From the NCBI GenBank assembly GCA_903837285.1, contig CAILUD010000039.1, positions 50,004-114,003 on the forward strand: a stretch of 64,000 bases of DNA, read 5' to 3'. The translations under genes and the position numbers were made by a program. Within the stretch, counting starts at the first letter, position 1; each line of letters begins with the position of its first letter. Below are positions 1-64,000 of this stretch, piece after piece. Below the pieces are notes generated by a model. The model was not told the origin of the DNA and did not search any database. It was given only the letters and a program-made list of their open reading frames with translations. The DNA is from an uncultured Bacteroidota bacterium (GTDB lineage: Bacteria; Bacteroidota; Bacteroidia; Bacteroidales; GWA2-32-17).

Positions 1-1
1 A

Positions 2-3000
2 TATTTATGGTCTTATACACAACCTTCGTTTGCAGGTACTTTTAATCTTGTAGGCGAAGGTATTAGGCAGCCAATAGATTTACAGCCAAATAGAATATAC
101 CAGATGGATATTAGATATAGAACTTCTAATAATAACAATAATAATATTAGTGGGTTGGTAAATGCTTTTGTTTCAAATGTAAATTACAATGTATGTTTAA
201 ATGGAAATACTGGAAGTGGAACTCTTTATGGGACAGAAATCGCAGATATACATGATCATGGGTTTGGTTTGTCATTTCCTTCCTCCCTTACTATTCAAAG
301 CACAACAGTTAACTTTCCAACACCAAATACCGTACTTCCAAATTCATTTTTATATGTTTGGCCTACTTCAACACATCTTAATTCAGCTGGAGATACAGTT
401 TTAACTTTATTTTTAGAATTGTATGACATTAAAATTCATTATCCTGCACCTCAATTTTCATATACAAGTAATTGTAACCATACCGTTACCTTAAATAATA
501 CTACTCCACATAGTAATGAAAACATACATAATATTCATTGGAACATATATGATATGACTGGAGGTTTAATTGATCAGGCAAATAATATTGAATCTTATAC
601 ACATACATTTTCTAGTAGTTATAATCAAATTCAAGTTGTAATAGTGTATGATTATATTATGGATAATGGCAGTATAGAATGTACTTGTGATACGACCATG
701 AATATTGTTTTTCCTCAGTTAAATGTAAATATTACTGGTCATCAAAATAATATTTGTTCAAATGACAACCATTCCTATGTAACTGCTAACGCAAGTAACG
801 GTACTGCACCATATTCCTACCTTTGGAATACAACCGCAACAACTGCAACAATTATTAATCTTCCATCAGGAACATATTCTGTAACAGTAACTGATGCAAC
901 TGGATGTACTGGTACTGATAATTTTATAATTACCGGAGCACCAAATCCAGTTATAAGTTTAATTTCACCACAAACTCCCTGTTTTCAACAGTGTAATGGA
1001 ACTATTGTTTCAACAGTAACAAATGGTACACCTTCCTATACATATAATTGGAGTAATGGAAGTCATACAGCAAATTTAATCCAACTTTGCTCTGATTCTT
1101 ATACTGTAACTGTAATAGATGGAGTTGGATGTACTTCAACAAATACAATTAGTCTATCAACAAATCCTCAAATAAATATTACAACTTCGTCATTTCAGAA
1201 TGAATGTTCGGGACAAAGTAACGGAAGTATTTATGTTGCGGTTACAGGAGGTACTCCTAATTATATTTATAATTGGTCAAATGGTCAAAATACAAATTCA
1301 ATTATTAATTTAGTAGCTGGAAATTATACTGTAACTGTTACAGATGCTAATGGCTGTACTGCTTATACTACATTTATTGTAAACAGTTTATCAGTACCGA
1401 TAATTACTCCTACTGTTACACCTTCTGATCCTTGTGTATCTTTATGTAACGGGAGTATTATTCTGAATGTAACTCCCCTAGACTCGTATTCATATTTATG
1501 GTATTATAATGGAAATATAGATGCAACAACACAAAATATACCTACAGCATGCTTAGGAGGTTATACTGTGGTTGTTACAAGTAATGCAACTGGTTGCTCT
1601 GTGACACAACCTATTGCTGTAAATTCATTGTCAATTTGCCATGCAGGTACAGATACTTATATTAGTTCAGATCTTCTTATACCAGGTAATTCTGGAATTA
1701 TTTATGTTCCAGGAAATATATTTATTACAAATAATGCCACTCTGACAATTTCGGGTCCTAATACCGAACTAAGATTTATGTCAAACAAGAGAATTGAGCT
1801 AGATAAAGGATGTTCTTTAAAATTATTCAGACATTCAAAGTTGTCATCATGTTGCAATATGTGGGATGGAGTAAAGGCAATAAATAATGCTGCAGCATAT
1901 CCCAATACTGTATTTATTTCGCAAAGTACTATTGAAAATGCCGTCATTGGGATTAATGCTTACGATTATTCGAAGGTATTAAGTTATAGATCATATTTTA
2001 TAAATAACTATGTTGATTTCTATTTAAATAAAACAAAGATATCTCATGTAATAGATTCATGTACATTTGAAACTAACATACCGCAACTTCCTTATGTATT
2101 TTACCCATCATATGTTCAAAATCCATATGCTCACATTTATACTATTAAAAATGCAAATAAATTGAATATCAAAAGGAGTTATTTTAGAAACACAACCCCA
2201 TTTTTAACTACAGATATAGCATGGAAAAAGGGAATGGGAATATATTCTGATTTGACACAGGTAAATGTATCTCATTCAGAATTTACCAAATTATGGTATG
2301 GGGTTAAATCTAATTATATAACAAAAGTTGATACAAATATTTTTAATGGTAATAATCGTGGAGTATTAATTGAAGGACTTAATTCTGCAACACGAATTAT
2401 TTTTAACCAATTTACTATTACAAATAATGGAAATCAATATACTTCTGCTACGTACCCATGGGGAGCAGGTGTTTCAAATAGCATTGGTTATGAAATAGAA
2501 AACAATGAGTTTAAAAATGGGTTTATTGGTCTTGCTATGATAGGTAATGCAGCCACAGGTCGTAAAGTGTATAAAAACTCTTTTGATAGCCTCGAACATG
2601 CTTTTGTTGCCAACGGAACAAATAGCGTTAAACTAACCTGTAACGATTTTGGCTTAACCGTTCCTAATATTACAAGTAATATTCTTTTGTGGTATGGGTC
2701 TATTAATCCAAAACAGGATCATGCACCTTATTGGGATGCTTATGGAATATCTATCAACTCTCACAACCGTTTTTCTACAAGTAAAGATTTATTGCCAGAT
2801 TCACGAAAGTTTAACAGATATGGGTCAACCCAGACTTATGATTATTATTGGGGTGTATATCCAACGCCATATAACGATTTAACAAGAATTTCTCCACCTT
2901 CATGGACTCCTGTTACCTATGTTACCTTACATCCTGCTTTAAATCCATCGGAATATTACAATTCCTTAAATTGCTTAACTGAAATCAACGGAAATAAATC

Positions 3001-4129
3001 AGTTGGTAAAGAATTAACAAAGGTTGATTTATTAAAAGACGCTCTTACGTACCGCAATAATTATTATAATGCTTTGGTTGATAATGGTAATACCGATTAT
3101 TTATTATCGTTAATACAGAATATGAAACCAAACAATTTTAATTTTGCATACAATCAACTGATGAATGCGTCACCTTATCTTTCAGACGCTGTATTAATAC
3201 AATTTATGATTAATCCAATAAATAAACCTCCCTTTAAAAAGGATGTTGTGCTAGCAAACTCACCGCTTCCATTAAATGTACGACCATACATCAATCAAAT
3301 GAATGTAAATCAGAACTTCAAAAACCAGATGTGGGCGGCACAGGTTGGAACAAGCCCACGTGTAGCAATTGAAATGGAACTCGAAAACAGGGATTTTGGA
3401 ATAAATGGCATATTCGGCGACCTTGTTCAATCGGTTTTAATGGATACTATTCCCCAAAAAACGGACAGTCTGTTGAGTTATGTGTTACAAAAAGGTTCGC
3501 TTAACGAAAGATTGATTACTGACCCTGTTTTTATTGAAAAAGAACGGTACGTCGATGCCCAGACAAATCTAACCGAAATTTCTTATTTAAACCAAACAGG
3601 TAACCAACAAATAGTCGATTTTATTCAACTGCAACAATTGCAAATACTATTAAACCAAACGCCAGATAGTTTACAAAAGAATGTAATTTTGCAAAACGAA
3701 GATTGGATTAATTCAATAGCTAATGATTCTACTCATTTCTGTATGGCAGATGCTTTAAACTTACTTGAAAAAGCAAACGATACATTATATCCGAGAAATG
3801 TTTATATAGGTACGGGAGCACAATTAAAAGTGACGGAATTTTTAAATAATGGAGTTAGTGAAAATGATGAAAAAGAAGAATGTAGTCTTACTGTTACTCC
3901 TAATCCGGCAAAGTCAACCGTAAGCTTTATTGTAAATCCTGATGAAATTACAGAAAATATGAGAATTTCAATTTATGATGTACAGGGAAGATATATACAG
4001 GAAGTTGAAATAAAAACATCAAAAGAAATTTATTTGATGGATATAAATAATTATAAAAAGGGAATTTATTATGCTTCACTTCGTATAAACGATAATATAT
4101 TATGTGTGCGTAAATTAATTGTTGAATAG
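2..4129 (+). CDS. T9SS type A-sorted surface protein with SprB-like repeats (5' truncated by window)
   Basis: Large exported surface protein. The frame is open from base 2, upstream of the first ATG at 104, so the real start lies outside the window. Four SprB-like modules of about 65 residues follow one another at roughly bases 740-1630, each with a central YxYxW strand and ending in a YTVTVTDxxGC-type strand. Bases ~1660-2700 encode an irregular strand-rich stretch compatible with a right-handed beta helix. A more helical region follows (~3000-3850). The last ~80 residues are a T9SS type A sorting domain (VTPNPAKSTVSF, ISIYDVQGR, KKGIYYASL). SprB repeats are known from gliding adhesins; cell-surface display by T9SS is inferred from the tail, and the ligand is unknown. 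The stop is immediately followed by the ATG of the next gene, so the two are probably co-transcribed. Confidence 0.85.
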   Translation, partial: YLWSYTQPSFAGTFNLVGEGIRQPIDLQPNRIYQMDIRYRTSNNNNNNISGLVNAFVSNVNYNVCLNGNTGSGTLYGTEIADIHDHGFGLSFPSSLTIQSTTVNFPTPNTVLPNSFLYVWPTSTHLNSAGDTVLTLFLELYDIKIHYPAPQFSYTSNCNHTVTLNNTTPHSNENIHNIHWNIYDMTGGLIDQANNIESYTHTFSSSYNQIQVVIVYDYIMDNGSIECTCDTTMNIVFPQLNVNITGHQNNICSNDNHSYVTANASNGTAPYSYLWNTTATTATIINLPSGTYSVTVTDATGCTGTDNFIITGAPNPVISLISPQTPCFQQCNGTIVSTVTNGTPSYTYNWSNGSHTANLIQLCSDSYTVTVIDGVGCTSTNTISLSTNPQINITTSSFQNECSGQSNGSIYVAVTGGTPNYIYNWSNGQNTNSIINLVAGNYTVTVTDANGCTAYTTFIVNSLSVPIITPTVTPSDPCVSLCNGSIILNVTPLDSYSYLWYYNGNIDATTQNIPTACLGGYTVVVTSNATGCSVTQPIAVNSLSICHAGTDTYISSDLLIPGNSGIIYVPGNIFITNNATLTISGPNTELRFMSNKRIELDKGCSLKLFRHSKLSSCCNMWDGVKAINNAAAYPNTVFISQSTIENAVIGINAYDYSKVLSYRSYFINNYVDFYLNKTKISHVIDSCTFETNIPQLPYVFYPSYVQNPYAHIYTIKNANKLNIKRSYFRNTTPFLTTDIAWKKGMGIYSDLTQVNVSHSEFTKLWYGVKSNYITKVDTNIFNGNNRGVLIEGLNSATRIIFNQFTITNNGNQYTSATYPWGAGVSNSIGYEIENNEFKNGFIGLAMIGNAATGRKVYKNSFDSLEHAFVANGTNSVKLTCNDFGLTVPNITSNILLWYGSINPKQDHAPYWDAYGISINSHNRFSTSKDLLPDSRKFNRYGSTQTYDYYWGVYPTPYNDLTRISPPSWTPVTYVTLHPALNPSEYYNSLNCLTEINGNKSVGKELTKVDLLKDALTYRNNYYNALVDNGNTDYLLSLIQNMKPNNFNFAYNQLMNASPYLSDAVLIQFMINPINKPPFKKDVVLANSPLPLNVRPYINQMNVNQNFKNQMWAAQVGTSPRVAIEMELENRDFGINGIFGDLVQSVLMDTIPQKTDSLLSYVLQKGSLNERLITDPVFIEKERYVDAQTNLTEISYLNQTGNQQIVDFIQLQQLQILLNQTPDSLQKNVILQNEDWINSIANDSTHFCMADALNLLEKANDTLYPRNVYIGTGAQLKVTEFLNNGVSENDEKEECSLTVTPNPAKSTVSFIVNPDEITENMRISIYDVQGRYIQEVEIKTSKEIYLMDINNYKKGIYYASLRINDNILCVRKLIVE

Positions 4130-5941
4130 ATGAAGCATTCATTGTTGTTATTCATATTGTTACTGTTGGGAAAACTTGTATTTTCCCAACAGTATTTAAA
4201 CAGTACTTACATTACACAAGGATTGGCATATCCTCCTACTAATATAATTCCAACAGATAGTGGTTATATTATTGGCTCTTCTACTGCAAATACAATATAT
4301 TTATTAGATTCTTCAGCAAATGAAAAATGGTTTAAACAATATCCACTTAGTTTGCCCGGAGGATATGGTAATTTAATATCTGATAATAATGGGAAGTATA
4401 TTGCTTCCGGCACTTTACAGGGTGGTATTGATGGAGCATATTTAATTAAATTCAATAATTCTTTCGATACTATTTATTCAAAAATATTAATTACAGAAAC
4501 AATTTGTAGTAGTTGTTTATCTATGGTTCACTGTTTTGTAGACAACAATGGAAAATACATTCTTTTAGGGCATAATTCAAGAGACAGTAGCGGTGTGTCA
4601 ATTCCTGATGTTGATGCGCTTTTTATAAAAACGGATACATCCGGTACAATAATAAATCATAAATTAATTGGGCCTTCTAATAATGCTGATTGGTTCAACA
4701 CTGGTCTTCAAATGGGTAATAACTACTATTTGTTTGGCGGAACATATAGTTATGCGCCAGGTAGTGTTGTAGGTATGGATAGAACGGATGGATGGATAGT
4801 AAAAACAGATTTGCAGGGAAATGAAATTTCAAGTGCTGCGTTTGGGAATCCGAATATATATGATCATGATTTTATCTTTACCCTTAAAACACATCAGAAC
4901 AAATTGCTTACAGGAGTAGATTATGGTATTGCAAAACATTCAAGCGGCTTTAGAATGTTTAAACCAAGATTATTAGTTTTAAATGATGATTTAAGTGTTT
5001 ATAAAGATCTGTTTTTTAAGAATTCATATGTGTCAAATGATACTTTATTTAATAGTTCAATTGTAGATGGAATTCTGAACATTGATTCAACATATACTTT
5101 TTTAGGAAGAGATGTTGCAGTAAGTATTTCAACTCATAGTGGATTACACTCAAATGGATTTGTTTTAAAATTAAATAAAAGTTTAAAAGTTTTATATTTT
5201 CGTAATTATATTCATAATGGCGGTAATTATACGAGTATTATACCTACAGTAATTGCATCAACGGCTGATAGTGGATATATATTTGGTGGTTATGTTAATG
5301 ACAATACCTTAACCCCCTCTCAGCAATCGTGGCTTGTAAAAACCGATAGTCTCGGTTGCGATGGTTTTCATAGTTGTGATGATACAACTTTAGTTTGTCA
5401 AATATTACAAGCACCAGATACGGCATGTAAAAATGACACATCATGGATACATGTAAAATTTAAAGGAAGAAGCGCACCATATTTTATTTATGCAAATACA
5501 ACACTTGCATTGGATAGTGTTTATTACCCATACACTTTACCTTTATGGATAGATACACTTATGCCATATTTCCCAACAACAACAGGCATGCAACAAGTAA
5601 TTGTTAAACTACAAGACCCCTGGGGTTGGTATCAAACTGATACCGTACAGATATTTGTAAAAAACTGCGGATCTGGAAGTATAGAGGAAACATGGTATCC
5701 TAAAAAAGTAGAAGTCTTTCCAAATCCTGCTACAAATGAATTACATGTAAAAATACGTTCTGCAATAACCACTCCTGTTTCTATAACAATTTACGATATG
5801 CAAGGTAAAGTTGTAAAACAAATTGCAACGAAACTTAACGAAACGGTAATAAATATTAGTGGGTTAAAAGAAGGGGTATATGGGATAAGGGTCGTTGGGG
5901 ATAATATAACTGTGAGTGATAGATTTGTGAAATTAGAGTAA
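4130..5941 (+). CDS. T9SS type A-sorted secreted protein, propeller-like
   Basis: Exported protein of 603 residues. A clear signal peptide (MKHSLLLFILLLLGKLVFS, then QQY) supports the ATG at 4130, which directly abuts the stop of the upstream gene. Residues ~25-430 hold repeats of the type SGYIIGS / GKYIASG / DSGYIFGG and KTDxxG, as seen in beta-propeller-like secreted Bacteroidota proteins. A Cys-containing segment (LGCDGFHSC) follows, then a short Ig-like region. The C-terminus is a type A sorting domain (VEVFPNPATNELHV, ITIYDMQGK, LKEGVYGIRVV). No catalytic motif was seen. Coupling with the SprB-repeat protein suggests both are surface-exposed parts of one structure; this is inference. Confidence 0.85.
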   Translation: MKHSLLLFILLLLGKLVFSQQYLNSTYITQGLAYPPTNIIPTDSGYIIGSSTANTIYLLDSSANEKWFKQYPLSLPGGYGNLISDNNGKYIASGTLQGGIDGAYLIKFNNSFDTIYSKILITETICSSCLSMVHCFVDNNGKYILLGHNSRDSSGVSIPDVDALFIKTDTSGTIINHKLIGPSNNADWFNTGLQMGNNYYLFGGTYSYAPGSVVGMDRTDGWIVKTDLQGNEISSAAFGNPNIYDHDFIFTLKTHQNKLLTGVDYGIAKHSSGFRMFKPRLLVLNDDLSVYKDLFFKNSYVSNDTLFNSSIVDGILNIDSTYTFLGRDVAVSISTHSGLHSNGFVLKLNKSLKVLYFRNYIHNGGNYTSIIPTVIASTADSGYIFGGYVNDNTLTPSQQSWLVKTDSLGCDGFHSCDDTTLVCQILQAPDTACKNDTSWIHVKFKGRSAPYFIYANTTLALDSVYYPYTLPLWIDTLMPYFPTTTGMQQVIVKLQDPWGWYQTDTVQIFVKNCGSGSIEETWYPKKVEVFPNPATNELHVKIRSAITTPVSITIYDMQGKVVKQIATKLNETVINISGLKEGVYGIRVVGDNITVSDRFVKLE

Positions 5942-5948
5942 TGAGCAG

Positions 5949-5974
5949 ATGCTGAATCAAGTTCAGCATGACGG
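5949..5974. repeat. REP-like hairpin, TCAAG-loop family
   Basis: ATGCTGAA (5949-5956), loop TCAAG, TTCAGCAT (5962-5969), then GACGG. Same loop and flank as the copy at 16287-16312, with a different but self-complementary stem. Confidence 0.75.
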
Positions 5975-6114
5975 TTTGGGTTATGAGAAGTGAATTAATT
6001 GTTAATTAAAATAATCATGACTTTGAAAAAAATATTGAAAACCTATTTAATTTAATATGTGTTGGATTAATTAAAAGAAATTGATTTAGTGTATTGTGTT
6101 TTGATTAGTTTTGG

Positions 6115-6145
6115 TTGGTTATAAAATAATCAACCTTTTTTTTAT
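6115..6145 (+). terminator. Rho-independent terminator-like hairpin
   Basis: Ten-base stem 6115-6124/6128-6137 with one G-U pair and an AAA loop, followed by eight T (6138-6145). It lies just before the PNPOx-like gene, 170 bases after the T9SS gene, so it probably ends the upstream transcript and insulates 6166. Confidence 0.65.
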
Positions 6146-6165
6146 CTTTATAAAAAATATTAATC

Positions 6166-6642
6166 ATGCATATTAGAGATAAAGCAATAAAAGAGATAAC
6201 ATTACAAAATGAATTGTTGGAAGTGATTAATAAATGTAAAGTTTGTCATGTTGGGTTTGTAGATGGCGATAAACCTTATGTTTTGGCATTTAATTTTGGT
6301 TTCGATGGTAAATCGGTTTATTTGCATTGTGCTAAAGAAGGGTATAAAATAGATGTTTTAAATAAGAATAACCAGGTATGTATTGAATTTGATACAGATC
6401 ATGATTTATTTGCCAGACACGAAGAAGTTGCATGTAGCTGGAGAATGAGATATAGAAGCGTTATAGTGTGGGGAAAAGCGGAATTTGTTTCAGATTATAA
6501 CGAGAAAGTAGATGGACTTAAAATATTTATGAAGAATTATTCTGATTTAAATTTTGAATTTTCAATTCCTTCGGTTAATAATATTCTTATAATAAAGATA
6601 CCTATTGATAAAATGACTGGAAGAAAATTCGAATATTTATAA
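6166..6642 (+). CDS. Pyridoxamine 5'-phosphate oxidase-like flavoprotein (NimA-like)
   Basis: 158-residue protein of the split-barrel flavin-binding fold shared by PNPOx-like and NimA-like proteins. Signs are an early small-residue strand (CHVGFVDGDKPYVLAFNF), a second strand pair (SVYLHCAKEGYKIDVL), NNQVCIEFDT, an RYRSVIVWGKAEF strand, and a final IDKMTGRKF. Length fits single-domain family members. The fold typically binds FMN or F420 and acts in redox chemistry or nitro-group reduction; the substrate here cannot be read from sequence. The gene stands alone, 70 bases before the SiaB-like gene. Confidence 0.8.
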   Translation: MHIRDKAIKEITLQNELLEVINKCKVCHVGFVDGDKPYVLAFNFGFDGKSVYLHCAKEGYKIDVLNKNNQVCIEFDTDHDLFARHEEVACSWRMRYRSVIVWGKAEFVSDYNEKVDGLKIFMKNYSDLNFEFSIPSVNNILIIKIPIDKMTGRKFEYL

Positions 6643-6712
6643 AAATTAATAACAATAATGCTTTTATTTACATTTAATTTAATAGTTTTGAGATAATAAA
6701 ATTTTTTTCTAG

Positions 6713-7264
6713 GTGATTGATTATTCGAACTCAGTTTTTGATCTTAAAAAGTGGCTTGACGCTGGACAGCAGGGTAATGTATTACAGTCGTTTAGTGGCG
6801 AAATTACATCGGTTGTTATTACCGATTTAATTGAAAGAACTGAAAATATTTTTGCTACAACACCTTCGATTGAGTCGTTACGAAAAGCTACCATTCATGT
6901 GTTTGTAGAATGTATTCAGAATCTTTTTCATCATGGATTAGAATTAGAAGAAGGAAAACCAAAATTTGGTGTGTGCTATTTATCCTATTTCGAGAGTTCT
7001 ATTAAGGTAATAACTGGCAATTATATCTTAAAAGAGAAGCAACAAATGATAAGCGATAGAATAAATCAGATAAATTCTTTATCAAAAGAAGAATTAAAAG
7101 CACTTTATAAATTAATTCTTAACAATGAAGAATTCTCCGAAAAAGGTGGCGGTGGCCTTGGTATGATAGATATGGCACGCAAAACCGGCACTAAAATGGA
7201 ATACGAATTTTTACCTGTTAATGAAAAACTTTTATTTTACGTTTTGAAAATTAATATAATTTAG
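6713..7264 (+). CDS. siaB: SiaB-family protein kinase
   Basis: 183-residue cytoplasmic protein matching the SiaB (DUF6272) family: an N-terminal region of the GQQGNVLQSFSGEIT type, a helix with ECIQNLFHHG in the position of the GHKL N-box, and a glycine-rich GGGGLGMIDMARKTG segment as nucleotide lid. The family is known from Pseudomonas aeruginosa, where SiaB phosphorylates SiaC. The start is GTG at 6713; no better start lies upstream. The next gene, 34 bases on, encodes a SiaC-like protein, so substrate and kinase are paired. The phosphatase SiaA and diguanylate cyclase SiaD of the Pseudomonas system are not in the window. Confidence 0.82.
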   Translation: MIDYSNSVFDLKKWLDAGQQGNVLQSFSGEITSVVITDLIERTENIFATTPSIESLRKATIHVFVECIQNLFHHGLELEEGKPKFGVCYLSYFESSIKVITGNYILKEKQQMISDRINQINSLSKEELKALYKLILNNEEFSEKGGGGLGMIDMARKTGTKMEYEFLPVNEKLLFYVLKINII

Positions 7265-7298
7265 CATATCTTTAAACTCTAAAAAAAAAATAAGGCAT

Positions 7299-7679
7299 AT
7301 GGATCCAATAATTATTGAAGGAACACCAAAAACACCAACTGTGAATTTTGATGCAACCACAGGAAAAATAGAAATCAAAGGAAGATCCATTCCCGAAAAT
7401 TCTATTGAATTCTACAAACCACTTGTTGATTGGTTAGAGTCATATAGTGGAGCAGCACTTGCAAATACTGTAGTTAATATTCAACTTGAGTATTTTAACA
7501 CTAGCTCATCAAAATGTATTCTTGATATTTTTAAGAAATTAGAAAACATTGCTAAAGCTGGTAGTGCGGTAATTATTAATTGGTATTACGAAGAAGACGA
7601 CGAAGATATGTTGGAAGCTGGTGAAGATTACCAATCAATTATTAAAGTTCCTTTTAAAATGATTGAAATAGAAGAATAA
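7299..7679 (+). CDS. siaC: SiaC-family regulatory phosphoprotein (DUF1987)
   Basis: 126-residue DUF1987 protein. Family features are TPxVxFD near the N-terminus, the GRSIPENSIEFYKPLVDWL block, the strand IQLEYFNTSSSKCI, and an acidic WYYEEDDEDMLEAGEDYQ segment. In P. aeruginosa SiaC the switch residue phosphorylated by SiaB is Thr68; here Thr68 falls in the NTSSSK motif by direct counting. Unphosphorylated SiaC activates a partner in Pseudomonas; the partner here is unknown. It is followed by a strong bidirectional terminator. Confidence 0.85.
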   Translation: MDPIIIEGTPKTPTVNFDATTGKIEIKGRSIPENSIEFYKPLVDWLESYSGAALANTVVNIQLEYFNTSSSKCILDIFKKLENIAKAGSAVIINWYYEEDDEDMLEAGEDYQSIIKVPFKMIEIEE

Positions 7680-7697
7680 AAGATATTTCTTAAATAA

Positions 7698-7738
7698 AAA
7701 AGCCGGGTAATTTGATATTATCCGGCTTTTATTTTTTT
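7698..7738. terminator. Bidirectional terminator between convergent genes
   Basis: AAAAGCCGG (7698-7706) pairs with CCGGCTTTT (7722-7730). There is a T-rich tail on plus and the equivalent (TTTTTTATTT) on minus. It sits between the stop of siaC (plus) and the stop of the ABC transporter (minus). Confidence 0.85.
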
Positions 7739-10700
7739 AGTTTGTTCTTCTTTTTGATTCTTTCAGAAGTCCATTCTCCTAGTTCTAATAGTCTTCTTAA
7801 TAGATTAAAATATAGGCAAATGAATAATACAATTGACATTAGCCAAATTACTGCTATGTTAACCCAGAAAGTATCGAAATATTTGCCAAAAACCATTTTA
7901 CGTGGTGCATAAAAATGTGCAGCTAAAATACCGCCTGGTGTATCAAAAAATATAGGATCAGCTTTTTGATATAATCTGTGGTCGTACTCAATAATTTTTA
8001 CACCTTCATTCTCATTTCTAACAAACTCTTTTAAATTTTCATTGTAATATTCTTTCTTTAGCTGAATAAATTCTTTATTTGCTTTTTCAGTATTTGTTAA
8101 CTTAGCCGAAAGCCTATCTTTTGCTTCGCTTGCTTTCTTGTATTTTTGAATATAATATTTATTTAATTCATCAAAATAAAAAACTAACTTATCAATTACC
8201 ATGTTGTTAACTTTTCCGTATACTAAATTTGAAACTGTAACAGGTAGCGGAATTTTCTTATTTGTTTTAACTTCAACTGAAAGCTCATTTCTTAAAAGTA
8301 ATAAATTGTCTTCTATTAAATCTTTTTTATTCTTATCATTAAGCAATCTCTTTACATCCGAAACTTTATTTCGCATAGATACAAGCCAGAAATCTTTTTT
8401 AAAGTTTGAAGAACTCATGATTTTCTCATAAGCATAAAACTGTTTTTCATATTTGTTTTCGCGAAACTGGTACACGGCTAACGCCTCATATGCCCATCTG
8501 GCAGTAATAATTTGTCCGTAAATTGGAATGTGGCTTGGGCTACTAATATCAGGATTAAGTTTGTCAAATTTAAAAATTATACCACTTAATATAAGTTGAG
8601 GTATTACTAAAAAAGGAATTAATATATATATTGTTACAGCAGAATTAAATGCATCAGATATATTAAGACCTAAAATATTTGAAAAAACCCAGGCACTAAA
8701 TAACACTAACCAATATTGCCAGTACATACCCTGAATTTCTAGAACAGAGTTTCCTATAATCACAAAAATAGCTGCTTGTATTGCAGATAGTACAGTGAGT
8801 ATTGCAACTTTTGAAAACAAATAACTGCCCCAACTTAAATTCAGGTATTTTTCACGTTTTCTGATTTTTCTGTCTCTAAAGATTTCTTCAGCACTAACGG
8901 TTAATCCAATAAAAATGGAAATAATTACCGACATGAAAATAAAAATGGAAATATTACTGTTTTCGCTAAAAGAATAGCCAGTATCATTAGCGGCATCAAT
9001 ATTATAATATTTAATAATGTATGAAAGAAGTAGAGCTAAAAGAGGCGCTTCTAACAGATTAATAAGCAGATATTGAGTGTTAGAAAGTTTAGATAGTACA
9101 TCTCTAACTACAAATACTTTAAATTGTTTTATTTTTCCGGGAACTTTAAAAAATATTTCAGGAAGTCTGTAATGTGATTTCTCTTCTTCTGTTTTTGCTT
9201 CTAGTTTAACATGATATTTATTATAACTACCAAGCCATTCGTTTGGAGAGAATTTACGGGTATGAGTCATGTTTCCATACTCATCAAGCACATTTGCTTC
9301 TACTATATTAAATATTTGTTCTGGATTAACATTACCACAGGTTGGACATTCACTTTCGCTCCAGTTTGCCTGGTGGGTTCTTGATTTAAAGTAAATTATA
9401 GAATCAACCGGATCTCCATCATAAATTAAATATCCACCAGTATCAAGTATCAGTAGTTTATCAAACATTTTAAAAATATCTGATGATGGCTGATGAATAA
9501 CAACAAAAACTAATTTCCCTTTTAAAGTTAAATCTTTAAGTAAATCAAGTATGTTTTCAGAATCTCTTGATGATAAACCAGAAGTTGGTTCGTCAAGAAA
9601 AAGTATTGAAGGTTCTCGAATAAGTTCTAATGCAATATTTAAACGTTTACGCTGACCACCGCTGATTTTTTTATTCATCGGGTTTCCAACTTTCATGTGT
9701 TTTATCTTATACAAACCAAGGCTTTGCAGGGTTTTAAGAACTATTCTTAAAATTTGAAAGTGGCTAAGATTATCAAAACAAAGTTTTGCGTTGTAATATA
9801 AATTTTGGAATACAGTTAAATCTTCAATAAGTAAATCGTCCTGAGAAACATAGCCAATTAATCCTTCTATTGATTCGTCTTTTGAATAAATACTAATATC
9901 ATTTATTAATATTTCTCCACTTGTTGGGGGATACGAACCATTTAAAACATTCAATAAAGTTGTTTTTCCTGCTCCGCTGGCTCCCATAATACCTACCAGG
10001 TGTCCAGATTCTTCAAGAAAATTCATGTCATGCAGACCAATACCTCCACCTTTAAAAGCATACTCGATATTTCTGGCTTCGAATATAATTTTCGATTTAA
10101 GTTTGTCTTCATTAAAAATACTGAGAATATCTGAGTAGTAAATAGGAGAGATTTTAGCCGAACGAATTGAACTACCATTTGTTAGTACATATACTTTTTG
10201 CAAATGAATTAACTGCCCATTTAAATATAATTCCTTTTCGCCTAAATATTTTAAAAGGAACATGTTTGCAATTCTAACATGGAATACTCGAATCTGACCT
10301 TGTAAGCCTGAGCGATATAAATGTTTTGCTTTAGGATGATTAAACTCTTTTTGGCTGTCAACCAATAGCATTCTTGTAGAATTAGGAACCTCGTCAAAAG
10401 TGTATAGAATAAATGCTTTTAAACGAATATACTCTTCGGAAACAATGTGAAATGTATCAGCAACTGTTTCTACAAATTCTTGTTCTTGCTCAGAAATTTC
10501 GTCGGAGTCTGATTTTATAAATTCAAGTAAACGAACAACAACTATTATCTTTTGTTTTTGAGTTAGTTCTTCGTTTATTTCTGTACAAATTTTTAAAACT
10601 TTTACAGAACTTCCTGCAATTCTCTTTTTTCGTAAAGTGCTGTCGGTTTGTTTTGCCTGATATTGTTCATAGTAATTATTAAATACCTTTAAGTATTCGT

Positions 10701-10830
10701 TAACTAATTCGCTATTTAATTGTTGAAGTAAAAATGAACCAACTACAGACCTGCGTTCTTCGGCATTACTCTCTGGACGAGCAATGATTGCAAACAACTG
10801 CATTAGGGCCTTTAGTATTCTTTCGCTCAT
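7729..10830 (-). CDS. ABCG-type ABC transporter (ATPase-permease fusion) with N-terminal TerB-like region
   Basis: 1033-residue half-transporter in the ABCG order, ATPase before membrane domain. Residues ~80-145 look like a TerB/DjlA-type helical domain (LLEFIKSDSDEISEQEQEFV). A short strand-rich stretch follows (~170-245), then the ATPase with Walker A GASGAGKTT (~283-291), signature ISGGQRKR, Walker B LFLDEP, and VIHQPS at the switch region. A short Cys pair (ECPTCG) follows. The C-terminal half has about six membrane segments (for example IFIFMSVIISIFIGLTVSAE) with a long soluble insertion before the last. Substrate unknown. Bacteroidota have many of these ABC2-type proteins with extra N-terminal domains. 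Confidence 0.85.
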   Translation of the reverse strand: MSERILKALMQLFAIIARPESNAEERRSVVGSFLLQQLNSELVNEYLKVFNNYYEQYQAKQTDSTLRKKRIAGSSVKVLKICTEINEELTQKQKIIVVVRLLEFIKSDSDEISEQEQEFVETVADTFHIVSEEYIRLKAFILYTFDEVPNSTRMLLVDSQKEFNHPKAKHLYRSGLQGQIRVFHVRIANMFLLKYLGEKELYLNGQLIHLQKVYVLTNGSSIRSAKISPIYYSDILSIFNEDKLKSKIIFEARNIEYAFKGGGIGLHDMNFLEESGHLVGIMGASGAGKTTLLNVLNGSYPPTSGEILINDISIYSKDESIEGLIGYVSQDDLLIEDLTVFQNLYYNAKLCFDNLSHFQILRIVLKTLQSLGLYKIKHMKVGNPMNKKISGGQRKRLNIALELIREPSILFLDEPTSGLSSRDSENILDLLKDLTLKGKLVFVVIHQPSSDIFKMFDKLLILDTGGYLIYDGDPVDSIIYFKSRTHQANWSESECPTCGNVNPEQIFNIVEANVLDEYGNMTHTRKFSPNEWLGSYNKYHVKLEAKTEEEKSHYRLPEIFFKVPGKIKQFKVFVVRDVLSKLSNTQYLLINLLEAPLLALLLSYIIKYYNIDAANDTGYSFSENSNISIFIFMSVIISIFIGLTVSAEEIFRDRKIRKREKYLNLSWGSYLFSKVAILTVLSAIQAAIFVIIGNSVLEIQGMYWQYWLVLFSAWVFSNILGLNISDAFNSAVTIYILIPFLVIPQLILSGIIFKFDKLNPDISSPSHIPIYGQIITARWAYEALAVYQFRENKYEKQFYAYEKIMSSSNFKKDFWLVSMRNKVSDVKRLLNDKNKKDLIEDNLLLLRNELSVEVKTNKKIPLPVTVSNLVYGKVNNMVIDKLVFYFDELNKYYIQKYKKASEAKDRLSAKLTNTEKANKEFIQLKKEYYNENLKEFVRNENEGVKIIEYDHRLYQKADPIFFDTPGGILAAHFYAPRKMVFGKYFDTFWVNIAVIWLMSIVLFICLYFNLLRRLLELGEWTSERIKKKNKLKK

Positions 10831-10846
10831 TTTCTTTTTTCAAGTG

Positions 10847-10880
10847 AAAGAGGCATTATCATTTTAAATAATGCCTCTTT
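10847..10880 (-). terminator. Hairpin between the 142-aa exported protein and the ABC transporter
   Basis: Perfect 13-base stem 10847-10859/10868-10880 with an 8-base loop. In the minus direction it follows the stop at 10909 and precedes the ABC transporter start at 10830. The T tract is short, so it may attenuate rather than fully stop transcription. Confidence 0.7.
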
Positions 10881-10908
10881 TATAAGATAATGTTCAAGTT
10901 AAATAAGT

Positions 10909-11337
10909 TTACTGTTTAAATCCAATAAGCATAATTGCAAATCCTGAAGCAGTTTTATCTGTTCCATCAAGCTCTGCCTCAATAATGCAATCAATGGTTG
11001 AAGTAAATTTAAAATCCCAATAAGGAGAGTTTTGATAATCGCGGTTTGTAAAAAGAAGATTTCGTTCTTTATCATATAAAGAAAAAACTATATTTCCTTC
11101 GGTTTGTCCTGAAGCAGCTATAATTCTATAAGTAGTTCCTCCATAAAAAGTAGCATGAAATTCAGCTATTTCTTCACCATTTAGAAGTGCTTTATATTGT
11201 TGTCCATCAGAAATAAATGGAGAAACAATATATTTTGTACATAAAGCAGTAGTAACATCAGCCTGCGCCATGGTTTTATTTGAATAAAAAACCAATGTAA
11301 TTAATGCGGCTAAAATGACGGTTATGATCTTTTTCAT
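10909..11337 (-). CDS. Small exported protein of unknown function
   Basis: 142 residues with a clean signal peptide (cleavage after KTMAQ). The mature part is a compact beta-rich domain with FHATFYGGTTYRIIAASG and NIVFSLYDKERNLLFTN, ending in GFAIMLIGFKQ. The strand pattern resembles a pre-peptidase-like or jelly-roll domain, but I do not recognise a named family. It lies 13 bases after the lipoprotein gene at 11351, so the two are co-transcribed. Confidence 0.75.
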   Translation of the reverse strand: MKKIITVILAALITLVFYSNKTMAQADVTTALCTKYIVSPFISDGQQYKALLNGEEIAEFHATFYGGTTYRIIAASGQTEGNIVFSLYDKERNLLFTNRDYQNSPYWDFKFTSTIDCIIEAELDGTDKTASGFAIMLIGFKQ

Positions 11338-11350
11338 TATAAATACTTTA

Positions 11351-12265
11351 TTATTCTACTATCTTTTTTCTAATTGCACTAATTTTATCTGAGATGGTTT
11401 TGATTTGTTGATCAGTCATTACCAACTCCGATTTACTGTTTATTACAGTTAGTTTGTTTTTAACATCAACTGTTGGTGCTGAGTATGTGTAATTAATATC
11501 AATTCCATCAAAATCATAAGCTAAATCAATAAGAGCATCAATAAGCTCGCCGTACTCTTTTGATTGATTATAAAATGGAGATAAAATTTTAATTAAGTTA
11601 TCTAAAGGATGTTTTTGTTCACCAATTCTGGTAAGAATATCTTTGTTTTTAGATGTTCTAGAAATTTCTGTAAGCATATATGTGCTTTCTAACCAACCGC
11701 CCGCTAAAACTAAAACACCAACATCATTTCTGTTATTGTCTTTTAAATATTGATCGGCTTTACGATATGAATTAGAAATAATAAACATTAAAGAATCTTT
11801 ATTTCCTAAGTTGCCTTCAATTCTATTTATTGTTTGTTTATCAAAAGCATTTTCGATACCAAGTTCTTGCGATAAAATTTTTATTACAGAAAAATATTGA
11901 ATTGCCTCGGAGTTTTGTTCAAAAACGTTTAAATAACCCAAGTTAGCACCGTAAACACCAAGGTTTAAAGCTTTTTGAAAACTGCTTGTATAGTTATGTG
12001 ATTTATTATATGGATTTAATAGGTTTTTGTCAAAGTCAAGCTTGGAATTTTTTAGTAAAAAAGCAATTTCGTAAGGTGAAGGAATACTAAAAAGAGTATT
12101 GTCAAATTTTATTAGGGTGCTAGATGTTGAATCTATCTTTGATTCAATGTTTTGTTCGATATTATCATCTGAATTTCCATCCGAGTTACATCCATTTATG
12201 GCGAATGCCATAATAAAAATGGCTGGAATCAATTTTATTTGTGCACGTAATTTATTGCTTAACAT
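11351..12265 (-). CDS. Putative lipoprotein of unknown function, helical
   Basis: 304 residues. The N-terminus has a hydrophobic stretch ending in AFAINGC, an acceptable lipobox, followed by an Asn/Asp-rich linker, as expected for a Bacteroidota surface or periplasmic lipoprotein. The rest is almost entirely helical (YGANLGYLNVFEQ, VLVLAGGWLESTYML) with no catalytic motif that I recognise. It is first in a two-gene unit with the small exported protein; the ABC transporter lies beyond a hairpin. Confidence 0.75.
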   Translation of the reverse strand: MLSNKLRAQIKLIPAIFIMAFAINGCNSDGNSDDNIEQNIESKIDSTSSTLIKFDNTLFSIPSPYEIAFLLKNSKLDFDKNLLNPYNKSHNYTSSFQKALNLGVYGANLGYLNVFEQNSEAIQYFSVIKILSQELGIENAFDKQTINRIEGNLGNKDSLMFIISNSYRKADQYLKDNNRNDVGVLVLAGGWLESTYMLTEISRTSKNKDILTRIGEQKHPLDNLIKILSPFYNQSKEYGELIDALIDLAYDFDGIDINYTYSAPTVDVKNKLTVINSKSELVMTDQQIKTISDKISAIRKKIVE

Positions 12266-12396
12266 GATAATCCATATAATTAATTAGAATATGCAAGTAA
12301 GAAAAAAAAGTTGAATTATCAAAAGTTTTAATCTCACTTTCAATAATTTTATTTGATATTTTTTAATGCCAATATCTAAGTATGTGAAATAAAGCA

Positions 12397-13599
12397 TTAT
12401 TGAAGTAGCTCAGTTGCATCTTTTATTCCAATTCTTTCATTTTTATTAAATGCAACTACAAACGCATCTTTAAACCCATCATTTCTTGTTTGCGAAAGCT
12501 GTAACATAGCTTCTTCCACTGTTTTGTATTTACCAATTGTATATTTATATAATCCTTTGTGGAGGTATTCGTTAACCTTTTTGTTTTTGAATATAATATC
12601 CGATTGTTTTAGTTTGTTTTCAGAGGTCATTATTTGTATTCTGAAATTTATATCATTTACATTTGGTTCTTTAATTTCAGTTTTGACATTGTCTGTTTTT
12701 GAGGCAGTTACAAAACTTGGATTGTCTGATAAAATATGCGAAACAATTAACGGATAATTTTTCTTGGCAAAATCGCGTGAACATGAGTTAAAATGCCACC
12801 ATTCTGTTGAGATACTCGAAAAGCCTGCAAATTTCATGGCAGATCGTAAAATCAATCTGTTATTTATTTGTATTGCAGTGAGTTTTCCTGTTTTTAATAA
12901 TTCTGGTTCAAGCGAAGGATAAGCTAGGTCATCAAAAGAATCAAAGCCGGTTCCCATATCTAGCCATTTACCTAATGAATCAGAGAGTGTTATATCAACC
13001 GCTGCACCGTAATTATGAAGACTATGATAAATTGGATTTGCAATAAATTTATCTTTGTCATTTTCCGGAACCTGAGCTTCGTTCCACATAATTTGTTGTA
13101 AAGAAAGCGGACGGGCAGCATCTAATACTACAATTCGATATTGAGGCATTATTTTAATCAGATTATTTGATGCCGATATAAGTTTTGCAGCTACATCTTT
13201 ATGAAGGTAAGCATGAGTTAAATTTCCGTAAATATTTTTTTTAAGAAAATTTGAAGTTGTTGCATATTGTAGGCTGACAATAATATTCGAATCTAAATCT
13301 CTAATGTCAACCAAGTTGTAGTTGCGCATTATTTGCTCGATATCACTGATTTCGCGTTTGTGTTTTAAGCTGTCTGAATGCTTAATTTCGTAATATTTAA
13401 AACCGTAAATGTTTTTTGATTCAAGCAATTCTATGTTATTTCCTTGTGTATAGTGATTTATAACAACGTGAAATTGTGGAATTGTTAAAACTTTAAATAA
13501 TGATATTAGTATTAAAAAGTTTTTTAATAAAAAGTATATCTTTGAAAATATAACTATCACTGCTTCGGCTTTGGGCGTGAAAATAGAATAATAAGTCAA
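12397..13599 (-). CDS. VanX/DdpX-type D-alanyl-D-alanine dipeptidase with C-terminal SPOR-like domain
   Basis: Envelope zinc dipeptidase of peptidase family M15D. The catalytic core (~100-285) starts with VDIRDLDSNIIVSLQYAT, carries VLDAARPLSLQQ, the metal motif HNYGAAVDITLSD (His and Asp ligands) and STEWWHF (catalytic Glu, third ligand His). Residues ~315-395 (FRIQIMTSENKL, YKYTIGKYKTVEEA, DAFVVAFNKNERI) look like a SPOR domain, which binds denuded peptidoglycan. Known family members cleave D-Ala-D-Ala. The start is uncertain: GTG at 13560 also gives a membrane-anchor-like N-terminus, and a promoter for the divergent DPP IV gene lies inside the longer version's 5' end. Confidence 0.8.
   Translation of the reverse strand: MTYYSIFTPKAEAVIVIFSKIYFLLKNFLILISLFKVLTIPQFHVVINHYTQGNNIELLESKNIYGFKYYEIKHSDSLKHKREISDIEQIMRNYNLVDIRDLDSNIIVSLQYATTSNFLKKNIYGNLTHAYLHKDVAAKLISASNNLIKIMPQYRIVVLDAARPLSLQQIMWNEAQVPENDKDKFIANPIYHSLHNYGAAVDITLSDSLGKWLDMGTGFDSFDDLAYPSLEPELLKTGKLTAIQINNRLILRSAMKFAGFSSISTEWWHFNSCSRDFAKKNYPLIVSHILSDNPSFVTASKTDNVKTEIKEPNVNDINFRIQIMTSENKLKQSDIIFKNKKVNEYLHKGLYKYTIGKYKTVEEAMLQLSQTRNDGFKDAFVVAFNKNERIGIKDATELLQ
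13537..13544 (+). promoter_or_regulatory. Bacteroidota -7 element (TATCTTTG) upstream of DPP IV
   Basis: Exact TAnnTTTG match, 75 bases before the ATG at 13620. No clear -33 TTTG at the right distance. Confidence 0.5.
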
Positions 13600-13619
13600 T
13601 AAATCAAAATAATGAGCAT

Positions 13620-15763
13620 ATGAAAAAATTAAGCATTTTGTTTATCTTTCAGATAATCTGCTTTGTAGCGGTATTTTCGCAAGGTCGTTTACTCACAATA
13701 GATGAAGCAACAATTGGGCAATATCGTCAGTTTTATCCAAAAACTATAAATCAACTTCAATGGCGAACAGGTGGCGAAACTTATACTTTTATTAAAAAAG
13801 GAAATTTATTTGAAGGTTCGGTTAAGAATGCAAATGAAACTGAAATAATAACAAATAAAGAATTAACAACTGCTTTTGAAGCAGTAAATGTTAAGGAAGT
13901 AAATGGCTTTGGATCTTTTTCGTGGATTTCGCAAACAATAATAAAAATTGATCGTCCCGATGGTATTGCATTGTTAAATGCAAAAACTAAAAAGGTTGAA
14001 TCGTATATTAAAATAGATGAAGAAATAGAAAATTCCGATTTTTCTGTAGAAAGTAAAATGCTTGCATATACAAAAGCTAACAATTTATATGTAGCAGATA
14101 TTAATTCAAAAATAACACCTGTATCTTCAGAAAAAAACACAGGAATTGTATTCGGAAAAACGGTTCATCGTAACGAATTTGGAATCGAAAAAGGAACTTA
14201 CTGGAGCCCTTCGGGAAAAAATCTTGCTTTTTATCGTATGGATGAAAGTATGGTAACAGAATACCCATTAGTAGATATTGAACCCAGAATTGCAGAATTA
14301 AATAAATTACGATATCCCATGGCAGGCATGCAAAGTCATGAGGTTACTGTTGGAGTTTTTTCAACTGAAACAGGGACTATAATTTACTTAAAAACCGGTG
14401 AACCAAAAGTTCAATATCTTACAAATATTTCATGGAGTAATGACGATAAATTTATTTTTATTGCAGTTCTTAACCCACAGCAGAATCATATGAAGTTTAA
14501 TCAGTATGATGCATCAACTGGCGAATTTGTGAAAACTCTTTTTGAAGAAAAAAACGACAGATATGTTGAACCATTAAAGCCTGCAGTTTTTTTTAAGAAA
14601 TCAGTCGATAAGTTTATTTGGCAAAGTCAGCGCGATGGATATAATCATTTTTATTTGTATGATTTTAATGTAAAATGTTAAAACAAATTACAAAAGGAGA
14701 GTGGGTAGTTGTTGAATTTCTAGGGTTTAATGAAAATGAAACAGAATTATTTTATGTGTCAACAGAAAAAAGTCCTTTAGAAAGAAATTTGTATAGTGTA
14801 AATATTGAAACCGGAAAAAAGGTTTTATTAACTACAGAAAAAGGCTATCACTCTGCAATGTTAAGCGATTCAAAAAATTATATTTTAGATCAGTATAGTT
14901 CAACAGAATTTCCAAATGTTATTAATTTAAATGATTCAAAAGGAAAGAAAGTAAGAGAACTTGTAAATGCAGAAAATCCATTGAAAGAAGTGTCGATGCC
15001 CGAAATGCAAATGTTTACAATTAAAGCAGCCGACGGAAAAACTGATTTGTATGGTAGGGTAATTAAGCCTTTAAATTTCGACAAAACAAAAAAATATCCT
15101 GCAATATTATATGTGTATGGTGGTCCGCATGCACAGCTGGTTGATAATACATGGCTTGGTGGTGCATCTTTATGGGATTATTATATGGCTCAAAAAGGGT
15201 ATGTTGTAATAACAATGGACAATAGGGGCTCGGCAAATCGTGGTTTTGAATTTGAAAGCGTAATACATAGGAATTGCGGTGAAGTAGAGGCTTTAGATCA
15301 AATGGAAGCTGTTAAATATTTAAAAAGTTTAGGTTACGTTGATGAGAAAAGAATTGGTGTTCATGGTTGGAGTTACGGTGGCTTTATGTCAATAAATTTA
15401 ATGACAACTTATCCTGATGTATTTAAAACTGGTGTTGCCGGTGGGCCAGTAATTGACTGGAAATATTACGAGGTAATGTATGGCGAACGTTATATGGATA
15501 CACCACAGGAAAATCCTGATGGTTACAATAAATCCAGTTTGCTTAACAAAGCAAAAAATCTTAAAGGTGAGTTGTTAATTATTCATGGTTATATTGATGA
15601 TACAGTTCTTTTACAAAACAGTTTATCATTTTTACAACAATGTATAAAAGATGGAATTTTAATTGATTATTTTCTCTATCCTCAGCACCAGCACAATGTT
15701 CGTGGAATGGATAGAATACATTTAATGAAAACAATTACAAAGTATTTTGATGATAATTTGTAG
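13620..15763 (+). pseudogene. Dipeptidyl peptidase IV, interrupted by a single-base frameshift
   Basis: S9B serine exopeptidase that removes Xaa-Pro or Xaa-Ala dipeptides. The first frame (13620-14681) has a signal peptide ending at VFSQ and the beta-propeller. The second (from ~14675) has the end of the propeller and the alpha/beta hydrolase with nucleophile motif GWSYGGF, Asp in YIDDTVL and His in HQHNVRG. The first frame ends after YDFNVKC, while the other resumes at LKQITKGEW. Reading AATGTAAAATG near 14669 as AATGGTAAAATG gives continuous DFNGKMLKQITKG and a 714-residue protein, close to the ~720 usual for the family. All catalytic residues are intact, so either the gene decayed very recently or the base is a consensus error. 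Confidence 0.9.
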
Positions 15764-15771
15764 GAAGTAAT

Positions 15772-15874
15772 ACCAAATACCATCCGTCGCGGCGGATAAA
15801 ATGGTCCAACCTATTGTACCTCTTTTTTGAAGAGGGTAGGGAGATGAATAAAAAGATTGGACTATTTTATAATC
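15772..15874. repeat. ~95 bp inverted-end hairpin element, copy 1
   Basis: The core from GTCCAACCTATTG to ATTGGACTATTTTATAATC is nearly identical to 36872-36963. Ends are imperfect inverted repeats, and an inner CCTCTT/AAGAGG hairpin lies in the middle. The left arm carries a CG-rich palindrome (15783-15796) absent from copy 2. Confidence 0.85.
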
Positions 15875-15991
15875 TATTGCGGCGGATACTACCAATGACA
15901 AGTTTTTATAATCGCATTATGTTATTACTGTTTCGGGCATTAATAACAAAAATAATTATACCAAAATGATTTATATGTAATCCCATAAAGG

Positions 15992-16081
15992 GTCATGTTG
16001 AGGCTCTCGAAACATGTGTGTGGGGTTGTGGGCAAATCCTTCGAGCCCTTCGTCAAGCTCAGGACAAGCCCTTAGGATGAC
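15992..16081. repeat. TCA-TGAGG-CTCGAA inverted-arm repeat
   Basis: The left arm begins GTCATGTTGAGGCTCTCGAA. The right arm is a longer reversed counterpart (ATCCTTCGAG through GGATGAC). Same family as 33592-33655. Confidence 0.7.
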
Positions 16082-16203
16082 TGTGAGTTGTGATGCTTTC
16101 AAATGAGACTATGTAGTATTTCATACTGGTATTATTTGTCATTTAACTTCATGTATTTTTTACAAAATGTTAAAACTCAGCATGACAATATAGAGATTTT
16201 TCA

Positions 16204-16225
16204 CTGTTGGAGAAAACTCCAACAG
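16204..16225. repeat. CTGTTGGAG hairpin
   Basis: Perfect 9-base stem 16204-16212/16217-16225 with an AAAA loop. Related hairpins are at 16329-16352 and 44449-44474. Confidence 0.75.
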
Positions 16226-16286
16226 CGGCTATAGTCCGCCTTTGTTGAAGTTTTCTCCAATAAATAAAAGATTTTACATTATGTAG

Positions 16287-16312
16287 ATTGCGGATCAAGT
16301 CCGCAATGACGG
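16287..16312. repeat. REP-like hairpin, TCAAG-loop family
   Basis: ATTGCGGA (16287-16294), TCAAG, TCCGCAAT (16300-16307), then GACGG. Compare 5949-5974 and 51272-51294. Confidence 0.8.
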
Positions 16313-16328
16313 TGAGGATTGTTCCGTC

Positions 16329-16352
16329 TTTGTTGGAGTTATCTCCAACAAA
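16329..16352. repeat. TTTGTTGGAG hairpin
   Basis: Perfect 10-base stem 16329-16338/16343-16352 with a TTAT loop. Second member of the TGTTGGAG family in this gap. Confidence 0.75.
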
Positions 16353-16358
16353 TAATAC

Positions 16359-16395
16359 ATTGTTGAATGAAGGTTTAACCTCCAATCAACAATGC
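16359..16395 (-). terminator. Possible terminator after pyrI
   Basis: CATTGTTGA pairs with TCAACAATG across an inner AGGTT/AACCT helix. It sits 13 bases beyond the pyrI stop on minus. No strong T tract, so it could be another repeat rather than a true terminator. Confidence 0.4.
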
Positions 16396-16407
16396 TTTTA
16401 GCAGTAT

Positions 16408-16872
16408 TTATCTCATTTCAAAATGATCCTGATCAGTAATTTTTTCGCAATAATTACATTTTAAGGTTACATTCTTTTTTTCCAGCACGGTAAACTTTGT
16501 TTTAACATTTTCCTGGTTTGTAATGCATTTCGGATTCATACATTTTACAATACCTTCGATATTGTCAGGAACCTGCACATTATCTTTTTCTACTACTTTA
16601 TAATCGCGTATAATGTTAACTTTTGCTTCAGGAGCGAATAATGCTATTTTGTTAAGATCTTTCTGACTAGGAAATTTATCCGAAATTTTAATAATTCCTT
16701 TTTGTCCCAGTCTTTTGCTCTCAAAATTATAGCCTATTGTTATTTGAGTATCCATCTTTTGTAACTCAAGTATTGAGATTACTTTAAATAAGCTTCGTGC
16801 TGGAATATGATCAATTACAGTTCCTTCTTTAATTGCACTTACTTTTAATTCTTTCATATCTTTTGATTCCAT
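16408..16872 (-). CDS. pyrI: Aspartate carbamoyltransferase regulatory chain
   Basis: 154 residues, normal length for PyrI. The N-terminal allosteric nucleotide domain has VSAIKEGTVIDHIPA and LGQKGIIKI. The zinc domain has the four cysteines at 111, 116, 139 and 142 (CMNPKC, CNYC). It binds the catalytic trimers to form the classic dodecamer and gives CTP/ATP control. It lies 12 bases downstream of pyrB on minus, last in the operon. Confidence 0.96.
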   Translation of the reverse strand: MESKDMKELKVSAIKEGTVIDHIPARSLFKVISILELQKMDTQITIGYNFESKRLGQKGIIKISDKFPSQKDLNKIALFAPEAKVNIIRDYKVVEKDNVQVPDNIEGIVKCMNPKCITNQENVKTKFTVLEKKNVTLKCNYCEKITDQDHFEMR

Positions 16873-16884
16873 GATTTTTCTTTT

Positions 16885-17799
16885 TTATTTTAATCCTAAA
16901 ATTGAAGAAATAATAGCCATACGTGCATAAACGCCATTCAGAGCCTGTCTGAAATAATATGCTTTTTCGTTTTCGTCAACATCTTCACTAATTTCGTTTA
17001 CACGTGGTAGTGGATGAAGAATTTTTAGGTTTGATTTAGTTCCTTCTAGCATTTCGTTTTTAAGTACAAAAGCATTTTTTACTTTTTCATATTCCATTGG
17101 ATCAGAAAATCGTTCTTTCTGAACTCTTGTAACATAAGCTATATCTGAAGTTTTAAGTACTTCTCCTAATTCATTACTCTCTTTAAAAGGAATGTTTTTT
17201 TCTTTTAAAAACATTTTGTATTCATTAGGCATTTTTAATTCTTCAGGAGAAACAAAATGAAAAGAAGGTGAAAAATACGACATCGCCTGAATTAATGAAT
17301 GAACTGTTCTGCCATATTTTAAATCGCCAACCATAGTAATTGTTAAGTCTTCTAATTTACCTTGTGTTTGACGGATAGTATATAAATCCAACAGACATTG
17401 TGTAGGGTGTTGATTTGCACCGTCGCCAGCATTAACTATTGGAACATCTGAAACTTCACTTGCCCAACGTGCGCTTCCTTCAATTGGATGACGCATAACA
17501 ATAAGATCAGAATACTGCGATACTGTTTTAATAGTGTCTTTTAAAGTTTCGCCTTTTGAAACACTTGATGAACTTGAATCGGTAAAACCAATTACACTTC
17601 CACCTAAACGCTGAATAGCACTTTCAAAGCTTAAACGTGTTCTTGTTGAAGGTTCAAAGAAAAGTGTTGCAATAACTTTTCCAGATAACAAGTTACCATA
17701 ACTACGAGGATTTTTTTCAAACTCCTCAGCCAAATCCATAATTCTCAAATAATCGTTTTTTGAGTAATCGTGGATTGAAATCAGACTTTTGTTTTTCAT
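16885..17799 (-). CDS. pyrB: Aspartate carbamoyltransferase catalytic chain
   Basis: 304 residues, full length. It makes N-carbamoyl-L-aspartate from carbamoyl phosphate and aspartate, the committed step of pyrimidine synthesis. The carbamoyl-phosphate motif STRTR is at residues 51-55 ([14 protein letters not shown]); other family blocks are [25 protein letters not shown] and HPLPRVNEI. It follows the M42-like peptidase by 25 bases and precedes pyrI by 12. No leader attenuator was seen. Confidence 0.97.
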
Positions 17800-17824
17800 G
17801 TTTTTGTTTGATTTATATATTAAT

Positions 17825-18739
17825 TTACAATTCTTTCATTAATAATTCGTATGTTTTTTGCAACATAATAACATCGCTCACACTAACCTTTTCCTGAGTT
17901 GAATGGTTTCCTTCTTCGGGAACACCAATAAAACACCAATCGATTGGGTATGCTGATTTTTGCAAATACCCGCCATCACTCGAACCAGAAGACTCAACTT
18001 CGGATTGATATTTTATTTTGTTATCATTTAAAATATTCAATACTTTATTCACAAATATTTTTCTTGGAATATATTTATCACGTAAAGTAACAGCTACACC
18101 TTTACCAAGGAAAACTCCTTCTGTTGCCCAGGTAATATCACAAATTAAGGCTTGCTTTACAGAATATTTTTCATAAATAACTCTTGCAATTTTTTCTACA
18201 TTTCCACCGCCATGTTCTTCGTTGCACGAAAAAACTAAAATTCCATCTTTAAGGGTTTTTGCAAGATTCATCAAAACCCATACTCCCAGACGATCATCAA
18301 GATATGGAGCAACTATACCTTTTTCTGAAGCATTAAATTCTACTTTATATGTGAGTGTTGTTCCAGCAGGTAATATTTCTTTATAATCGCAGAATATTTT
18401 TTCGTCACCTTTTTTACATTTAATCTTTGTTACAATTTGTTTTCCTAAATAGTTGCCAACTAATTTATCTCCGTTTTTATAATATGGACCACCAATAGGA
18501 ATAATCTCATTTTTATATCTTACTGTAAATCCTGTTGAATCCATATGTGCAAAAACTGCTGTCCGTGGCTTTCCAAAAACCAGCATTACTGCATCCTGCA
18601 AACCATCATCTTCAATAATTTGCGGTTTTGTTTTCCAGCTTTTCATATTAGATTTTACCCACGAAAGAATAAATTCTTTCATTGGCATTTCATCAGCCGA
18701 AGGCGAATGAATACTACACAATTTTTTCAGTAACTCCAT
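17825..18739 (-). CDS. M42-like zinc aminopeptidase/deacylase family protein
   Basis: 304-residue cytoplasmic metallohydrolase of the M42/M20-like clan MH. Putative metal and catalytic motifs, in order, are [17 protein letters not shown] (bridging Asp), CNEEHGG (Glu pair), [14 protein letters not shown] and [10 protein letters not shown] (His). It is slightly shorter than typical M42 enzymes (~340-360), and the N-terminal SPSADE block resembles the usual SGxE start. It overlaps the yigZ stop by 26 bases, showing tight coupling. The substrate cannot be told; peptides are most likely. Confidence 0.75.
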
Positions 18740-19343
18740 TTTCTAATATTTTACATGAAACTCCCTCAGTTTTGTTCAATAATTTCTCGATTTTTGCTGA
18801 TAAACTTGAGTAAACTTCAAAATTTATTATACAATCCAGTTCGAATTTCTGTTCAATAATTTCAACACCATCTTCTTTTAAAATATTCATTACAGAATTC
18901 ATCTGTGGGTATTGAAATTTAATTATACCTTGTTTTTTTTCATAAGAAGTAATAATTTCCGACTTATCCAAAGTATCTGTTGCTGCCGATCTGAAGGCAT
19001 GTATTAAGCCTGGAATACCGAGTTTAACTCCTCCGTAATATCTCACAACAACTAGTAAGATATTTGTTAATTGCCGTGAATTAATTTGTCCTAAAATCTG
19101 TACTCCTGCGGTATTTGCTTGTTCGCCATCATCGCTTGAACGATAAATTTCTCTTGATTTACCTATTACATATGCATAGCAACGATGAGTTGCATCGTAA
19201 TAATCTTTACGTATTTTTTTTATAATTTCTTTAACAGAATCTTCGTTATTAACAGGGAAAGCAAATCCTATAAACCGACTTTTTCGGTCTTTAAAAAATC
19301 CTTCAGCAGGATACTTTATTGTTAAAAAAGCATCAGAATCCAT
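18714..19343 (-). CDS. yigZ: YigZ/IMPACT family protein
   Basis: 209 residues, normal length. The N-terminal IMPACT domain has RKSRFIGFAFPV, DATHRCYAYVIG, SDDGEQANTAG and VVRYYGGVKLGIPGL. A C-terminal ferredoxin-like DUF1949 domain starts near residue 140. Bacterial YigZ is linked to stress and translation, but its biochemical role is not settled. It overlaps the EamA gene upstream by 11 bases and the M42-like gene downstream by 26. Confidence 0.93.
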   Translation of the reverse strand: MDSDAFLTIKYPAEGFFKDRKSRFIGFAFPVNNEDSVKEIIKKIRKDYYDATHRCYAYVIGKSREIYRSSDDGEQANTAGVQILGQINSRQLTNILLVVVRYYGGVKLGIPGLIHAFRSAATDTLDKSEIITSYEKKQGIIKFQYPQMNSVMNILKEDGVEIIEQKFELDCIINFEVYSSLSAKIEKLLNKTEGVSCKILENGVTEKIV

Positions 19344-20202
19344 GCATTCCCATTAATAACCAAATTGCTATTATTGATAAAAAAACTCCAGACCAGTTTA
19401 TGAATTTTAATTTTTCTTTAAAAAATATTAAACCAACAAAAACTGAAATTGTTACTATTCCAATATTGTTAATTCCGAAAACAACAGAACTCTCGAGTCC
19501 GCTTTTATTTAATGCATTAATCATAAAATAAACCGAACCAAAATTTGCCATTCCTAACATTATACCTAATGTAATAGTTGAAAAGTTCTGAAATCCTTTT
19601 AAAAAGTTTTTTCTGGTAAAACCAGCTATTAATCCAGCTATTAGTGATACTCCAAAAGAAACTGCTGTAAAAAAGGAGACATCATTTTTTACATAATCTT
19701 GTTGTGCATATTTTACAAGAGTATCAATAACACCAATTCCTATAAAAAGTATAAAAGGTAAAATAACAACAAATAAATCTTGTTTCTTTTCGGGCTTTCT
19801 CCAAATTGTTAATAACAATGCCACTAATGAAACTACTAAACCTATAATCTTAAAACTCGTAACAGCTTCGCTGTAAAAAAGTATTGAAAATGCAACAGGA
19901 ACAATCACCGACATTTTACAAGCTACTGTAGTAATCGAGATGCCTGCTTTTTGCGATGAGACACCTATAAAGAAGAATGTAACAATGAATAAAATTCCAA
20001 GAATTAACGATAATATAAACCAGCTTTTTTCATGTACCTGAGAAAGATTTCCCCAATCGGAAGAGATACTTAATCCTAAAATGAAAGCAACTAAATAATT
20101 TATTATAATTGATTGAAAAGTAAAAGCTTTAAATCTATCAATAAGTTTAAAAAGAATAAAAATTAGTGTAGATGATAATATACAAAGCAGAATATTTATC
20201 AT
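19333..20202 (-). CDS. EamA/DMT-family transporter
   Basis: 289-residue inner-membrane protein with ten predicted membrane helices in two five-helix halves, the standard EamA layout. The first helix starts at the N-terminus (MINILLCILSSTLIFILF) and the last ends in IIAIWLLMGMHGF. Between the halves lies a short basic loop (WRKPEKKQ). The substrate is unknown; family members export amino acids, nucleosides or other metabolites. First gene of the five-gene operon ending in pyrI. Confidence 0.85.
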   Translation of the reverse strand: MINILLCILSSTLIFILFKLIDRFKAFTFQSIIINYLVAFILGLSISSDWGNLSQVHEKSWFILSLILGILFIVTFFFIGVSSQKAGISITTVACKMSVIVPVAFSILFYSEAVTSFKIIGLVVSLVALLLTIWRKPEKKQDLFVVILPFILFIGIGVIDTLVKYAQQDYVKNDVSFFTAVSFGVSLIAGLIAGFTRKNFLKGFQNFSTITLGIMLGMANFGSVYFMINALNKSGLESSVVFGINNIGIVTISVFVGLIFFKEKLKFINWSGVFLSIIAIWLLMGMHGF

Positions 20203-20224
20203 TTAGCACTTTTTTGATTAAAAA

Positions 20225-20249
20225 AAAAGCAGGTATTAAACCTGCTTTT
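20225..20249 (-). terminator. dnaA terminator
   Basis: AAAAGCAGGT/ACCTGCTTTT stem (20225-20234/20240-20249), five bases past the dnaA stop. On minus it runs into a nine-base T tract, a strong intrinsic terminator. The EamA start lies only ~20 bases beyond. Confidence 0.85.
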
Positions 20250-20253
20250 CCAA

Positions 20254-21684
20254 TTATAATTTGAGTTTCTTTTCAATTTCATCAATGTATAATCTAAAAC
20301 GTTTATCGGTATCGATTAGATTATTTACGGTTTTGCACGCGTGTAAAACAGTAGCGTGATCTTTTCCTCCAATAACGGAGCCAATCGAAGCCAATGAACT
20401 CTTTGTTAAATTCTTTGCAAAATACATAGCAATCTGACGTGCCTGAACTATTTCGCGTTTGCGGGTTTTAGATTTAAGCATATCAACCTGCATATTGAAA
20501 TAATCGCAAACAACCTTCTGAATATAGTCGATAGAAATTTCTCTGCGTGTGCTTTTAACAAGTTTATCAATAATTTGTTTTGCAAGATCAAGAGTAATTT
20601 CTTTTTTATTTAATGTTGATTGAGCTAAAATTGAAACTAATGCTCCTTCAAGTTCGCGCATGTTGTTAGTAATATGCGAAGCAAGGTATTCAATTATCTC
20701 ATCTGGCATCTCGATGCCGTCATTATATGTTTTCTTTTTAAGAATTGCAATGCGTGTTTCAAAATCGGGAGCTTGTAAATCTGCAGCTAGTCCCCATTTG
20801 AAACGTGAAAGTAAACGTTGTTCCATACCTTGTAATTCTACTGGTGGTTTATCAGCTGTAATTACAAGTTGTTTGTTAGATTGATGTAAATGATTAAAAA
20901 TATGGAAGAAAATATCTTGTGTTTTTTCTTTTCCGGTTAATTCATGAACATCATCAATTATTAAAACATCTATCATTTGATAGAAGTGAACAAAGTCGTT
21001 ACGGTTATTATTCCTGATAGAATCCATGAATTGAGTAATAAACTTATGCGCCTGAACATAAAGCACAGTTTTTTCAGGAAAACGTTCTTTTACTTCAATT
21101 CCGATAGCCTGACAAAGGTGAGTTTTACCTAAACCGTTTGCGCTATAGAGGAATAATGGATTAAATGCAGTGCCTCCAGGATTACATGCAACAGCATAAC
21201 CAGCCGAACGAGCTAATCTGTTACATTCACCTTCAACAAAATTACTAAATGAATTATCTGGATTTAACTGAGGATCGATAGTCAGTTTTTTAATTCCTGG
21301 TAAAATAAACGGATTTTTAATTGATCTGTCTTCTGAATCTAAAGGAACAGACAATGGATGATTTTTTAAATCAGATTTATTTTTTGCAGGAAGTTTTACA
21401 GTATACGGTTTAGTATTAGCCTGAGTATTATTATCCATAACAACGCTATATTCCAATTTAACGTCGTCACCAATTTCTTTTCTAAGTGTTTTGCTTATAA
21501 TATCAATATATTGCTCCTCTAAGTACTCGTAGAAAAAAGGACTAGGTACTTGAATTGTTAATACATTGTGCTCCATTTTAAGTGGAACAATAGGCTCAAA
21601 CCACGTCTTAAAACTAATAGAAGGCACATTGTCCTTTATTACCTTCAAGCAATTATTCCAAACATCAACATGATTCTTACTCAT
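20254..21684 (-). CDS. dnaA: Chromosomal replication initiator DnaA
   Basis: 476 residues, full length. Domain I begins VWNNCLKVIKDNVPSISFKTW. A variable linker occupies ~85-130. The AAA+ domain has a Walker A of SANGLGKTH (~181-189, where GGVGLGKTH is more usual), Walker B VLIIDDVHEL and the sensor region RLLSRFKWGL. The C-terminal DNA-binding domain has KSKTRKREIVQARQIAMY and the signature GGKDHATVLHACKTV. It binds DnaA boxes to open oriC. It is transcribed from a consensus Bacteroidota promoter at 21921-21950 with a ~235-base leader. Confidence 0.97.
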   Translation of the reverse strand: MSKNHVDVWNNCLKVIKDNVPSISFKTWFEPIVPLKMEHNVLTIQVPSPFFYEYLEEQYIDIISKTLRKEIGDDVKLEYSVVMDNNTQANTKPYTVKLPAKNKSDLKNHPLSVPLDSEDRSIKNPFILPGIKKLTIDPQLNPDNSFSNFVEGECNRLARSAGYAVACNPGGTAFNPLFLYSANGLGKTHLCQAIGIEVKERFPEKTVLYVQAHKFITQFMDSIRNNNRNDFVHFYQMIDVLIIDDVHELTGKEKTQDIFFHIFNHLHQSNKQLVITADKPPVELQGMEQRLLSRFKWGLAADLQAPDFETRIAILKKKTYNDGIEMPDEIIEYLASHITNNMRELEGALVSILAQSTLNKKEITLDLAKQIIDKLVKSTRREISIDYIQKVVCDYFNMQVDMLKSKTRKREIVQARQIAMYFAKNLTKSSLASIGSVIGGKDHATVLHACKTVNNLIDTDKRFRLYIDEIEKKLKL

Positions 21685-22058
21685 TCTCCCTCAGTGGTAT
21701 TTTATTTTTTTTGGTTATATTATTTCAGTCAGCAATATTGGAAAAAAAATAGTTAAGAAAAAAGTTAAATAACTATTGTTTTTTCATTTTATTTTACAAG
21801 TATCTGCATAGAACAATTTTACGTTTGTCAAAAAAACATATCTATTTTTTTAGATGTTTTTAATTGACTGTATTTATGTCGTTTAAAATGTTCATAACTT
21901 TGCAGCCTATTCGTTTTTTACAAATATACAAAATTGTTTTTTACATCAAAATATTAATAAAAAAGTATTTTTATTCGAAGAAATTATTTGTCTTAAAAAA
22001 AAGAATTTTTAGGGCTAAAAAAATGATGATAAAACTTTAGAAAACTAAGAAACTGTTT
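21685..22058. other. dnaA upstream intergenic region
   Basis: 374 very AT-rich bases between the dnaA start and the stop of the PKD protein. It holds the dnaA promoter and a plus-facing TAACTTTG (21895-21902). No cluster of DnaA boxes (TTATNCACA) was seen by eye, so there is no support for oriC here. Confidence 0.6.
21921..21950 (-). promoter_or_regulatory. dnaA promoter
   Basis: On minus, TTTG (21950-21947), an 18-base gap, then TATATTTG (21928-21921): both elements of the Bacteroidota primary-sigma promoter. Initiation would leave a leader of about 235 bases. Confidence 0.7.
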
Positions 22059-25000
22059 TTAGCGCAACAAATTAACTAAGCCATTCTTAGTAAGAACTTT
22101 ACCACTATAAGTGCCAGCTTTGGCTGTATATGCGTAAGTGTCAATGTTTTGCTTTGTTCCTTTGAAAGTTCCATCCCAGCCAACATGTATGTCATCGGTT
22201 TCGAAAATACATTCACCCCAACGGTTGTATATTTTAAATTCTAGTAACTGTTTTATTCCCCATCCACGTACAAATACCAAATCGTTGTCTCCATCACCAT
22301 TTGGTGTAAAAGCTGAAGGTACATCAATTGAATATTCTTCTTTTACTTCTATTGTTACTTGACCAGTAACATGGAAGCATGTCATTGAATCAATTATTTC
22401 AACAGTATAAGTTGTAGTTGTTAATGGCTGAGCAACGGGATTAGGACAAGTTGTACATGATAAGCCATAAGAAGGTGTCCAGTTATATGTTACAGATGTC
22501 TGATCAGAATTTGCAATCATATCAACAAACTCTCCTATAATAATAGTAGTATCTGGATTATGATATAACTCTGGTACCTGCTGAACAAAAACAAAAACCG
22601 AATCGGTATTTGAACATCCACGTGCATCGTGAATTAATGCCTGATATGACACAGAACTGTCAGGTGTTGCAAAAGGTGTATGAACAGTAGGATTAGACAA
22701 ACTATTTGATGGAGTCCAGGAAATAACATCTCCACCAATAGCATTTAACTGAACTGTACTTCCTGCACAAATTGCAACATCATCACCAATTGTTAACTGA
22801 GGTAATGGATAAACTAAATAATGTTTTGTTATGCTATCTATACAGCCAACTGTACTATTATATACTGTAAGTGTAATATTGTAATCGATGTTATTATTTG
22901 TTTGATTATAAAAAGTATGTGTTCCAGGCACTATTGAAGAATCAGTACTGGTAAATGTTTGTCCATCTCCAAAACTCCATATCATACTATCGGCACCAAT
23001 TGAATAATTATAAAAATCGAGTAAGCCTGGCTGACAAATAACTGAATCATTACTGCCGGTTATACTATTCAGATAATTATAATTTGCCATTACCTGATAT
23101 ATATTAATGTATACAGAATCTTTTTTCTGACAATTAATATCACTTTGGTAAATCAGATAAACTTTTGTAAGTCCACTTGGAGGAACATAATTAAACTGAT
23201 ATGTAAAAGGTGTTGTTGTGCCACCACCGCCATCACCAAATGACCAGTTAAAAGAAGTAACACCAATATTATTTACTAATGCAAAAGTAATTGACTCACC
23301 TTTACAGATTGAACTATCAGAATATGAAATTTCTGAATATGGTCCGCCAACATGAATTGGAATACTATCTTTGCTAGTACAACCATAAAGATTTTGAGGT
23401 GTAGTTATAGCTGTTAAATTAAGCCAATAATCTCCGGGTAAAGTGTACGTATGAATTGGTTGAAATTGATTTCCAGTGCTGCCATCACCAAAAGACCATT
23501 CCCATATAGGAGAATACAAACTGTTAGTGAGATTTGTTATACTTATGCTAAATGGATAGCATGTAGAAATTGAATCAATAACATTAATATTTGCAAAAAT
23601 ATCCTGAATATGAATAAATGAAGGCTTTATTTCAGAGCCACTGCAACCTGGAAGTGTACTCTGGGTTAAAAGCGAAACAGTATATGTTCCGGTATCAGCA
23701 TATAAATGCGAAGGATTTAAACCTATATCGGTATTTGAATCTCCAAAATCCCAGATATATCCATTTGAGAATTGTGCATTTGAAATAAAGTGAATTGAAT
23801 CGCCTAAACAAATGGTACTGTCGATAGCTGAAAAATCTGGAGGTATGTTTAATACAAAAACCGGATGCCCTGCAACACTCGAGGTACATCCAATAGAATC
23901 TGTAACTACAAGAGATGTCATGTATGTACTTGGAATATTATAAGTAAAAGTCGCTGTAGTTCCCGTAGTTGAACCAATTCCACCGGAAAACCATGTTGAT
24001 GTATATGGTATCTCAGAATGACTTGTATCTGTAAAATTAACAACTAATGGAGCACAACCCGAATCAGGAGTCATGGTATAACCCGCTACAGGATAATATA
24101 TTCTAATGGTAGTAGTATCGCTATCTATACAACCCAAGAAATTATGCATTGTTAAAATAATATTATAAGTACCATTTACCATTGGGTAATTATGCATATA
24201 AACCTGGCCAAATGGATTAAATGTGGTATAAGATGTAGTCTGCCCATCTCCATAATTAACTGTATAGTCTGAATTTTGTGGAGTCGGACCAGAATGATCC
24301 CAATCTTTTGAGTTTGTAATAGTTATTACATTACTGTTATAACAATGTGGAGTAGGAGCAGAAACCACAGCATCAATAACATATACCCTGTATGGAATAC
24401 TGTCTTCATAAAAGCAACCCGTTATATCGTTAAAGGCAATAAGATGCACCATATACGTTCCTCTAGAAGGAAAATCATACCAGACAGTATCATTATATGA
24501 ATAAACAGGTGTAGCAAAATTACTGGAATCATCATAAACACCATCGTCATTAAAATCCCAATACCATCTGTTTGCCTTTTTTATATGATTATAAGTAAAA
24601 CCAATATGCAATGGTGTTGAACAAGATTGAAATATTGCACTAATGTCCCCAATAAATGGACCTTTCAAATAAAATGCATTTGTATCAACAATAGTGTCTT
24701 TACATTCCAAATACCCAACAATTAACTGAATAGAAATTGAGTCCAAACCATGAAAATCAACAGTTGGATGTTGATCAGTACTTGTTGCAACTGTAAAATT
24801 TGAATCGGGAAGATTAGCAATAAAACTCCAGTCCCAAAAATCAATTAAATTAGAATCTGTTGATAAACTAACAAAGTGCACGTTTGTATCATTTGCACAA
24901 CCAAGACTATAAGTATTTTGAATAATTGGAATTTGATGTGAACCTACTTTTATTGTAACCGATGTAGTTTTTGGGCAACCCGAAGCGGTTGTCACTGTAA

Positions 25001-26534
25001 GGGTTATAGTATATTCGCCAGGAGTGGTATAAATATGATTTGGATTCTGAAGTGTTGAAGTTGTACCATCTCCGAAATTCCAACTCCAACCTGAAATTGG
25101 AATGCTGTCATAAACTGGATTGCATGTGCCTGCGCCTGTAAAATCAACAGGAAATGGAATGCAATGATTAGGTAACGAATCGCTATCCCAGCTAATGCTT
25201 GCAGTAGGAAATTCAACAGTAATCGGACTAGGATCAGTGTAAGTGCCAATACAACCATGACTATCAATTATGGTCAATGATGCAGTATATGAACCTTCAT
25301 TAGGATATGTTATAATAGGGTTTTCTAATGTACTGGTAATATTATCCCCAACATTCCAAAACCAACTTACTGCATCTGGTGAATTATCAGTAAAAGTAAC
25401 AGGCATTGTAGGGCTACAAACATAATGTGGTGTTGGAGAAATACTAAATGTAACCGTTGGGCGATTCCTTATTATAATAGTATCTTTTATCATCGATTCA
25501 CAAAGAGTACCCGGAGCAGCAAGCATAGTTATAATATATGGGCCTGGTTGCAAATATGTATGAGTTGGATTTAGTAAATTTGATGTGTTTGTTCCAGAAG
25601 TTACATCTCCAAAATTCCAGCTGGCAGCAGTTCCTGCATCATTAACAAAATTTACTATCTGACCTGGACAAGCAGAATCGGCAGGAACAGTATGAAAAGC
25701 AGCAATTACCGGGGTAATATTTATATAATTTATTTTAATTAAAGAATCTGAACAACCCCATTTATCTGTTGCAATTAACTTAACAGTATAAACTCCAGCA
25801 ACTGTATATGTATGACTAGGTGACTGAAGAGTTGAACTTCCACCATCACCAAAATCCCATGTATATGTCATGGGTGCAGTTCCTGTTGTTGAATTTGTGA
25901 AAGTTACAGGAAAAGGAACTGTGCAATTAACAGTTGAATTTGCAGTAAAAGCTACATCTGGAGGATTAGAAACATTTACATAATTATTTAATGTGTCCCA
26001 ATTAGAACAGCCATGCGAATCTTCAATTTTTAAATAAATACTCCATGATCCGGGCGTGCTAAAATTATTTGTAGGGTTTTGAATACTTGCTCCATTTCCA
26101 TCTCCAAAATCCCATTCCCATGTATTAATAGTTCCGTCACCAGGCGTAGAAATATCGGTAAAACTTACAATTAAAGGTACGCAACCTTGAAAAGGAGGCG
26201 TTCCATGAAAAATTGCAGTTGGATTTCGCCAAATATGAATTATTTTTGAAATACTATCGCGTAAATTACCATTAATAGCTACTAAGGTTACTGTATATGT
26301 ACCAATGTTTGCATAAATTTCTGTAACATTTGGACTTGATGAATTAGAAGTATTCCCATCACCAAATCTCCATAAATAAGATGTTGCTCCTGTTGATAGA
26401 TTTGTGAAATTTACAGTTTGCTGCTCGCATCCTTCTAAGGTATCCTGAGTAAAAGCAGCAACTTGACCAAATGTGTTATTGGCTAAAAGGAATAAGAAAA
26501 ATGGAAAAACTAAATATTTTAGAAGAAAATTCAT
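22059..26534 (-). CDS. Giant PKD-repeat surface protein with T9SS type B (CHU_C) C-terminus
   Basis: Exported adhesin-like protein of ~1490 residues. The ATG at 26534 is preferred over 26582 because it gives a proper signal peptide (MNFLLKYLVFPFFLFLLANN, cut near TFGQ). About 14 PKD-like modules follow, most with WxFGDGxxS and HTYxxxGxYxVxL strands and a closing GCxD. The last ~90 residues are the gliding-motility-associated C-terminal domain (VPSAFTPNGDGDNDLVFV, FKIYNRWGE, GWDGTFKG), a type B T9SS signal. Type B cargo in flavobacteria depends on PorP/SprF-type partners, and such a gene lies divergently 155 bases away. Ligand unknown. Confidence 0.9.
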   Translation of the reverse strand: MNFLLKYLVFPFFLFLLANNTFGQVAAFTQDTLEGCEQQTVNFTNLSTGATSYLWRFGDGNTSNSSSPNVTEIYANIGTYTVTLVAINGNLRDSISKIIHIWRNPTAIFHGTPPFQGCVPLIVSFTDISTPGDGTINTWEWDFGDGNGASIQNPTNNFSTPGSWSIYLKIEDSHGCSNWDTLNNYVNVSNPPDVAFTANSTVNCTVPFPVTFTNSTTGTAPMTYTWDFGDGGSSTLQSPSHTYTVAGVYTVKLIATDKWGCSDSLIKINYINITPVIAAFHTVPADSACPGQIVNFVNDAGTAASWNFGDVTSGTNTSNLLNPTHTYLQPGPYIITMLAAPGTLCESMIKDTIIIRNRPTVTFSISPTPHYVCSPTMPVTFTDNSPDAVSWFWNVGDNITSTLENPIITYPNEGSYTASLTIIDSHGCIGTYTDPSPITVEFPTASISWDSDSLPNHCIPFPVDFTGAGTCNPVYDSIPISGWSWNFGDGTTSTLQNPNHIYTTPGEYTITLTVTTASGCPKTTSVTIKVGSHQIPIIQNTYSLGCANDTNVHFVSLSTDSNLIDFWDWSFIANLPDSNFTVATSTDQHPTVDFHGLDSISIQLIVGYLECKDTIVDTNAFYLKGPFIGDISAIFQSCSTPLHIGFTYNHIKKANRWYWDFNDDGVYDDSSNFATPVYSYNDTVWYDFPSRGTYMVHLIAFNDITGCFYEDSIPYRVYVIDAVVSAPTPHCYNSNVITITNSKDWDHSGPTPQNSDYTVNYGDGQTTSYTTFNPFGQVYMHNYPMVNGTYNIILTMHNFLGCIDSDTTTIRIYYPVAGYTMTPDSGCAPLVVNFTDTSHSEIPYTSTWFSGGIGSTTGTTATFTYNIPSTYMTSLVVTDSIGCTSSVAGHPVFVLNIPPDFSAIDSTICLGDSIHFISNAQFSNGYIWDFGDSNTDIGLNPSHLYADTGTYTVSLLTQSTLPGCSGSEIKPSFIHIQDIFANINVIDSISTCYPFSISITNLTNSLYSPIWEWSFGDGSTGNQFQPIHTYTLPGDYWLNLTAITTPQNLYGCTSKDSIPIHVGGPYSEISYSDSSICKGESITFALVNNIGVTSFNWSFGDGGGGTTTPFTYQFNYVPPSGLTKVYLIYQSDINCQKKDSVYINIYQVMANYNYLNSITGSNDSVICQPGLLDFYNYSIGADSMIWSFGDGQTFTSTDSSIVPGTHTFYNQTNNNIDYNITLTVYNSTVGCIDSITKHYLVYPLPQLTIGDDVAICAGSTVQLNAIGGDVISWTPSNSLSNPTVHTPFATPDSSVSYQALIHDARGCSNTDSVFVFVQQVPELYHNPDTTIIIGEFVDMIANSDQTSVTYNWTPSYGLSCTTCPNPVAQPLTTTTYTVEIIDSMTCFHVTGQVTIEVKEEYSIDVPSAFTPNGDGDNDLVFVRGWGIKQLLEFKIYNRWGECIFETDDIHVGWDGTFKGTKQNIDTYAYTAKAGTYSGKVLTKNGLVNLLR

Positions 26535-26663
26535 TTCAAATATTATTAATTGTGCAATATAGATAAAAACCCTTAAACACAAAAACTGAATTTAAAAACT
26601 TTTCTAACAATGCATTAATAATAAATTTTAGTAATTTTATTATTACTAATGTATAAAAAATAC

Positions 26664-26671
26664 TATTTTTG
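26664..26671 (+). promoter_or_regulatory. -7 element (TATTTTTG) upstream of porP/sprF
   Basis: Exact TAnnTTTG, 18 bases before the GTG start. No convincing -33. Confidence 0.55.
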
Positions 26672-26688
26672 CCCGATTAAGATTAAGA

Positions 26689-27699
26689 GTGAAAAAGTTT
26701 AAATATATTTTATTAATAGTTTTTTTAGCAGTTACGTCAATAAAACTTACTGCTCAGGATATTCATTTCTCGCAATTCTATGCTTCTCCACTCTCTTTAA
26801 ATCCAGCTTATACCGGTAATTTTGATGGCGATTGGCGAATTACAAATAATTACCGTAACCAATGGAGAGCATTGTCAATTCCTTTTAGAACAATTTCTTT
26901 TGGTTTCGATAGACAATTCTGGCTTCATTCAGAAAAATTTAGCGGTGGAATTTTTGTTGTTAACGATAAATCTGGACCTGCTGGATTAACCGTTAACAAG
27001 CTTTTTTTATCATTTGCATGGCATAAAACAATTAACGGACATAATTTACATACAGGTATTCAGGGTGGGTTAGTATTTAAAAGCTTTTCAATGGATGCTC
27101 TTACTTTTCCCAGTCAGTTTGATATGACAACCGGTTATTTTAACAACCAATTGCCAGTAAACGAGAGTACCACTAATTTAGGTACAAATTATCCCGATCT
27201 GAACTTTGGAATTGGCTGGAGCAAAAAACTCAGATTTTTTGAACCAGAAGCAGGATTATCATTTTTTCATTTAACAATGCCAAAAGAATCTTTTCTCGAA
27301 AACAATAATCGTTTACCAATTAGAACAGCTTTAAATTTAGGTTTAAATATCCCAATTAAAAACTGGTTTGCTCATCCAATGGTGCTTTTTATGAAACAAA
27401 TTAGAGCTACCGATTTTTTAGCTGGTTTTGAGTTTGGATATAATTTACCAAAATCAAGAGTTATAAAACAGGTGTTTGCTGGGTATTTTTTCAGAAACGA
27501 TTTTTCTACTGCTTTTGATGCTTCAATTGCTGTTATCGGACTTCAATATAAACAGCTTAGACTAGGGTTTAGTTATGATATTAACTCGTCAGCATTAAAA
27601 GCTGCAACAAATCACAAAGGAGCTTTTGAAATTTCACTTATTTATATTTCAAAAAGCACAATTCCACAAAAAGTCACACTTCCATGCGACAGATTGTAA
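26689..27699 (+). CDS. PorP/SprF family type IX secretion membrane protein
   Basis: 336 residues, starting at GTG 26689. The signal peptide ends at LTAQ. The mature N-terminus DIHFSQFYASPLSLNPAYTG is the family hallmark, and the rest is an outer-membrane beta barrel (FGFDRQFWLHSEKFSGGIF, LNFGIGWSKKL, GLQYKQLRLGFSYDI). In Flavobacterium, SprF is needed for surface attachment of SprB; in Porphyromonas, PorP works with the T9SS core. Placed between the type B adhesin and a PorE-like gene, it is probably the dedicated outer-membrane partner for that adhesin. Confidence 0.92.
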   Translation: MKKFKYILLIVFLAVTSIKLTAQDIHFSQFYASPLSLNPAYTGNFDGDWRITNNYRNQWRALSIPFRTISFGFDRQFWLHSEKFSGGIFVVNDKSGPAGLTVNKLFLSFAWHKTINGHNLHTGIQGGLVFKSFSMDALTFPSQFDMTTGYFNNQLPVNESTTNLGTNYPDLNFGIGWSKKLRFFEPEAGLSFFHLTMPKESFLENNNRLPIRTALNLGLNIPIKNWFAHPMVLFMKQIRATDFLAGFEFGYNLPKSRVIKQVFAGYFFRNDFSTAFDASIAVIGLQYKQLRLGFSYDINSSALKAATNHKGAFEISLIYISKSTIPQKVTLPCDRL

Positions 27700-29840
27700 T
27701 AAATAAACTTTTTAATTTATTTGTCAGAAATTTTATTTCTCTGATTATAATTTTGTCGGTATTTTCTGTAAGTTGTTATGCTCAGCCAACTGAAACTATG
27801 AAGCATTTGAGCAAATGGAAAGTTAAAGGTTTTGCAAAAAATTCACAACGTCTTGGCGATACATATTCTGCTATAGAATATTTTGAAGAGCTTCATAAAA
27901 ATCAGCCTAACAATACTGATTATTGTATGTCGTTAGGGCATTTATACTACAAAGCTAGAAATTATCCAATGGCAAAAGAATATTATTCTATTGCATATGA
28001 TAACGATAAAGAAGTTTTTACCGATGCATTATATTTTCAAGCCTTAATGGAGAAAATGATGGGCGATTATGATAAAGCAAAAGAAGATTTTCAAAAATTT
28101 ACAAAAGCAGCAAAAGGAACCAGTTTCGAACAGGATTATAAAAAAATAACAAAGAACGAAATTGAGGGTTGCGATCTAGCAAAAAGAAAACTCGATTCTG
28201 CTTTAAAAGTTGTAATTTCTCACTTAGATACATCTATTAATAAAGCACATGTTGAGTTGTCGCCATACCCAATGGGAAAAGATAACATTATATACGGATC
28301 ATTAAAAGCAGATACAATTAAATATATTGATTTGCAGGATAGCTCACAAAAAATGCCTGTTCGACAGATTTATACCGCAAAAAGAATTGGCGATAAATGG
28401 CAGTCGACTGGAATATTTGATGGTCCAATTAATAAACCCGACGAGAATACTTGCAACGGTGCATTATCGCCAGATGGAAATCGCTTTTATTTTACCAGAT
28501 GCAAACAAAACTGGAAGAGTAAAACTATCTGCGAAATATATTTAAGTAAAAAAACAGAAGGAACATGGGGCGAACCTGAAAAATTAAATGCAGAAATTAA
28601 CGACCCAAAATTTACTTCTACTCAACCTTCAATAGGAACAGATTCTAAATTAAATGCCGAAGTTTTGTATTTTGTTTCGGATAGGGATGGTGGACGTGGA
28701 GGTTCAGATATTTGGTATTCTGTTTACAACGAAAAAAAGAATCTTTACCGTTCTCCACGTAATGCCGGAAGTAGAATTAATACTATTGGAGAAGAAACTA
28801 CACCATTTTATGATATGGATAGCCGAACTATGTATTTTAGTTCTACCGGATGGCCTGGCATGGGTGGGTTCGATGTTTTTAAAAACACTGGCGAATTAGG
28901 TACATGGATAAATCCTGTTAATATTGGCTTTCCTATTAATTCAAGTACCGATGATATTTATTTTGTTATAGGAAAAAATAAAGAAGAAGGTTTTTTGGTT
29001 TCAAATCGTAAAGGTGGTGTTGCTTTATTAAGTGAAACTTGTTGCGACGATATTTACGAGTATAAATGGTCAGAGTATATTCATGTTGGTGTTACAGGAA
29101 AAATTTTCGCAATAAAAGATAGTGCTATTTACAAACAACTCGAACATCAGATCGAAGAAACGAAATTTATTAATGATGATGATCCTTTTGAAAAAATTGA
29201 CCCGCTTCATAAACAAGCAGTAAATCTGTTTTTAGTTTCAGAAGGAAAAGAAAGAATTTTTATTAAAGCAGATACTACAGATATAGAAGGTGAATATTTC
29301 TTTGATATTGAACCGGGAAAAGAATATAAAATAGTTGTAGAAAATTTTGGAATGTTTAATAAAGAACTTACTGTTGATACACGAAAGGTTATTAAATCTG
29401 ATACCTTACGTTTAGATGCAATTTATATTAACATTCTACCTAAAGAACCAATTGTTATTAAAAATATTTATTACGATTTTGATGATTGGAAACTTTTGCC
29501 AAGTTCGATGTTAGTAATTGATACAACATTATTAAAAATATTAATGGATAACCCCAGAATCGTTGTAGAAATTGGCTCGCACACTGATAGTAAAGGTGAA
29601 GATAAATACAATGAAAAACTTTCTCAACGACGTGCAGAAAGTGTAATAAAATATCTTATTGAAAAAGGCATTGACAAAGAACGGTTATTTGCAAAAGGTT
29701 ATGGCGAAAGTATTCCTATAGCAGTAAACGAGAACCCAGATGGTAGCGATAATCCAGAAGGCAGACAAATGAATCGCAGAACAGAATTTAGAATTGTAGG
29801 ATCGCTCGACCAATACTCTAAAGTTATTTATCAAGAGTAA
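27684..29840 (+). CDS. PorE-like OmpA family protein (TPR, PD40 propeller, carboxypeptidase-like, OmpA)
   Basis: 718 residues, overlapping porP/sprF by 16 bases. Domain order is an N-terminal signal (possibly lipidated at SVSC), TPR-like helices (~50-150, SLGHLYYKARNYPMAKEYY), PD40 propeller blades (~195-450, LSPDGNRFYFTRC, LYFVSDRDGGRGGSDIW, MYFSSTGWPGMGGFDVF), a carboxypeptidase-regulatory-like fold (~465-585) and an OmpA peptidoglycan-binding domain (~590-718, VEIGSHTDSKG, LSQRRAESVIKYL). This is the same architecture as PorE of Porphyromonas, which binds PorP and peptidoglycan. It would anchor the PorP/SprF partner to the cell wall. Confidence 0.9.
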   Translation: MRQIVINKLFNLFVRNFISLIIILSVFSVSCYAQPTETMKHLSKWKVKGFAKNSQRLGDTYSAIEYFEELHKNQPNNTDYCMSLGHLYYKARNYPMAKEYYSIAYDNDKEVFTDALYFQALMEKMMGDYDKAKEDFQKFTKAAKGTSFEQDYKKITKNEIEGCDLAKRKLDSALKVVISHLDTSINKAHVELSPYPMGKDNIIYGSLKADTIKYIDLQDSSQKMPVRQIYTAKRIGDKWQSTGIFDGPINKPDENTCNGALSPDGNRFYFTRCKQNWKSKTICEIYLSKKTEGTWGEPEKLNAEINDPKFTSTQPSIGTDSKLNAEVLYFVSDRDGGRGGSDIWYSVYNEKKNLYRSPRNAGSRINTIGEETTPFYDMDSRTMYFSSTGWPGMGGFDVFKNTGELGTWINPVNIGFPINSSTDDIYFVIGKNKEEGFLVSNRKGGVALLSETCCDDIYEYKWSEYIHVGVTGKIFAIKDSAIYKQLEHQIEETKFINDDDPFEKIDPLHKQAVNLFLVSEGKERIFIKADTTDIEGEYFFDIEPGKEYKIVVENFGMFNKELTVDTRKVIKSDTLRLDAIYINILPKEPIVIKNIYYDFDDWKLLPSSMLVIDTTLLKILMDNPRIVVEIGSHTDSKGEDKYNEKLSQRRAESVIKYLIEKGIDKERLFAKGYGESIPIAVNENPDGSDNPEGRQMNRRTEFRIVGSLDQYSKVIYQE

Positions 29841-29875
29841 AATTTCTTATCCCCATATTTAAAAAACAAATAATT

Positions 29876-30238
29876 ATGAAGAAAATAATCATTGTTTTTG
29901 CTTATCTATTATTTGTTTTAAATGGTTTTTGTCAGCAAAATATTAAGATAATGGTTGCCGGAAAATCTAGTGGTATTATTACAATTAAAGAATTAAATGA
30001 AGCAAAAAAGATCACATTAAATACTGATACAATTAAAATAATTTCATTTAAATTATCCTGTATAGTAAATGGTTTTTTTAAAACAATTGAAATAAATAGT
30101 GATAGCTTAAATGCAGAATGTTATAATATCCTTAACAACCAAGCTGGTAAAAAAATATTTTTTGAAGATATAGAAGGCGTACTTAACAATGGGAAGCAGG
30201 TTTATTTGGGTACTATTGCATTTAAAGTAGTGCCATAG
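29876..30238 (+). CDS. Small exported protein resembling the GldM C-terminal domain
   Basis: 120 residues with a signal peptide (cut near GFCQ). The mature ~100 residues begin IKIMVAGKSSGIITIKELNEA and end KKIFFEDIEGVLNNGK..LGTIAFKV. This spacing matches the last domain of GldM/PorM, where a serine/thr-rich turn, a glycan-like SFxL strand and a final VYFENIKAxGPDG..IxFxV block occur. It is a free-standing, soluble version without the membrane helix and the other GldM domains. It follows the PorE-like gene by 35 bases in the same direction. The family match is from memory and needs a profile search. Confidence 0.55.
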   Translation: MKKIIIVFAYLLFVLNGFCQQNIKIMVAGKSSGIITIKELNEAKKITLNTDTIKIISFKLSCIVNGFFKTIEINSDSLNAECYNILNNQAGKKIFFEDIEGVLNNGKQVYLGTIAFKVVP

Positions 30239-30325
30239 CCAATTTATATATATCGTTTTATTTGGACAGAAAAGATTAATTAAAAGCTCCTACAAAATTA
30301 TTAGTTCAAATAAAGATCAATTTCA

Positions 30326-30898
30326 TCACATTTTCAACTTCTTCATAACAAATTTTGGAATTACTTTTTTTTCTTTGTAATCTTTTAAAGTAACATACAA
30401 ACTTTTCCTGGTCCATGTCGAAAGTGTATCTATAGTCAATATTGGCATAACAATAAAGCATGCAGCCGAACAGCCTAAAGTTAAAACAGCTGCTGTTGAA
30501 CTAAAAAACATAAATGAAATCCCAAGTGCCATTCCTGCAAAAGGTAAAGGCTCGGCACATAAAAAAACTGTTGCTGTTTCTCTTTTCTTAAAAAACAGAT
30601 TAATTATTGCAATTGAAGTATCATTTGTACCATATGTATTAAGAAATTCTTTTTTGTTTAATTCAAATAAATTTCTTGGAATAACCACATTTTTCTTTAA
30701 ACTATCATGTGGAATTATAATCTCAAATTCTTGTTCTTGTATATTATTATCATTAAAAATAATTGTGTCACAATTTATATCAGAAGAATCAATTTTTAAT
30801 TCATAGCATAAATTAATCGTATCAACATTATTAGTATTATCCTGCGAAAAGGATTTAAAAAAACTTATTATAATTATTATTAATAGGAATATTCTCAT
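30326..30898 (-). CDS. Exported/membrane protein of unknown function, paralogue B
   Basis: 190 residues with a signal-like N-terminus (ISFFKSFSQ), a shared block EFLNxYGTNDTSIAIINLFF, two hydrophobic segments (~115-155) and a basic C-terminus (KKVIPKFVMKKLKM). It is clearly a tandem copy of the gene at 30920 (the YGTNDTSIAIINLFFK segment is identical). I do not recognise the family. Both lie on minus downstream of the N-acetylglucosamine kinase gene. Confidence 0.75.
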   Translation of the reverse strand: MRIFLLIIIIISFFKSFSQDNTNNVDTINLCYELKIDSSDINCDTIIFNDNNIQEQEFEIIIPHDSLKKNVVIPRNLFELNKKEFLNTYGTNDTSIAIINLFFKKRETATVFLCAEPLPFAGMALGISFMFFSSTAAVLTLGCSAACFIVMPILTIDTLSTWTRKSLYVTLKDYKEKKVIPKFVMKKLKM

Positions 30899-30919
30899 TA
30901 TACATTTAATTTGTTATAA

Positions 30920-31546
30920 CTAATTAGATTTAAAGTATTTATTTTTCAATTTCTTCTTTACAGATTTGGGAATTACTTTATTTTTATTATTGTAGTCATT
31001 TAATATAAGATATAAGCGTTTTCGATTCCAGGTTGCAAGCAATTCTGCTCCAGCAACTGGTAGTGCAACAAATCCGAAAACTGAAACCGCCATAATAGAA
31101 ACTCCTATATACATAGAAAAAAATGAGCTGGAATATCCACCAACACTGTTTATCCACATTACCATAACCCCGCCACCAGCTGTTACAGGAGTTATAGGTT
31201 CAATTAAAAGTAAAACTTTTGCTATTTTTCTTTGTTTGAAAAACAAATTAATTATTGCAATTGAGGTGTCATTTGTTCCGTATGCATTAAGAAATTCTTC
31301 TTTATTTAATTTATAAAGCTTTTTATCAAAAATTACATTTTTCTTAGAGCTATCGTGGGGAAAAATATTTTCTAGATCTTGTTTTTGGATATTCGCAATT
31401 TCAATAATTGTTACTGAATCATTATTCAAGTTTAAAGAATCAACTGTAAATTCTCTATTTAAATCAATAGAATTCAAACTGCCTACTTTATCTTGTGAAA
31501 AAGATTTAAGAGAAATTAGTAATATAATCAGGATAAAATATTTCAT
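30920..31546 (-). CDS. Exported/membrane protein of unknown function, paralogue A
   Basis: 208 residues, same plan as its neighbour: signal peptide (SLKSFSQ), an acidic/polar linker, LNKEEFLNAYGTNDTSIAII, two membrane segments (~125-175) and a basic tail (VIPKSVKKKLKNKYFKSN). The hydrophobic middle has diverged from the paralogue while the flanks are conserved. It is separated from the kinase by 12 bases and from the second copy by 21, so all three are probably one transcript. Confidence 0.75.
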   Translation of the reverse strand: MKYFILIILLISLKSFSQDKVGSLNSIDLNREFTVDSLNLNNDSVTIIEIANIQKQDLENIFPHDSSKKNVIFDKKLYKLNKEEFLNAYGTNDTSIAIINLFFKQRKIAKVLLLIEPITPVTAGGGVMVMWINSVGGYSSSFFSMYIGVSIMAVSVFGFVALPVAGAELLATWNRKRLYLILNDYNNKNKVIPKSVKKKLKNKYFKSN

Positions 31547-31558
31547 ATATTGTTATAA

Positions 31559-32392
31559 TTATTTAGAATAATACTTTATCAAATTATCCATTGGCTTTCC
31601 AATAATAGTCTGAATTTTTAGATTATGTTTTTTGCATACTTCAATAAGTTCATCTTTAAAATGCCATGCAATTGAACCAACAAATCCAAATTCGCAATTT
31701 TCTTTCTGAGGATATTTTATTAAATGGTTTTTAACTAATGATTCAAACGAATTAGAAATAATTTTTTTAATATCAGGATTTGTTTCATGTTTTTTAAGAA
31801 AAACTGTAAACCCGGCAAGAAAACGGTTTGCATAAGGTTTTTTATAAATATTTTCAAGAATTTCTACTTTTCCAATTTTATATTCTGCAGCAAAATCATT
31901 TTGAATTTCTTTAGAAAGATTTTCATATAACAATTCTCTTATAAGTTCTTTTCCTAAATATGCACCACTACCCTCATCTCCTAAAACAAAGCCTAACGAT
32001 TCAGTTTTAAAAGTAATTTCTTTGCCATCAAAATATCCTGAATTTGCACCAGTACCAAGTATTACAGCAATACCGGTTTTGTTTCCAAATAACGAAACAG
32101 CAGCACCAATTAAGTCTGAATGAACTTCTATATCTGATTCCTCAAATATTTCTTTAAATAATCTTTGCATCTCACTACCCTTCTCTGTTGAGTTGCAACC
32201 AGAGCCATAAAAAACAACTTTATTTACAACTCCTTCACCAATCCAGTTTTTAACATCGTTCAATATTTTTCTTATATCGTCATCAGATGCAAAATATGGG
32301 TTCATTCCTGCTGAATGAAATTTACGGCTTTCGCCTTTATTTATTAATGCCCATTCGGTTTTTGTTGAGCCTGAATCTGCTAGTAGTATCAT
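31559..32392 (-). CDS. N-acetylglucosamine kinase-like ATPase (BadF/BadG family)
   Basis: 277 residues of the ASKHA fold. Phosphate-1 motif LLADSGSTKTEWALI at the N-terminus, GSGCNS, a phosphate-2-like AVILGTGANSGYFDG, and GDEGSGAYLGKELI in the second half; VGSIAWHF near the C-terminus is the adenosine region. The same family includes eukaryotic GlcNAc kinase and Bacteroidota amino-sugar kinases. A role in recycling peptidoglycan-derived GlcNAc is likely but inferred. Confidence 0.85.
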   Translation of the reverse strand: MILLADSGSTKTEWALINKGESRKFHSAGMNPYFASDDDIRKILNDVKNWIGEGVVNKVVFYGSGCNSTEKGSEMQRLFKEIFEESDIEVHSDLIGAAVSLFGNKTGIAVILGTGANSGYFDGKEITFKTESLGFVLGDEGSGAYLGKELIRELLYENLSKEIQNDFAAEYKIGKVEILENIYKKPYANRFLAGFTVFLKKHETNPDIKKIISNSFESLVKNHLIKYPQKENCEFGFVGSIAWHFKDELIEVCKKHNLKIQTIIGKPMDNLIKYYSK

Positions 32393-32409
32393 TTGGTTTT
32401 AATATTTAT

Positions 32410-32423
32410 TCCGCCGTGACGGA
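32410..32423. repeat. 14 bp CG palindrome
   Basis: TCCGCCGTGACGGA, one of six near-palindromic copies in the window; between the kinase start and the Nudix fusion stop. Confidence 0.7.
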
Positions 32424-32430
32424 TTGGGAT

Positions 32431-33570
32431 TTAATATTGGTCATTTTCTTGAATTTTGAGATTTGATCCGCCGTGGCGGATTGAAGCTTGTGACTTGGAA
32501 TTTTTAGTAAATAAATTCTTCTGCAACATCTGGTATTCATGCTCAAAATTTGGAGTAAAAATATTTTTTCCAAGGTTATGATTTATGTCTGAAACAGTCC
32601 AGAATTTACCTTCATCAACTTCATTTATATCTGGAAACAACTGTTCGTTATATATTGTTACAAAAGAAAAAACAAGTTCCGATTCTACGTCCGATTTCCA
32701 TACATATTGTGCAAATGTATTTGCATTTGTTGGCGTAATTCCAATTTCTTCTTTCGTTTCACGAAGTAAAGCCTGTTCAATAGTTTCGTTTAAGGCAACG
32801 TGTCCACCAACCGCAGTATCCCATTTTCCGGGTTGAGTATCTTTAAACATCGGCCTTTTTTGCAAATACACATCTCCCTTATTATTTAAAACATGCAGAT
32901 GAACAACAGGGTGCAATAAACTTTTATCTTTATGAACAACAGAGCGAGGCGCTTTGCCTATAACCATTCCTTTTTCGTCAACTAATGGTACCCATTCTTC
33001 TGACTTTAGTTTATTGTTTTTGATTTTAATTTTAACAAATTCGAATAATGCATAAGCTCCAAAAAGAATATAAAATAAACCTCCACTAATAAAGGCCCAT
33101 GCTTCTTTTGACATATAAAATGCAGAATAAAATACTAATGTAGTATGCAAAGTAAAAATAAAAAACATTACCATTAAGCTTTGCTTCATCTGCTTTTCCT
33201 GAGCTTTGTTAAACTCCATATCACCCATATACCTTTTTGACATAGCAAACATAATATTTGCAGGAGTAAACACAGATATTGCAAGAATTACACACAAAAC
33301 TGCCCCAATCAATCCAGGTTTTAATTTAAAGAAAATATCGTTATCAAAAACAAGAGAAATTCCTCCTAACAAAACAATTAATGCAGTATCAAGTAAAGTA
33401 AATTTATCAAGTCGTTTTTCTTTTATAAGAAAATAAACAAGTTGCACTACACCAAAAACAACTGCTACAATTAATCCGATAGTAGTACCCCAAATCTCGT
33501 CTGCCGCTATAAAAACAAATAGCGGAAGAAGTCCGGGCAAAAAGCGTTTAAGTATATCTTTTCGGTTCAT
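32431..33570 (-). CDS. IspZ/YciB-like membrane domain fused to a Nudix hydrolase
   Basis: 379 residues. Residues 1-185 form about six membrane helices resembling IspZ/YciB (LPLFVFIAADEIWGTTIGL, FKLKPGLIGAVLC, RYMGD). After a linker, residues ~195-355 are a Nudix domain of the IDI-like kind (VPLVDEKGMVIGKAPRS, HPVVHLHVLN, QKRP) with Nudix box G(HVALN)E(TIEQALL)RETKEEIGI, all key residues present. Nudix enzymes hydrolyse nucleoside diphosphate-X compounds; fusion to a membrane module suggests membrane-bound action. The last ~20 residues are encoded partly by a CG palindrome (32467-32480, giving SIRHGGS). Confidence 0.85.
   Translation of the reverse strand: MNRKDILKRFLPGLLPLFVFIAADEIWGTTIGLIVAVVFGVVQLVYFLIKEKRLDKFTLLDTALIVLLGGISLVFDNDIFFKLKPGLIGAVLCVILAISVFTPANIMFAMSKRYMGDMEFNKAQEKQMKQSLMVMFFIFTLHTTLVFYSAFYMSKEAWAFISGGLFYILFGAYALFEFVKIKIKNNKLKSEEWVPLVDEKGMVIGKAPRSVVHKDKSLLHPVVHLHVLNNKGDVYLQKRPMFKDTQPGKWDTAVGGHVALNETIEQALLRETKEEIGITPTNANTFAQYVWKSDVESELVFSFVTIYNEQLFPDINEVDEGKFWTVSDINHNLGKNIFTPNFEHEYQMLQKNLFTKNSKSQASIRHGGSNLKIQENDQY
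32467..32480. repeat. 14 bp CG palindrome inside a reading frame
   Basis: TCCGCCGTGGCGGA lies within the 3' end of the Nudix fusion gene and encodes SIRHGGS. Confidence 0.75.
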
Positions 33571-33591
33571 TCTTTTAATAAATAATACAAA

Positions 33592-33655
33592 GTCATCCTG
33601 AGGTTCTCGAAGGATGGCTTAACTGTAAAACAGTCTTCGAGTGCCTCAGACTGAC
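33592..33655. repeat. GTCA-TGAGG-CTCGAAG inverted-arm repeat
   Basis: Two ~24-base arms, GTCATCCTGAGGTTCTCGAAG and the inverted GTCAGTCTGAGGCACTCGAAG, flank a short spacer. Same family as 15992-16081. Placed between the Nudix and C1 peptidase genes. Confidence 0.8.
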
Positions 33656-33706
33656 AAAGTGAAAATAATATTTTATATTGATAACAATGTTCGCTCAAAA
33701 TTTAAA

Positions 33707-34936
33707 TTATTTAATAATTTTATCTAAAATAGATTTTCCTGCTTCTTTATATACCATAATGTTCATCATTTTTAGTTTTACAAAATCATCTCTAAAAAAT
33801 CTATAGCCTTTGCATGCACCATCAAAAGCGCCACCATTACTGTCTTTTATTAAGTACCATTCTTCACCATTTTTTTCATAATAGCCAACCATATGTATGC
33901 AATGATCATCAGTTGTTGTTCCATTATTTAATCTCATCTGACGCGAATTATCATCAATTTGTGATTTCGGAATATCGAATGAAGGAATTACTGCAACCTG
34001 TGTTTGATTATCATAACCAGGCTCAGAAATATCACCACAAATACAAATCGAAAAACCATTTTTTAATGATGACTTTATCAATGCCATAAAATCATCAACC
34101 GGAATATTGTAATAATTGTTACAATGCCACCAGTTATCAGCCTCAACCAATTCGTGCTTTTCAAAGAACTTAACTTCATTGGTCGACATAAAATTAAAAT
34201 AATCTATCATATGAAGTTTTAAATATTCACTTAAAAAAGTTTTAGGTGTGTATTCTTTGTTATTAAAAGAAAATTTTTCTGGTGGAGGGCCCATCTCTGC
34301 ATCCAGAATTGATTTTATTTCTTTAATTACAAATTCTTCATTCCATTGGCAGGTTTCTTTAGTTTTAGCTAAAAATGCAGTCATTTGCTCAACCATTTTG
34401 CGATGACTATTAAAATTTCTCTCTTTAGGTTTTCCATCATAAACAGTATATGGCATGATACCATATTTGTCCCATATTCTGGGAATAGCTGCTGCTTCGG
34501 AGCCTTCAGAGAAAGATGTGTTTCCTCTTGTTTTTACAAATTCCTGAGCTCTGTCAACATATTCCCAATAAACGGTGTACATCTCAGATAATTTAACTTC
34601 AATATTCGCAATTCTTTTTACTTCACTTTCCATAAATGATGTTGTAGCATAGCACCAACAGGTACCGGAATTTCCCTGACAAACTGGTTTTTGATGCCAG
34701 ATTTCCGAATAAAGTTTTTTATCGTTGGGAAAGGTTTGCCCTGATAAATCTACTTTAAAATAACGATATTCATTTTTTGCTTCGCTAATTGCTTCTTTTT
34801 GTGTAGCATCTTTAAGTATAACATTTTCGAAATAACCCGGAAGATACGTTTCAAAAATAGCTTTATCTTTTGCAGGAACTTGCGATAAGCATGTAATAAA
34901 AAAGCCGATACATATTATCGATAAAATGTATTTCAT
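33707..34936 (-). CDS. C1B-like cysteine peptidase (bleomycin hydrolase/PepC type), exported
   Basis: 409 residues with a short signal peptide (IICIGFFITCLSQ). Papain-clan catalytic residues are the oxyanion Gln in VCQGNSG, the nucleophile Cys93 in GTCWCYAT, the His in DDHCIHMVGYY and the Asn in IKDSNGG. The insertions and length fit the bleomycin hydrolase branch rather than short papain. Unlike cytosolic PepC, it is exported, pointing to peptide breakdown in the periplasm or outside. A -7 element (34950-34957) faces it. Confidence 0.85.
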   Translation of the reverse strand: MKYILSIICIGFFITCLSQVPAKDKAIFETYLPGYFENVILKDATQKEAISEAKNEYRYFKVDLSGQTFPNDKKLYSEIWHQKPVCQGNSGTCWCYATTSFMESEVKRIANIEVKLSEMYTVYWEYVDRAQEFVKTRGNTSFSEGSEAAAIPRIWDKYGIMPYTVYDGKPKERNFNSHRKMVEQMTAFLAKTKETCQWNEEFVIKEIKSILDAEMGPPPEKFSFNNKEYTPKTFLSEYLKLHMIDYFNFMSTNEVKFFEKHELVEADNWWHCNNYYNIPVDDFMALIKSSLKNGFSICICGDISEPGYDNQTQVAVIPSFDIPKSQIDDNSRQMRLNNGTTTDDHCIHMVGYYEKNGEEWYLIKDSNGGAFDGACKGYRFFRDDFVKLKMMNIMVYKEAGKSILDKIIK

Positions 34937-34949
34937 AATTTGTTTTTTT

Positions 34950-34957
34950 CAAAGGTA
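34950..34957 (-). promoter_or_regulatory. -7 element (TACCTTTG) upstream of C1B peptidase
   Basis: Exact TAnnTTTG on minus, 14 bases before the ATG at 34936. Confidence 0.5.
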
Positions 34958-35023
34958 AAAAGAAAATTTACAAGTTTTAGCTTAGTCATATTTAAATAGA
35001 TGTATAAAATCAGATAATATTTT

Positions 35024-35031
35024 TATTTTTG
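35024..35031 (+). promoter_or_regulatory. -7 element (TATTTTTG) upstream of 35057
   Basis: Exact TAnnTTTG, 26 bases before the ATG. Confidence 0.5.
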
Positions 35032-35056
35032 AACCGATTTTAAAATATGAGAACCA

Positions 35057-35692
35057 ATGTTTAAACAAATTAAAAATACTAATATAATAAACACATTATT
35101 AGCTCTGTTACTGTTTTTATTGACAAATTCAATAAATGCACAAAACAAGCAATATGGAGTTTCGTTATCAAATAATGTTACCTCATTTCCGGTAACTGGA
35201 TATACGCAATTATTTTACAGTCAGTTTCATCCCGGATTAGATGCTTTTAAAGGCTGGAAAATAAATAAATCTGAAAAAAATCAGCTGGAAGTAAAAGCCA
35301 ACGCTGGTTTTTACTATCACCGTTTTGTACAAACCGCAATAAGGATTTATCCTTCACTTTCATTTTACAAAACATTATGTAAAAGATTTAGTTTAGGAGC
35401 TGGAATTGGAGGCGGTTATGCGATGTCATTCGAAGGAAGCGAAGTGTTTAAATTAAATTCTGAGGGTAAATATGAACCTAAAAAGAAAATAAATGGCAGA
35501 TCACAATTTTTAATAAATTTTGAAATTGGTGGCCAATACCATTTAAAAAAGGATAATCCAAATGGTGCACGAATATTTTTAGCATTAAAAACATTTATTC
35601 AGGGACCTTTTGTTAGTGGCTACGTTCCTTTACTTCCAGTGAATTCATTGTTTTTAGGTGTTTTAATCCCTGTTAAATCAAACAAAGAATAA
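35057..35692 (+). CDS. Putative outer-membrane beta-barrel protein
   Basis: 211 residues with a signal peptide (LLFLLTNSINAQ). Alternating strands with aromatic ends (VKANAGFYYHRFVQTAIRIY, LGAGIGGGYAMSF, FLINFEIGGQYHL, LFLGVLIPVK) suggest a small beta barrel of eight or so strands. No named family recognised. One base separates its stop from the next ATG, so it is translated together with the beta-lactamase-like protein. Confidence 0.75.
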   Translation: MFKQIKNTNIINTLLALLLFLLTNSINAQNKQYGVSLSNNVTSFPVTGYTQLFYSQFHPGLDAFKGWKINKSEKNQLEVKANAGFYYHRFVQTAIRIYPSLSFYKTLCKRFSLGAGIGGGYAMSFEGSEVFKLNSEGKYEPKKKINGRSQFLINFEIGGQYHLKKDNPNGARIFLALKTFIQGPFVSGYVPLLPVNSLFLGVLIPVKSNKE

Positions 35693-35693
35693 A

Positions 35694-36869
35694 ATGAAAA
35701 CAAACATATTTATTTTGACATTAATTTCAGTATCACTGATATTTGTTACAATCAGTTGTAATAAAGAAATTGAAGCAACTTCGCAAATTGAATGCAATTA
35801 TGCCGATTCCAGCAGTACGCATCCCAAAAACAATGCATATAACAGTATTATTTCAAAATATGTAAAAAAAGGTTTGCCCGGAATTTCAGTTTTAGTTACA
35901 GATTCATCAGGAACATGGGTAGGTGCAGGTGGTTACGCCGATATTAAAAAGGGAGTTGAATTTACACCATGTCACATTTCAAAAGCTGCAAGTATTACAA
36001 AGCTTTTAATTGGTACTTTATTTTTTAAACTTCAGGAAGAAGGAAAAATAAATGCAGATGATCTGGTATCAAAATATATTGACCAAAAAATTTTAGATAA
36101 AATTGATGGTGCAAAAAACATTAAAATTTCAAATTTAATGAACCATACAACCGGGATATTTGATGTAATTACTTCATCTGGTTTTTATCTTGCAGTTCTT
36201 AATAACCCAAATAAAAGATGGACACAATTAGAACTTCTGAATTATGTTTATGGCGAAAAAGCTTATGAATTAAATAATCCATATCCAGCAGTATATTCAA
36301 GTACAAACACGTTGTTATTATCAATGTGTATTGAAAAAGCAACCGGCGAAAAACATGAAAAACTTTTACACGAAAAAGTTTTAGATCCTTTAGGAATGAA
36401 CGATACTTATTATCAGGGACGGGAAGATGTTCCCAATTCTGCAGCACAGGGTTATTTTGATCTTCATAACAATGGTGAAATAGTAAATGTTTCTAACCTA
36501 ATTACGGGCAGTGGTAACGGTTATGGTGGAATATATTCAAATGTATTTGATTTAAATAAATTTATAAAAGCATTGTTAATTGACAAAATAGTTCTTAGTC
36601 AGGCTTCATTAAACCAGATGGAAACATTTGTTCAGGAAGATGAAAATTTTTATACCGGACTTGGAATGATAAAAAAGTTTACCGAAAAAACTGCATACGG
36701 AATTGGACATACAGGCCGCGACCTAGGTTATGTTGCCGATTTATTTTATTTCCCACAACGAAATATTACTATGGTGTTATTTGTTAATTATGGAACAAAC
36801 GGTGAAAGTTCTTTAAAACAAGTATTTTTCGATTTTGAAAATGAACTTGTAGATAAAATACTGGAATAA
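35694..36869 (+). CDS. Class C beta-lactamase-like serine hydrolase (lipoprotein)
   Basis: 391 residues. Lipobox FVTISC near residue 22 suggests lipidation. Family S12 catalytic motifs are SxxK (SITK in AASITKLLIG), a Tyr-x-Asn equivalent in YSSTN, and HTG (GHTGRDLGY). Other blocks are LMNHTTGIFD and PLGMNDTYY. Such proteins are D-aminopeptidases, esterases or PBP4*-like peptidases more often than true beta-lactamases. It is co-transcribed with the barrel protein upstream and ends in a repeat cluster. Confidence 0.88.
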   Translation: MKTNIFILTLISVSLIFVTISCNKEIEATSQIECNYADSSSTHPKNNAYNSIISKYVKKGLPGISVLVTDSSGTWVGAGGYADIKKGVEFTPCHISKAASITKLLIGTLFFKLQEEGKINADDLVSKYIDQKILDKIDGAKNIKISNLMNHTTGIFDVITSSGFYLAVLNNPNKRWTQLELLNYVYGEKAYELNNPYPAVYSSTNTLLLSMCIEKATGEKHEKLLHEKVLDPLGMNDTYYQGREDVPNSAAQGYFDLHNNGEIVNVSNLITGSGNGYGGIYSNVFDLNKFIKALLIDKIVLSQASLNQMETFVQEDENFYTGLGMIKKFTEKTAYGIGHTGRDLGYVADLFYFPQRNITMVLFVNYGTNGESSLKQVFFDFENELVDKILE

Positions 36870-36871
36870 TA

Positions 36872-36963
36872 TCAAATACCATTATAAAAGAGTCCAACCT
36901 ATTGTCCCTCTTTTTTGAAGAGGGTAGGGAGATGAATAAAAAGATTGGACTATTTTATAATCC
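36872..36963. repeat. ~95 bp inverted-end hairpin element, copy 2
   Basis: Ends ATTATAAAA-AGTCCAA and its reverse (TTGGACTATTTTATAAT) can form a ~20-base stem with few mismatches. An inner CCCTCTT/AAGAGGG hairpin sits between. Nearly identical core to 15772-15874. Confidence 0.85.
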
Positions 36964-36968
36964 CTTAG

Positions 36969-36995
36969 CACTCGCTCGCTTCCCGCGAGCGAGTG
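36969..36995. repeat. CACTCGCTCGC hairpin
   Basis: Perfect 11-base stem (36969-36979/36985-36995) with a TTCCC loop, GC-rich in an AT-rich setting. It directly follows the hairpin element. Confidence 0.85.
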
Positions 36996-37000
36996 TAATT

Positions 37001-37034
37001 GAGACCTAACAGGTCTCAAAGACCTATTAGGTCT
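37001..37034. repeat. Paired GACCT palindromes
   Basis: GAGACCT-AAC-AGGTCTC (37001-37017) and AGACCTA-T-TAGGTCT (37020-37034) sit side by side. The sequence type is common between Bacteroidota genes. Confidence 0.8.
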
Positions 37035-37049
37035 ATAAATGTCTTTAAA

Positions 37050-37532
37050 TTAGTACCAATCTCCAATAATTGCGACAGACAGTTCATCAGATGAAATATG
37101 AATTGTTGTCGGATAACTACCACTATAATTTGACATTTTAAACTCAACAAATCCTATTAATTGATCTGGATTTGGACTATCATAATCATAAACTGAAATG
37201 TAGTATGTATTTGAAAGAATTATAATTCTGAAAGGCGCAACCAAATTCCAATTAAGCGGTAGGGATGTTGCAGAAATATCTGTAATCCGATTACTGCTTC
37301 CATTCAATAAAATACTGCTGTTAATATCTGATATGTTAAAATAAACATCTGGACCATTTGATAAATCCCAACTCGAATTATATGCATTTAATAAAGGTAT
37401 AGCAGTAATTTTAATAGAAGTAATTTTAAAATTATTGTAATTTGGAGTTGCTAAAGTGGTTGTCTTTGAATCCTTTTTGCAACTCGTAAAAATAGTTATT
37501 GCGAATAATAAAATTAAAAGTATTTTTTTCAT
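37050..37532 (-). CDS. Small lipoprotein with a C2-like beta domain
   Basis: 160 residues with lipobox FTSC at ~17 and a CKKDSK start typical of Bacteroidota lipoproteins. The strands FKITSIKITAIPLL, GPDVYFNI and YISVYDYDSPNPDQLIGFVEF resemble a C2-type sandwich, where DYDSPNPDQLIG sits at the calcium-loop position. Function unknown. It is isolated, followed on minus by the repeat cluster. Confidence 0.7.
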   Translation of the reverse strand: MKKILLILLFAITIFTSCKKDSKTTTLATPNYNNFKITSIKITAIPLLNAYNSSWDLSNGPDVYFNISDINSSILLNGSSNRITDISATSLPLNWNLVAPFRIIILSNTYYISVYDYDSPNPDQLIGFVEFKMSNYSGSYPTTIHISSDELSVAIIGDWY

Positions 37533-37593
37533 TAATTTTAAAAATTATGAGGCTAAATTTATTTATATTCTCTAATCTTTTATAATCATTTGC

Positions 37594-37716
37594 TTAGTTA
37601 AAAATACCCGATTTATCTGAAGTTTGCAATAAATAAATTCTATTTTCAACTGAATTAATATATGCAGAATTATAAATATTGCTTTTATCATCATAAACAT
37701 TTTCTGGCTTTCTCAA
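37594..37716 (-). pseudogene. Possible 40-codon remnant of a decayed gene
   Basis: From TTG 37716 to TAA 37594 the minus strand encodes a protein-like peptide (RKPENVYDDKSNIYNSAYIN, ending QTSDKSGIFN) with normal composition. No start, signal or upstream extension was found, so it may be the C-terminal end of a lost gene. No family recognised. Confidence 0.3.
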
Positions 37717-37853
37717 AGATAATAGTTAAAAGGTAAATGTCAAAACATGTGTTTTAATTATTTAAAAAACGAATGATTTAAATAAAAAATGGTATTTTTA
37801 CAAAACAAGAATAGTTAAAATGTTTTCTAACTTAGAATTCATTTCAAATGTAA

Positions 37854-37867
37854 TTCGCTGCGGCGAA
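37854..37867. repeat. 14 bp CG palindrome
   Basis: TTCGCTGCGGCGAA, imperfect member of the six-copy set. Confidence 0.65.
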
Positions 37868-37977
37868 CAAATGGTATTATATATTAAATTTAGTGAACTA
37901 AAAGAAATCATAAATCAAATATGCCCGCAATCTTTTAAGTAATTATTGTTAAAAACTCAAACTAAACAAAGTGTAAA

Positions 37978-39645
37978 ATGTTTTTAGTTTTATTTAAAAT
38001 TCTTATCATTACTATAACAGTATTAATTGTTATAGTAATAATTTTATATTTATTAAGTATAATTTTACCACCACGTATTAAGAATATTAATCAACCGGAA
38101 TCTAATCGTATTTCTGTTGGAAATGATGCATTTAGTTGTGGTAAAGGTTGGATCAGAAGAAATAGAAACAATCTTATGGAAATGTATGTTGAAGGTGATG
38201 CATATGAAAGGGGATTAACCATCGGAAAACTTACAAAAGAGCTCTTTAATTATCAAGAAGATATTTTTGTTGCTGATTTAAATAAAAAAGTACCAAGTAA
38301 GTTTAAACAATTTTTATTAAAACTGGCAATTGGTGTTTTTAATCGAAAAATAAGCAAGCATATAGGTATAGAATATTCTGAAGAAATTTATGGTGTTTCA
38401 AAATCGGCAACTTCAAAATATAATTATATAGCGCCACCTTTTGTTAGAATCATGAACTATCATGCTGCTCACGATATTGGTCACACTTTACAGGACATGA
38501 AATATGTTGGTTGTACAGCTTTTTCCGTTAAAGGAAATTTAACAGTTAACAATAATATTTTAATTGGCAGAAACTTCGATTTTCATATTAACGATGAATT
38601 TAGTAGAGACAAAATTGTAGCATTCTATAATCCAGCCAAAGGGCATAAATTTGCTATGATAACATGGCCTGGCATGATAGGTGTAACATCTGGCATGAAT
38701 ATAAAAGGAATTACCATAACAATTAACGGAGCAAAATCGGGAATACCTAAAAAAACAGCAACTCCAGTTTCAATTATAGCCAGAGAAATATTACAATATG
38801 CTGAAAATTTAAATGAAGCAGAAGAAATTGCTAGAAAGCGTTCGATGTTTGTTTCAGAGTTATTAATGGTTAGTTCTGCAAAAGAAAACAAATCAATAAT
38901 TATTGAAAAAACTCCTATAGCAATAGACATATATACAAATAACAGTGACTTAGTTATTTGCACTAATCATTTTCAGGGAGAAATACTTAAAAATGATCCT
39001 TTAAATATCGCTTTTATTGAAGACAGTTCAACAATGTACAGATATAATAGAGTCAAAGAACTAGTTAAAAAAGAAGGTTTATTTAATTCTGATAAAATCG
39101 CAAAATTATTACGTGAACGAAAAGGCATAAATGATACTGAAGTAGGATTAGGAAATGAAAAAGCGATAAACCAGCTTATTGCACATCATTCAGTAATATT
39201 TGACCCTGCCAATAACATAATGTACGTTTCAACGCCACCTTATAATATTGGAGAATATTTAGCATATAATTTAAATGATGTATTTAAAGTTGCATCAAAA
39301 GGGTGTCCTGCAAATGAAATTGACGACAAAAATTTAACAATATCCAAAGATGAGATTTTATTTACAGGAGAATATCAAAAATACGAAGACTTTAAATTGA
39401 TGCTTATTAAACTTAAAGAAAAAGGCATAGGTAAAAACGAAGAAAATGAGTTTTTCAATACTTTACAGGAATTAAATCCAGAATATTATCTTAGTTATTC
39501 TTCAATTGGCGATTATTTGAAAAGTAAAAAAAGGTTCAAAGAAGCATCTGATTGGTATGTCAAAGCATTACAAAAAGAATTTCATCATAAGGCTGAATTT
39601 AAAATGATTGAAAAGCTTTATAGGGAATGTATTCAAAAACATTAA
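37978..39645 (+). CDS. C45-like NTN hydrolase (acyltransferase/amidase family), membrane-anchored
   Basis: 555 residues. A single N-terminal membrane helix (~5-30) anchors it. The NTN domain has YHAAHDIGH, then the putative nucleophile Cys179 in VGCTAFSV, the strand ILIGRNFDFHIND (Arg and Asp expected to help catalysis), ITWPGMIGVTSGMNIKGITI and TNHFQGE. Family members (penicillin acyltransferase, acid-ceramidase-like, PlaB-like) cleave amides and often self-process at this Cys. Here the Cys is not at the chain start, so processing or export would have to free it. The last ~90 residues look TPR-like (YLKSKKRFKEASDWYVKAL). Confidence 0.8.
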   Translation: MFLVLFKILIITITVLIVIVIILYLLSIILPPRIKNINQPESNRISVGNDAFSCGKGWIRRNRNNLMEMYVEGDAYERGLTIGKLTKELFNYQEDIFVADLNKKVPSKFKQFLLKLAIGVFNRKISKHIGIEYSEEIYGVSKSATSKYNYIAPPFVRIMNYHAAHDIGHTLQDMKYVGCTAFSVKGNLTVNNNILIGRNFDFHINDEFSRDKIVAFYNPAKGHKFAMITWPGMIGVTSGMNIKGITITINGAKSGIPKKTATPVSIIAREILQYAENLNEAEEIARKRSMFVSELLMVSSAKENKSIIIEKTPIAIDIYTNNSDLVICTNHFQGEILKNDPLNIAFIEDSSTMYRYNRVKELVKKEGLFNSDKIAKLLRERKGINDTEVGLGNEKAINQLIAHHSVIFDPANNIMYVSTPPYNIGEYLAYNLNDVFKVASKGCPANEIDDKNLTISKDEILFTGEYQKYEDFKLMLIKLKEKGIGKNEENEFFNTLQELNPEYYLSYSSIGDYLKSKKRFKEASDWYVKALQKEFHHKAEFKMIEKLYRECIQKH

Positions 39646-39665
39646 TTAATAAAAAAACTATTATA

Positions 39666-39673
39666 TATATTTG
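39666..39673 (+). promoter_or_regulatory. -7 element (TATATTTG) upstream of 39696 lipoprotein
   Basis: Exact TAnnTTTG, 22 bases before ATG 39696; it supports that start over the upstream ATG at 39627. Confidence 0.6.
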
Positions 39674-39695
39674 CAATAAACTTAAATCAAATTTT

Positions 39696-40490
39696 ATGAA
39701 AATAACATCATTTATTATTATCTCAGTTTTTGTTGCTATACTTTTTAGTTGTAAAAAAGATCCTGTAAACTCAACAACTACAACAGCTGGCGTTTCATGT
39801 CTGCTTACAAAAAAGGTTGATGTTACATCTTCATATACAGACTCATCATTTTATACTTATAATGCTGCAAAAAAAATAATTAAAATAGTTAAGAATAGCG
39901 GATGGAGTAAAGATACTATTTTGTACAATGCTTCAGGTAATATTAGTGCTGTAAATGCCTATCAGAACAATGTTCTATACAGCTCAATTTTATATAATTA
40001 TACTGGCGGTAATTTAACAACCTCTGTTAAAACAAGAGGTGCTTATACAACAACAACAACTATGACATATACTTCAGGTTCATTGCCATCTTCAATAGTT
40101 ATGACAACCAACGATCCTAATGAGCAAGCTATGTCAATTTTAAATATTGTATGGATAAACGGAAATTTTGCTACAGGAACTATTGATTGGGGTTTTCCTG
40201 GAATGCAATGGGAAGTAACAGTTAGCAATGACGATAAAAACAATTTAGATAGATTCGACTACCCAAATACAGGTGGTGATTTTATTAATTATTTTAATAA
40301 AAATAACATGTTATCAATTAGTCTTATAAATAGCGAAACCGATGGAGCAAATACTTACCCTGCTGGTACAAAACTATTTGATTACACAATGACTTATACT
40401 ACAAAAAACGAAGTAAGTACAATTAACGAATTGGCAAATTTATTTAACTCTCAGTCAAGAACAACAACTTGCACATATTTATGCCAATAA
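39696..40490 (+). CDS. Lipoprotein with RHS/YD-like repeats, unknown function
   Basis: 264 residues. ATG 39696 is chosen because it yields a lipoprotein signal (AILFSC, then KKDP) and follows a promoter element; the longer frame from 39627 would overlap the C45 gene. The mature protein has short strand repeats such as YTYNAAKKIIKI, ILYNASGNISAV, ILYNYTGGNLTTSV and TYTSGSLPSSIV, as seen in YD-type or DUF4595-like Bacteroidota lipoproteins. A terminator follows. No catalytic residues were noted. Confidence 0.75.
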   Translation: MKITSFIIISVFVAILFSCKKDPVNSTTTTAGVSCLLTKKVDVTSSYTDSSFYTYNAAKKIIKIVKNSGWSKDTILYNASGNISAVNAYQNNVLYSSILYNYTGGNLTTSVKTRGAYTTTTTMTYTSGSLPSSIVMTTNDPNEQAMSILNIVWINGNFATGTIDWGFPGMQWEVTVSNDDKNNLDRFDYPNTGGDFINYFNKNNMLSISLINSETDGANTYPAGTKLFDYTMTYTTKNEVSTINELANLFNSQSRTTTCTYLCQ

Positions 40491-40510
40491 AAAGTTTATT
40501 TTAAAATATT

Positions 40511-40540
40511 AAAAGAGGGAATATTTATTGCCTCTTTTTT
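40511..40540 (+). terminator. Terminator after the YD-like lipoprotein
   Basis: AAAAGAGG (40511-40518) pairs with CCTCTTTT (40531-40538), followed by T-rich sequence. Confidence 0.8.
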
Positions 40541-40650
40541 TATGTTGTATTTCAGGCATTTATAAGAATCCTTTTTTTACGATATGGAATTTTCGTGTTT
40601 TGTGAATCATTAGTTCAAATTCAAAAAAATAAACTAAAAAAAACACGATC

Positions 40651-42369
40651 ATGAAAAGTACATTTTTTTCAAACCAAACAAAGAAGCAAAATAATTATTC
40701 AATAATATCTATGCTTCTTGCAACTGTAATGTTTTTTATTTTCAACAGTATAAATGCAGAAAATAAAGAAGTGGTTATTAAATCGAAAATAGATAAAGTA
40801 ACTGTTTTTACTACATCTGCACAAATTTTTCGGTCAGGTAGTTTTAATATAAGTTCAGGTACTTATGAGCTTATATTTGATGAGGTTTCTCCGTTAATTA
40901 ACGAAGCAAGTATTCAGGTAAATGGTTCAGGAACTTTTACTATTTTAGATGTAAAACACAGAATTAAAAATCCGCCAGCAATTTTACCGGTAGAAAATGT
41001 AATTCCAATTAAAATAATTAAGGATATTAATTTGCTTGAAGATTCTTTATCAAACATTCAATTTGATATTGACGATTATACTGCACAGTCGGATGTTTTA
41101 AAATTCGAAAAAAGATTGATAGAAAATAACAAATTAATTACTGGCGGAAGCGACACAATACCTGAAATAAAAGATGCTTTAGGCTATTTTAGAACTCAAC
41201 TTTTTGATATTAACAAAAAACTTAATGATATTTCTAAAGCTTTGTTCAGATTAAATCAAAAGAGAAATAAAATGAATGAAAGTCTTATAGGTCTTAAATC
41301 TTATAATTCACAAGTAAATCCTATTAAAGTCGAAGAACCAAAAAACCAGGTCGTGGTAACAATATCCGCACAAATTCAAACAGCAGGAAAAATCGAGATT
41401 AGTTATTTAGTAAATGATGCTGGCTGGACATCAACATATGATATTCGTGCTGAAAGCAGCGATAAACCTTTAAAACTTATTCAGAAAGCAAGTATTTATC
41501 AAAATAGTGGTGAAGACTGGAAAGATGTAAATTTAACATTATCTACAATAACACCTAATTCGAATAATGTAAAACCATATTTGCCAGTTCTGTATTTAAG
41601 TTATTATAGTTACCAGCAAGCATATAAGGGAGATAGGTCTAGGCAATATGCTGATGATGAAAGAGCAGTTATGTCGACAGCAGCTACTGCAGGGGCAATG
41701 TATAAAGAATCTGCACCAGCATTAACTTCGGCAGATTATATGCAGCCTATCGAAACAATGACAAATATTGAATACAAGATTCCACTTGAATATTCAATTC
41801 CATCTGATGGTGAAACACATATGGTTGCAATTCAAAACATTAATTTAAAAACTGAATATTCATACTATCTTACACCTAAAATTGATAAACAAGCATTTCT
41901 TATTGCAAAAATAACAGACTTTGAAGACTATAATTTATTACCTGGTGAAGCAAGTATATTTTTTAACGGAAGTTATGTTGGTGCTACTTCGCTTAACACT
42001 TCAGAGCTTTCTGATACTATAGAGCTAGCTTTGGGACGCGACAGAAGCATTATAGTTGAAAGAAAAAAGCAAAAAGAAGAAAGTAAAAATGTTTTAATTG
42101 GCACAAATCAAATTAAAACTATTGCTTACGAAATAAATATTAAAAATAATAAATCAACAACAATCAACTTATTTGTAACCGATCAGATTCCTGTTTCAAA
42201 TGATAAAGATATTATTGTAACTCCTCTTATTACCAAAGGTGCAAGCTTTGATGAAACTACAGGTTTATTAACATGGAAGATTAAACTTTCAACAAGTGAA
42301 AATAAAACATTAAAATTCACATATTCAATCGAAAGTGATAAAAATAAGCCATTAGCAAATATAAATTAG
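40651..42369 (+). CDS. MuiA-type DUF4139 protein, exported
   Basis: 572 residues with an N-terminal hydrophobic signal (ATVMFFIFNSINAE). Residues ~45-130 are DUF4140 (KVTVFTTSAQIFRSGSFNI), then a coiled coil of ~100 residues (KKLNDISKALFRLNQKRNK), then the DUF4139 domain (ISYLVNDAGWTSTYDIRAES, EDWKDVNLTLST) to the end. The name comes from mucoidy inhibitor A, but no biochemical role is settled. It stands alone between two terminators. Confidence 0.88.
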   Translation: MKSTFFSNQTKKQNNYSIISMLLATVMFFIFNSINAENKEVVIKSKIDKVTVFTTSAQIFRSGSFNISSGTYELIFDEVSPLINEASIQVNGSGTFTILDVKHRIKNPPAILPVENVIPIKIIKDINLLEDSLSNIQFDIDDYTAQSDVLKFEKRLIENNKLITGGSDTIPEIKDALGYFRTQLFDINKKLNDISKALFRLNQKRNKMNESLIGLKSYNSQVNPIKVEEPKNQVVVTISAQIQTAGKIEISYLVNDAGWTSTYDIRAESSDKPLKLIQKASIYQNSGEDWKDVNLTLSTITPNSNNVKPYLPVLYLSYYSYQQAYKGDRSRQYADDERAVMSTAATAGAMYKESAPALTSADYMQPIETMTNIEYKIPLEYSIPSDGETHMVAIQNINLKTEYSYYLTPKIDKQAFLIAKITDFEDYNLLPGEASIFFNGSYVGATSLNTSELSDTIELALGRDRSIIVERKKQKEESKNVLIGTNQIKTIAYEINIKNNKSTTINLFVTDQIPVSNDKDIIVTPLITKGASFDETTGLLTWKIKLSTSENKTLKFTYSIESDKNKPLANIN

Positions 42370-42386
42370 TTTTTAAATAATAATTT

Positions 42387-42425
42387 AAGCCGTGTAAATC
42401 CATTTAGATTTTACACGGCTTTTTT
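42387..42425 (+). terminator. Terminator after the DUF4139 gene
   Basis: AAGCCGTGTAAA/TTTACACGGCTT, a perfect 12-base stem with an 11-base loop, followed by five T. Confidence 0.9.
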
Positions 42426-42489
42426 AATTTACTGTAAGGCAGTTGTTTAATTGAACGTTAATAATATTTTTAAAATTAATTTTTATGAC

Positions 42490-42497
42490 TAAATTTG
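42490..42497 (+). promoter_or_regulatory. -7 element (TAAATTTG) upstream of 42533
   Basis: Exact TAnnTTTG followed by CGG, 35 bases before the ATG; no clear -33. Confidence 0.55.
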
Positions 42498-42532
42498 CGG
42501 ATACAGAACTTTATTAACCAAATCAATAAATC

Positions 42533-44281
42533 ATGAAAAAATCGTTACTTATTTTTGTTGCACTATTCTGGATTGGAATGGTTGCAAATGCACAAATTCT
42601 TTTTAGTGATAGCTTTGAAACCTACGTTACTGGTAACTATATGGTTCAGCAAGCTGCCCCTTCAACATGGTGGACTACTTGGACAAATGCACCTGGTGGA
42701 GCAGAAGATGCTCGAATTTCAGAACTTCAGGCACATAGTCCAATTAAATCAGTTTTAGTTGACAATGGTACTTCTGACATTATTTTGAAGCTTGGAAATA
42801 AAACAAGTGGAAAATATAACGTTTCTTTTTACTATTACATGCCTACCGGTTTTGGTGGATATTATAATATTCAGCATTACGTTGCTCCAGGTTCTTATGC
42901 TAGTGAGGTTTACTTTGGAAACAATGGTACTGGAGAAGTTGTTGCTCAGAATATAACAACTCCTTTTACTCATGCAATGGACACATGGATCTTTCTTGAA
43001 AACATAATAGATTTTGACAAAGATTCTGCATATTTATTTGTTGATGGTGTTAAAATAGTTCAATGGAAATTTTCAACAGTAACTAGTGGGGCAGCTGGTC
43101 CAGCTTCACTTGGTGGTATTGATTTCTATGCAGGATCAATAACTGGTCAAACTTCAAAATTTTATTTTGACGATGTGGCTTTTACGCAGCTTATTACTCC
43201 ACTTGATCCTCCAACAATTAACGTTAGTACAACAAGCATTAATACCAATGGATTAGCGCCAGAATCATTTACTGTTACTAATGATGGTCAGCAAGATATG
43301 ACTTTTACTGCTTATCCAACTTATCCTTACTCTGCTACAAATGTTGCTTTAGCTACTTCTCCAACAGATTTAACTTATGTAGCAAGTGCTCCAACCAGCG
43401 TGTTAGGTGGCTTTACTGCTGATGTAACAGTTCGTTCAGCTGTAGTATTTACTCCTACAAAAGTAAATCCTTCAATTGGTCAAACAATAACTTCTGTTTT
43501 TGTTGGTATTGGTAATGATGTACCTACAAACACTGCATTATTAATATTCGAAAGAGGTTCATCTATTACACCTGGACCAGGAAATTTATTGGTAAACAAA
43601 CCATTTACTGCTACAACTGCTGGTGAATTAATTGAAGTTATTCTTGATAGCCCTCTTTATATTGATGGAAACGATATTTGGATTGGTTACACTTGTGATG
43701 CTCTTGCTACAACTTATCCTTTAGGTCTTGATGGTGGTCCTCGTGTTGCTGGTGTAAACTGGATTTCAGTTGGACCAGGTTGGTCAGAAATGAATTTAGC
43801 AGTTGATAATAACTTTATGATTCAAGGTATTCTTCAAGGAAGTGCAATTCAACAATGGTTAACAGTAACTCCTGCTTCTGGAACTATTATTCCTGCACAA
43901 GTTCAAACAATAGATCTTGCTTTTAACATTACTGGTTTACCTGCTGGCAATTATCTTTCAACAGTAGTAATTGGTTGTAACGACCCTACTACAGAATTTT
44001 CTGAAGTAGATGTAAATCTTTCAGTAGTAACAAGTATAGAAAATAATAATTCTATTGGTATTATGACTTATCCTAATCCAGCTAATAATAATTTCAATAT
44101 TAAATCTGATTCAAATATTGATTTAGTAACACTTTATGACATTAATGGTAAATTAGTAAATAGTTATAAGGTAAATGCTACTTCAACTCAAATTGACGTT
44201 AACAATCTTTCTAAAGGTACTTACCTTATGAAAATTCAAACTGGCTCAAATGAAATTACAAGAAATATTGTTGTAGAATAA
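42533..44281 (+). CDS. T9SS type A-sorted secreted protein with lectin-like N-terminus
   Basis: 582 residues. Signal peptide ends at VANAQ. Residues ~22-215 resemble a LamG/concanavalin-type sandwich (SDSFETYVTGNYM, YNVSFYYYMPTGFGGYY, FYFDDVAFTQ). Ig-like domains follow, with repeated LTVTPASGTIIP and LPAGNYLSTVVIGCNDP, and the C-terminus is a type A sorting domain (TYPNPANNNFNI, VTLYDINGK, LSKGTYLMKI). Many T-ending codons (GCT, CCT, ACT) and a strong promoter-like and terminator-like frame suggest high expression; this is inference. Its ligand is unknown. Confidence 0.88.
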   Translation: MKKSLLIFVALFWIGMVANAQILFSDSFETYVTGNYMVQQAAPSTWWTTWTNAPGGAEDARISELQAHSPIKSVLVDNGTSDIILKLGNKTSGKYNVSFYYYMPTGFGGYYNIQHYVAPGSYASEVYFGNNGTGEVVAQNITTPFTHAMDTWIFLENIIDFDKDSAYLFVDGVKIVQWKFSTVTSGAAGPASLGGIDFYAGSITGQTSKFYFDDVAFTQLITPLDPPTINVSTTSINTNGLAPESFTVTNDGQQDMTFTAYPTYPYSATNVALATSPTDLTYVASAPTSVLGGFTADVTVRSAVVFTPTKVNPSIGQTITSVFVGIGNDVPTNTALLIFERGSSITPGPGNLLVNKPFTATTAGELIEVILDSPLYIDGNDIWIGYTCDALATTYPLGLDGGPRVAGVNWISVGPGWSEMNLAVDNNFMIQGILQGSAIQQWLTVTPASGTIIPAQVQTIDLAFNITGLPAGNYLSTVVIGCNDPTTEFSEVDVNLSVVTSIENNNSIGIMTYPNPANNNFNIKSDSNIDLVTLYDINGKLVNSYKVNATSTQIDVNNLSKGTYLMKIQTGSNEITRNIVVE

Positions 44282-44304
44282 TTTTTTTGAATATTTATAT
44301 AATG

Positions 44305-44335
44305 AAAGGCTGCTCGTTTGAGCAGCCTTTTTATT
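44305..44335 (+). terminator. Strong terminator after 42533-44281
   Basis: Perfect 11-base stem AAAGGCTGCTC/GAGCAGCCTTT with a GTTT loop and T-rich tail. Confidence 0.93.
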
Positions 44336-44434
44336 TTAAACTTTTTAATGTGAGGATAACTCGCAAATTTTCTTATTCGTTAAATACATGTTTAAGGAAT
44401 AATTTTCTGTAAGATAAAAGCATAGAAAATGTTG

Positions 44435-44442
44435 TATTTTTG
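44435..44442 (+). promoter_or_regulatory. -7 element (TATTTTTG), possible xdh promoter
   Basis: Exact TAnnTTTG, 143 bases before the xdh small-subunit ATG. A hairpin and a dispersed repeat would lie in the leader. Confidence 0.4.
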
Positions 44443-44448
44443 TACTGC

Positions 44449-44474
44449 CAATGTTGGAGTTATCACCAACATTG
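44449..44474. repeat. CAATGTTGG hairpin
   Basis: Perfect 9-base stem (44449-44457/44466-44474) with loop AGTTATCA; third TGTTGGAG-type hairpin of the window. Confidence 0.7.
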
Positions 44475-44489
44475 AATTATATTTTTTTT

Positions 44490-44516
44490 TGTCATTCTGA
44501 GCAAAGCGAAGAATCT
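44490..44516. repeat. GTCATTCTGAGC-AAGCGAAGAATCT repeat
   Basis: Dispersed repeat, also at 49686 and 49780. Confidence 0.75.
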
Positions 44517-44584
44517 AATAAAATGGTATTATTGCAACCTAACTATGTTAAGTATGACAAATTGGATTAATGATTTAATTATAT

Positions 44585-46036
44585 ATGAAAAATACAATTC
44601 GTTTTGTTTTAGATGGTAAGATCAGAGAAGTTGATTTTTCAAAATACCCTGAACTAAAACCAACTACAACTGTTTTAAATTATTTGCGTTCATTTCCAGA
44701 ACACAAAGGTGTTAAAGAAGGTTGTGCCGAAGGCGATTGTGGCGCTTGTACAATAGTGATTGCAGAAATTGGTGAAAACGAAAAACTTGTTTATAAAACT
44801 CTCGATTCCTGTTTGGTTTTTCTTCCCATGATACACGGAAAACAATTAATTACTGTTGAAAATTTAGCAATTACCGAAAATAACGAAAAATCACTTCACC
44901 TAGTTCAGCAATTATTGGTTGAGACTAATGGAAGCCAATGTGGATATTGTACTCCTGGAATTGTAATGTCGTTATTTGGAATTTATAAGAATCATCAAAA
45001 TCCTACTAAAGAAATAATAGAAGATGCGTTAACAGGAAATTTGTGTCGCTGTACCGGTTATCAACCAATAATTGAAGCAGCACAAAAAGCTTGTGTGAAT
45101 AATTGCGAAGACCATTTTTCAAAAAGCGAGAAAGAAGTAGTAGAGTTATTAAAAAAGATTAATTCAAATACTGAAACAATAACAATAAAAAACAAATCAC
45201 AGAAATATTTTAAACCATTTTCAATATCTGAGGCGCTAAGATTAAGAAATGAAAATCCAAATGCTATAATTATAAATGGTTCTACAGATATAGCATTGCG
45301 CCAAACAAAGAAAAATGAATTTTTTGCTGAAATACTGGATTTGTCTGGTGTTTCTGAATTAAAAAATATTAAAGTAGAAAATAATAGTATTGTTTTTGGT
45401 GCTGGTATAACAATAGAGCAGGTAAGAAATTATTCTATTGAAAAATTTCCTGCATTAAATAAAATATTAAATGTTTTTGGTTCTTTGCAAATAAGAAATA
45501 TTGCAACTATAGGTGGAAATGTAGGCTCTGCATCGCCAATTGGTGATACACTTCCTGTTTTATTTGCATATTGTGCTAAAATAAAATTACAATCTGAAAA
45601 TTCTGAAAGAATTATTGCTATTGAAGATTTTATTATAGGTTATCGGCAAGCTGATATAAAAAATGATGAACTGATAACTGAAGTAATAATACCAAAACAA
45701 GATAAAACGGGAGTAGTTAATTCATATAAAATTTCGAAAAGAAAAGATATGGATATTTCCACTGTCAGTAGTGCATTTAAGCTTAAATTAAGTGGAGAAA
45801 GTGTTTCTGAAATTTTACTTGCATTTGGTGGAATGGCTGCTGTAACTAAACGTGCTAAAGAAACTGAGAAATTGCTTATTGGTAAAAAATGGAATCGCGA
45901 AAATGTTGAAACTGCAATGAAAATTTTGGAAAAAGAATTCACTCCATTGTCAGATGCCCGTTCAGAAGCTGAGTTCAGAAGCACAGCAGCAAAAAATCTT
46001 TTGCTCAAGTTTTATCTTGAAACAAAACAGAATTAA
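44585..46036 (+). CDS. xdhA: Xanthine dehydrogenase small subunit (2Fe-2S and FAD)
   Basis: 483 residues, normal for a fused small subunit. The plant-type 2Fe-2S cluster uses Cys47, 52, 55 and 76 (GCAEGDCGAC, DSC); the second cluster uses Cys119, 122, 154 and 156 (CGYC, CRC). The FAD domain (~200-480) has NGSTDIALR and the TIGGNVGSASPIGD flavin site. It passes electrons from the molybdenum subunit to NAD+. It lies 18 bases upstream of the large subunit. Purine hydroxylation is the likely role, but related enzymes act on nicotinate or other heterocycles. Confidence 0.93.
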   Translation: MKNTIRFVLDGKIREVDFSKYPELKPTTTVLNYLRSFPEHKGVKEGCAEGDCGACTIVIAEIGENEKLVYKTLDSCLVFLPMIHGKQLITVENLAITENNEKSLHLVQQLLVETNGSQCGYCTPGIVMSLFGIYKNHQNPTKEIIEDALTGNLCRCTGYQPIIEAAQKACVNNCEDHFSKSEKEVVELLKKINSNTETITIKNKSQKYFKPFSISEALRLRNENPNAIIINGSTDIALRQTKKNEFFAEILDLSGVSELKNIKVENNSIVFGAGITIEQVRNYSIEKFPALNKILNVFGSLQIRNIATIGGNVGSASPIGDTLPVLFAYCAKIKLQSENSERIIAIEDFIIGYRQADIKNDELITEVIIPKQDKTGVVNSYKISKRKDMDISTVSSAFKLKLSGESVSEILLAFGGMAAVTKRAKETEKLLIGKKWNRENVETAMKILEKEFTPLSDARSEAEFRSTAAKNLLLKFYLETKQN

Positions 46037-46054
46037 GAATTAATAAGATTAAAG

Positions 46055-48373
46055 ATGTCAGATCAGATACATCATAATAGCGCAATAAGTCATGTAACCG
46101 GCGAATCGGTATACATAAATGATATGTTGATGAGTAGTCAGCTTTTGTTTGGTAAAGTTGTATTTAGTAAGTATGCTCATGCAAAAATCAAGAAAATTAA
46201 CATTAAGAAAGCTTTAAAGGTAAAAGGTGTACATGCTGTTATAATTGCTAAGAATATTCCAGGTGAAAACCAAATGGGACCAGTTATTCACGATGAGCCA
46301 TGTCTTGCCGAAAAAGTTGTGACTTTTGTTGGACAGGCGATAGCTCTTATTGCTGCCGAGAATAAAGATGCTTTATTACAAGCAGAAAAACTTATTGAAA
46401 TTGAATATGAAACTCTTGATGCAATTTTAGATATTGAAACATCAATTGCAAAAAATAATATTTTAGCTCCTCAAAGAAAGATTGAAAGAGGAAATGTTGA
46501 TCTGGCTTTAAAAAATTCTCCACATACTTTTAAAGGAGAATTAAAAACAAATGGACAAGAGCATTGGTATCTCGAAACTCAGACTGCGCTTGCTGTTCCG
46601 GGTGAGGGAAAAGAAATTATGGTTCATGCGTCAAGTCAGAATCCCACTGAAACACAGGCTATTGTTGCAGAAGTTTTGGGTATTTCTAAAAACGAAGTTG
46701 AGGTTGAAGTAAAGCGTATGGGCGGTGGCTTTGGTGGAAAAGAAACTCAGGGAAATCATGTTGCTGCATGGGCTGCCTTACTTGCTAATGCAACAAAGCG
46801 ACCTGTTAAAATTCATTTGTTCAGAGATGACGACCAGATTATGACTGGTAAACGTCATCGTTGTCTTTCAAAATATGAAATCGGATTTGATGAAGCAGGT
46901 AAAATTCTTGCATATAAAGTAGAAATAAATACTGATGCCGGAGCTGCTTTTGATCTTTCAATGGCAATCCTTGAGAGAGCAATGCTTCATGCAGATAGTT
47001 CATATTTTATTCCCGATGTTCAGATTATTGGCAGAGCATGGAAAACAAATCTTCCGTCAAATACTGCATATCGTGGTTTTGGCGGACCACAGGGGATGGC
47101 TGTTATTGAAAATTTAATCGATATGATTGCACGTTACTTAAAAAAAGACAGTGCAGAAATCAGACTTTTAAATTTTTATAACATCGATAAAAATAATTTT
47201 ACTCCATATGGTCAGAAAATAGATAGTAACAGATTATTTGTTATGTATGACCAGTTAATTAAATCTTCGGAATATTCGAAACGAAGAAATGAAATTGATA
47301 AATTTAACAACGAGAACGAATTTGTAAAAAGAGGTATGGCAATTACTCCGGTTAAATTCGGGATTTCATTTACTACTTCATTTTTAAATCAGGCAGGGGC
47401 ATTGGTCAATATTTACACCGATGGAACTGTTTTAGTTAATCATGGTGGAACAGAAATGGGGCAGGGGCTTCATACTAAAATGTTGCAGGTTGCTTCAGTG
47501 GAATTAGGTATTTCGCCCGACAGAATAAAAGTAAATGCAACAAATACTTCAAAGGTTCCTAATACTTCACCAACTGCTGCATCTTCAGGAAGTGATATAA
47601 ATGGAATGGCGGTAAAGAATGCTACTGATATAATAAAATCTAGGCTTGTAGAGGTTGTTATTTCTGAATTTGAAAGACTATATCCAAATAACAAATCACT
47701 TAATGAAAATATTGTTTTTGAAAATAATTTTATATTTGATAAATTATATCCACAAAATAAAATCTCTTTTAACGAGATAATTAAAACTGCATATATTAAG
47801 CAGGTCAGTTTAAGTTCTACAGGTTATTACAAAACTCCGGGAATTTATTTCGACAGAGATAAAGGGCAGGGAAATCCGTTTTATTATTTTTCATACGGAA
47901 TGTCAGTTTCTGAAGTTGAGATTGATTCTTTAACAGGACAATACAAATTGTTACGAAGTGACATTCTTAATGATGTTGGTAATTCAATAAATGAAGGAAT
48001 AGATATCGGACAGGTTGAAGGTGCCTTTATTCAAGGTGTTGGTTGGGTTACAACCGAGGAATTAAAATGGGATAAAACTGGAAACCTTACAACTCATTCT
48101 CCTGATACTTATAAAATTCCAACTGTAAATGATATCCCAAAAGATTTTAGAGTTGAATTATTGAAAAATGCTCCAAATTCAGGAACAATTTTAAAAAGTA
48201 AAGCAGTAGGTGAACCACCGTTTATGCTTGCGTTTTCAGTATGGCTTGCAATAAAGGATGCGATCTCAGCAGTTGGAAATCATACAATTGAGCCTGATTT
48301 TACATTACCTGCAACTTATGAGGTAATATTGCTTTCGTCTGAAAAAATAAGAAACAAATTGAAAGTTAAATAA
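46055..48373 (+). CDS. xdhB: Xanthine dehydrogenase molybdopterin-binding subunit
   Basis: 772 residues, full length. Motifs of the molybdenum hydroxylase fold are HNSAISHVTGES at the start, QNPTETQ, MGGGFGGKET, NTAYRGFGGPQG, GGTEMGQGLHTKM and the catalytic Glu720 in GEPPFML, which acts as base on the substrate. The large-subunit arrangement AH-type (bicyclic) plus small subunit fits XDH of Bacteroidota and Clostridia. No xdhC-like maturation gene is near. Downstream ygeY and ygeW homologues hint at the selenium-linked branch of these enzymes, where a labile Se replaces the terminal sulfur; inference. Confidence 0.93.
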   Translation: MSDQIHHNSAISHVTGESVYINDMLMSSQLLFGKVVFSKYAHAKIKKINIKKALKVKGVHAVIIAKNIPGENQMGPVIHDEPCLAEKVVTFVGQAIALIAAENKDALLQAEKLIEIEYETLDAILDIETSIAKNNILAPQRKIERGNVDLALKNSPHTFKGELKTNGQEHWYLETQTALAVPGEGKEIMVHASSQNPTETQAIVAEVLGISKNEVEVEVKRMGGGFGGKETQGNHVAAWAALLANATKRPVKIHLFRDDDQIMTGKRHRCLSKYEIGFDEAGKILAYKVEINTDAGAAFDLSMAILERAMLHADSSYFIPDVQIIGRAWKTNLPSNTAYRGFGGPQGMAVIENLIDMIARYLKKDSAEIRLLNFYNIDKNNFTPYGQKIDSNRLFVMYDQLIKSSEYSKRRNEIDKFNNENEFVKRGMAITPVKFGISFTTSFLNQAGALVNIYTDGTVLVNHGGTEMGQGLHTKMLQVASVELGISPDRIKVNATNTSKVPNTSPTAASSGSDINGMAVKNATDIIKSRLVEVVISEFERLYPNNKSLNENIVFENNFIFDKLYPQNKISFNEIIKTAYIKQVSLSSTGYYKTPGIYFDRDKGQGNPFYYFSYGMSVSEVEIDSLTGQYKLLRSDILNDVGNSINEGIDIGQVEGAFIQGVGWVTTEELKWDKTGNLTTHSPDTYKIPTVNDIPKDFRVELLKNAPNSGTILKSKAVGEPPFMLAFSVWLAIKDAISAVGNHTIEPDFTLPATYEVILLSSEKIRNKLKVK

Positions 48374-48374
48374 T

Positions 48375-48408
48375 TTTGACTTTATATTAAAACAATATCA
48401 TAAATTTG
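48375..48408 (+). promoter_or_regulatory. Promoter upstream of ygeY
   Basis: TTTG (48375-48378), a 22-base gap, then TAAATTTG (48401-48408), 22 bases before the ATG. A near-consensus Bacteroidota promoter directly after the xdhB stop, so ygeY can be expressed separately. Confidence 0.65.
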
Positions 48409-48430
48409 CGACCCATTTAAATAAAAAGAA

Positions 48431-49618
48431 ATGAACGAAATTTTTAGTAAAATTAATGCACTTGCAGAAAAGTATAAAGACTATACTGCTAATAATTTAT
48501 CAAAGCTGATAAAGATAAAATCAATCAGCATGAATGAAAAAGATGTTCAGTTAGAACTTAAACGACAGATGGAGGAAGCCGGCTTTGATGAGGTGAGAAT
48601 TGACGGTCTTGGAAATGTAATTGGCAGAATTGGTAACGGGAAACGTATTTTAGCTATTGATGGCCACATGGATACAGTTGATGTTGGGAATATTGACAAC
48701 TGGACTTTCGATCCTTTTTCTGGTGAAATAAAAGATGGTTATGTGCATGGTCGTGGAACAGTTGATCAGGAAGGTGGACCAGCTGCTGCGGTAACTTCAG
48801 GGAAAATTTTAAAAGAACTTGGTTTTGATAAAGACCTTACAGTTTATGTTGTGGGTAGTGTTATGGAAGAGGACTGCGATGGTCTTTGCTGGAAGTATAT
48901 TGTTGAAGAAGAAAAATTAATTCCGGATTTTGTAATAAGTACAGAGCCAACTAACCTCAATATTTATAGAGGTCACAGAGGTAGAATGGAAATTGTTGTA
49001 AAATTCCGTGGTGTTTCATGTCATGGCAGTGCACCAGAAAGAGGAAAAAATGCAATTTATATGGCTGCACGCGCTGCTCTCGAAATTGAAAAATTAAACG
49101 AAAGATTAGGAACAGATCCGTTTTTAGGAAAAGGTTCTGTAACAATATCCGAAATAAAATCAGGAAGTCCTTCGTTATGCGCTGTTGCTGATTATGCGCA
49201 GTTTCATTTGGACAGACGTCTAACCTGGGGAGAGACTAAAGAATCTGCTGTTTCAGAAATCGAAGAAATAGTAAAAGGCATGGATGCCACAGTTGAGATT
49301 TTATATTACGAGGAACTTGCATATACCGGATTAAAATACGGAATGGAAAAATATTATCCTACCTGGAAAATAGAAGAAGGTGAGCATGTTGTTCAAGCAG
49401 GAGTTCAGGCTTTTGAAGGTTTATTTAACAAAAAACCTTTGATTGATAAATGGACATTCTCAACAAATGGAATTGCAACAAATGGAATGTATAAAATCCC
49501 AACAATAGGTTTTGGTCCGGGCAATGAGGTTCTTGCTCATGCTCCTGATGAAAAGGTTCTTGTTAGTGATCTTGTTGCTGCTTCAGCATTCTACGCTGCT
49601 TATGCGTATATGATTTAA
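48431..49618 (+). CDS. ygeY: YgeY-type M20 family hydrolase (selenium-linked)
   Basis: 395 residues of the M20/DapE fold. Metal ligands and catalytic residues are found in DGHMDTVDVG, GRGTVDQEGGPA (bridging Asp and nearby Glu), VMEEDCDG, and GHRGRMEIVVKF plus SCHGSAPERGKNA at the dimer/lid domain; GPGNEVLAHAPDEKV carries the last His. Closest named relative by motif and context is YgeY of E. coli. Substrate is unknown; its constant neighbours are purine or carbamoyl-transfer genes. Confidence 0.85.
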   Translation: MNEIFSKINALAEKYKDYTANNLSKLIKIKSISMNEKDVQLELKRQMEEAGFDEVRIDGLGNVIGRIGNGKRILAIDGHMDTVDVGNIDNWTFDPFSGEIKDGYVHGRGTVDQEGGPAAAVTSGKILKELGFDKDLTVYVVGSVMEEDCDGLCWKYIVEEEKLIPDFVISTEPTNLNIYRGHRGRMEIVVKFRGVSCHGSAPERGKNAIYMAARAALEIEKLNERLGTDPFLGKGSVTISEIKSGSPSLCAVADYAQFHLDRRLTWGETKESAVSEIEEIVKGMDATVEILYYEELAYTGLKYGMEKYYPTWKIEEGEHVVQAGVQAFEGLFNKKPLIDKWTFSTNGIATNGMYKIPTIGFGPGNEVLAHAPDEKVLVSDLVAASAFYAAYAYMI

Positions 49619-49619
49619 G

Positions 49620-49666
49620 AAATGGCAACGCGGAAAACGCAGATGTAGCGGATAAACGCCGATAAA
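49620..49666. repeat. Left arm of the composite inverted repeat
   Basis: Begins AATGGCAACGCGGAAAACGC. Aligned to the reverse of 49890-49937 (AATGGCAACACAGATTAAAC) it matches at most positions. Confidence 0.7.
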
Positions 49667-49685
49667 TCTAAACTCTTTCCTTCAT

Positions 49686-49736
49686 GTCATTCTGAACGTA
49701 GTGAAGAATCTAGATACGTATCATTCGTATCTAGAT
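49686..49736. repeat. GTCATTCTGA repeat with ATCTAGATACG palindrome
   Basis: The repeat continues into ATCTAGATACG (49708-49718) that pairs perfectly with CGTATCTAGAT (49726-49736) across a 7-base loop. Confidence 0.75.
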
Positions 49737-49779
49737 CCTTCATTCCGTTACACTTCATTCTGGTTGACAATACGGTTTT

Positions 49780-49815
49780 GTCATTCTGAGCGAAGCGAAG
49801 AATCTAAAGATTCTA
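49780..49815. repeat. GTCATTCTGAGCGAAGCGAAG repeat
   Basis: Third copy of the family; ends in an AGAATCT-AA-AGATTCT palindrome. Confidence 0.75.
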
Positions 49816-49864
49816 GAATAGATGTTTCGTTACACTCAACATGACAAAAAAAGAAAAAAAACCT

Positions 49865-49872
49865 TATTTTTG
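49865..49872 (+). promoter_or_regulatory. -7 element (TATTTTTG) upstream of ygeW
   Basis: Exact TAnnTTTG, 80 bases before the ATG; partly upstream of the right repeat arm. Confidence 0.45.
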
Positions 49873-49889
49873 TAAAATAAATTTTAAAA

Positions 49890-49937
49890 TAAATCAGTGG
49901 CAATCAGCTTAAATCCGTTTAATCTGTGTTGCCATTT
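49890..49937. repeat. Right arm of the composite inverted repeat
   Basis: AAATCAGTGGCAATCAGCTT through TGTGTTGCCATTTT, inverted relative to 49620-49666. Confidence 0.7.
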
Positions 49938-49951
49938 TAATCCAAAATACT

Positions 49952-51142
49952 ATGTCAGAATTCAACAAATTAATTTCAGAGATTAAAAATCTTAACACCG
50001 GACTTTTCGAAAAAGATTTTCTTTTAACATGGGACAAAACAGAAGCAGAATTAAAACAGACTTTATTAGTTGCTGAAGCATTAAAACATCTTCGTGATAA
50101 TAATATTTCTGCAAAATGTTTTGACTCGGGATTGGCAATATCTAATTTCCGTGATAATTCAACAAGAACAAGGTTTTCATTTGCTTCAGCATGTAATCTT
50201 TTAGGGTTAGAAGTCCAGGATTTAGATGAAGGTAAATCACAGATAGCACATGGCGAAACTGTTCGCGAAACTGCAAATATGATTTCTTTCCTGACTGATG
50301 TTATAGGAATTCGTGATGATATGTATTTAGGTGCCGGTCATACTTACATGGTAGAAGTTGGCGAAGCTCTTGAAGATGGATTTAAAAATGGTGTGCTTCC
50401 TTCACGCCCTGGTATTGTTAATTTACAATGTGATATTGATCACCCTACACAATCTATGGCTGATTTGTTACACCTTAAAAATTATTTTGGTTCTCTTGAG
50501 AATTTAAAAGGTAAAAAAATTGCAATGACATGGGCTTATTCTCCAAGTTATGGCAAGCCTTTATCAGTTCCTCAGGGTATTATTGGTTTAATGACTCGCA
50601 TGGGAATGGAAGTTGAATTAGCATATCCAGAAGGTTATGAATTAATACCGGAAGTTATTGGCATTTCTAAGAAAAATGCTGCACAATCAGGCGGTAAATT
50701 TAATGTTGTAAACTCAATGGACGATGCATTTAAAAATGCAGATATCGTTTATCCAAAGAGCTGGGCACCATATAAAGTTATGGAACGCAGAACTGTTCTT
50801 TTGCAGAATAATGATAGCACAGGATTAAAATCTCTTGAACAGGAATGCCTTGCAAACAATGCTAAATTTAAAAACTGGGAATGCACAGAAGAAAAGATGA
50901 AACTTACCAAAGATGGAAAAGCTTTATACATGCATTGTTTACCTGCCGATATTTCTAATGTTTCATGCAAAGAAGGTGAGGTAGCCGATACAGTTTTTGA
51001 AAGATACCGTATTGAAACTTATAAAGAAGCTGGTTTTAAACCTTATATTATTGCCTCAATGATATTAAATAACAAATTTAAAAACGCAGGTGCAATTTTA
51101 GAAAAGTTATATAATCAAAAAAGAGAGAGAATAATATTATAA
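49952..51142 (+). CDS. ygeW: Knotted carbamoyltransferase YgeW
   Basis: 396 residues, full length. Carbamoyl-phosphate site SNFRDNSTRTRFSF, the YgeW-specific LDEGKSQIAHGETVRETANM segment, the IDHPTQSMADLLHL substrate block and the HCLPADIS motif. YgeW belongs to the knotted transcarbamylases; its true substrate is unresolved and it is not an ordinary ornithine or aspartate enzyme. A separate genuine PyrB is encoded at 16885, so pyrimidine synthesis does not need this protein. Neighbouring ygeY and xdh genes support a purine-linked role. Confidence 0.92.
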   Translation: MSEFNKLISEIKNLNTGLFEKDFLLTWDKTEAELKQTLLVAEALKHLRDNNISAKCFDSGLAISNFRDNSTRTRFSFASACNLLGLEVQDLDEGKSQIAHGETVRETANMISFLTDVIGIRDDMYLGAGHTYMVEVGEALEDGFKNGVLPSRPGIVNLQCDIDHPTQSMADLLHLKNYFGSLENLKGKKIAMTWAYSPSYGKPLSVPQGIIGLMTRMGMEVELAYPEGYELIPEVIGISKKNAAQSGGKFNVVNSMDDAFKNADIVYPKSWAPYKVMERRTVLLQNNDSTGLKSLEQECLANNAKFKNWECTEEKMKLTKDGKALYMHCLPADISNVSCKEGEVADTVFERYRIETYKEAGFKPYIIASMILNNKFKNAGAILEKLYNQKRERIIL

Positions 51143-51165
51143 CAAATCACCATTATGTCATTCCG

Positions 51166-51179
51166 TTCGCCGCGGCGAA
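51166..51179. repeat. 14 bp CG palindrome, perfect copy
   Basis: TTCGCCGCGGCGAA, perfectly self-complementary. It sits inside a second repeat (ATTCCG ... CGGAAT). Confidence 0.8.
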
Positions 51180-51271
51180 TTGATCCGGAATCTACATTAA
51201 TGAAATAAAAAAAAGTTATACATCATTCCGAACTGACTTTAACGTAATGTAGCATTTCATATAAAGGAGAT

Positions 51272-51294
51272 GGCGGATCAGGTCCGCAATGACG
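51272..51294. repeat. REP-like hairpin, TCAGG-loop variant
   Basis: GCGGA-TCAGG-TCCGC followed by AATGACG; third member of the TCAAG-loop family. Confidence 0.75.
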
Positions 51295-51319
51295 TATTAT
51301 AACAAAATACTATAAAAAT

Positions 51320-51346
51320 AAAAGCCGTACAAATTGTACGGCTTTT
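51320..51346. terminator. Bidirectional terminator between ygeW and the hybrid kinase
   Basis: AAAAGCCGTAC/GTACGGCTTTT, perfect 11-base stem with an AAATT loop; T-rich on both sides. Located between convergent stops. Confidence 0.88.
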
Positions 51347-51390
51347 GTGATTTTAAATTTTAACTTATTTACTTCTCGATACGCTTCGCT

Positions 51391-51404
51391 TTCGCCACGG
51401 CGGA
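51391..51404. repeat. 14 bp CG palindrome
   Basis: TTCGCCACGGCGGA, inside a CTCGATACGCTTCGC-type repeat. Confidence 0.65.
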
Positions 51405-51457
51405 GTAGTGGAGGAAGTAGTATACAGAGTTTGGTTGTTCTTTTAAATTAATGAAAA

Positions 51458-53610
51458 TTATTTTTTAAAATATTCTTCAATTAATTTTTCTATTATATAT
51501 CTTTCATAAGGCTTTGTAATAAATTCGTTACATCCAGCATCAAATGCTTTTTGTCTGTCGTTATCAAAAGTATATGCTGTTTGTGCAAAAATAATTACAC
51601 CTGCATTAAATTTTCGTATTTGACGTATAGTGTCGTATCCGTCCATAATGGGTAATTTAATATCCATTAAAATTAAATCTATATCTAAATTATTTTTGCA
51701 AATTCTAAACGCATCAAGTCCATTATTTGCCCATAAAATTTCTTTACTGTATTTTTCTATTTTTAATGTTATTATTTTTTCTATTACTTTATCGTCTTCA
51801 ACTATGAGTATTTTTAAACTTCTTAAAACTTTATTTTCTTCAAAATTTTCTGTGTCATTTATTATGCTAAGATTATTTGCAGAAACTTTATCATAAGGCA
51901 AAGTAAAATAAAAGGTAGATCCTATGCCTCGTTCACTTTCTACCCATATTTTACCACCTAATAATTCGACATAAGCTTTTGAAATAGATAATCCTAAGCC
52001 CGACCCTTCATATTCTCTTGAATATGCCTCGCTACCTTGCCTAAACCTATCAAATATAATTTTTAGCTGAGTATTGTTAATACCTATTCCTGTATCTTTT
52101 ACATAAAACTCTAGAAATTCATCTTTAAAATTATAACCAAATTCAATAACTCCTTTATTGGTAAATTTAATAGCATTTTTAATAATGTTAGTGAGAATTG
52201 AGTATACCTTTTCTTTGTCTGTATTTAAAACAATTCCGTACTTTGCTAAAGTGTTATTTAATTTAAATTTTAATCCTTTTAATTCTGCTTCAGGCTTAAA
52301 AAAAGAATAAATAAATTCAATTTGTTCGTTTATATTAGTAGCAGTAATATTAATGTCATAAATGCCAATATCAATTTTTGATATAACTATAATATCATTA
52401 ATTATATTTAGCATACGCTGTCCGCTTTTTTCAATAATAGAAATATATTCTTTTTGCGTTTCAAAAGAAAGTTCTTGATTTTTAAGAAAATATGCAAATC
52501 CTAGAATTCCACTTATAGGAGTTCTAATTTCGTGGCTCATATTTGCCAGAAATGCCGATTTTAAACGGTCACTTTCTTCGGCTTTTTCTTTTTCTTTTAT
52601 TAAAATGTTATGAGTATGAATTCTTTCCAGCTCAGTTGCAACACGCATGCTAACTAATTTTAATATCGTTTCAACTAAAGCAGGGTTATTTATTGGTTTT
52701 TCGCCAATAACTGCAATAAAACCGATAGGCTTATTAATAAAGCTATATATTGTTACTCCAATAAAACTTTTTGCCTTTAAATAATTAAATAATGTGTTTT
52801 TAGGAAATATTTCGTTTACATTGTCTTGAAAATAACAACTTGTTTTTCCAATAAAAAAATCAAAAGGAGTTTCTTTTAAATTTAACGATTTATGTGAAAA
52901 ATTATTTTTACCATCGCAAACAGCTAAGGTTTTTGTTGTAAATCCATCATGTTCCAATTTTTCTATACAAACGTATTCCATACATAATGTTTGCGAAAGA
53001 TACTTTGTTACAGACTCAAAAAAATTACTATAATCATTATAGCTTTTATTCTGAAGCAAGAATAATTGAACGTTTTCTATCTGTTTTATATCTGTTATAT
53101 TTGTTAAAGATATATAGTAATTGTTGTCATTTTGTTTCGCAATACTCGATAAAAGAATATGTAACGGCGAATTTCGATTTTCAGTTATATTACTTCACAA
53201 GATTCATTTTTATTTGAATTTTTTATTTTTTTTATAAATACATCAAAAATATATTTTGATTCTCCATTTAACAATAAGTCAAATCGTTTATTTAATATTT
53301 CTCCTCTATTTTTTCCTAAAAAAACTGATGCTAAAAGATTAAGCTCAATAATTATTTTTTCGCTAGAAAGTGTAACATAGCCAGAAGGCGCAAAATCATA
53401 TAATTCTATATATTTTTCTGCAAGTAAATCAGCATTTTCTTTTGCAAGTTCTAGCTCTGCATTTTGAAGTTCAAGTTCAATTTTATGCACCTCAAGATCA
53501 TGGTTAAATTTAAGTGCATTAGCGGCTACAATGCTTTTATCAGGAATGCTAGATTCCTGTTCATGTATTTCTTCTGCTTTTTTACGAAGTTTTACTTTTT
53601 TATTTGCCAT
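51458..53610 (-). pseudogene. Hybrid sensor histidine kinase/response regulator, interrupted by a single-base frameshift
   Basis: Signalling protein in two pieces. The 5' piece (53610-53185) has a coiled-coil leader and PAS start (YDFAPSGYVTL). The 3' piece (from TTG ~53059) has a GAF domain, a HisKA box (ANMSHEIRTP), an ATPase domain (NIIKNAIKFTNKG, DTGIGI, GSGLGL) and a C-terminal receiver (VEDD, LILMDIKLPIMDG, KP lysine). The 5' piece stops at SCEVI. In the next frame the coding continues as NITENRNSPLHILLSS to LTNITDIKQIENVQLF, the missing PAS end. Adding one A in GTAATATAAC (~53185-53193) rejoins both into 717 residues. Without it, the kinase piece lacks a normal start. Confidence 0.88.
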
Positions 53611-53665
53611 AAATTACATTAAAACTTCATTTCTTATAGAAACTTTTTAAAAATCAAATAATTAT

Positions 53666-53673
53666 CAAAGATA
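53666..53673 (-). promoter_or_regulatory. -7 element (TATCTTTG) upstream of the hybrid kinase
   Basis: Exact TAnnTTTG on minus, 56 bases before ATG 53610. Confidence 0.45.
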
Positions 53674-53767
53674 CATCAAATCGGATAAATTTCTTAACGA
53701 TTTTTAACTAAGTGATTTACCTGGCTTGCTTATAAGATATTAAGATAAAAAGAAAATATTTATGTTT

Positions 53768-54229
53768 TTACTTTGTAAAATTCCTTGTCCACTTTTCGAT
53801 AATTAATATTGATGGAACTATTATGGGGATTGAAAAAACAGAGTATGCAACAAATGCCCATAACGATAAAAACAGATATGAATCAATTTCGTTTTTGTTT
53901 ACATTAAAATTAGACCATATAAGCATTACAAATATGATTGCAATCCAGTTTCCAACTAGGCCAATTGCAGTTAGTGTAAGAATTCTTTTCTTTAATATTT
54001 TTAAACTTGCCCATCCTAAAAACGGACTTATTATTAAACTTACAAAAATGAGTGGAACTAATAATTTTAAATTATCTTTTATCACCTGACCTATCGGAAT
54101 ATTGTCTATAGTTAAAGATCCTATTAACGGAAATAATGTGATAATTGTTACAAATATTAAAGAACTTAAAAGTAATATTAAAAAGGATTTTATAGAATTG
54201 GATAATAATTTTAAAATATTCTCATTCAT
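53768..54229 (-). CDS. Four-helix inner-membrane protein of unknown function
   Basis: 153 residues with four hydrophobic segments (SFLILLLSSLIFVTIITL, LVPLIFVSLIISPFLG, LTLTAIGLVGNWIAIIFVML, and SLWAFVAYSVFSIPIIVPSI). No family recognised. It lies 17 bases beyond the secreted protein at 54247 on minus and so belongs to the same run of genes. Confidence 0.7.
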   Translation of the reverse strand: MNENILKLLSNSIKSFLILLLSSLIFVTIITLFPLIGSLTIDNIPIGQVIKDNLKLLVPLIFVSLIISPFLGWASLKILKKRILTLTAIGLVGNWIAIIFVMLIWSNFNVNKNEIDSYLFLSLWAFVAYSVFSIPIIVPSILIIEKWTRNFTK

Positions 54230-54246
54230 TTTTTAAATAATTTAAA

Positions 54247-54777
54247 TTACTCATTCTGTTGTTTTGTCCTATAAAGTATTACTTCTAAAGGTTTATAAAC
54301 TCTTCCAAGATTGGAGTGATTAAGATCCTGATATGTTGTTTTATCGTATCTGCCACATAATGGGTATTTATCTATCTCATAAATATGAATTATTGCAGTT
54401 TTAAATTCGCCACCATTGTTCACTCCATCTATATCTTCTATTTTTAAACTATAATTTTCTGTTGTAACATTGTTTTTACATACAAGACAGTAATTGTCTT
54501 TTGCAAATGGGAAATTGTATTGTTTATGATTTGCAATATGCTCAAATTTTAATTTGTTAGGGTTTTGAAAAAAAAATAATGTGTCATTTGTTTTTAAATT
54601 ATTGTTGATTAATGTTATTTTTAGATTTGGAATATTGTTTGTGTCGGTTGCAGAATGAACTTTTACCACTATAATACTATAAACATCAAATATACAATGT
54701 TGCGATTTAGAGCTAAAAGCAAATAAAAATGAAAGTGTGAATGCAGCAATTAGTTTTGTGTACTTTAATTTTATCAT
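54247..54777 (-). CDS. Exported protein of unknown function
   Basis: 176 residues with a signal peptide (LSFLFAFSSKSQ). The mature part begins with VKVHSATDTNNIPNLKITLI, a strand pattern like carboxypeptidase-regulatory or transthyretin-like folds, and then YSLKIEDIDGVNNGGEFKT, a motif also found in Bacteroidota secreted lipoproteins. Two cysteines (CLVC) may form a bond. It lies 25 bases after the phosphatase gene. Confidence 0.65.
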   Translation of the reverse strand: MIKLKYTKLIAAFTLSFLFAFSSKSQHCIFDVYSIIVVKVHSATDTNNIPNLKITLINNNLKTNDTLFFFQNPNKLKFEHIANHKQYNFPFAKDNYCLVCKNNVTTENYSLKIEDIDGVNNGGEFKTAIIHIYEIDKYPLCGRYDKTTYQDLNHSNLGRVYKPLEVILYRTKQQNE

Positions 54778-54802
54778 AAAATATTAAAAGTTATTTATTG
54801 TT

Positions 54803-55369
54803 TTATTCTTTAATGTCTTTTTTTAATTGTTCAATGTTAATACTTTTTAAAAGTTTTAAAATGTTTGGAAACCAGCCCTGATGATAACCAAATCCACCAT
54901 TTAAGAATTCATTAATAGCATCATCTTTGGTCCATTCATTATTGGCCATTCTATACGCTGCAACAATACACCCGGTTCTGTCAGAGCCATGTAAGCAATG
55001 TATTAATACTGGCTTTTTCGCTTTGTTGATAGCTTTAAGGCTTTTTACAATTTCATCATAAGAAATTGTCCAGGTATTTATTCTAACATGAATTAAATCT
55101 AGTTTTGTGTTTTTAGATTCATGGTTATCGTTTTTTATATGCCTTAAATTTATAATGGTTTTTATTCCATAATTTTCTAATGTTGACATATTTACCATGT
55201 CTGGTTGTTCTGCACGATATAAATCATTGTCTATTTTGTATAAGTTATAAAGCCCATCTAATTGTATTTTTTTGGCCCAATTAGTTTGTCTGACAATTGA
55301 AGACTCTATGGTTTTGCAACCATTAATTAATAACAAAAAAACAAATAAGATTAAAAAAATATTTTTCAT
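54803..55369 (-). CDS. Exported dual-specificity/tyrosine phosphatase-like lipoprotein
   Basis: 188 residues with a lipobox (LLINGC, Cys18). The phosphatase domain carries the CX5R loop (Cys125 to Arg131: HCLHGSDRTG) and AEQPDMVNMSTLENYGIKTI at the start, the usual layout of small DSP-like enzymes (FPTP/CDKN3 type). The general acid is not obvious. The export signal places it in the periplasm or on the surface, so its substrate may not be a phosphoprotein; inositol phosphates or phospholipids are alternatives. Confidence 0.82.
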   Translation of the reverse strand: MKNIFLILFVFLLLINGCKTIESSIVRQTNWAKKIQLDGLYNLYKIDNDLYRAEQPDMVNMSTLENYGIKTIINLRHIKNDNHESKNTKLDLIHVRINTWTISYDEIVKSLKAINKAKKPVLIHCLHGSDRTGCIVAAYRMANNEWTKDDAINEFLNGGFGYHQGWFPNILKLLKSINIEQLKKDIKE

Positions 55370-55393
55370 TTGCTAGATGTTATTTTTCAATGA

Positions 55394-56695
55394 TTATATT
55401 TTAAGAAATCTTGTATTGTAAACATTATTGTTATTTGTTATTTTGCTAATATAGTATCCTTGTTTAAGTTTTGAAATGTCAATTTGTGAATTGTTACAGT
55501 TTTCTTCTTTTAATATTAGCTTTGAATACAAATCATAGATTTCAATCGAAAAATTATCATCTAGAGTTACATTTATGATATTGTTTGCTGGATTTGGGAA
55601 AATCAAAATTTGCAAATTGTTTTCATTTGATAATGTTTCGATTAAGGTTGTGTTGCAATCTGGTTCAATTGCTGTTAAATTAGTTTGCAATGTTCCATTT
55701 GTAACATACCAATCCTGCCATGAACCTCCTGAACCAGAATTCCAGTTACTCAGTTGAAAAGTGTTGACTCCTGAATTTGTTCCCGGAACCTTATAAGCTT
55801 TTACAGCCTGCGCATTTCTATTCCAGGTGAGTGGTTCGGCTGCAACACAATTTTCGGGACTATTTGGCATAACACAATTAGCTTGAAGAAAATATGCAAA
55901 CTCCTGATAGTTAGGGTAGTCTCCATACACTTTAGCTAGCCCGTTTGTGTCTATGCACACCGATACGTATTCGTTGCAAGCAATCCCATATACAGTTGGC
56001 AGGCTATAATCCTGTAATATTCGTGCTAAAAAGCCAACATGTCTTCCGCGCCTGTCGGGATTATCGTAATGTGTATCAGTAATTACATTATTTAACCATG
56101 GACTAAATATAAAATCATCTTTTAATAATGTTACATTGGATACATATGGATTGGCAAGTGTTCCTGCAGATGTAGCAGAACCATTTTGCGCTGTGTTAAC
56201 AATAGAGCCTAATATTGCCATACCTGCTGAAGTTCCACCTACTGGAATTTTCTTTACATTTATTAAATAGTTTATTGCTGTATCAATAGGAGTATTATTC
56301 CAATAAGACACGTAATCCCATTGATCGCCACCAGCAAACCACAAAGCTTCAGCATTCATCAATTGATGAATAACATAAGCATCATTTGAGGCCAGTGCAT
56401 TATTACATACAATAGTTTGAACTGAATTTACATTAACACCAAGTTGTGAGTACATGTAATCGTTGTATCCATTGCTTCCGCTTGCTCTTAAAACAACAAT
56501 ATCACCGCCACCACTATGTTCTAAAAACCAAACCATTGCGCTATCGTGTTCTGTTGCTCCTCCCATCAAAACTGTAACTCCTATTGTTGGTGTTGTCACA
56601 TCTGAAGTGTCGCCAGTAAAATAACTTGTGTAGTTTTGTGCTGTTGCTGCAATTACAGAAAGAACAATTATTGTTAATATTAATAGTTTTGTCAT
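55394..56695 (-). CDS. Secreted cyanophycinase-like S51 peptidase with T9SS sorting domain
   Basis: 433 residues. Signal peptide ends near AATAQ. Family S51 features are LMGGATEHDSAM, FAGGDQWDY and the nucleophile Ser156 in PVGGTSAGMAIL; DTHYDNPDRRGRHVGFLAR supplies the family's conserved acidic and basic residues. The C-terminal ~75 residues form a type A sorting domain (LIFPNPANNIINV, IEIYDLYSK, LKQGYYISKI). Cyanophycinase degrades the multi-L-arginyl-poly-L-aspartate store; an exported version would scavenge polymer released by other cells. The substrate is inferred from family only. Confidence 0.85.
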   Translation of the reverse strand: MTKLLILTIIVLSVIAATAQNYTSYFTGDTSDVTTPTIGVTVLMGGATEHDSAMVWFLEHSGGGDIVVLRASGSNGYNDYMYSQLGVNVNSVQTIVCNNALASNDAYVIHQLMNAEALWFAGGDQWDYVSYWNNTPIDTAINYLINVKKIPVGGTSAGMAILGSIVNTAQNGSATSAGTLANPYVSNVTLLKDDFIFSPWLNNVITDTHYDNPDRRGRHVGFLARILQDYSLPTVYGIACNEYVSVCIDTNGLAKVYGDYPNYQEFAYFLQANCVMPNSPENCVAAEPLTWNRNAQAVKAYKVPGTNSGVNTFQLSNWNSGSGGSWQDWYVTNGTLQTNLTAIEPDCNTTLIETLSNENNLQILIFPNPANNIINVTLDDNFSIEIYDLYSKLILKEENCNNSQIDISKLKQGYYISKITNNNNVYNTRFLKI

Positions 56696-56727
56696 TTGGC
56701 TTAATTAAAAGTATTAATTGAACTTTG

Positions 56728-57276
56728 TTATATGTTTATTTTAAATGTGTTCATTATTTTTTCACCTATTACTTTAAAATCTGCATATTTATTTTGTTCG
56801 CTTGTAAATGTTATTAAATATGCTTTTTCATTTATTACCCAAACATACTGCTCAAATGTTAAATGAAAATTTTCCTGATCGCCAGAATAAACCAGTTTTT
56901 GATATTCGCCATTTTCATTTTTATTTCTTTTGTTTTCAATTAAAGTTGAGTTTGGTAACATTGTTTTAATTTGGTTTTCAGTATTCTGTATGTAGGTGTC
57001 AAGTGTAACATTTTGACCTGTAAAATCCTGAATTAATAGATTGATATTTTCTCTGAAATTATCTTGTTCTGATTCTTGTGGTGAAAAAATCATAAAATTA
57101 GCACCAGTTTCTGAGTTTTGATCTAATTCCCAACTCGCAGGATATTTAATAGAGTAGTTTGAAAAGCCAAATGTTTTCCATTCTTCTTGAGTGTTTTTAT
57201 TCTCTTCTGTTGGTTTGGTTGTTTGCCCGCATGCGATAATGAATAATAGAATAAGAATTACAGGTAAATTTTTCAT
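56728..57276 (-). CDS. Small lipoprotein with PsbP/DcrB-like domain
   Basis: 182 residues, lipobox LFIIAC (Cys16). The mature domain (FGFSNYSIKYPASWELDQ, NINLLIQDF, LTFEQYVWVINEKAYLITFTS, KVIGEKIMNTFKI) matches the PsbP/DcrB-like fold that is common in bacterial lipoproteins. Role unknown. First gene of a minus run continuing into the cyanophycinase, phosphatase and two unknown genes, with a strong promoter at 57344-57375. Confidence 0.78.
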   Translation of the reverse strand: MKNLPVILILLFIIACGQTTKPTEENKNTQEEWKTFGFSNYSIKYPASWELDQNSETGANFMIFSPQESEQDNFRENINLLIQDFTGQNVTLDTYIQNTENQIKTMLPNSTLIENKRNKNENGEYQKLVYSGDQENFHLTFEQYVWVINEKAYLITFTSEQNKYADFKVIGEKIMNTFKINI

Positions 57277-57343
57277 GGGATTTTTTTTAATTATTTATTT
57301 CACGTTGTTAGGTTCTAAAATATTGATAATAACCAATTATTCT

Positions 57344-57375
57344 CAAATATATGAAATTAAACATTTAATATCAAA
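57344..57375 (-). promoter_or_regulatory. Consensus promoter for the 57276-53768 gene run
   Basis: On minus, TTTG (57375-57372), a 20-base gap, then TATATTTG (57351-57344). Both elements fit the Bacteroidota primary-sigma consensus well. Confidence 0.75.
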
Positions 57376-57449
57376 ACATTTTTTATCAAAGTATTTTTTA
57401 TATTTGATTTCTGTTAATTAATATTTTAAATATTAGCAAAAGTCATGAA

Positions 57450-58385
57450 ATGAGAATAATATGTTCTTTAATTAAGGCATTAAGTTTTTTGTTTGTATTT
57501 ATTTGTATTAGTAATTTCTCTTTTGCTGGAAACGTTGATACATCAAGAATTATTAATGACCTTAAAGTATTAGTTGAAACAAATGAAGCCAGGAATTATG
57601 CTAATGTTGAAACTTTAAATCAGGTAGCAGAATATATAAAAGCAGAATTTGCTAAATCAACAAATAAAATAGAGGTTCAGGAATTTAAAGTAGAAAACAG
57701 AACTTATAAAAATATTATATGCTCATTTGGACCTGAGGATGCTCCCAGAATAATTGTTGGAGCGCATTATGATGTTTGCGGTAACCAAAAAGGTGCCGAT
57801 GATAATGCTTCCGGAATAGTGGGTTTATTAGAAATTGCACGTAATTTAAAAGATGTTGACTTAAAAAATAGGATTGATCTTGTTGCATATTCATTGGAAG
57901 AGCCTCCATTTTTTAAAACGGAATCAATGGGGAGTTTTGTTCATGCACAGTCGCTTTTCAAAAATAATGTTAATGTAAAAGGAATGATATGCCTTGAAAT
58001 GATTGGATATTTCTCTGATAAAAAGAAATCCCAAAAATATCCAATTGGGCTTTTAAAGTTATTTTATGGAGTAAAGGGAGATTATATAACGATAGTAAGG
58101 AAATTTTGTAGTGGTTCATTTACTAGAAAATTTAATCGTAACTTTAAACAATTAGATTTAATTAAGACTAAGACATTTACTGGACCTAAAATCCTTCCTG
58201 GTGTTGATTTTTCTGATCATTTAAATTATTGGATATTTGGATATAGTGCTTTAATGATAACAGATACCGCATTTTATCGGAATTTAAATTATCATACAAA
58301 AAATGATACAATCGAGAATCTTGATATTAAAAGAATGGCATCTGTTATTGAAAGTGTTTTAAAGGTTTTAATTACAAATAATTAG
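57450..58385 (+). CDS. M28 family exported metallopeptidase
   Basis: 311 residues with a signal peptide (FICISNFSFAG). Metal ligands and catalytic residues are seen in VGAHYDVCG (His, Asp), GADDNASGIVGLLE (Asp), YSLEEPPFF (Glu pair) and YHTKNDTIENLD (last His). The layout is that of short M28 aminopeptidases. It lies 14 bases upstream of the RND adaptor gene and so could be in the same transcript, but a functional link with efflux is not evident. Confidence 0.88.
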   Translation: MRIICSLIKALSFLFVFICISNFSFAGNVDTSRIINDLKVLVETNEARNYANVETLNQVAEYIKAEFAKSTNKIEVQEFKVENRTYKNIICSFGPEDAPRIIVGAHYDVCGNQKGADDNASGIVGLLEIARNLKDVDLKNRIDLVAYSLEEPPFFKTESMGSFVHAQSLFKNNVNVKGMICLEMIGYFSDKKKSQKYPIGLLKLFYGVKGDYITIVRKFCSGSFTRKFNRNFKQLDLIKTKTFTGPKILPGVDFSDHLNYWIFGYSALMITDTAFYRNLNYHTKNDTIENLDIKRMASVIESVLKVLITNN

Positions 58386-58399
58386 AAGAAATTGAATAT

Positions 58400-59455
58400 A
58401 TGAAAATTGTCTATTTCGTAATATTTCTATTTGTTATTATTTTATCATATTCTTGCGAAAATAAAACAAGTAAATCTAAAGAAAAACCACCTGCTATAGT
58501 TGATGTAATAATAGCAGAAAATGTCAAATTTCCTACTGGTACCGAAGTAAATGGTTCTGCTCTTTCTGAAGAGATGATAGAATTATATCCCGAAATAAGC
58601 GGAAGATTAATTCTGTTAAATATACCTGATGGTGCTTCAGTTCAAGAAGGAGCTGTTCTTGCTAAAATAAATGATGCCGAACTTCAGGCACAGCTAGATC
58701 AACAAAAAGCACAGTTAGATCTGGCAGTTAAAACAGAACAACGGTTAAAGACATTATTAAATGTAAATGGAGTAAATCAATCAGAATATGACGCAGCATT
58801 AAATCAGGTTAGTTCAATAAATGCAAATGTAAAAATGCTTAATGCACAAATTGATAAAACAGTTATAAAAGCCCCGTTTAGTGGTAAATTAGGTTTGCGA
58901 ATGGTAAGTATTGGAGCTTATGTTACACCTCAAACAATTTTAGGTACACTTCAACAGACTGAAAAAATTAAAATTGATTTTACAGTTCCGGAAACTTATG
59001 CAAGTCTTGTAACTATTGGAAGTACAGTTAATGTTCTTGTAAATGGGTCAGATGAAAAACAACCTGCTATAATTAGCGCAATTGAACCACAAATTAATTT
59101 CGACACAAGAAATATTAAAGTAAGAGCAAGGTTAAAAACTGGAACAGTAAGACCGGGTGCCTTTGTTAAAGTATTATTAGATAGAATTGAAGATGGTATT
59201 GTAGTTCCTTCAAATGTTATTATTCCTGATGCCAGTTCAAATAAGGTTATTGTTATAAAGAATAATAAAGCAGTTTTTGTAGATGTTGAGACAGGTATCA
59301 GAAATGAAGATATGGTAGAATTGCTAAGCGGCGTTAACCCCGGTGATACTGTTGTTGTGAGTGGAGTGTTATTTGTTAGGGCAAATGCTGCAGTTAAAAT
59401 AAGAAAAGTAAAAACGCAGATTAACGGAAATATTCAGGATACTAAAAAATTATAA
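58400..59455 (+). CDS. RND efflux periplasmic adaptor (MFP), lipoprotein
   Basis: 351 residues. Lipobox SYSC near residue 19. Barrel-sandwich/lipoyl halves (EISGRLILLNIPDGASVQEG and VIKAPFSGKLGLRMVSIGAY) flank a helical hairpin (AQLDQQKAQLDLAVKTEQ). A beta-barrel domain (KIDFTVPETYASLV) and membrane-proximal domain follow (VVPSNVIIPDASSNKV). It links the inner-membrane pump to the outer-membrane channel. Two bases separate its stop from the pump ATG. Confidence 0.93.
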   Translation: MKIVYFVIFLFVIILSYSCENKTSKSKEKPPAIVDVIIAENVKFPTGTEVNGSALSEEMIELYPEISGRLILLNIPDGASVQEGAVLAKINDAELQAQLDQQKAQLDLAVKTEQRLKTLLNVNGVNQSEYDAALNQVSSINANVKMLNAQIDKTVIKAPFSGKLGLRMVSIGAYVTPQTILGTLQQTEKIKIDFTVPETYASLVTIGSTVNVLVNGSDEKQPAIISAIEPQINFDTRNIKVRARLKTGTVRPGAFVKVLLDRIEDGIVVPSNVIIPDASSNKVIVIKNNKAVFVDVETGIRNEDMVELLSGVNPGDTVVVSGVLFVRANAAVKIRKVKTQINGNIQDTKKL

Positions 59456-59457
59456 AA

Positions 59458-62400
59458 ATGAATATTTCAGAATTATCCCTAAAGAGACCTGTACTTGCAA
59501 CGGTAATGAATTTATTTATTATCTTGTTCGGTGTTATTGGGTATTATTTTTTAGGTGTTCGTGAATATCCTGCAATTGATCCACCTCAGATTACGGTCAG
59601 AACCTCATATATTGGAGCAAACTCAGATATAATAGAAAGTCAGATTACAGAACCACTTGAAAAAGCTATAAATGGTATTCCAGGTATTCGTACCATCTCG
59701 TCATCAAGTACCGTTGGAAGTAGTAGTATTTCTGTTGAATTTGATATTAATTCTGATCTAGAAACTGCAGCAAATGATGTGCGCGATAAAGTGAGTCAGG
59801 CTGCTCGAAACTTGCCGCAAGATATTGATGCACCTCCTGTAGTTGCTAAGTCGGATGCTAATAGCGATTTTATTATTCTGATGGCTGTTCAAAGTCCGAG
59901 TAAGGGATTAATGGAATTAAGTGATTTTGCTGAAAACATATTGCAAAATAAATTTCAAACTATACCCGAAGTAAGTGCTGTAAATATAAATGGTCAGAAA
60001 CGACTTGCAATGCGTTTATGGGTTGATCCCGATAAAATGAATTCTTATAATGTAGCTTTTAATGATATTACAAATATTCTTAAAAGTGAAAATGTAGAAG
60101 TCCCTTCTGGTAAAATTTATGGAAATAAAACAGAATTAACAATAAGAACATTAGGCAGGTTAAGTACAGAAAAAGATTTCAGAGACTTAATTATAAGAGA
60201 AAATAAAAATGGAATTGTTAGGCTTAGTGATGTAGCAAAAGTTGAACTTGGTCCTGAACAATATGAACAAAGTTGGCGTCTAAATGGAGTTAGTGCAGTT
60301 GGAGTTTCTATTATTCCACAACCAGGAGCAAATTATGTAAATATCTCAAACGAATTTAACAAAAGACTTGAAGAAGTAAAGAAATCTCAAAAAGATGGTG
60401 ACATTATCTTTACAACACTTATTGATAATACTAAGAATGTACGAAGATCATTAACAGAAGTAAAAGAAACTTTATTTATTTCTTTGTTATTAGTGATTTT
60501 GGTTATTTTCTTATTTTTTAGAAGTTGGCAGATTGCAATACGTCCACTTATTGATATTCCAATATCATTAATTGCTACTTTTTTTATAATGTATATGGCA
60601 GGGTTTTCAATTAATATACTTACTCTGCTTGCTATTGTTCTTGCAACTGGTCTGGTTGTAGATGATGGCATAGTTGTTACAGAAAATATTTTCAGGAAAT
60701 TTGAAAGAGGAATGCCAATTCGTCAGGCTGCTTTAGAGGGAAGTAAAGAGATCTTTTTTGCTGTGCTTTCTACTTCTGTTACATTAGCTATTGTATTTCT
60801 TCCCGTTGTTTTTTTAGAGGGTTTTGTTGGTAGTTTATTTCGTGAATTCGGAATTGTAGTTGCAGGTGCAGTATTAGTTTCTGCATTTGTATCGCTTACA
60901 ATTACCCCTGTTTTAAATGTTTTGCTAAATAAAAAAAATGCTAAACATGGTTGGTTCTATAATAAAACAGAACCTTTCTTTATCAATTTTGAAAATGGAT
61001 ATAAAAATCTTTTGCAACGTTTTATTAATAAGCGCTGGATTGCATGGGTGATTGTAACAGTGTGCATTGTAATTGTGTTTTTTATTGGTAATTTATTGCA
61101 AAGCGAACTTGCTCCTCTTGAAGATAAAAGTATGATGCGTTTTCAGGTATCAGGACCAGAAGGTGCAAGTTATGGCTATATGACAAGTGCTATTGAGGAG
61201 CTTGAAAATTATTTAATTGATTCAGTTCCCGGTGGAGATTTTTCATTTTTCTCTGTACCTGGACATAGTAGTACTGGAATGAATGGAGCTAATGGAAGGC
61301 TTGGCTTAGTTCCAAGATCTGAAAGGGATAGAACTCAAAGTGAAATAGCCGAAGATTTAACAAAAAAAGTATTGCGATTTAACAATATAAAAATTTATCC
61401 AGTTGAAGAACAAACAATATCAGTTGGCCTAGGGTCAAGAGGGGCACAACCGGTGCAATTTGTAATTCAGAACTTAGATTTTGAAAAATTAAAAAGTATA
61501 ATCCCAAAATTTTTAGATGCTGCTAAAAACGAAAAAACATTTCAGAATGTTGATGTCAATCTTAAATTCAATAAGCCTGAAGCCGATATATTAATTGATA
61601 GAATTAAAGCTCGAGAATTAGGACTTACAGTAGTAGATATTGCGGATGTTCTTCAAAGTGCTTTTAGTGGTAGGCGTCTCGATTATTTTATAATGTATGG
61701 CAAACAATATCAGGTAATATCACAGGTAAAATTAAAAGATAGACAAATGCCAGATGATATATTAAAATTATATGTTAGAAATAACAAAGGAGTTAATATT
61801 TCACTCGCATCTGTATTGAAAATTGTTATGAATGCAAATCCACCAACACTTTTTCACTTCAATCGTTATAAATCAGCTACTTTTTCTGCTTCGCTTGGTG
61901 AAGGTCAAACAATTGGTGATGGGGTTAAAGCAATGCAAGCAATAGCAGATAACATGCTTGATGATAGTTTTCAGACTTCGCTAAGTGGACCTTCTCGCGA
62001 TTATTCAGAGAGTTCGTCAAACACAACATTTGCTTTTATTTTAGCATTAATTCTTATTTATCTTGTGTTAGCTGCACAATTCGAAAGTTTTAAAGATCCG
62101 TTTACTATTATGCTTACTGTTCCACTAGCAATTGCAGGTGCAGTTTTAAGTTTGTGGATATTCGGGCAAACAATAAACATTTTTTCTCAGATAGGTATGA
62201 TTATGCTTATTGGTTTGGTAACAAAGAACGGAATACTTATAGTTGAGTTTGCAAATAAGAAAAGGGAACTTGGAATTCCTATGAGAGATGCTGTAATTGA
62301 AGCAGCAACTCAAAGGTTACGCCCTATTTTAATGACTAGTCTTGCAACATCTTTGGGTGCTTTACCAATTGCGTTAAGTCTGGGATCTGCTGCAACAAGT

Positions 62401-62547
62401 CGTATGCCTTTAGGAACCGTTGTAGTAGGTGGTCTGTTATTTTCATTAATTCTTACTTTATTTGTTATTCCTGCTGTTTATACTTATATTTCAAGTAAGA
62501 GAAAAGCGAAAATAAATGAAATTGAAAATTCTGGAACATTAAATTAA
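59458..62547 (+). CDS. HAE1-type RND efflux pump, inner membrane
   Basis: 1029 residues, the usual length. First helix at ~12-30 (LATVMNLFIILFGVIGYYF), porter subdomains to ~330, then six helices with the proton-relay Asp pair in LVVDDGIVVTENI, the second porter region (~560-860), and the last six helices (FAFILALILIYLVLAAQFES, MLIGLVTKNGILIVEFAN, ATSLGALPIAL). It exports hydrophobic compounds, drugs or lipids using the proton gradient. It is followed by a TolC-like gene after 12 bases, a complete tripartite operon. Confidence 0.95.
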   Translation: MNISELSLKRPVLATVMNLFIILFGVIGYYFLGVREYPAIDPPQITVRTSYIGANSDIIESQITEPLEKAINGIPGIRTISSSSTVGSSSISVEFDINSDLETAANDVRDKVSQAARNLPQDIDAPPVVAKSDANSDFIILMAVQSPSKGLMELSDFAENILQNKFQTIPEVSAVNINGQKRLAMRLWVDPDKMNSYNVAFNDITNILKSENVEVPSGKIYGNKTELTIRTLGRLSTEKDFRDLIIRENKNGIVRLSDVAKVELGPEQYEQSWRLNGVSAVGVSIIPQPGANYVNISNEFNKRLEEVKKSQKDGDIIFTTLIDNTKNVRRSLTEVKETLFISLLLVILVIFLFFRSWQIAIRPLIDIPISLIATFFIMYMAGFSINILTLLAIVLATGLVVDDGIVVTENIFRKFERGMPIRQAALEGSKEIFFAVLSTSVTLAIVFLPVVFLEGFVGSLFREFGIVVAGAVLVSAFVSLTITPVLNVLLNKKNAKHGWFYNKTEPFFINFENGYKNLLQRFINKRWIAWVIVTVCIVIVFFIGNLLQSELAPLEDKSMMRFQVSGPEGASYGYMTSAIEELENYLIDSVPGGDFSFFSVPGHSSTGMNGANGRLGLVPRSERDRTQSEIAEDLTKKVLRFNNIKIYPVEEQTISVGLGSRGAQPVQFVIQNLDFEKLKSIIPKFLDAAKNEKTFQNVDVNLKFNKPEADILIDRIKARELGLTVVDIADVLQSAFSGRRLDYFIMYGKQYQVISQVKLKDRQMPDDILKLYVRNNKGVNISLASVLKIVMNANPPTLFHFNRYKSATFSASLGEGQTIGDGVKAMQAIADNMLDDSFQTSLSGPSRDYSESSSNTTFAFILALILIYLVLAAQFESFKDPFTIMLTVPLAIAGAVLSLWIFGQTINIFSQIGMIMLIGLVTKNGILIVEFANKKRELGIPMRDAVIEAATQRLRPILMTSLATSLGALPIALSLGSAATSRMPLGTVVVGGLLFSLILTLFVIPAVYTYISSKRKAKINEIENSGTLN

Positions 62548-62559
62548 AAAGAATAAAAA

Positions 62560-63855
62560 ATGAAAAGAGTTTTAATATATTTATTTTTATTGCTTCCGTT
62601 TAACTTATTAGCTCAGCAAACTCTTAATTTAAATAATGCTATTGATACTGCACTTAAAAATAATTTTGATATTTTGATTGCAAAGAATAATACTGAAATA
62701 TCTAAAATCAACAATAAGTTTGGGGTTGCTGGTGGGTTACCAACAATAAGTGCAACTGCAGGTGATAATAACTCTTTATATAATCTAAATCAAAAATTAA
62801 ATACAGGAGATGAAATTGTTAGAAATAATGTTTCAAGTAATTCGATAAATGCTGGTATTTCAGCAGGTATTGTTTTATTTAATGGTTTTAAAGTGTTAGC
62901 AACAAAAGAAAAATTAAATTCAATTCAAGCCCAATCTGAAATAGAATTTAACCTTCAAGTTCAAAATGTAATTGCAGCTGTAATGGCTACATATTATGAT
63001 ATTATTAGACAACAGAGTTACCTTAAAATTATTGAAAGTTCAATGGATGTTTCTTCTAAGAAATATGATATTGTTACGGAAAGAAATAAAGTAGGTATGG
63101 CTAATGAAGCTGATTTGTTACAAGCGCAAATGGATTTTAATTTAGCTGAGCAGAATTTAAAAAGTCAAAAGCTAATTGTTGATCAAACAAAAACTAATTT
63201 ATTGCAGATAATAGGCGTAAAACAGTTTTATGAGATTACTGTTAACGATACAATTTTTATTGATAAAAATATAAGTAAAGATTCTATATTTAGTTTTCTG
63301 GATAATAACCCTGAATATCTTTCTGCTCAGCAAGAAATAAAAATTAACGAACAAATAGTAAAGGAACTAAGCGCACAACGGTATCCGTCTTTAAAATTAA
63401 ATACAGGTTATAACTATACATACAATTCTAGTTCGGCAGGATTAAATTTATTAACTCAAAATTATGGGCCTTTTGTTGGTGCTTCACTTCTAATTCCAAT
63501 TTTTAATGGCAATATTTATAAGACACAAAAAAATGTTGCATTGTATAATGTTAAAAATTCGGAATTACAAAAAGAAAGTATTTTCATGTCTTTAAAAGCC
63601 GATGCATCAAAAGCTTATCAATCCTATGAAAGTATATTAGAGCAAATAAATTCTCAAGAAATAAATTATCAGAATGCTGCAAAATTAGTTAATCTTGTGT
63701 TACAAAGATTTCAATTGAATCAGGCTACAATTATAGATATTAAGACAGCGCAAGCGAGTTTTGAAAATGCAGGATATATGTTAATTAATCTTCAATATGC
63801 CGCTAAAGTTTCAGAGATAGAATTGAAAAGGTTGGTTTATCGTTTAAGTTATTAA
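62560..63855 (+). CDS. TolC-family outer-membrane channel
   Basis: 431 residues. Signal peptide ends LLAQ. Two TolC-type repeats are visible, each with a helical stretch (LNNAIDTALKNNFDILIAKN; IIESSMDVSSKKYDIVTERN; then LSAQQEIKINEQIVKELSAQ) and beta-strand segments (GISAGIVLFNGFKVLATKE, GASLLIPIFNGNIYKTQKN). It is the outer-membrane exit of the RND system. The operon seems to end here; the remaining 145 bases of the window hold no clear feature. Confidence 0.93.
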   Translation: MKRVLIYLFLLLPFNLLAQQTLNLNNAIDTALKNNFDILIAKNNTEISKINNKFGVAGGLPTISATAGDNNSLYNLNQKLNTGDEIVRNNVSSNSINAGISAGIVLFNGFKVLATKEKLNSIQAQSEIEFNLQVQNVIAAVMATYYDIIRQQSYLKIIESSMDVSSKKYDIVTERNKVGMANEADLLQAQMDFNLAEQNLKSQKLIVDQTKTNLLQIIGVKQFYEITVNDTIFIDKNISKDSIFSFLDNNPEYLSAQQEIKINEQIVKELSAQRYPSLKLNTGYNYTYNSSSAGLNLLTQNYGPFVGASLLIPIFNGNIYKTQKNVALYNVKNSELQKESIFMSLKADASKAYQSYESILEQINSQEINYQNAAKLVNLVLQRFQLNQATIIDIKTAQASFENAGYMLINLQYAAKVSEIELKRLVYRLSY

Positions 63856-64000
63856 TATTTAAAGACACTATCTCTTAAAGTGTGTAAACTAAAAAGTTTC
63901 TGAAATCAATATTTTATTCTGTTTTCAAAAATAAGTAAAAATTGGTTTAAAATAATACCCCATTTCCAAATTGGTTGCGACCATTTTTTAGTTGCTTCTC

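Follow-up and report, generated by a model that had tools for sequence, protein, structure and literature searches.

In T9SS and gliding biology a single rotary motor has to serve a range of carriers, both mobile and static ones. In published work, isolated D4 of PorM is monomeric and suffices alone for the binding of PorN (PMC5790014), and PorM S460C cross-links to PorN A241C (PMC12421860). Work on the carriers proposes that PorP units linked to PorE hold type B cargo static, whereas SprF-type carriers move (PMC9143113, PMC12618676), and describes tail cysteines of SprF and PorG that are disulfide-linked to GldK (PMC12635249). For F. johnsoniae, 'extra orthologues of porM' are mentioned (PMC5790014). 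A search of open-access literature, covering titles, abstracts and passages, found no account of free-standing GldM tips or of STAND/nSTAND1-GldM fusions.

The window is the whole stretch of DNA that was analysed, 64,000 nucleotides long (C39:50004-114003), and belongs to a genome (G000) of 4.3 Mb in 233 contigs. Within 22059-30238 it carries four genes: a PKD cargo on the reverse strand and, divergent from it, porP/sprF, a porE-like gene and the gene of a 120-residue D4 protein (Table 1). This layout, reported in a preliminary description of the locus, is confirmed. The start of the cargo was moved from 26582 to 26534, where the orthologues in G001 and G004 begin, and the protein passes the cut-offs of both CHU_C (50.6 versus 27) and TIGR04131 (50.2 versus 35); its neighbour on the far side is dnaA. 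PorP scores 161.5 with TIGR03519 (cut-off 90.55) and 136.9 with PF11751 (cut-off 22.3). The porE-like protein presents its TPR, propeller and OmpA parts in the order of PorE and scores below the curated PorE model NF052230 (297.4 bits versus 600), as well as below the cut-off of its best NCBIfam model, CHU_0125 (316.6 versus 620). The GldM of this genome is encoded on another contig than the D4 gene, with GldN adjacent to it. Elsewhere the window contains two consecutive type A sorting-domain proteins, the first with SprB repeats (104-5941), and a 1,033-residue protein that combines a TerB-like domain, an ABC transporter ATPase and an ABC-2 membrane part (7729-10830).

Table 1. Positions of the features discussed; window numbering, except for the two fusion proteins, which are given by locus.
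Feature	Position	Strand	Basis or remark
Type B T9SS cargo, PKD-repeat, ~1,491 aa, C-terminal CHU_C	22059..26534	-	Domain matches; start from orthologues
porP/sprF-family outer-membrane carrier, 336 aa	26689..27699	+	PF11751 and TIGR03519 above cut-off
PorP tail Cys codon	27685..27687	+	Overlaps porE start codon 27684-27686
porE-like gene (TPR, beta-propeller, OmpA)	27684..29840	+	Domain matches; 16-bp overlap with porP
Free-standing GldM/PorM D4 (tip) protein	29876..30238	+	Predicted signal peptide of ~20 residues, then D4 only
TLNTDTxKI block, residues 47-55	30014..30040	+	Family-specific, near-invariant; aligned at GldM ENFDFDL motif
CIVNG hairpin turn, residues 62-66	30059..30073	+	Aligned with PorM S460
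nSTAND1-GldM fusion, G449	L136:7142-9238		144/62.9/66.6 bits
nSTAND1-GldM fusion, G001 (window's genus)	L027:231-2957		96.5/51.6/48.6 bits; N-terminus probably cut by contig end

The small protein had been described as resembling the C-terminal domain of GldM alone, and this identification stands. Direct family searches were empty: no Pfam model matched the 120-residue protein at E<=1 and the PF12080 cut-off of 24.6 bits was not reached, NCBIfam and a phmmer search against the PDB gave no match, the A1 profile retrieved only unrelated PDB sequences (E>=0.65), and two scans of genome contigs, from which near records were possibly left out, returned no relatives. Consequently, the evidence for D4 comes from comparisons between profiles, across whole genomes and of folds. 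The protein is homologous to GldM D4 (PF12080) at the profile level (hhalign 98.3%, E 1.8e-14), so that the significant GldM_C match whose lack had been named as fatal to the idea does exist; the homology score of 44.0 bits compares with a maximum of 13.0 among 12,000 decoys, and the predicted fold is D4-like. The protein is predicted to be periplasmic and consists of a putative signal peptide followed by about 100 residues of D4, with no TM helix after the signal peptide. Neither D1-D3 nor any other domain was detected in it, and the marks of a GldM/PorM motor (N-terminal TM helix, D1-D3 and a gldL partner in the operon) are absent. Since there is no TM helix and no D1-D3, there is no known route for GldL binding, and D4 could at most occupy or bridge GldN. 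The earlier interpretation is therefore supported in part: the identity of the domain and the locus hold, whereas this anatomy speaks against the proposal that the protein dedicates the T9SS motor to a single cargo.

Two segments of the protein deserve attention. The TLNTDTxKI block, which is not shared with GldM, has 8 of 9 positions invariant versus 24 of 90 in the remaining mature protein (7 sequences; Fisher p 4e-4, a value to be read with the block having been picked after the alignment was viewed). Being family-specific, the block suggests a second, new surface or partner and favours an adaptor. The PorN-contact hairpin, on the other hand, was expected to stand out between this protein family and GldM, and this is not the case: its mean identity is 0.22, no better than that of other D4 regions (0.09-0.33). 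PorM S460, with numbering inferred from the residue numbers of 6EY6, aligns with V64 in CIVNG, and I63, V64 and G66 are invariant in 7/7 members. Invariance of the hairpin within the protein family is nevertheless not significant, for residues 57-69 (7/13 versus 25/86, p 0.07) as for residues 62-66 (3/5, p 0.19).

An unmistakable PorP orthologue (49-97% identity, paralogues <=38%) occurs in all ten genomes of the taxonomic family, the source genome included, and is followed in each by the porE-like gene. The D4 gene is present in three of the ten (G000, G001 and G004, all of one genus), each time directly after porE; no D4 gene of this type was found in the other seven, all with porP and porE. 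Among these seven, the pair stands without the D4 gene in G002, which belongs to the genus, and in G005-G008, G006 having a longer tip protein at another place. At the locus the contigs of G003 (74% complete) and G009 break off too early, and a whole-genome search gave no D4 copy in either. Thirty PorE-like loci, taken from 41 matches in 60 relatives, showed a D4 match in the flanks of three, namely those of G000, G001 and G004, and none in the other 27, some of whose flanks are short. The cargo adjoins the pair in all five genomes of the genus. Every genome with the D4 gene (3/3) shows the arrangement cargo / porP-porE-D4, so that the survey suggested earlier turned out positive within the limit of one genus, and the small gene is not just a random neighbour. 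Six pairs among four D4 copies give a dN/dS of 0.18-0.28, which denotes purifying selection. Past the D4 gene, the genes on the non-porE flank differ among the three genomes while the porE flank is alike. In the window, two ORFs (190 and 208 residues, 47% mutual identity, no Pfam match; 30326-31546) lie between D4 and a conserved block, and nothing corresponds to them at this position in G001 and G004; the relatives carry there ORFs of 534 and 355 residues, whose sole resemblance is a weak match over 75 C-terminal residues. Further out the order is syntenic (88-92% identity). With the porE side constant and the other flank replaced, the junction of porE and D4 has persisted longer than the surroundings on its far side.

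In the window the D4 gene starts 35 bp past the porE-like gene, and porP, porE and D4 are likely, from this spacing, to form one transcript. The gap is 171 bp in G001 and 133 bp in G004, and in both it contains a short palindrome as well as an element of 36 bp that differs by a single base between the two. The element occurs at only three places in the five genus genomes, all beside D4 genes (<=3 mismatches, 26-bp core). The longer gap and the common upstream element suggest that the D4 gene may be expressed on its own in these two genomes. G004 has two tandem D4 copies, and a second copy of the element lies downstream of the pair, within an 81-nt repeat (94% identical) that is followed by an apparent decayed gene start. 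The repeat flanks the tandem pair (L023:8928-9048 and 9787-9890), with signs of repeated local duplication. Two further members of the protein family, P0007 and P0036, are each on a contig of 28,351 bases and probably represent another tandem pair.

The C-terminal tail of PorP holds the only cysteine of the protein (residue 333), and a tail cysteine is found in 10/10 orthologues of the taxonomic family, its own included. It invites the reading of a disulfide with GldK, with the codon overlap as a caution. The 16-bp porP-porE overlap (27684-27699) is likewise present in 10/10 genomes, and the cysteine codon has TG in common with the porE start codon (ATG; GTG in G006). Considering the two frames, the overlap by itself leaves only Cys or Trp for this PorP position, and the invariance of the residue therefore does not prove a function. 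The tail (PCDRL) carries this single cysteine and not the Cys-Xaa-Cys of SprF. A disulfide from it to Cys62 or Cys82 of the D4 protein would be speculation; Cys82 occurs in 7/7 members and Cys62 in 5/7. The GldM structure 6YS8, which we take to be the F. johnsoniae protein, has by eye a cysteine at the Cys82-equivalent place, and the three other D4-only proteins lack equivalents of both, which, together with the constraint on the PorP codon, counts against the idea. A bond of D4 to GldN near PorN A241 is also disfavoured, the sole cysteine of GldN (GLCPI) being distant by inferred numbering. At another place of the source genome (G000:C167:57264-59807), a GldJ-like gene, which at 449.3 bits is below its cut-off of 458.2, comes after a PorP with two tail cysteines. 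With these genes the organism may build a gliding-type track.

PF12080 matches 72 of 296 genomes of the phylum, and among the matches listed all but six are frames of 507-570 residues, the size of GldM. In the order, the mixed profile A2 finds D4 in at least 266 of 295 genomes (matches listed to ~E 1e-24) and the A1 profile has a match in 35 of 295 at E<=1e-4. The short frames among the matches listed yielded at least 15 free-standing tip genes, at 11 or more loci of at least nine further genomes, and others may exist beyond the matches listed (~E 1e-24). Apparent frameshifted GldM genes or contig ends (G465, G481, G487, G477, G056), a contig-start fragment (G459) and weak cases (G042, G076, G436) were left out. 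The tips comprise D4 only in G527, G361 and G546. Tips with both D3 and D4, scoring over or close to the Pfam thresholds, occur in G285, G316 and G563 and, with four and two genes respectively, in G474 and G527, and D4 with weak or undetected D3 occurs in G006 and G025. By eye, several have lipoprotein-type signals. The four D4-only lineages, that of the window included, are all without ENFDFDL in the alignment.

The surroundings of these genes are varied. In G527 (L140:4931-9796) a type A cargo (LTD, CotH, Por_Secre_tail) is followed after 27 bp by the D4-only gene and by two signal-peptide D3-D4 genes. The four D3-D4 genes of G474 have lipoprotein-type signals and are spread over three contigs (L130, L131, L132); on L132 a type A sorting-domain protein precedes the D3-D4 gene by 64 bp. 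In G025 (L144:1136-2774) two tandem lipoprotein-type GldM_4th genes stand between ORFs that resemble, by eye, injection-particle-associated ones, and in G546 a CHU_C adhesin is one gene from the free tip. Considered as PorG-like, the barrel of G361 matched generic barrel models only. Type A cargo is directly upstream within 70 bp at 2/11 free-tip loci (G527 and contig 785 of G474); as each of three genomes examined has at least 150 matches of type A sorting domains, no enrichment of free tips beside T9SS cargo is claimed. Two further proteins join an nSTAND1 NTPase, one predicted TM helix, GldM_3rd and GldM_4th, with all domains over the Pfam cut-offs (Table 1), and their GldM tip would be expected to face the periplasm.

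Tentatively, and with a confidence somewhat short of even, the free D4 protein is regarded as a clutch or cap that would dock on GldN and keep the motor from engaging near the PorP-PorE carrier. The protein would be exported to the periplasm by its predicted signal peptide and, going by the published PorM work, would take the place on GldN to which the tip of GldM itself binds. GldN would then be occupied without a motor, in presumed competition with GldM, and the blocking might be restricted to the neighbouring PorP-PorE carrier, which likely exports one large adhesin and holds it at the surface. As type B cargo is proposed to be static, keeping the motor off would make sense, and a clutch beside a static adhesin carrier seems to need the fewest assumptions. 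It is weakened by the seven of ten genomes in which no D4 gene was found, yet porP and porE are present, and by the possible separate expression of the D4 gene in G001 and G004. The lack of special conservation in the hairpin and the new TLNTDTxKI block also weigh against it and keep an adaptor alive, a reading close to that of the preliminary description. The adaptor would set its old D4 surface on GldN and the TLNTDTxKI surface on PorE or PorP, and so tether the carrier to the ring or track. Although the invariant block lies where GldM has another motif and the gene follows porE in all three genomes, this role is possible but doubtful: a second binding partner is not known, genomes that lack the D4 gene also retain porP and porE, and the D4 gene has its own upstream region in two genomes. 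Competition with the GldM tip is possible and is preferred over it.

The D4 fold might also have been reused, for instance in a periplasmic chaperone or quality control for the adhesin or carrier, with GldN binding lost. The hairpin that is not specially conserved relative to GldM and the absence of ENFDFDL in other D4-only proteins agree with such a change, as does the faster divergence of D4 (dN 0.16-0.37) than of porE and porP (0.02-0.09). The cargo is nearly as fast (0.09-0.24), however, so speed alone says little, and with the fold kept inside a T9SS locus a reuse of this kind is rather improbable. A young duplicate of little consequence, hitch-hiking beside porE, would fit the confinement to one genus and the apparent decayed extra copy in G004; moreover, with at least 150 type A sorting-domain matches and 19 PorP matches in this genome, a gene can readily have a T9SS neighbour by coincidence. 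Such an origin is nonetheless very unlikely given the purifying selection in all six pairs, the persistence next to porE as the genes on the opposite flank were exchanged, and the free-standing tips in distant relatives.

If the clutch or cap is real, a natural motorless tip, kept next to an adhesin carrier that is presumably static, would be a ready tool for testing local blocking of the GldN site, and the GldM-GldN contact would be a hub for other proteins. In its widest form the idea makes the GldM tip a portable docking module of Bacteroidota, by which soluble D4, lipoproteins, membrane-anchored proteins and STAND NTPases would each connect to the GldK-GldN ring or track. A carrier would in this way be uncoupled from the motor at the present locus, and elsewhere an immune-type NTPase could read the ring's state; this generalisation is unlikely as it stands.

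Compared with D4 of GldM/PorM (PF12080; PDB 6EY4-6EY6, 7CMG), the window protein is without D1, D2, D3 and the motor-binding helix, has TLNTDTxKI and not ENFDFDL, stays under Pfam detection and is encoded outside the gldKLMN operon. The free tips of G527, G474, G563, G006, G285, G316, G361, G546 and G025 are alike in lacking the motor part and in having what seems to be a signal for export or an anchor, but none was seen to follow a porP-porE pair and several keep a detectable D3. With SprF and PorG (PMC12635249), PorP of the window has in common one cysteine near the C-terminus that is kept in orthologues, and differs in that it is single and not part of Cys-Xaa-Cys. The closest likeness in arrangement is with PorP-PorE-PG1035 and with the operons of F. 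johnsoniae that combine a PorE homolog, an SprF-like shuttle and a type B substrate (PMC9143113, PMC12618676): the unit is of the same kind and its parts are adjacent. The porE-like protein of the window differs from those described there in scoring below the PorE cut-off and in having, by eye, no lipobox conserved across its orthologues, and to this unit the window locus adds a free D4 gene.
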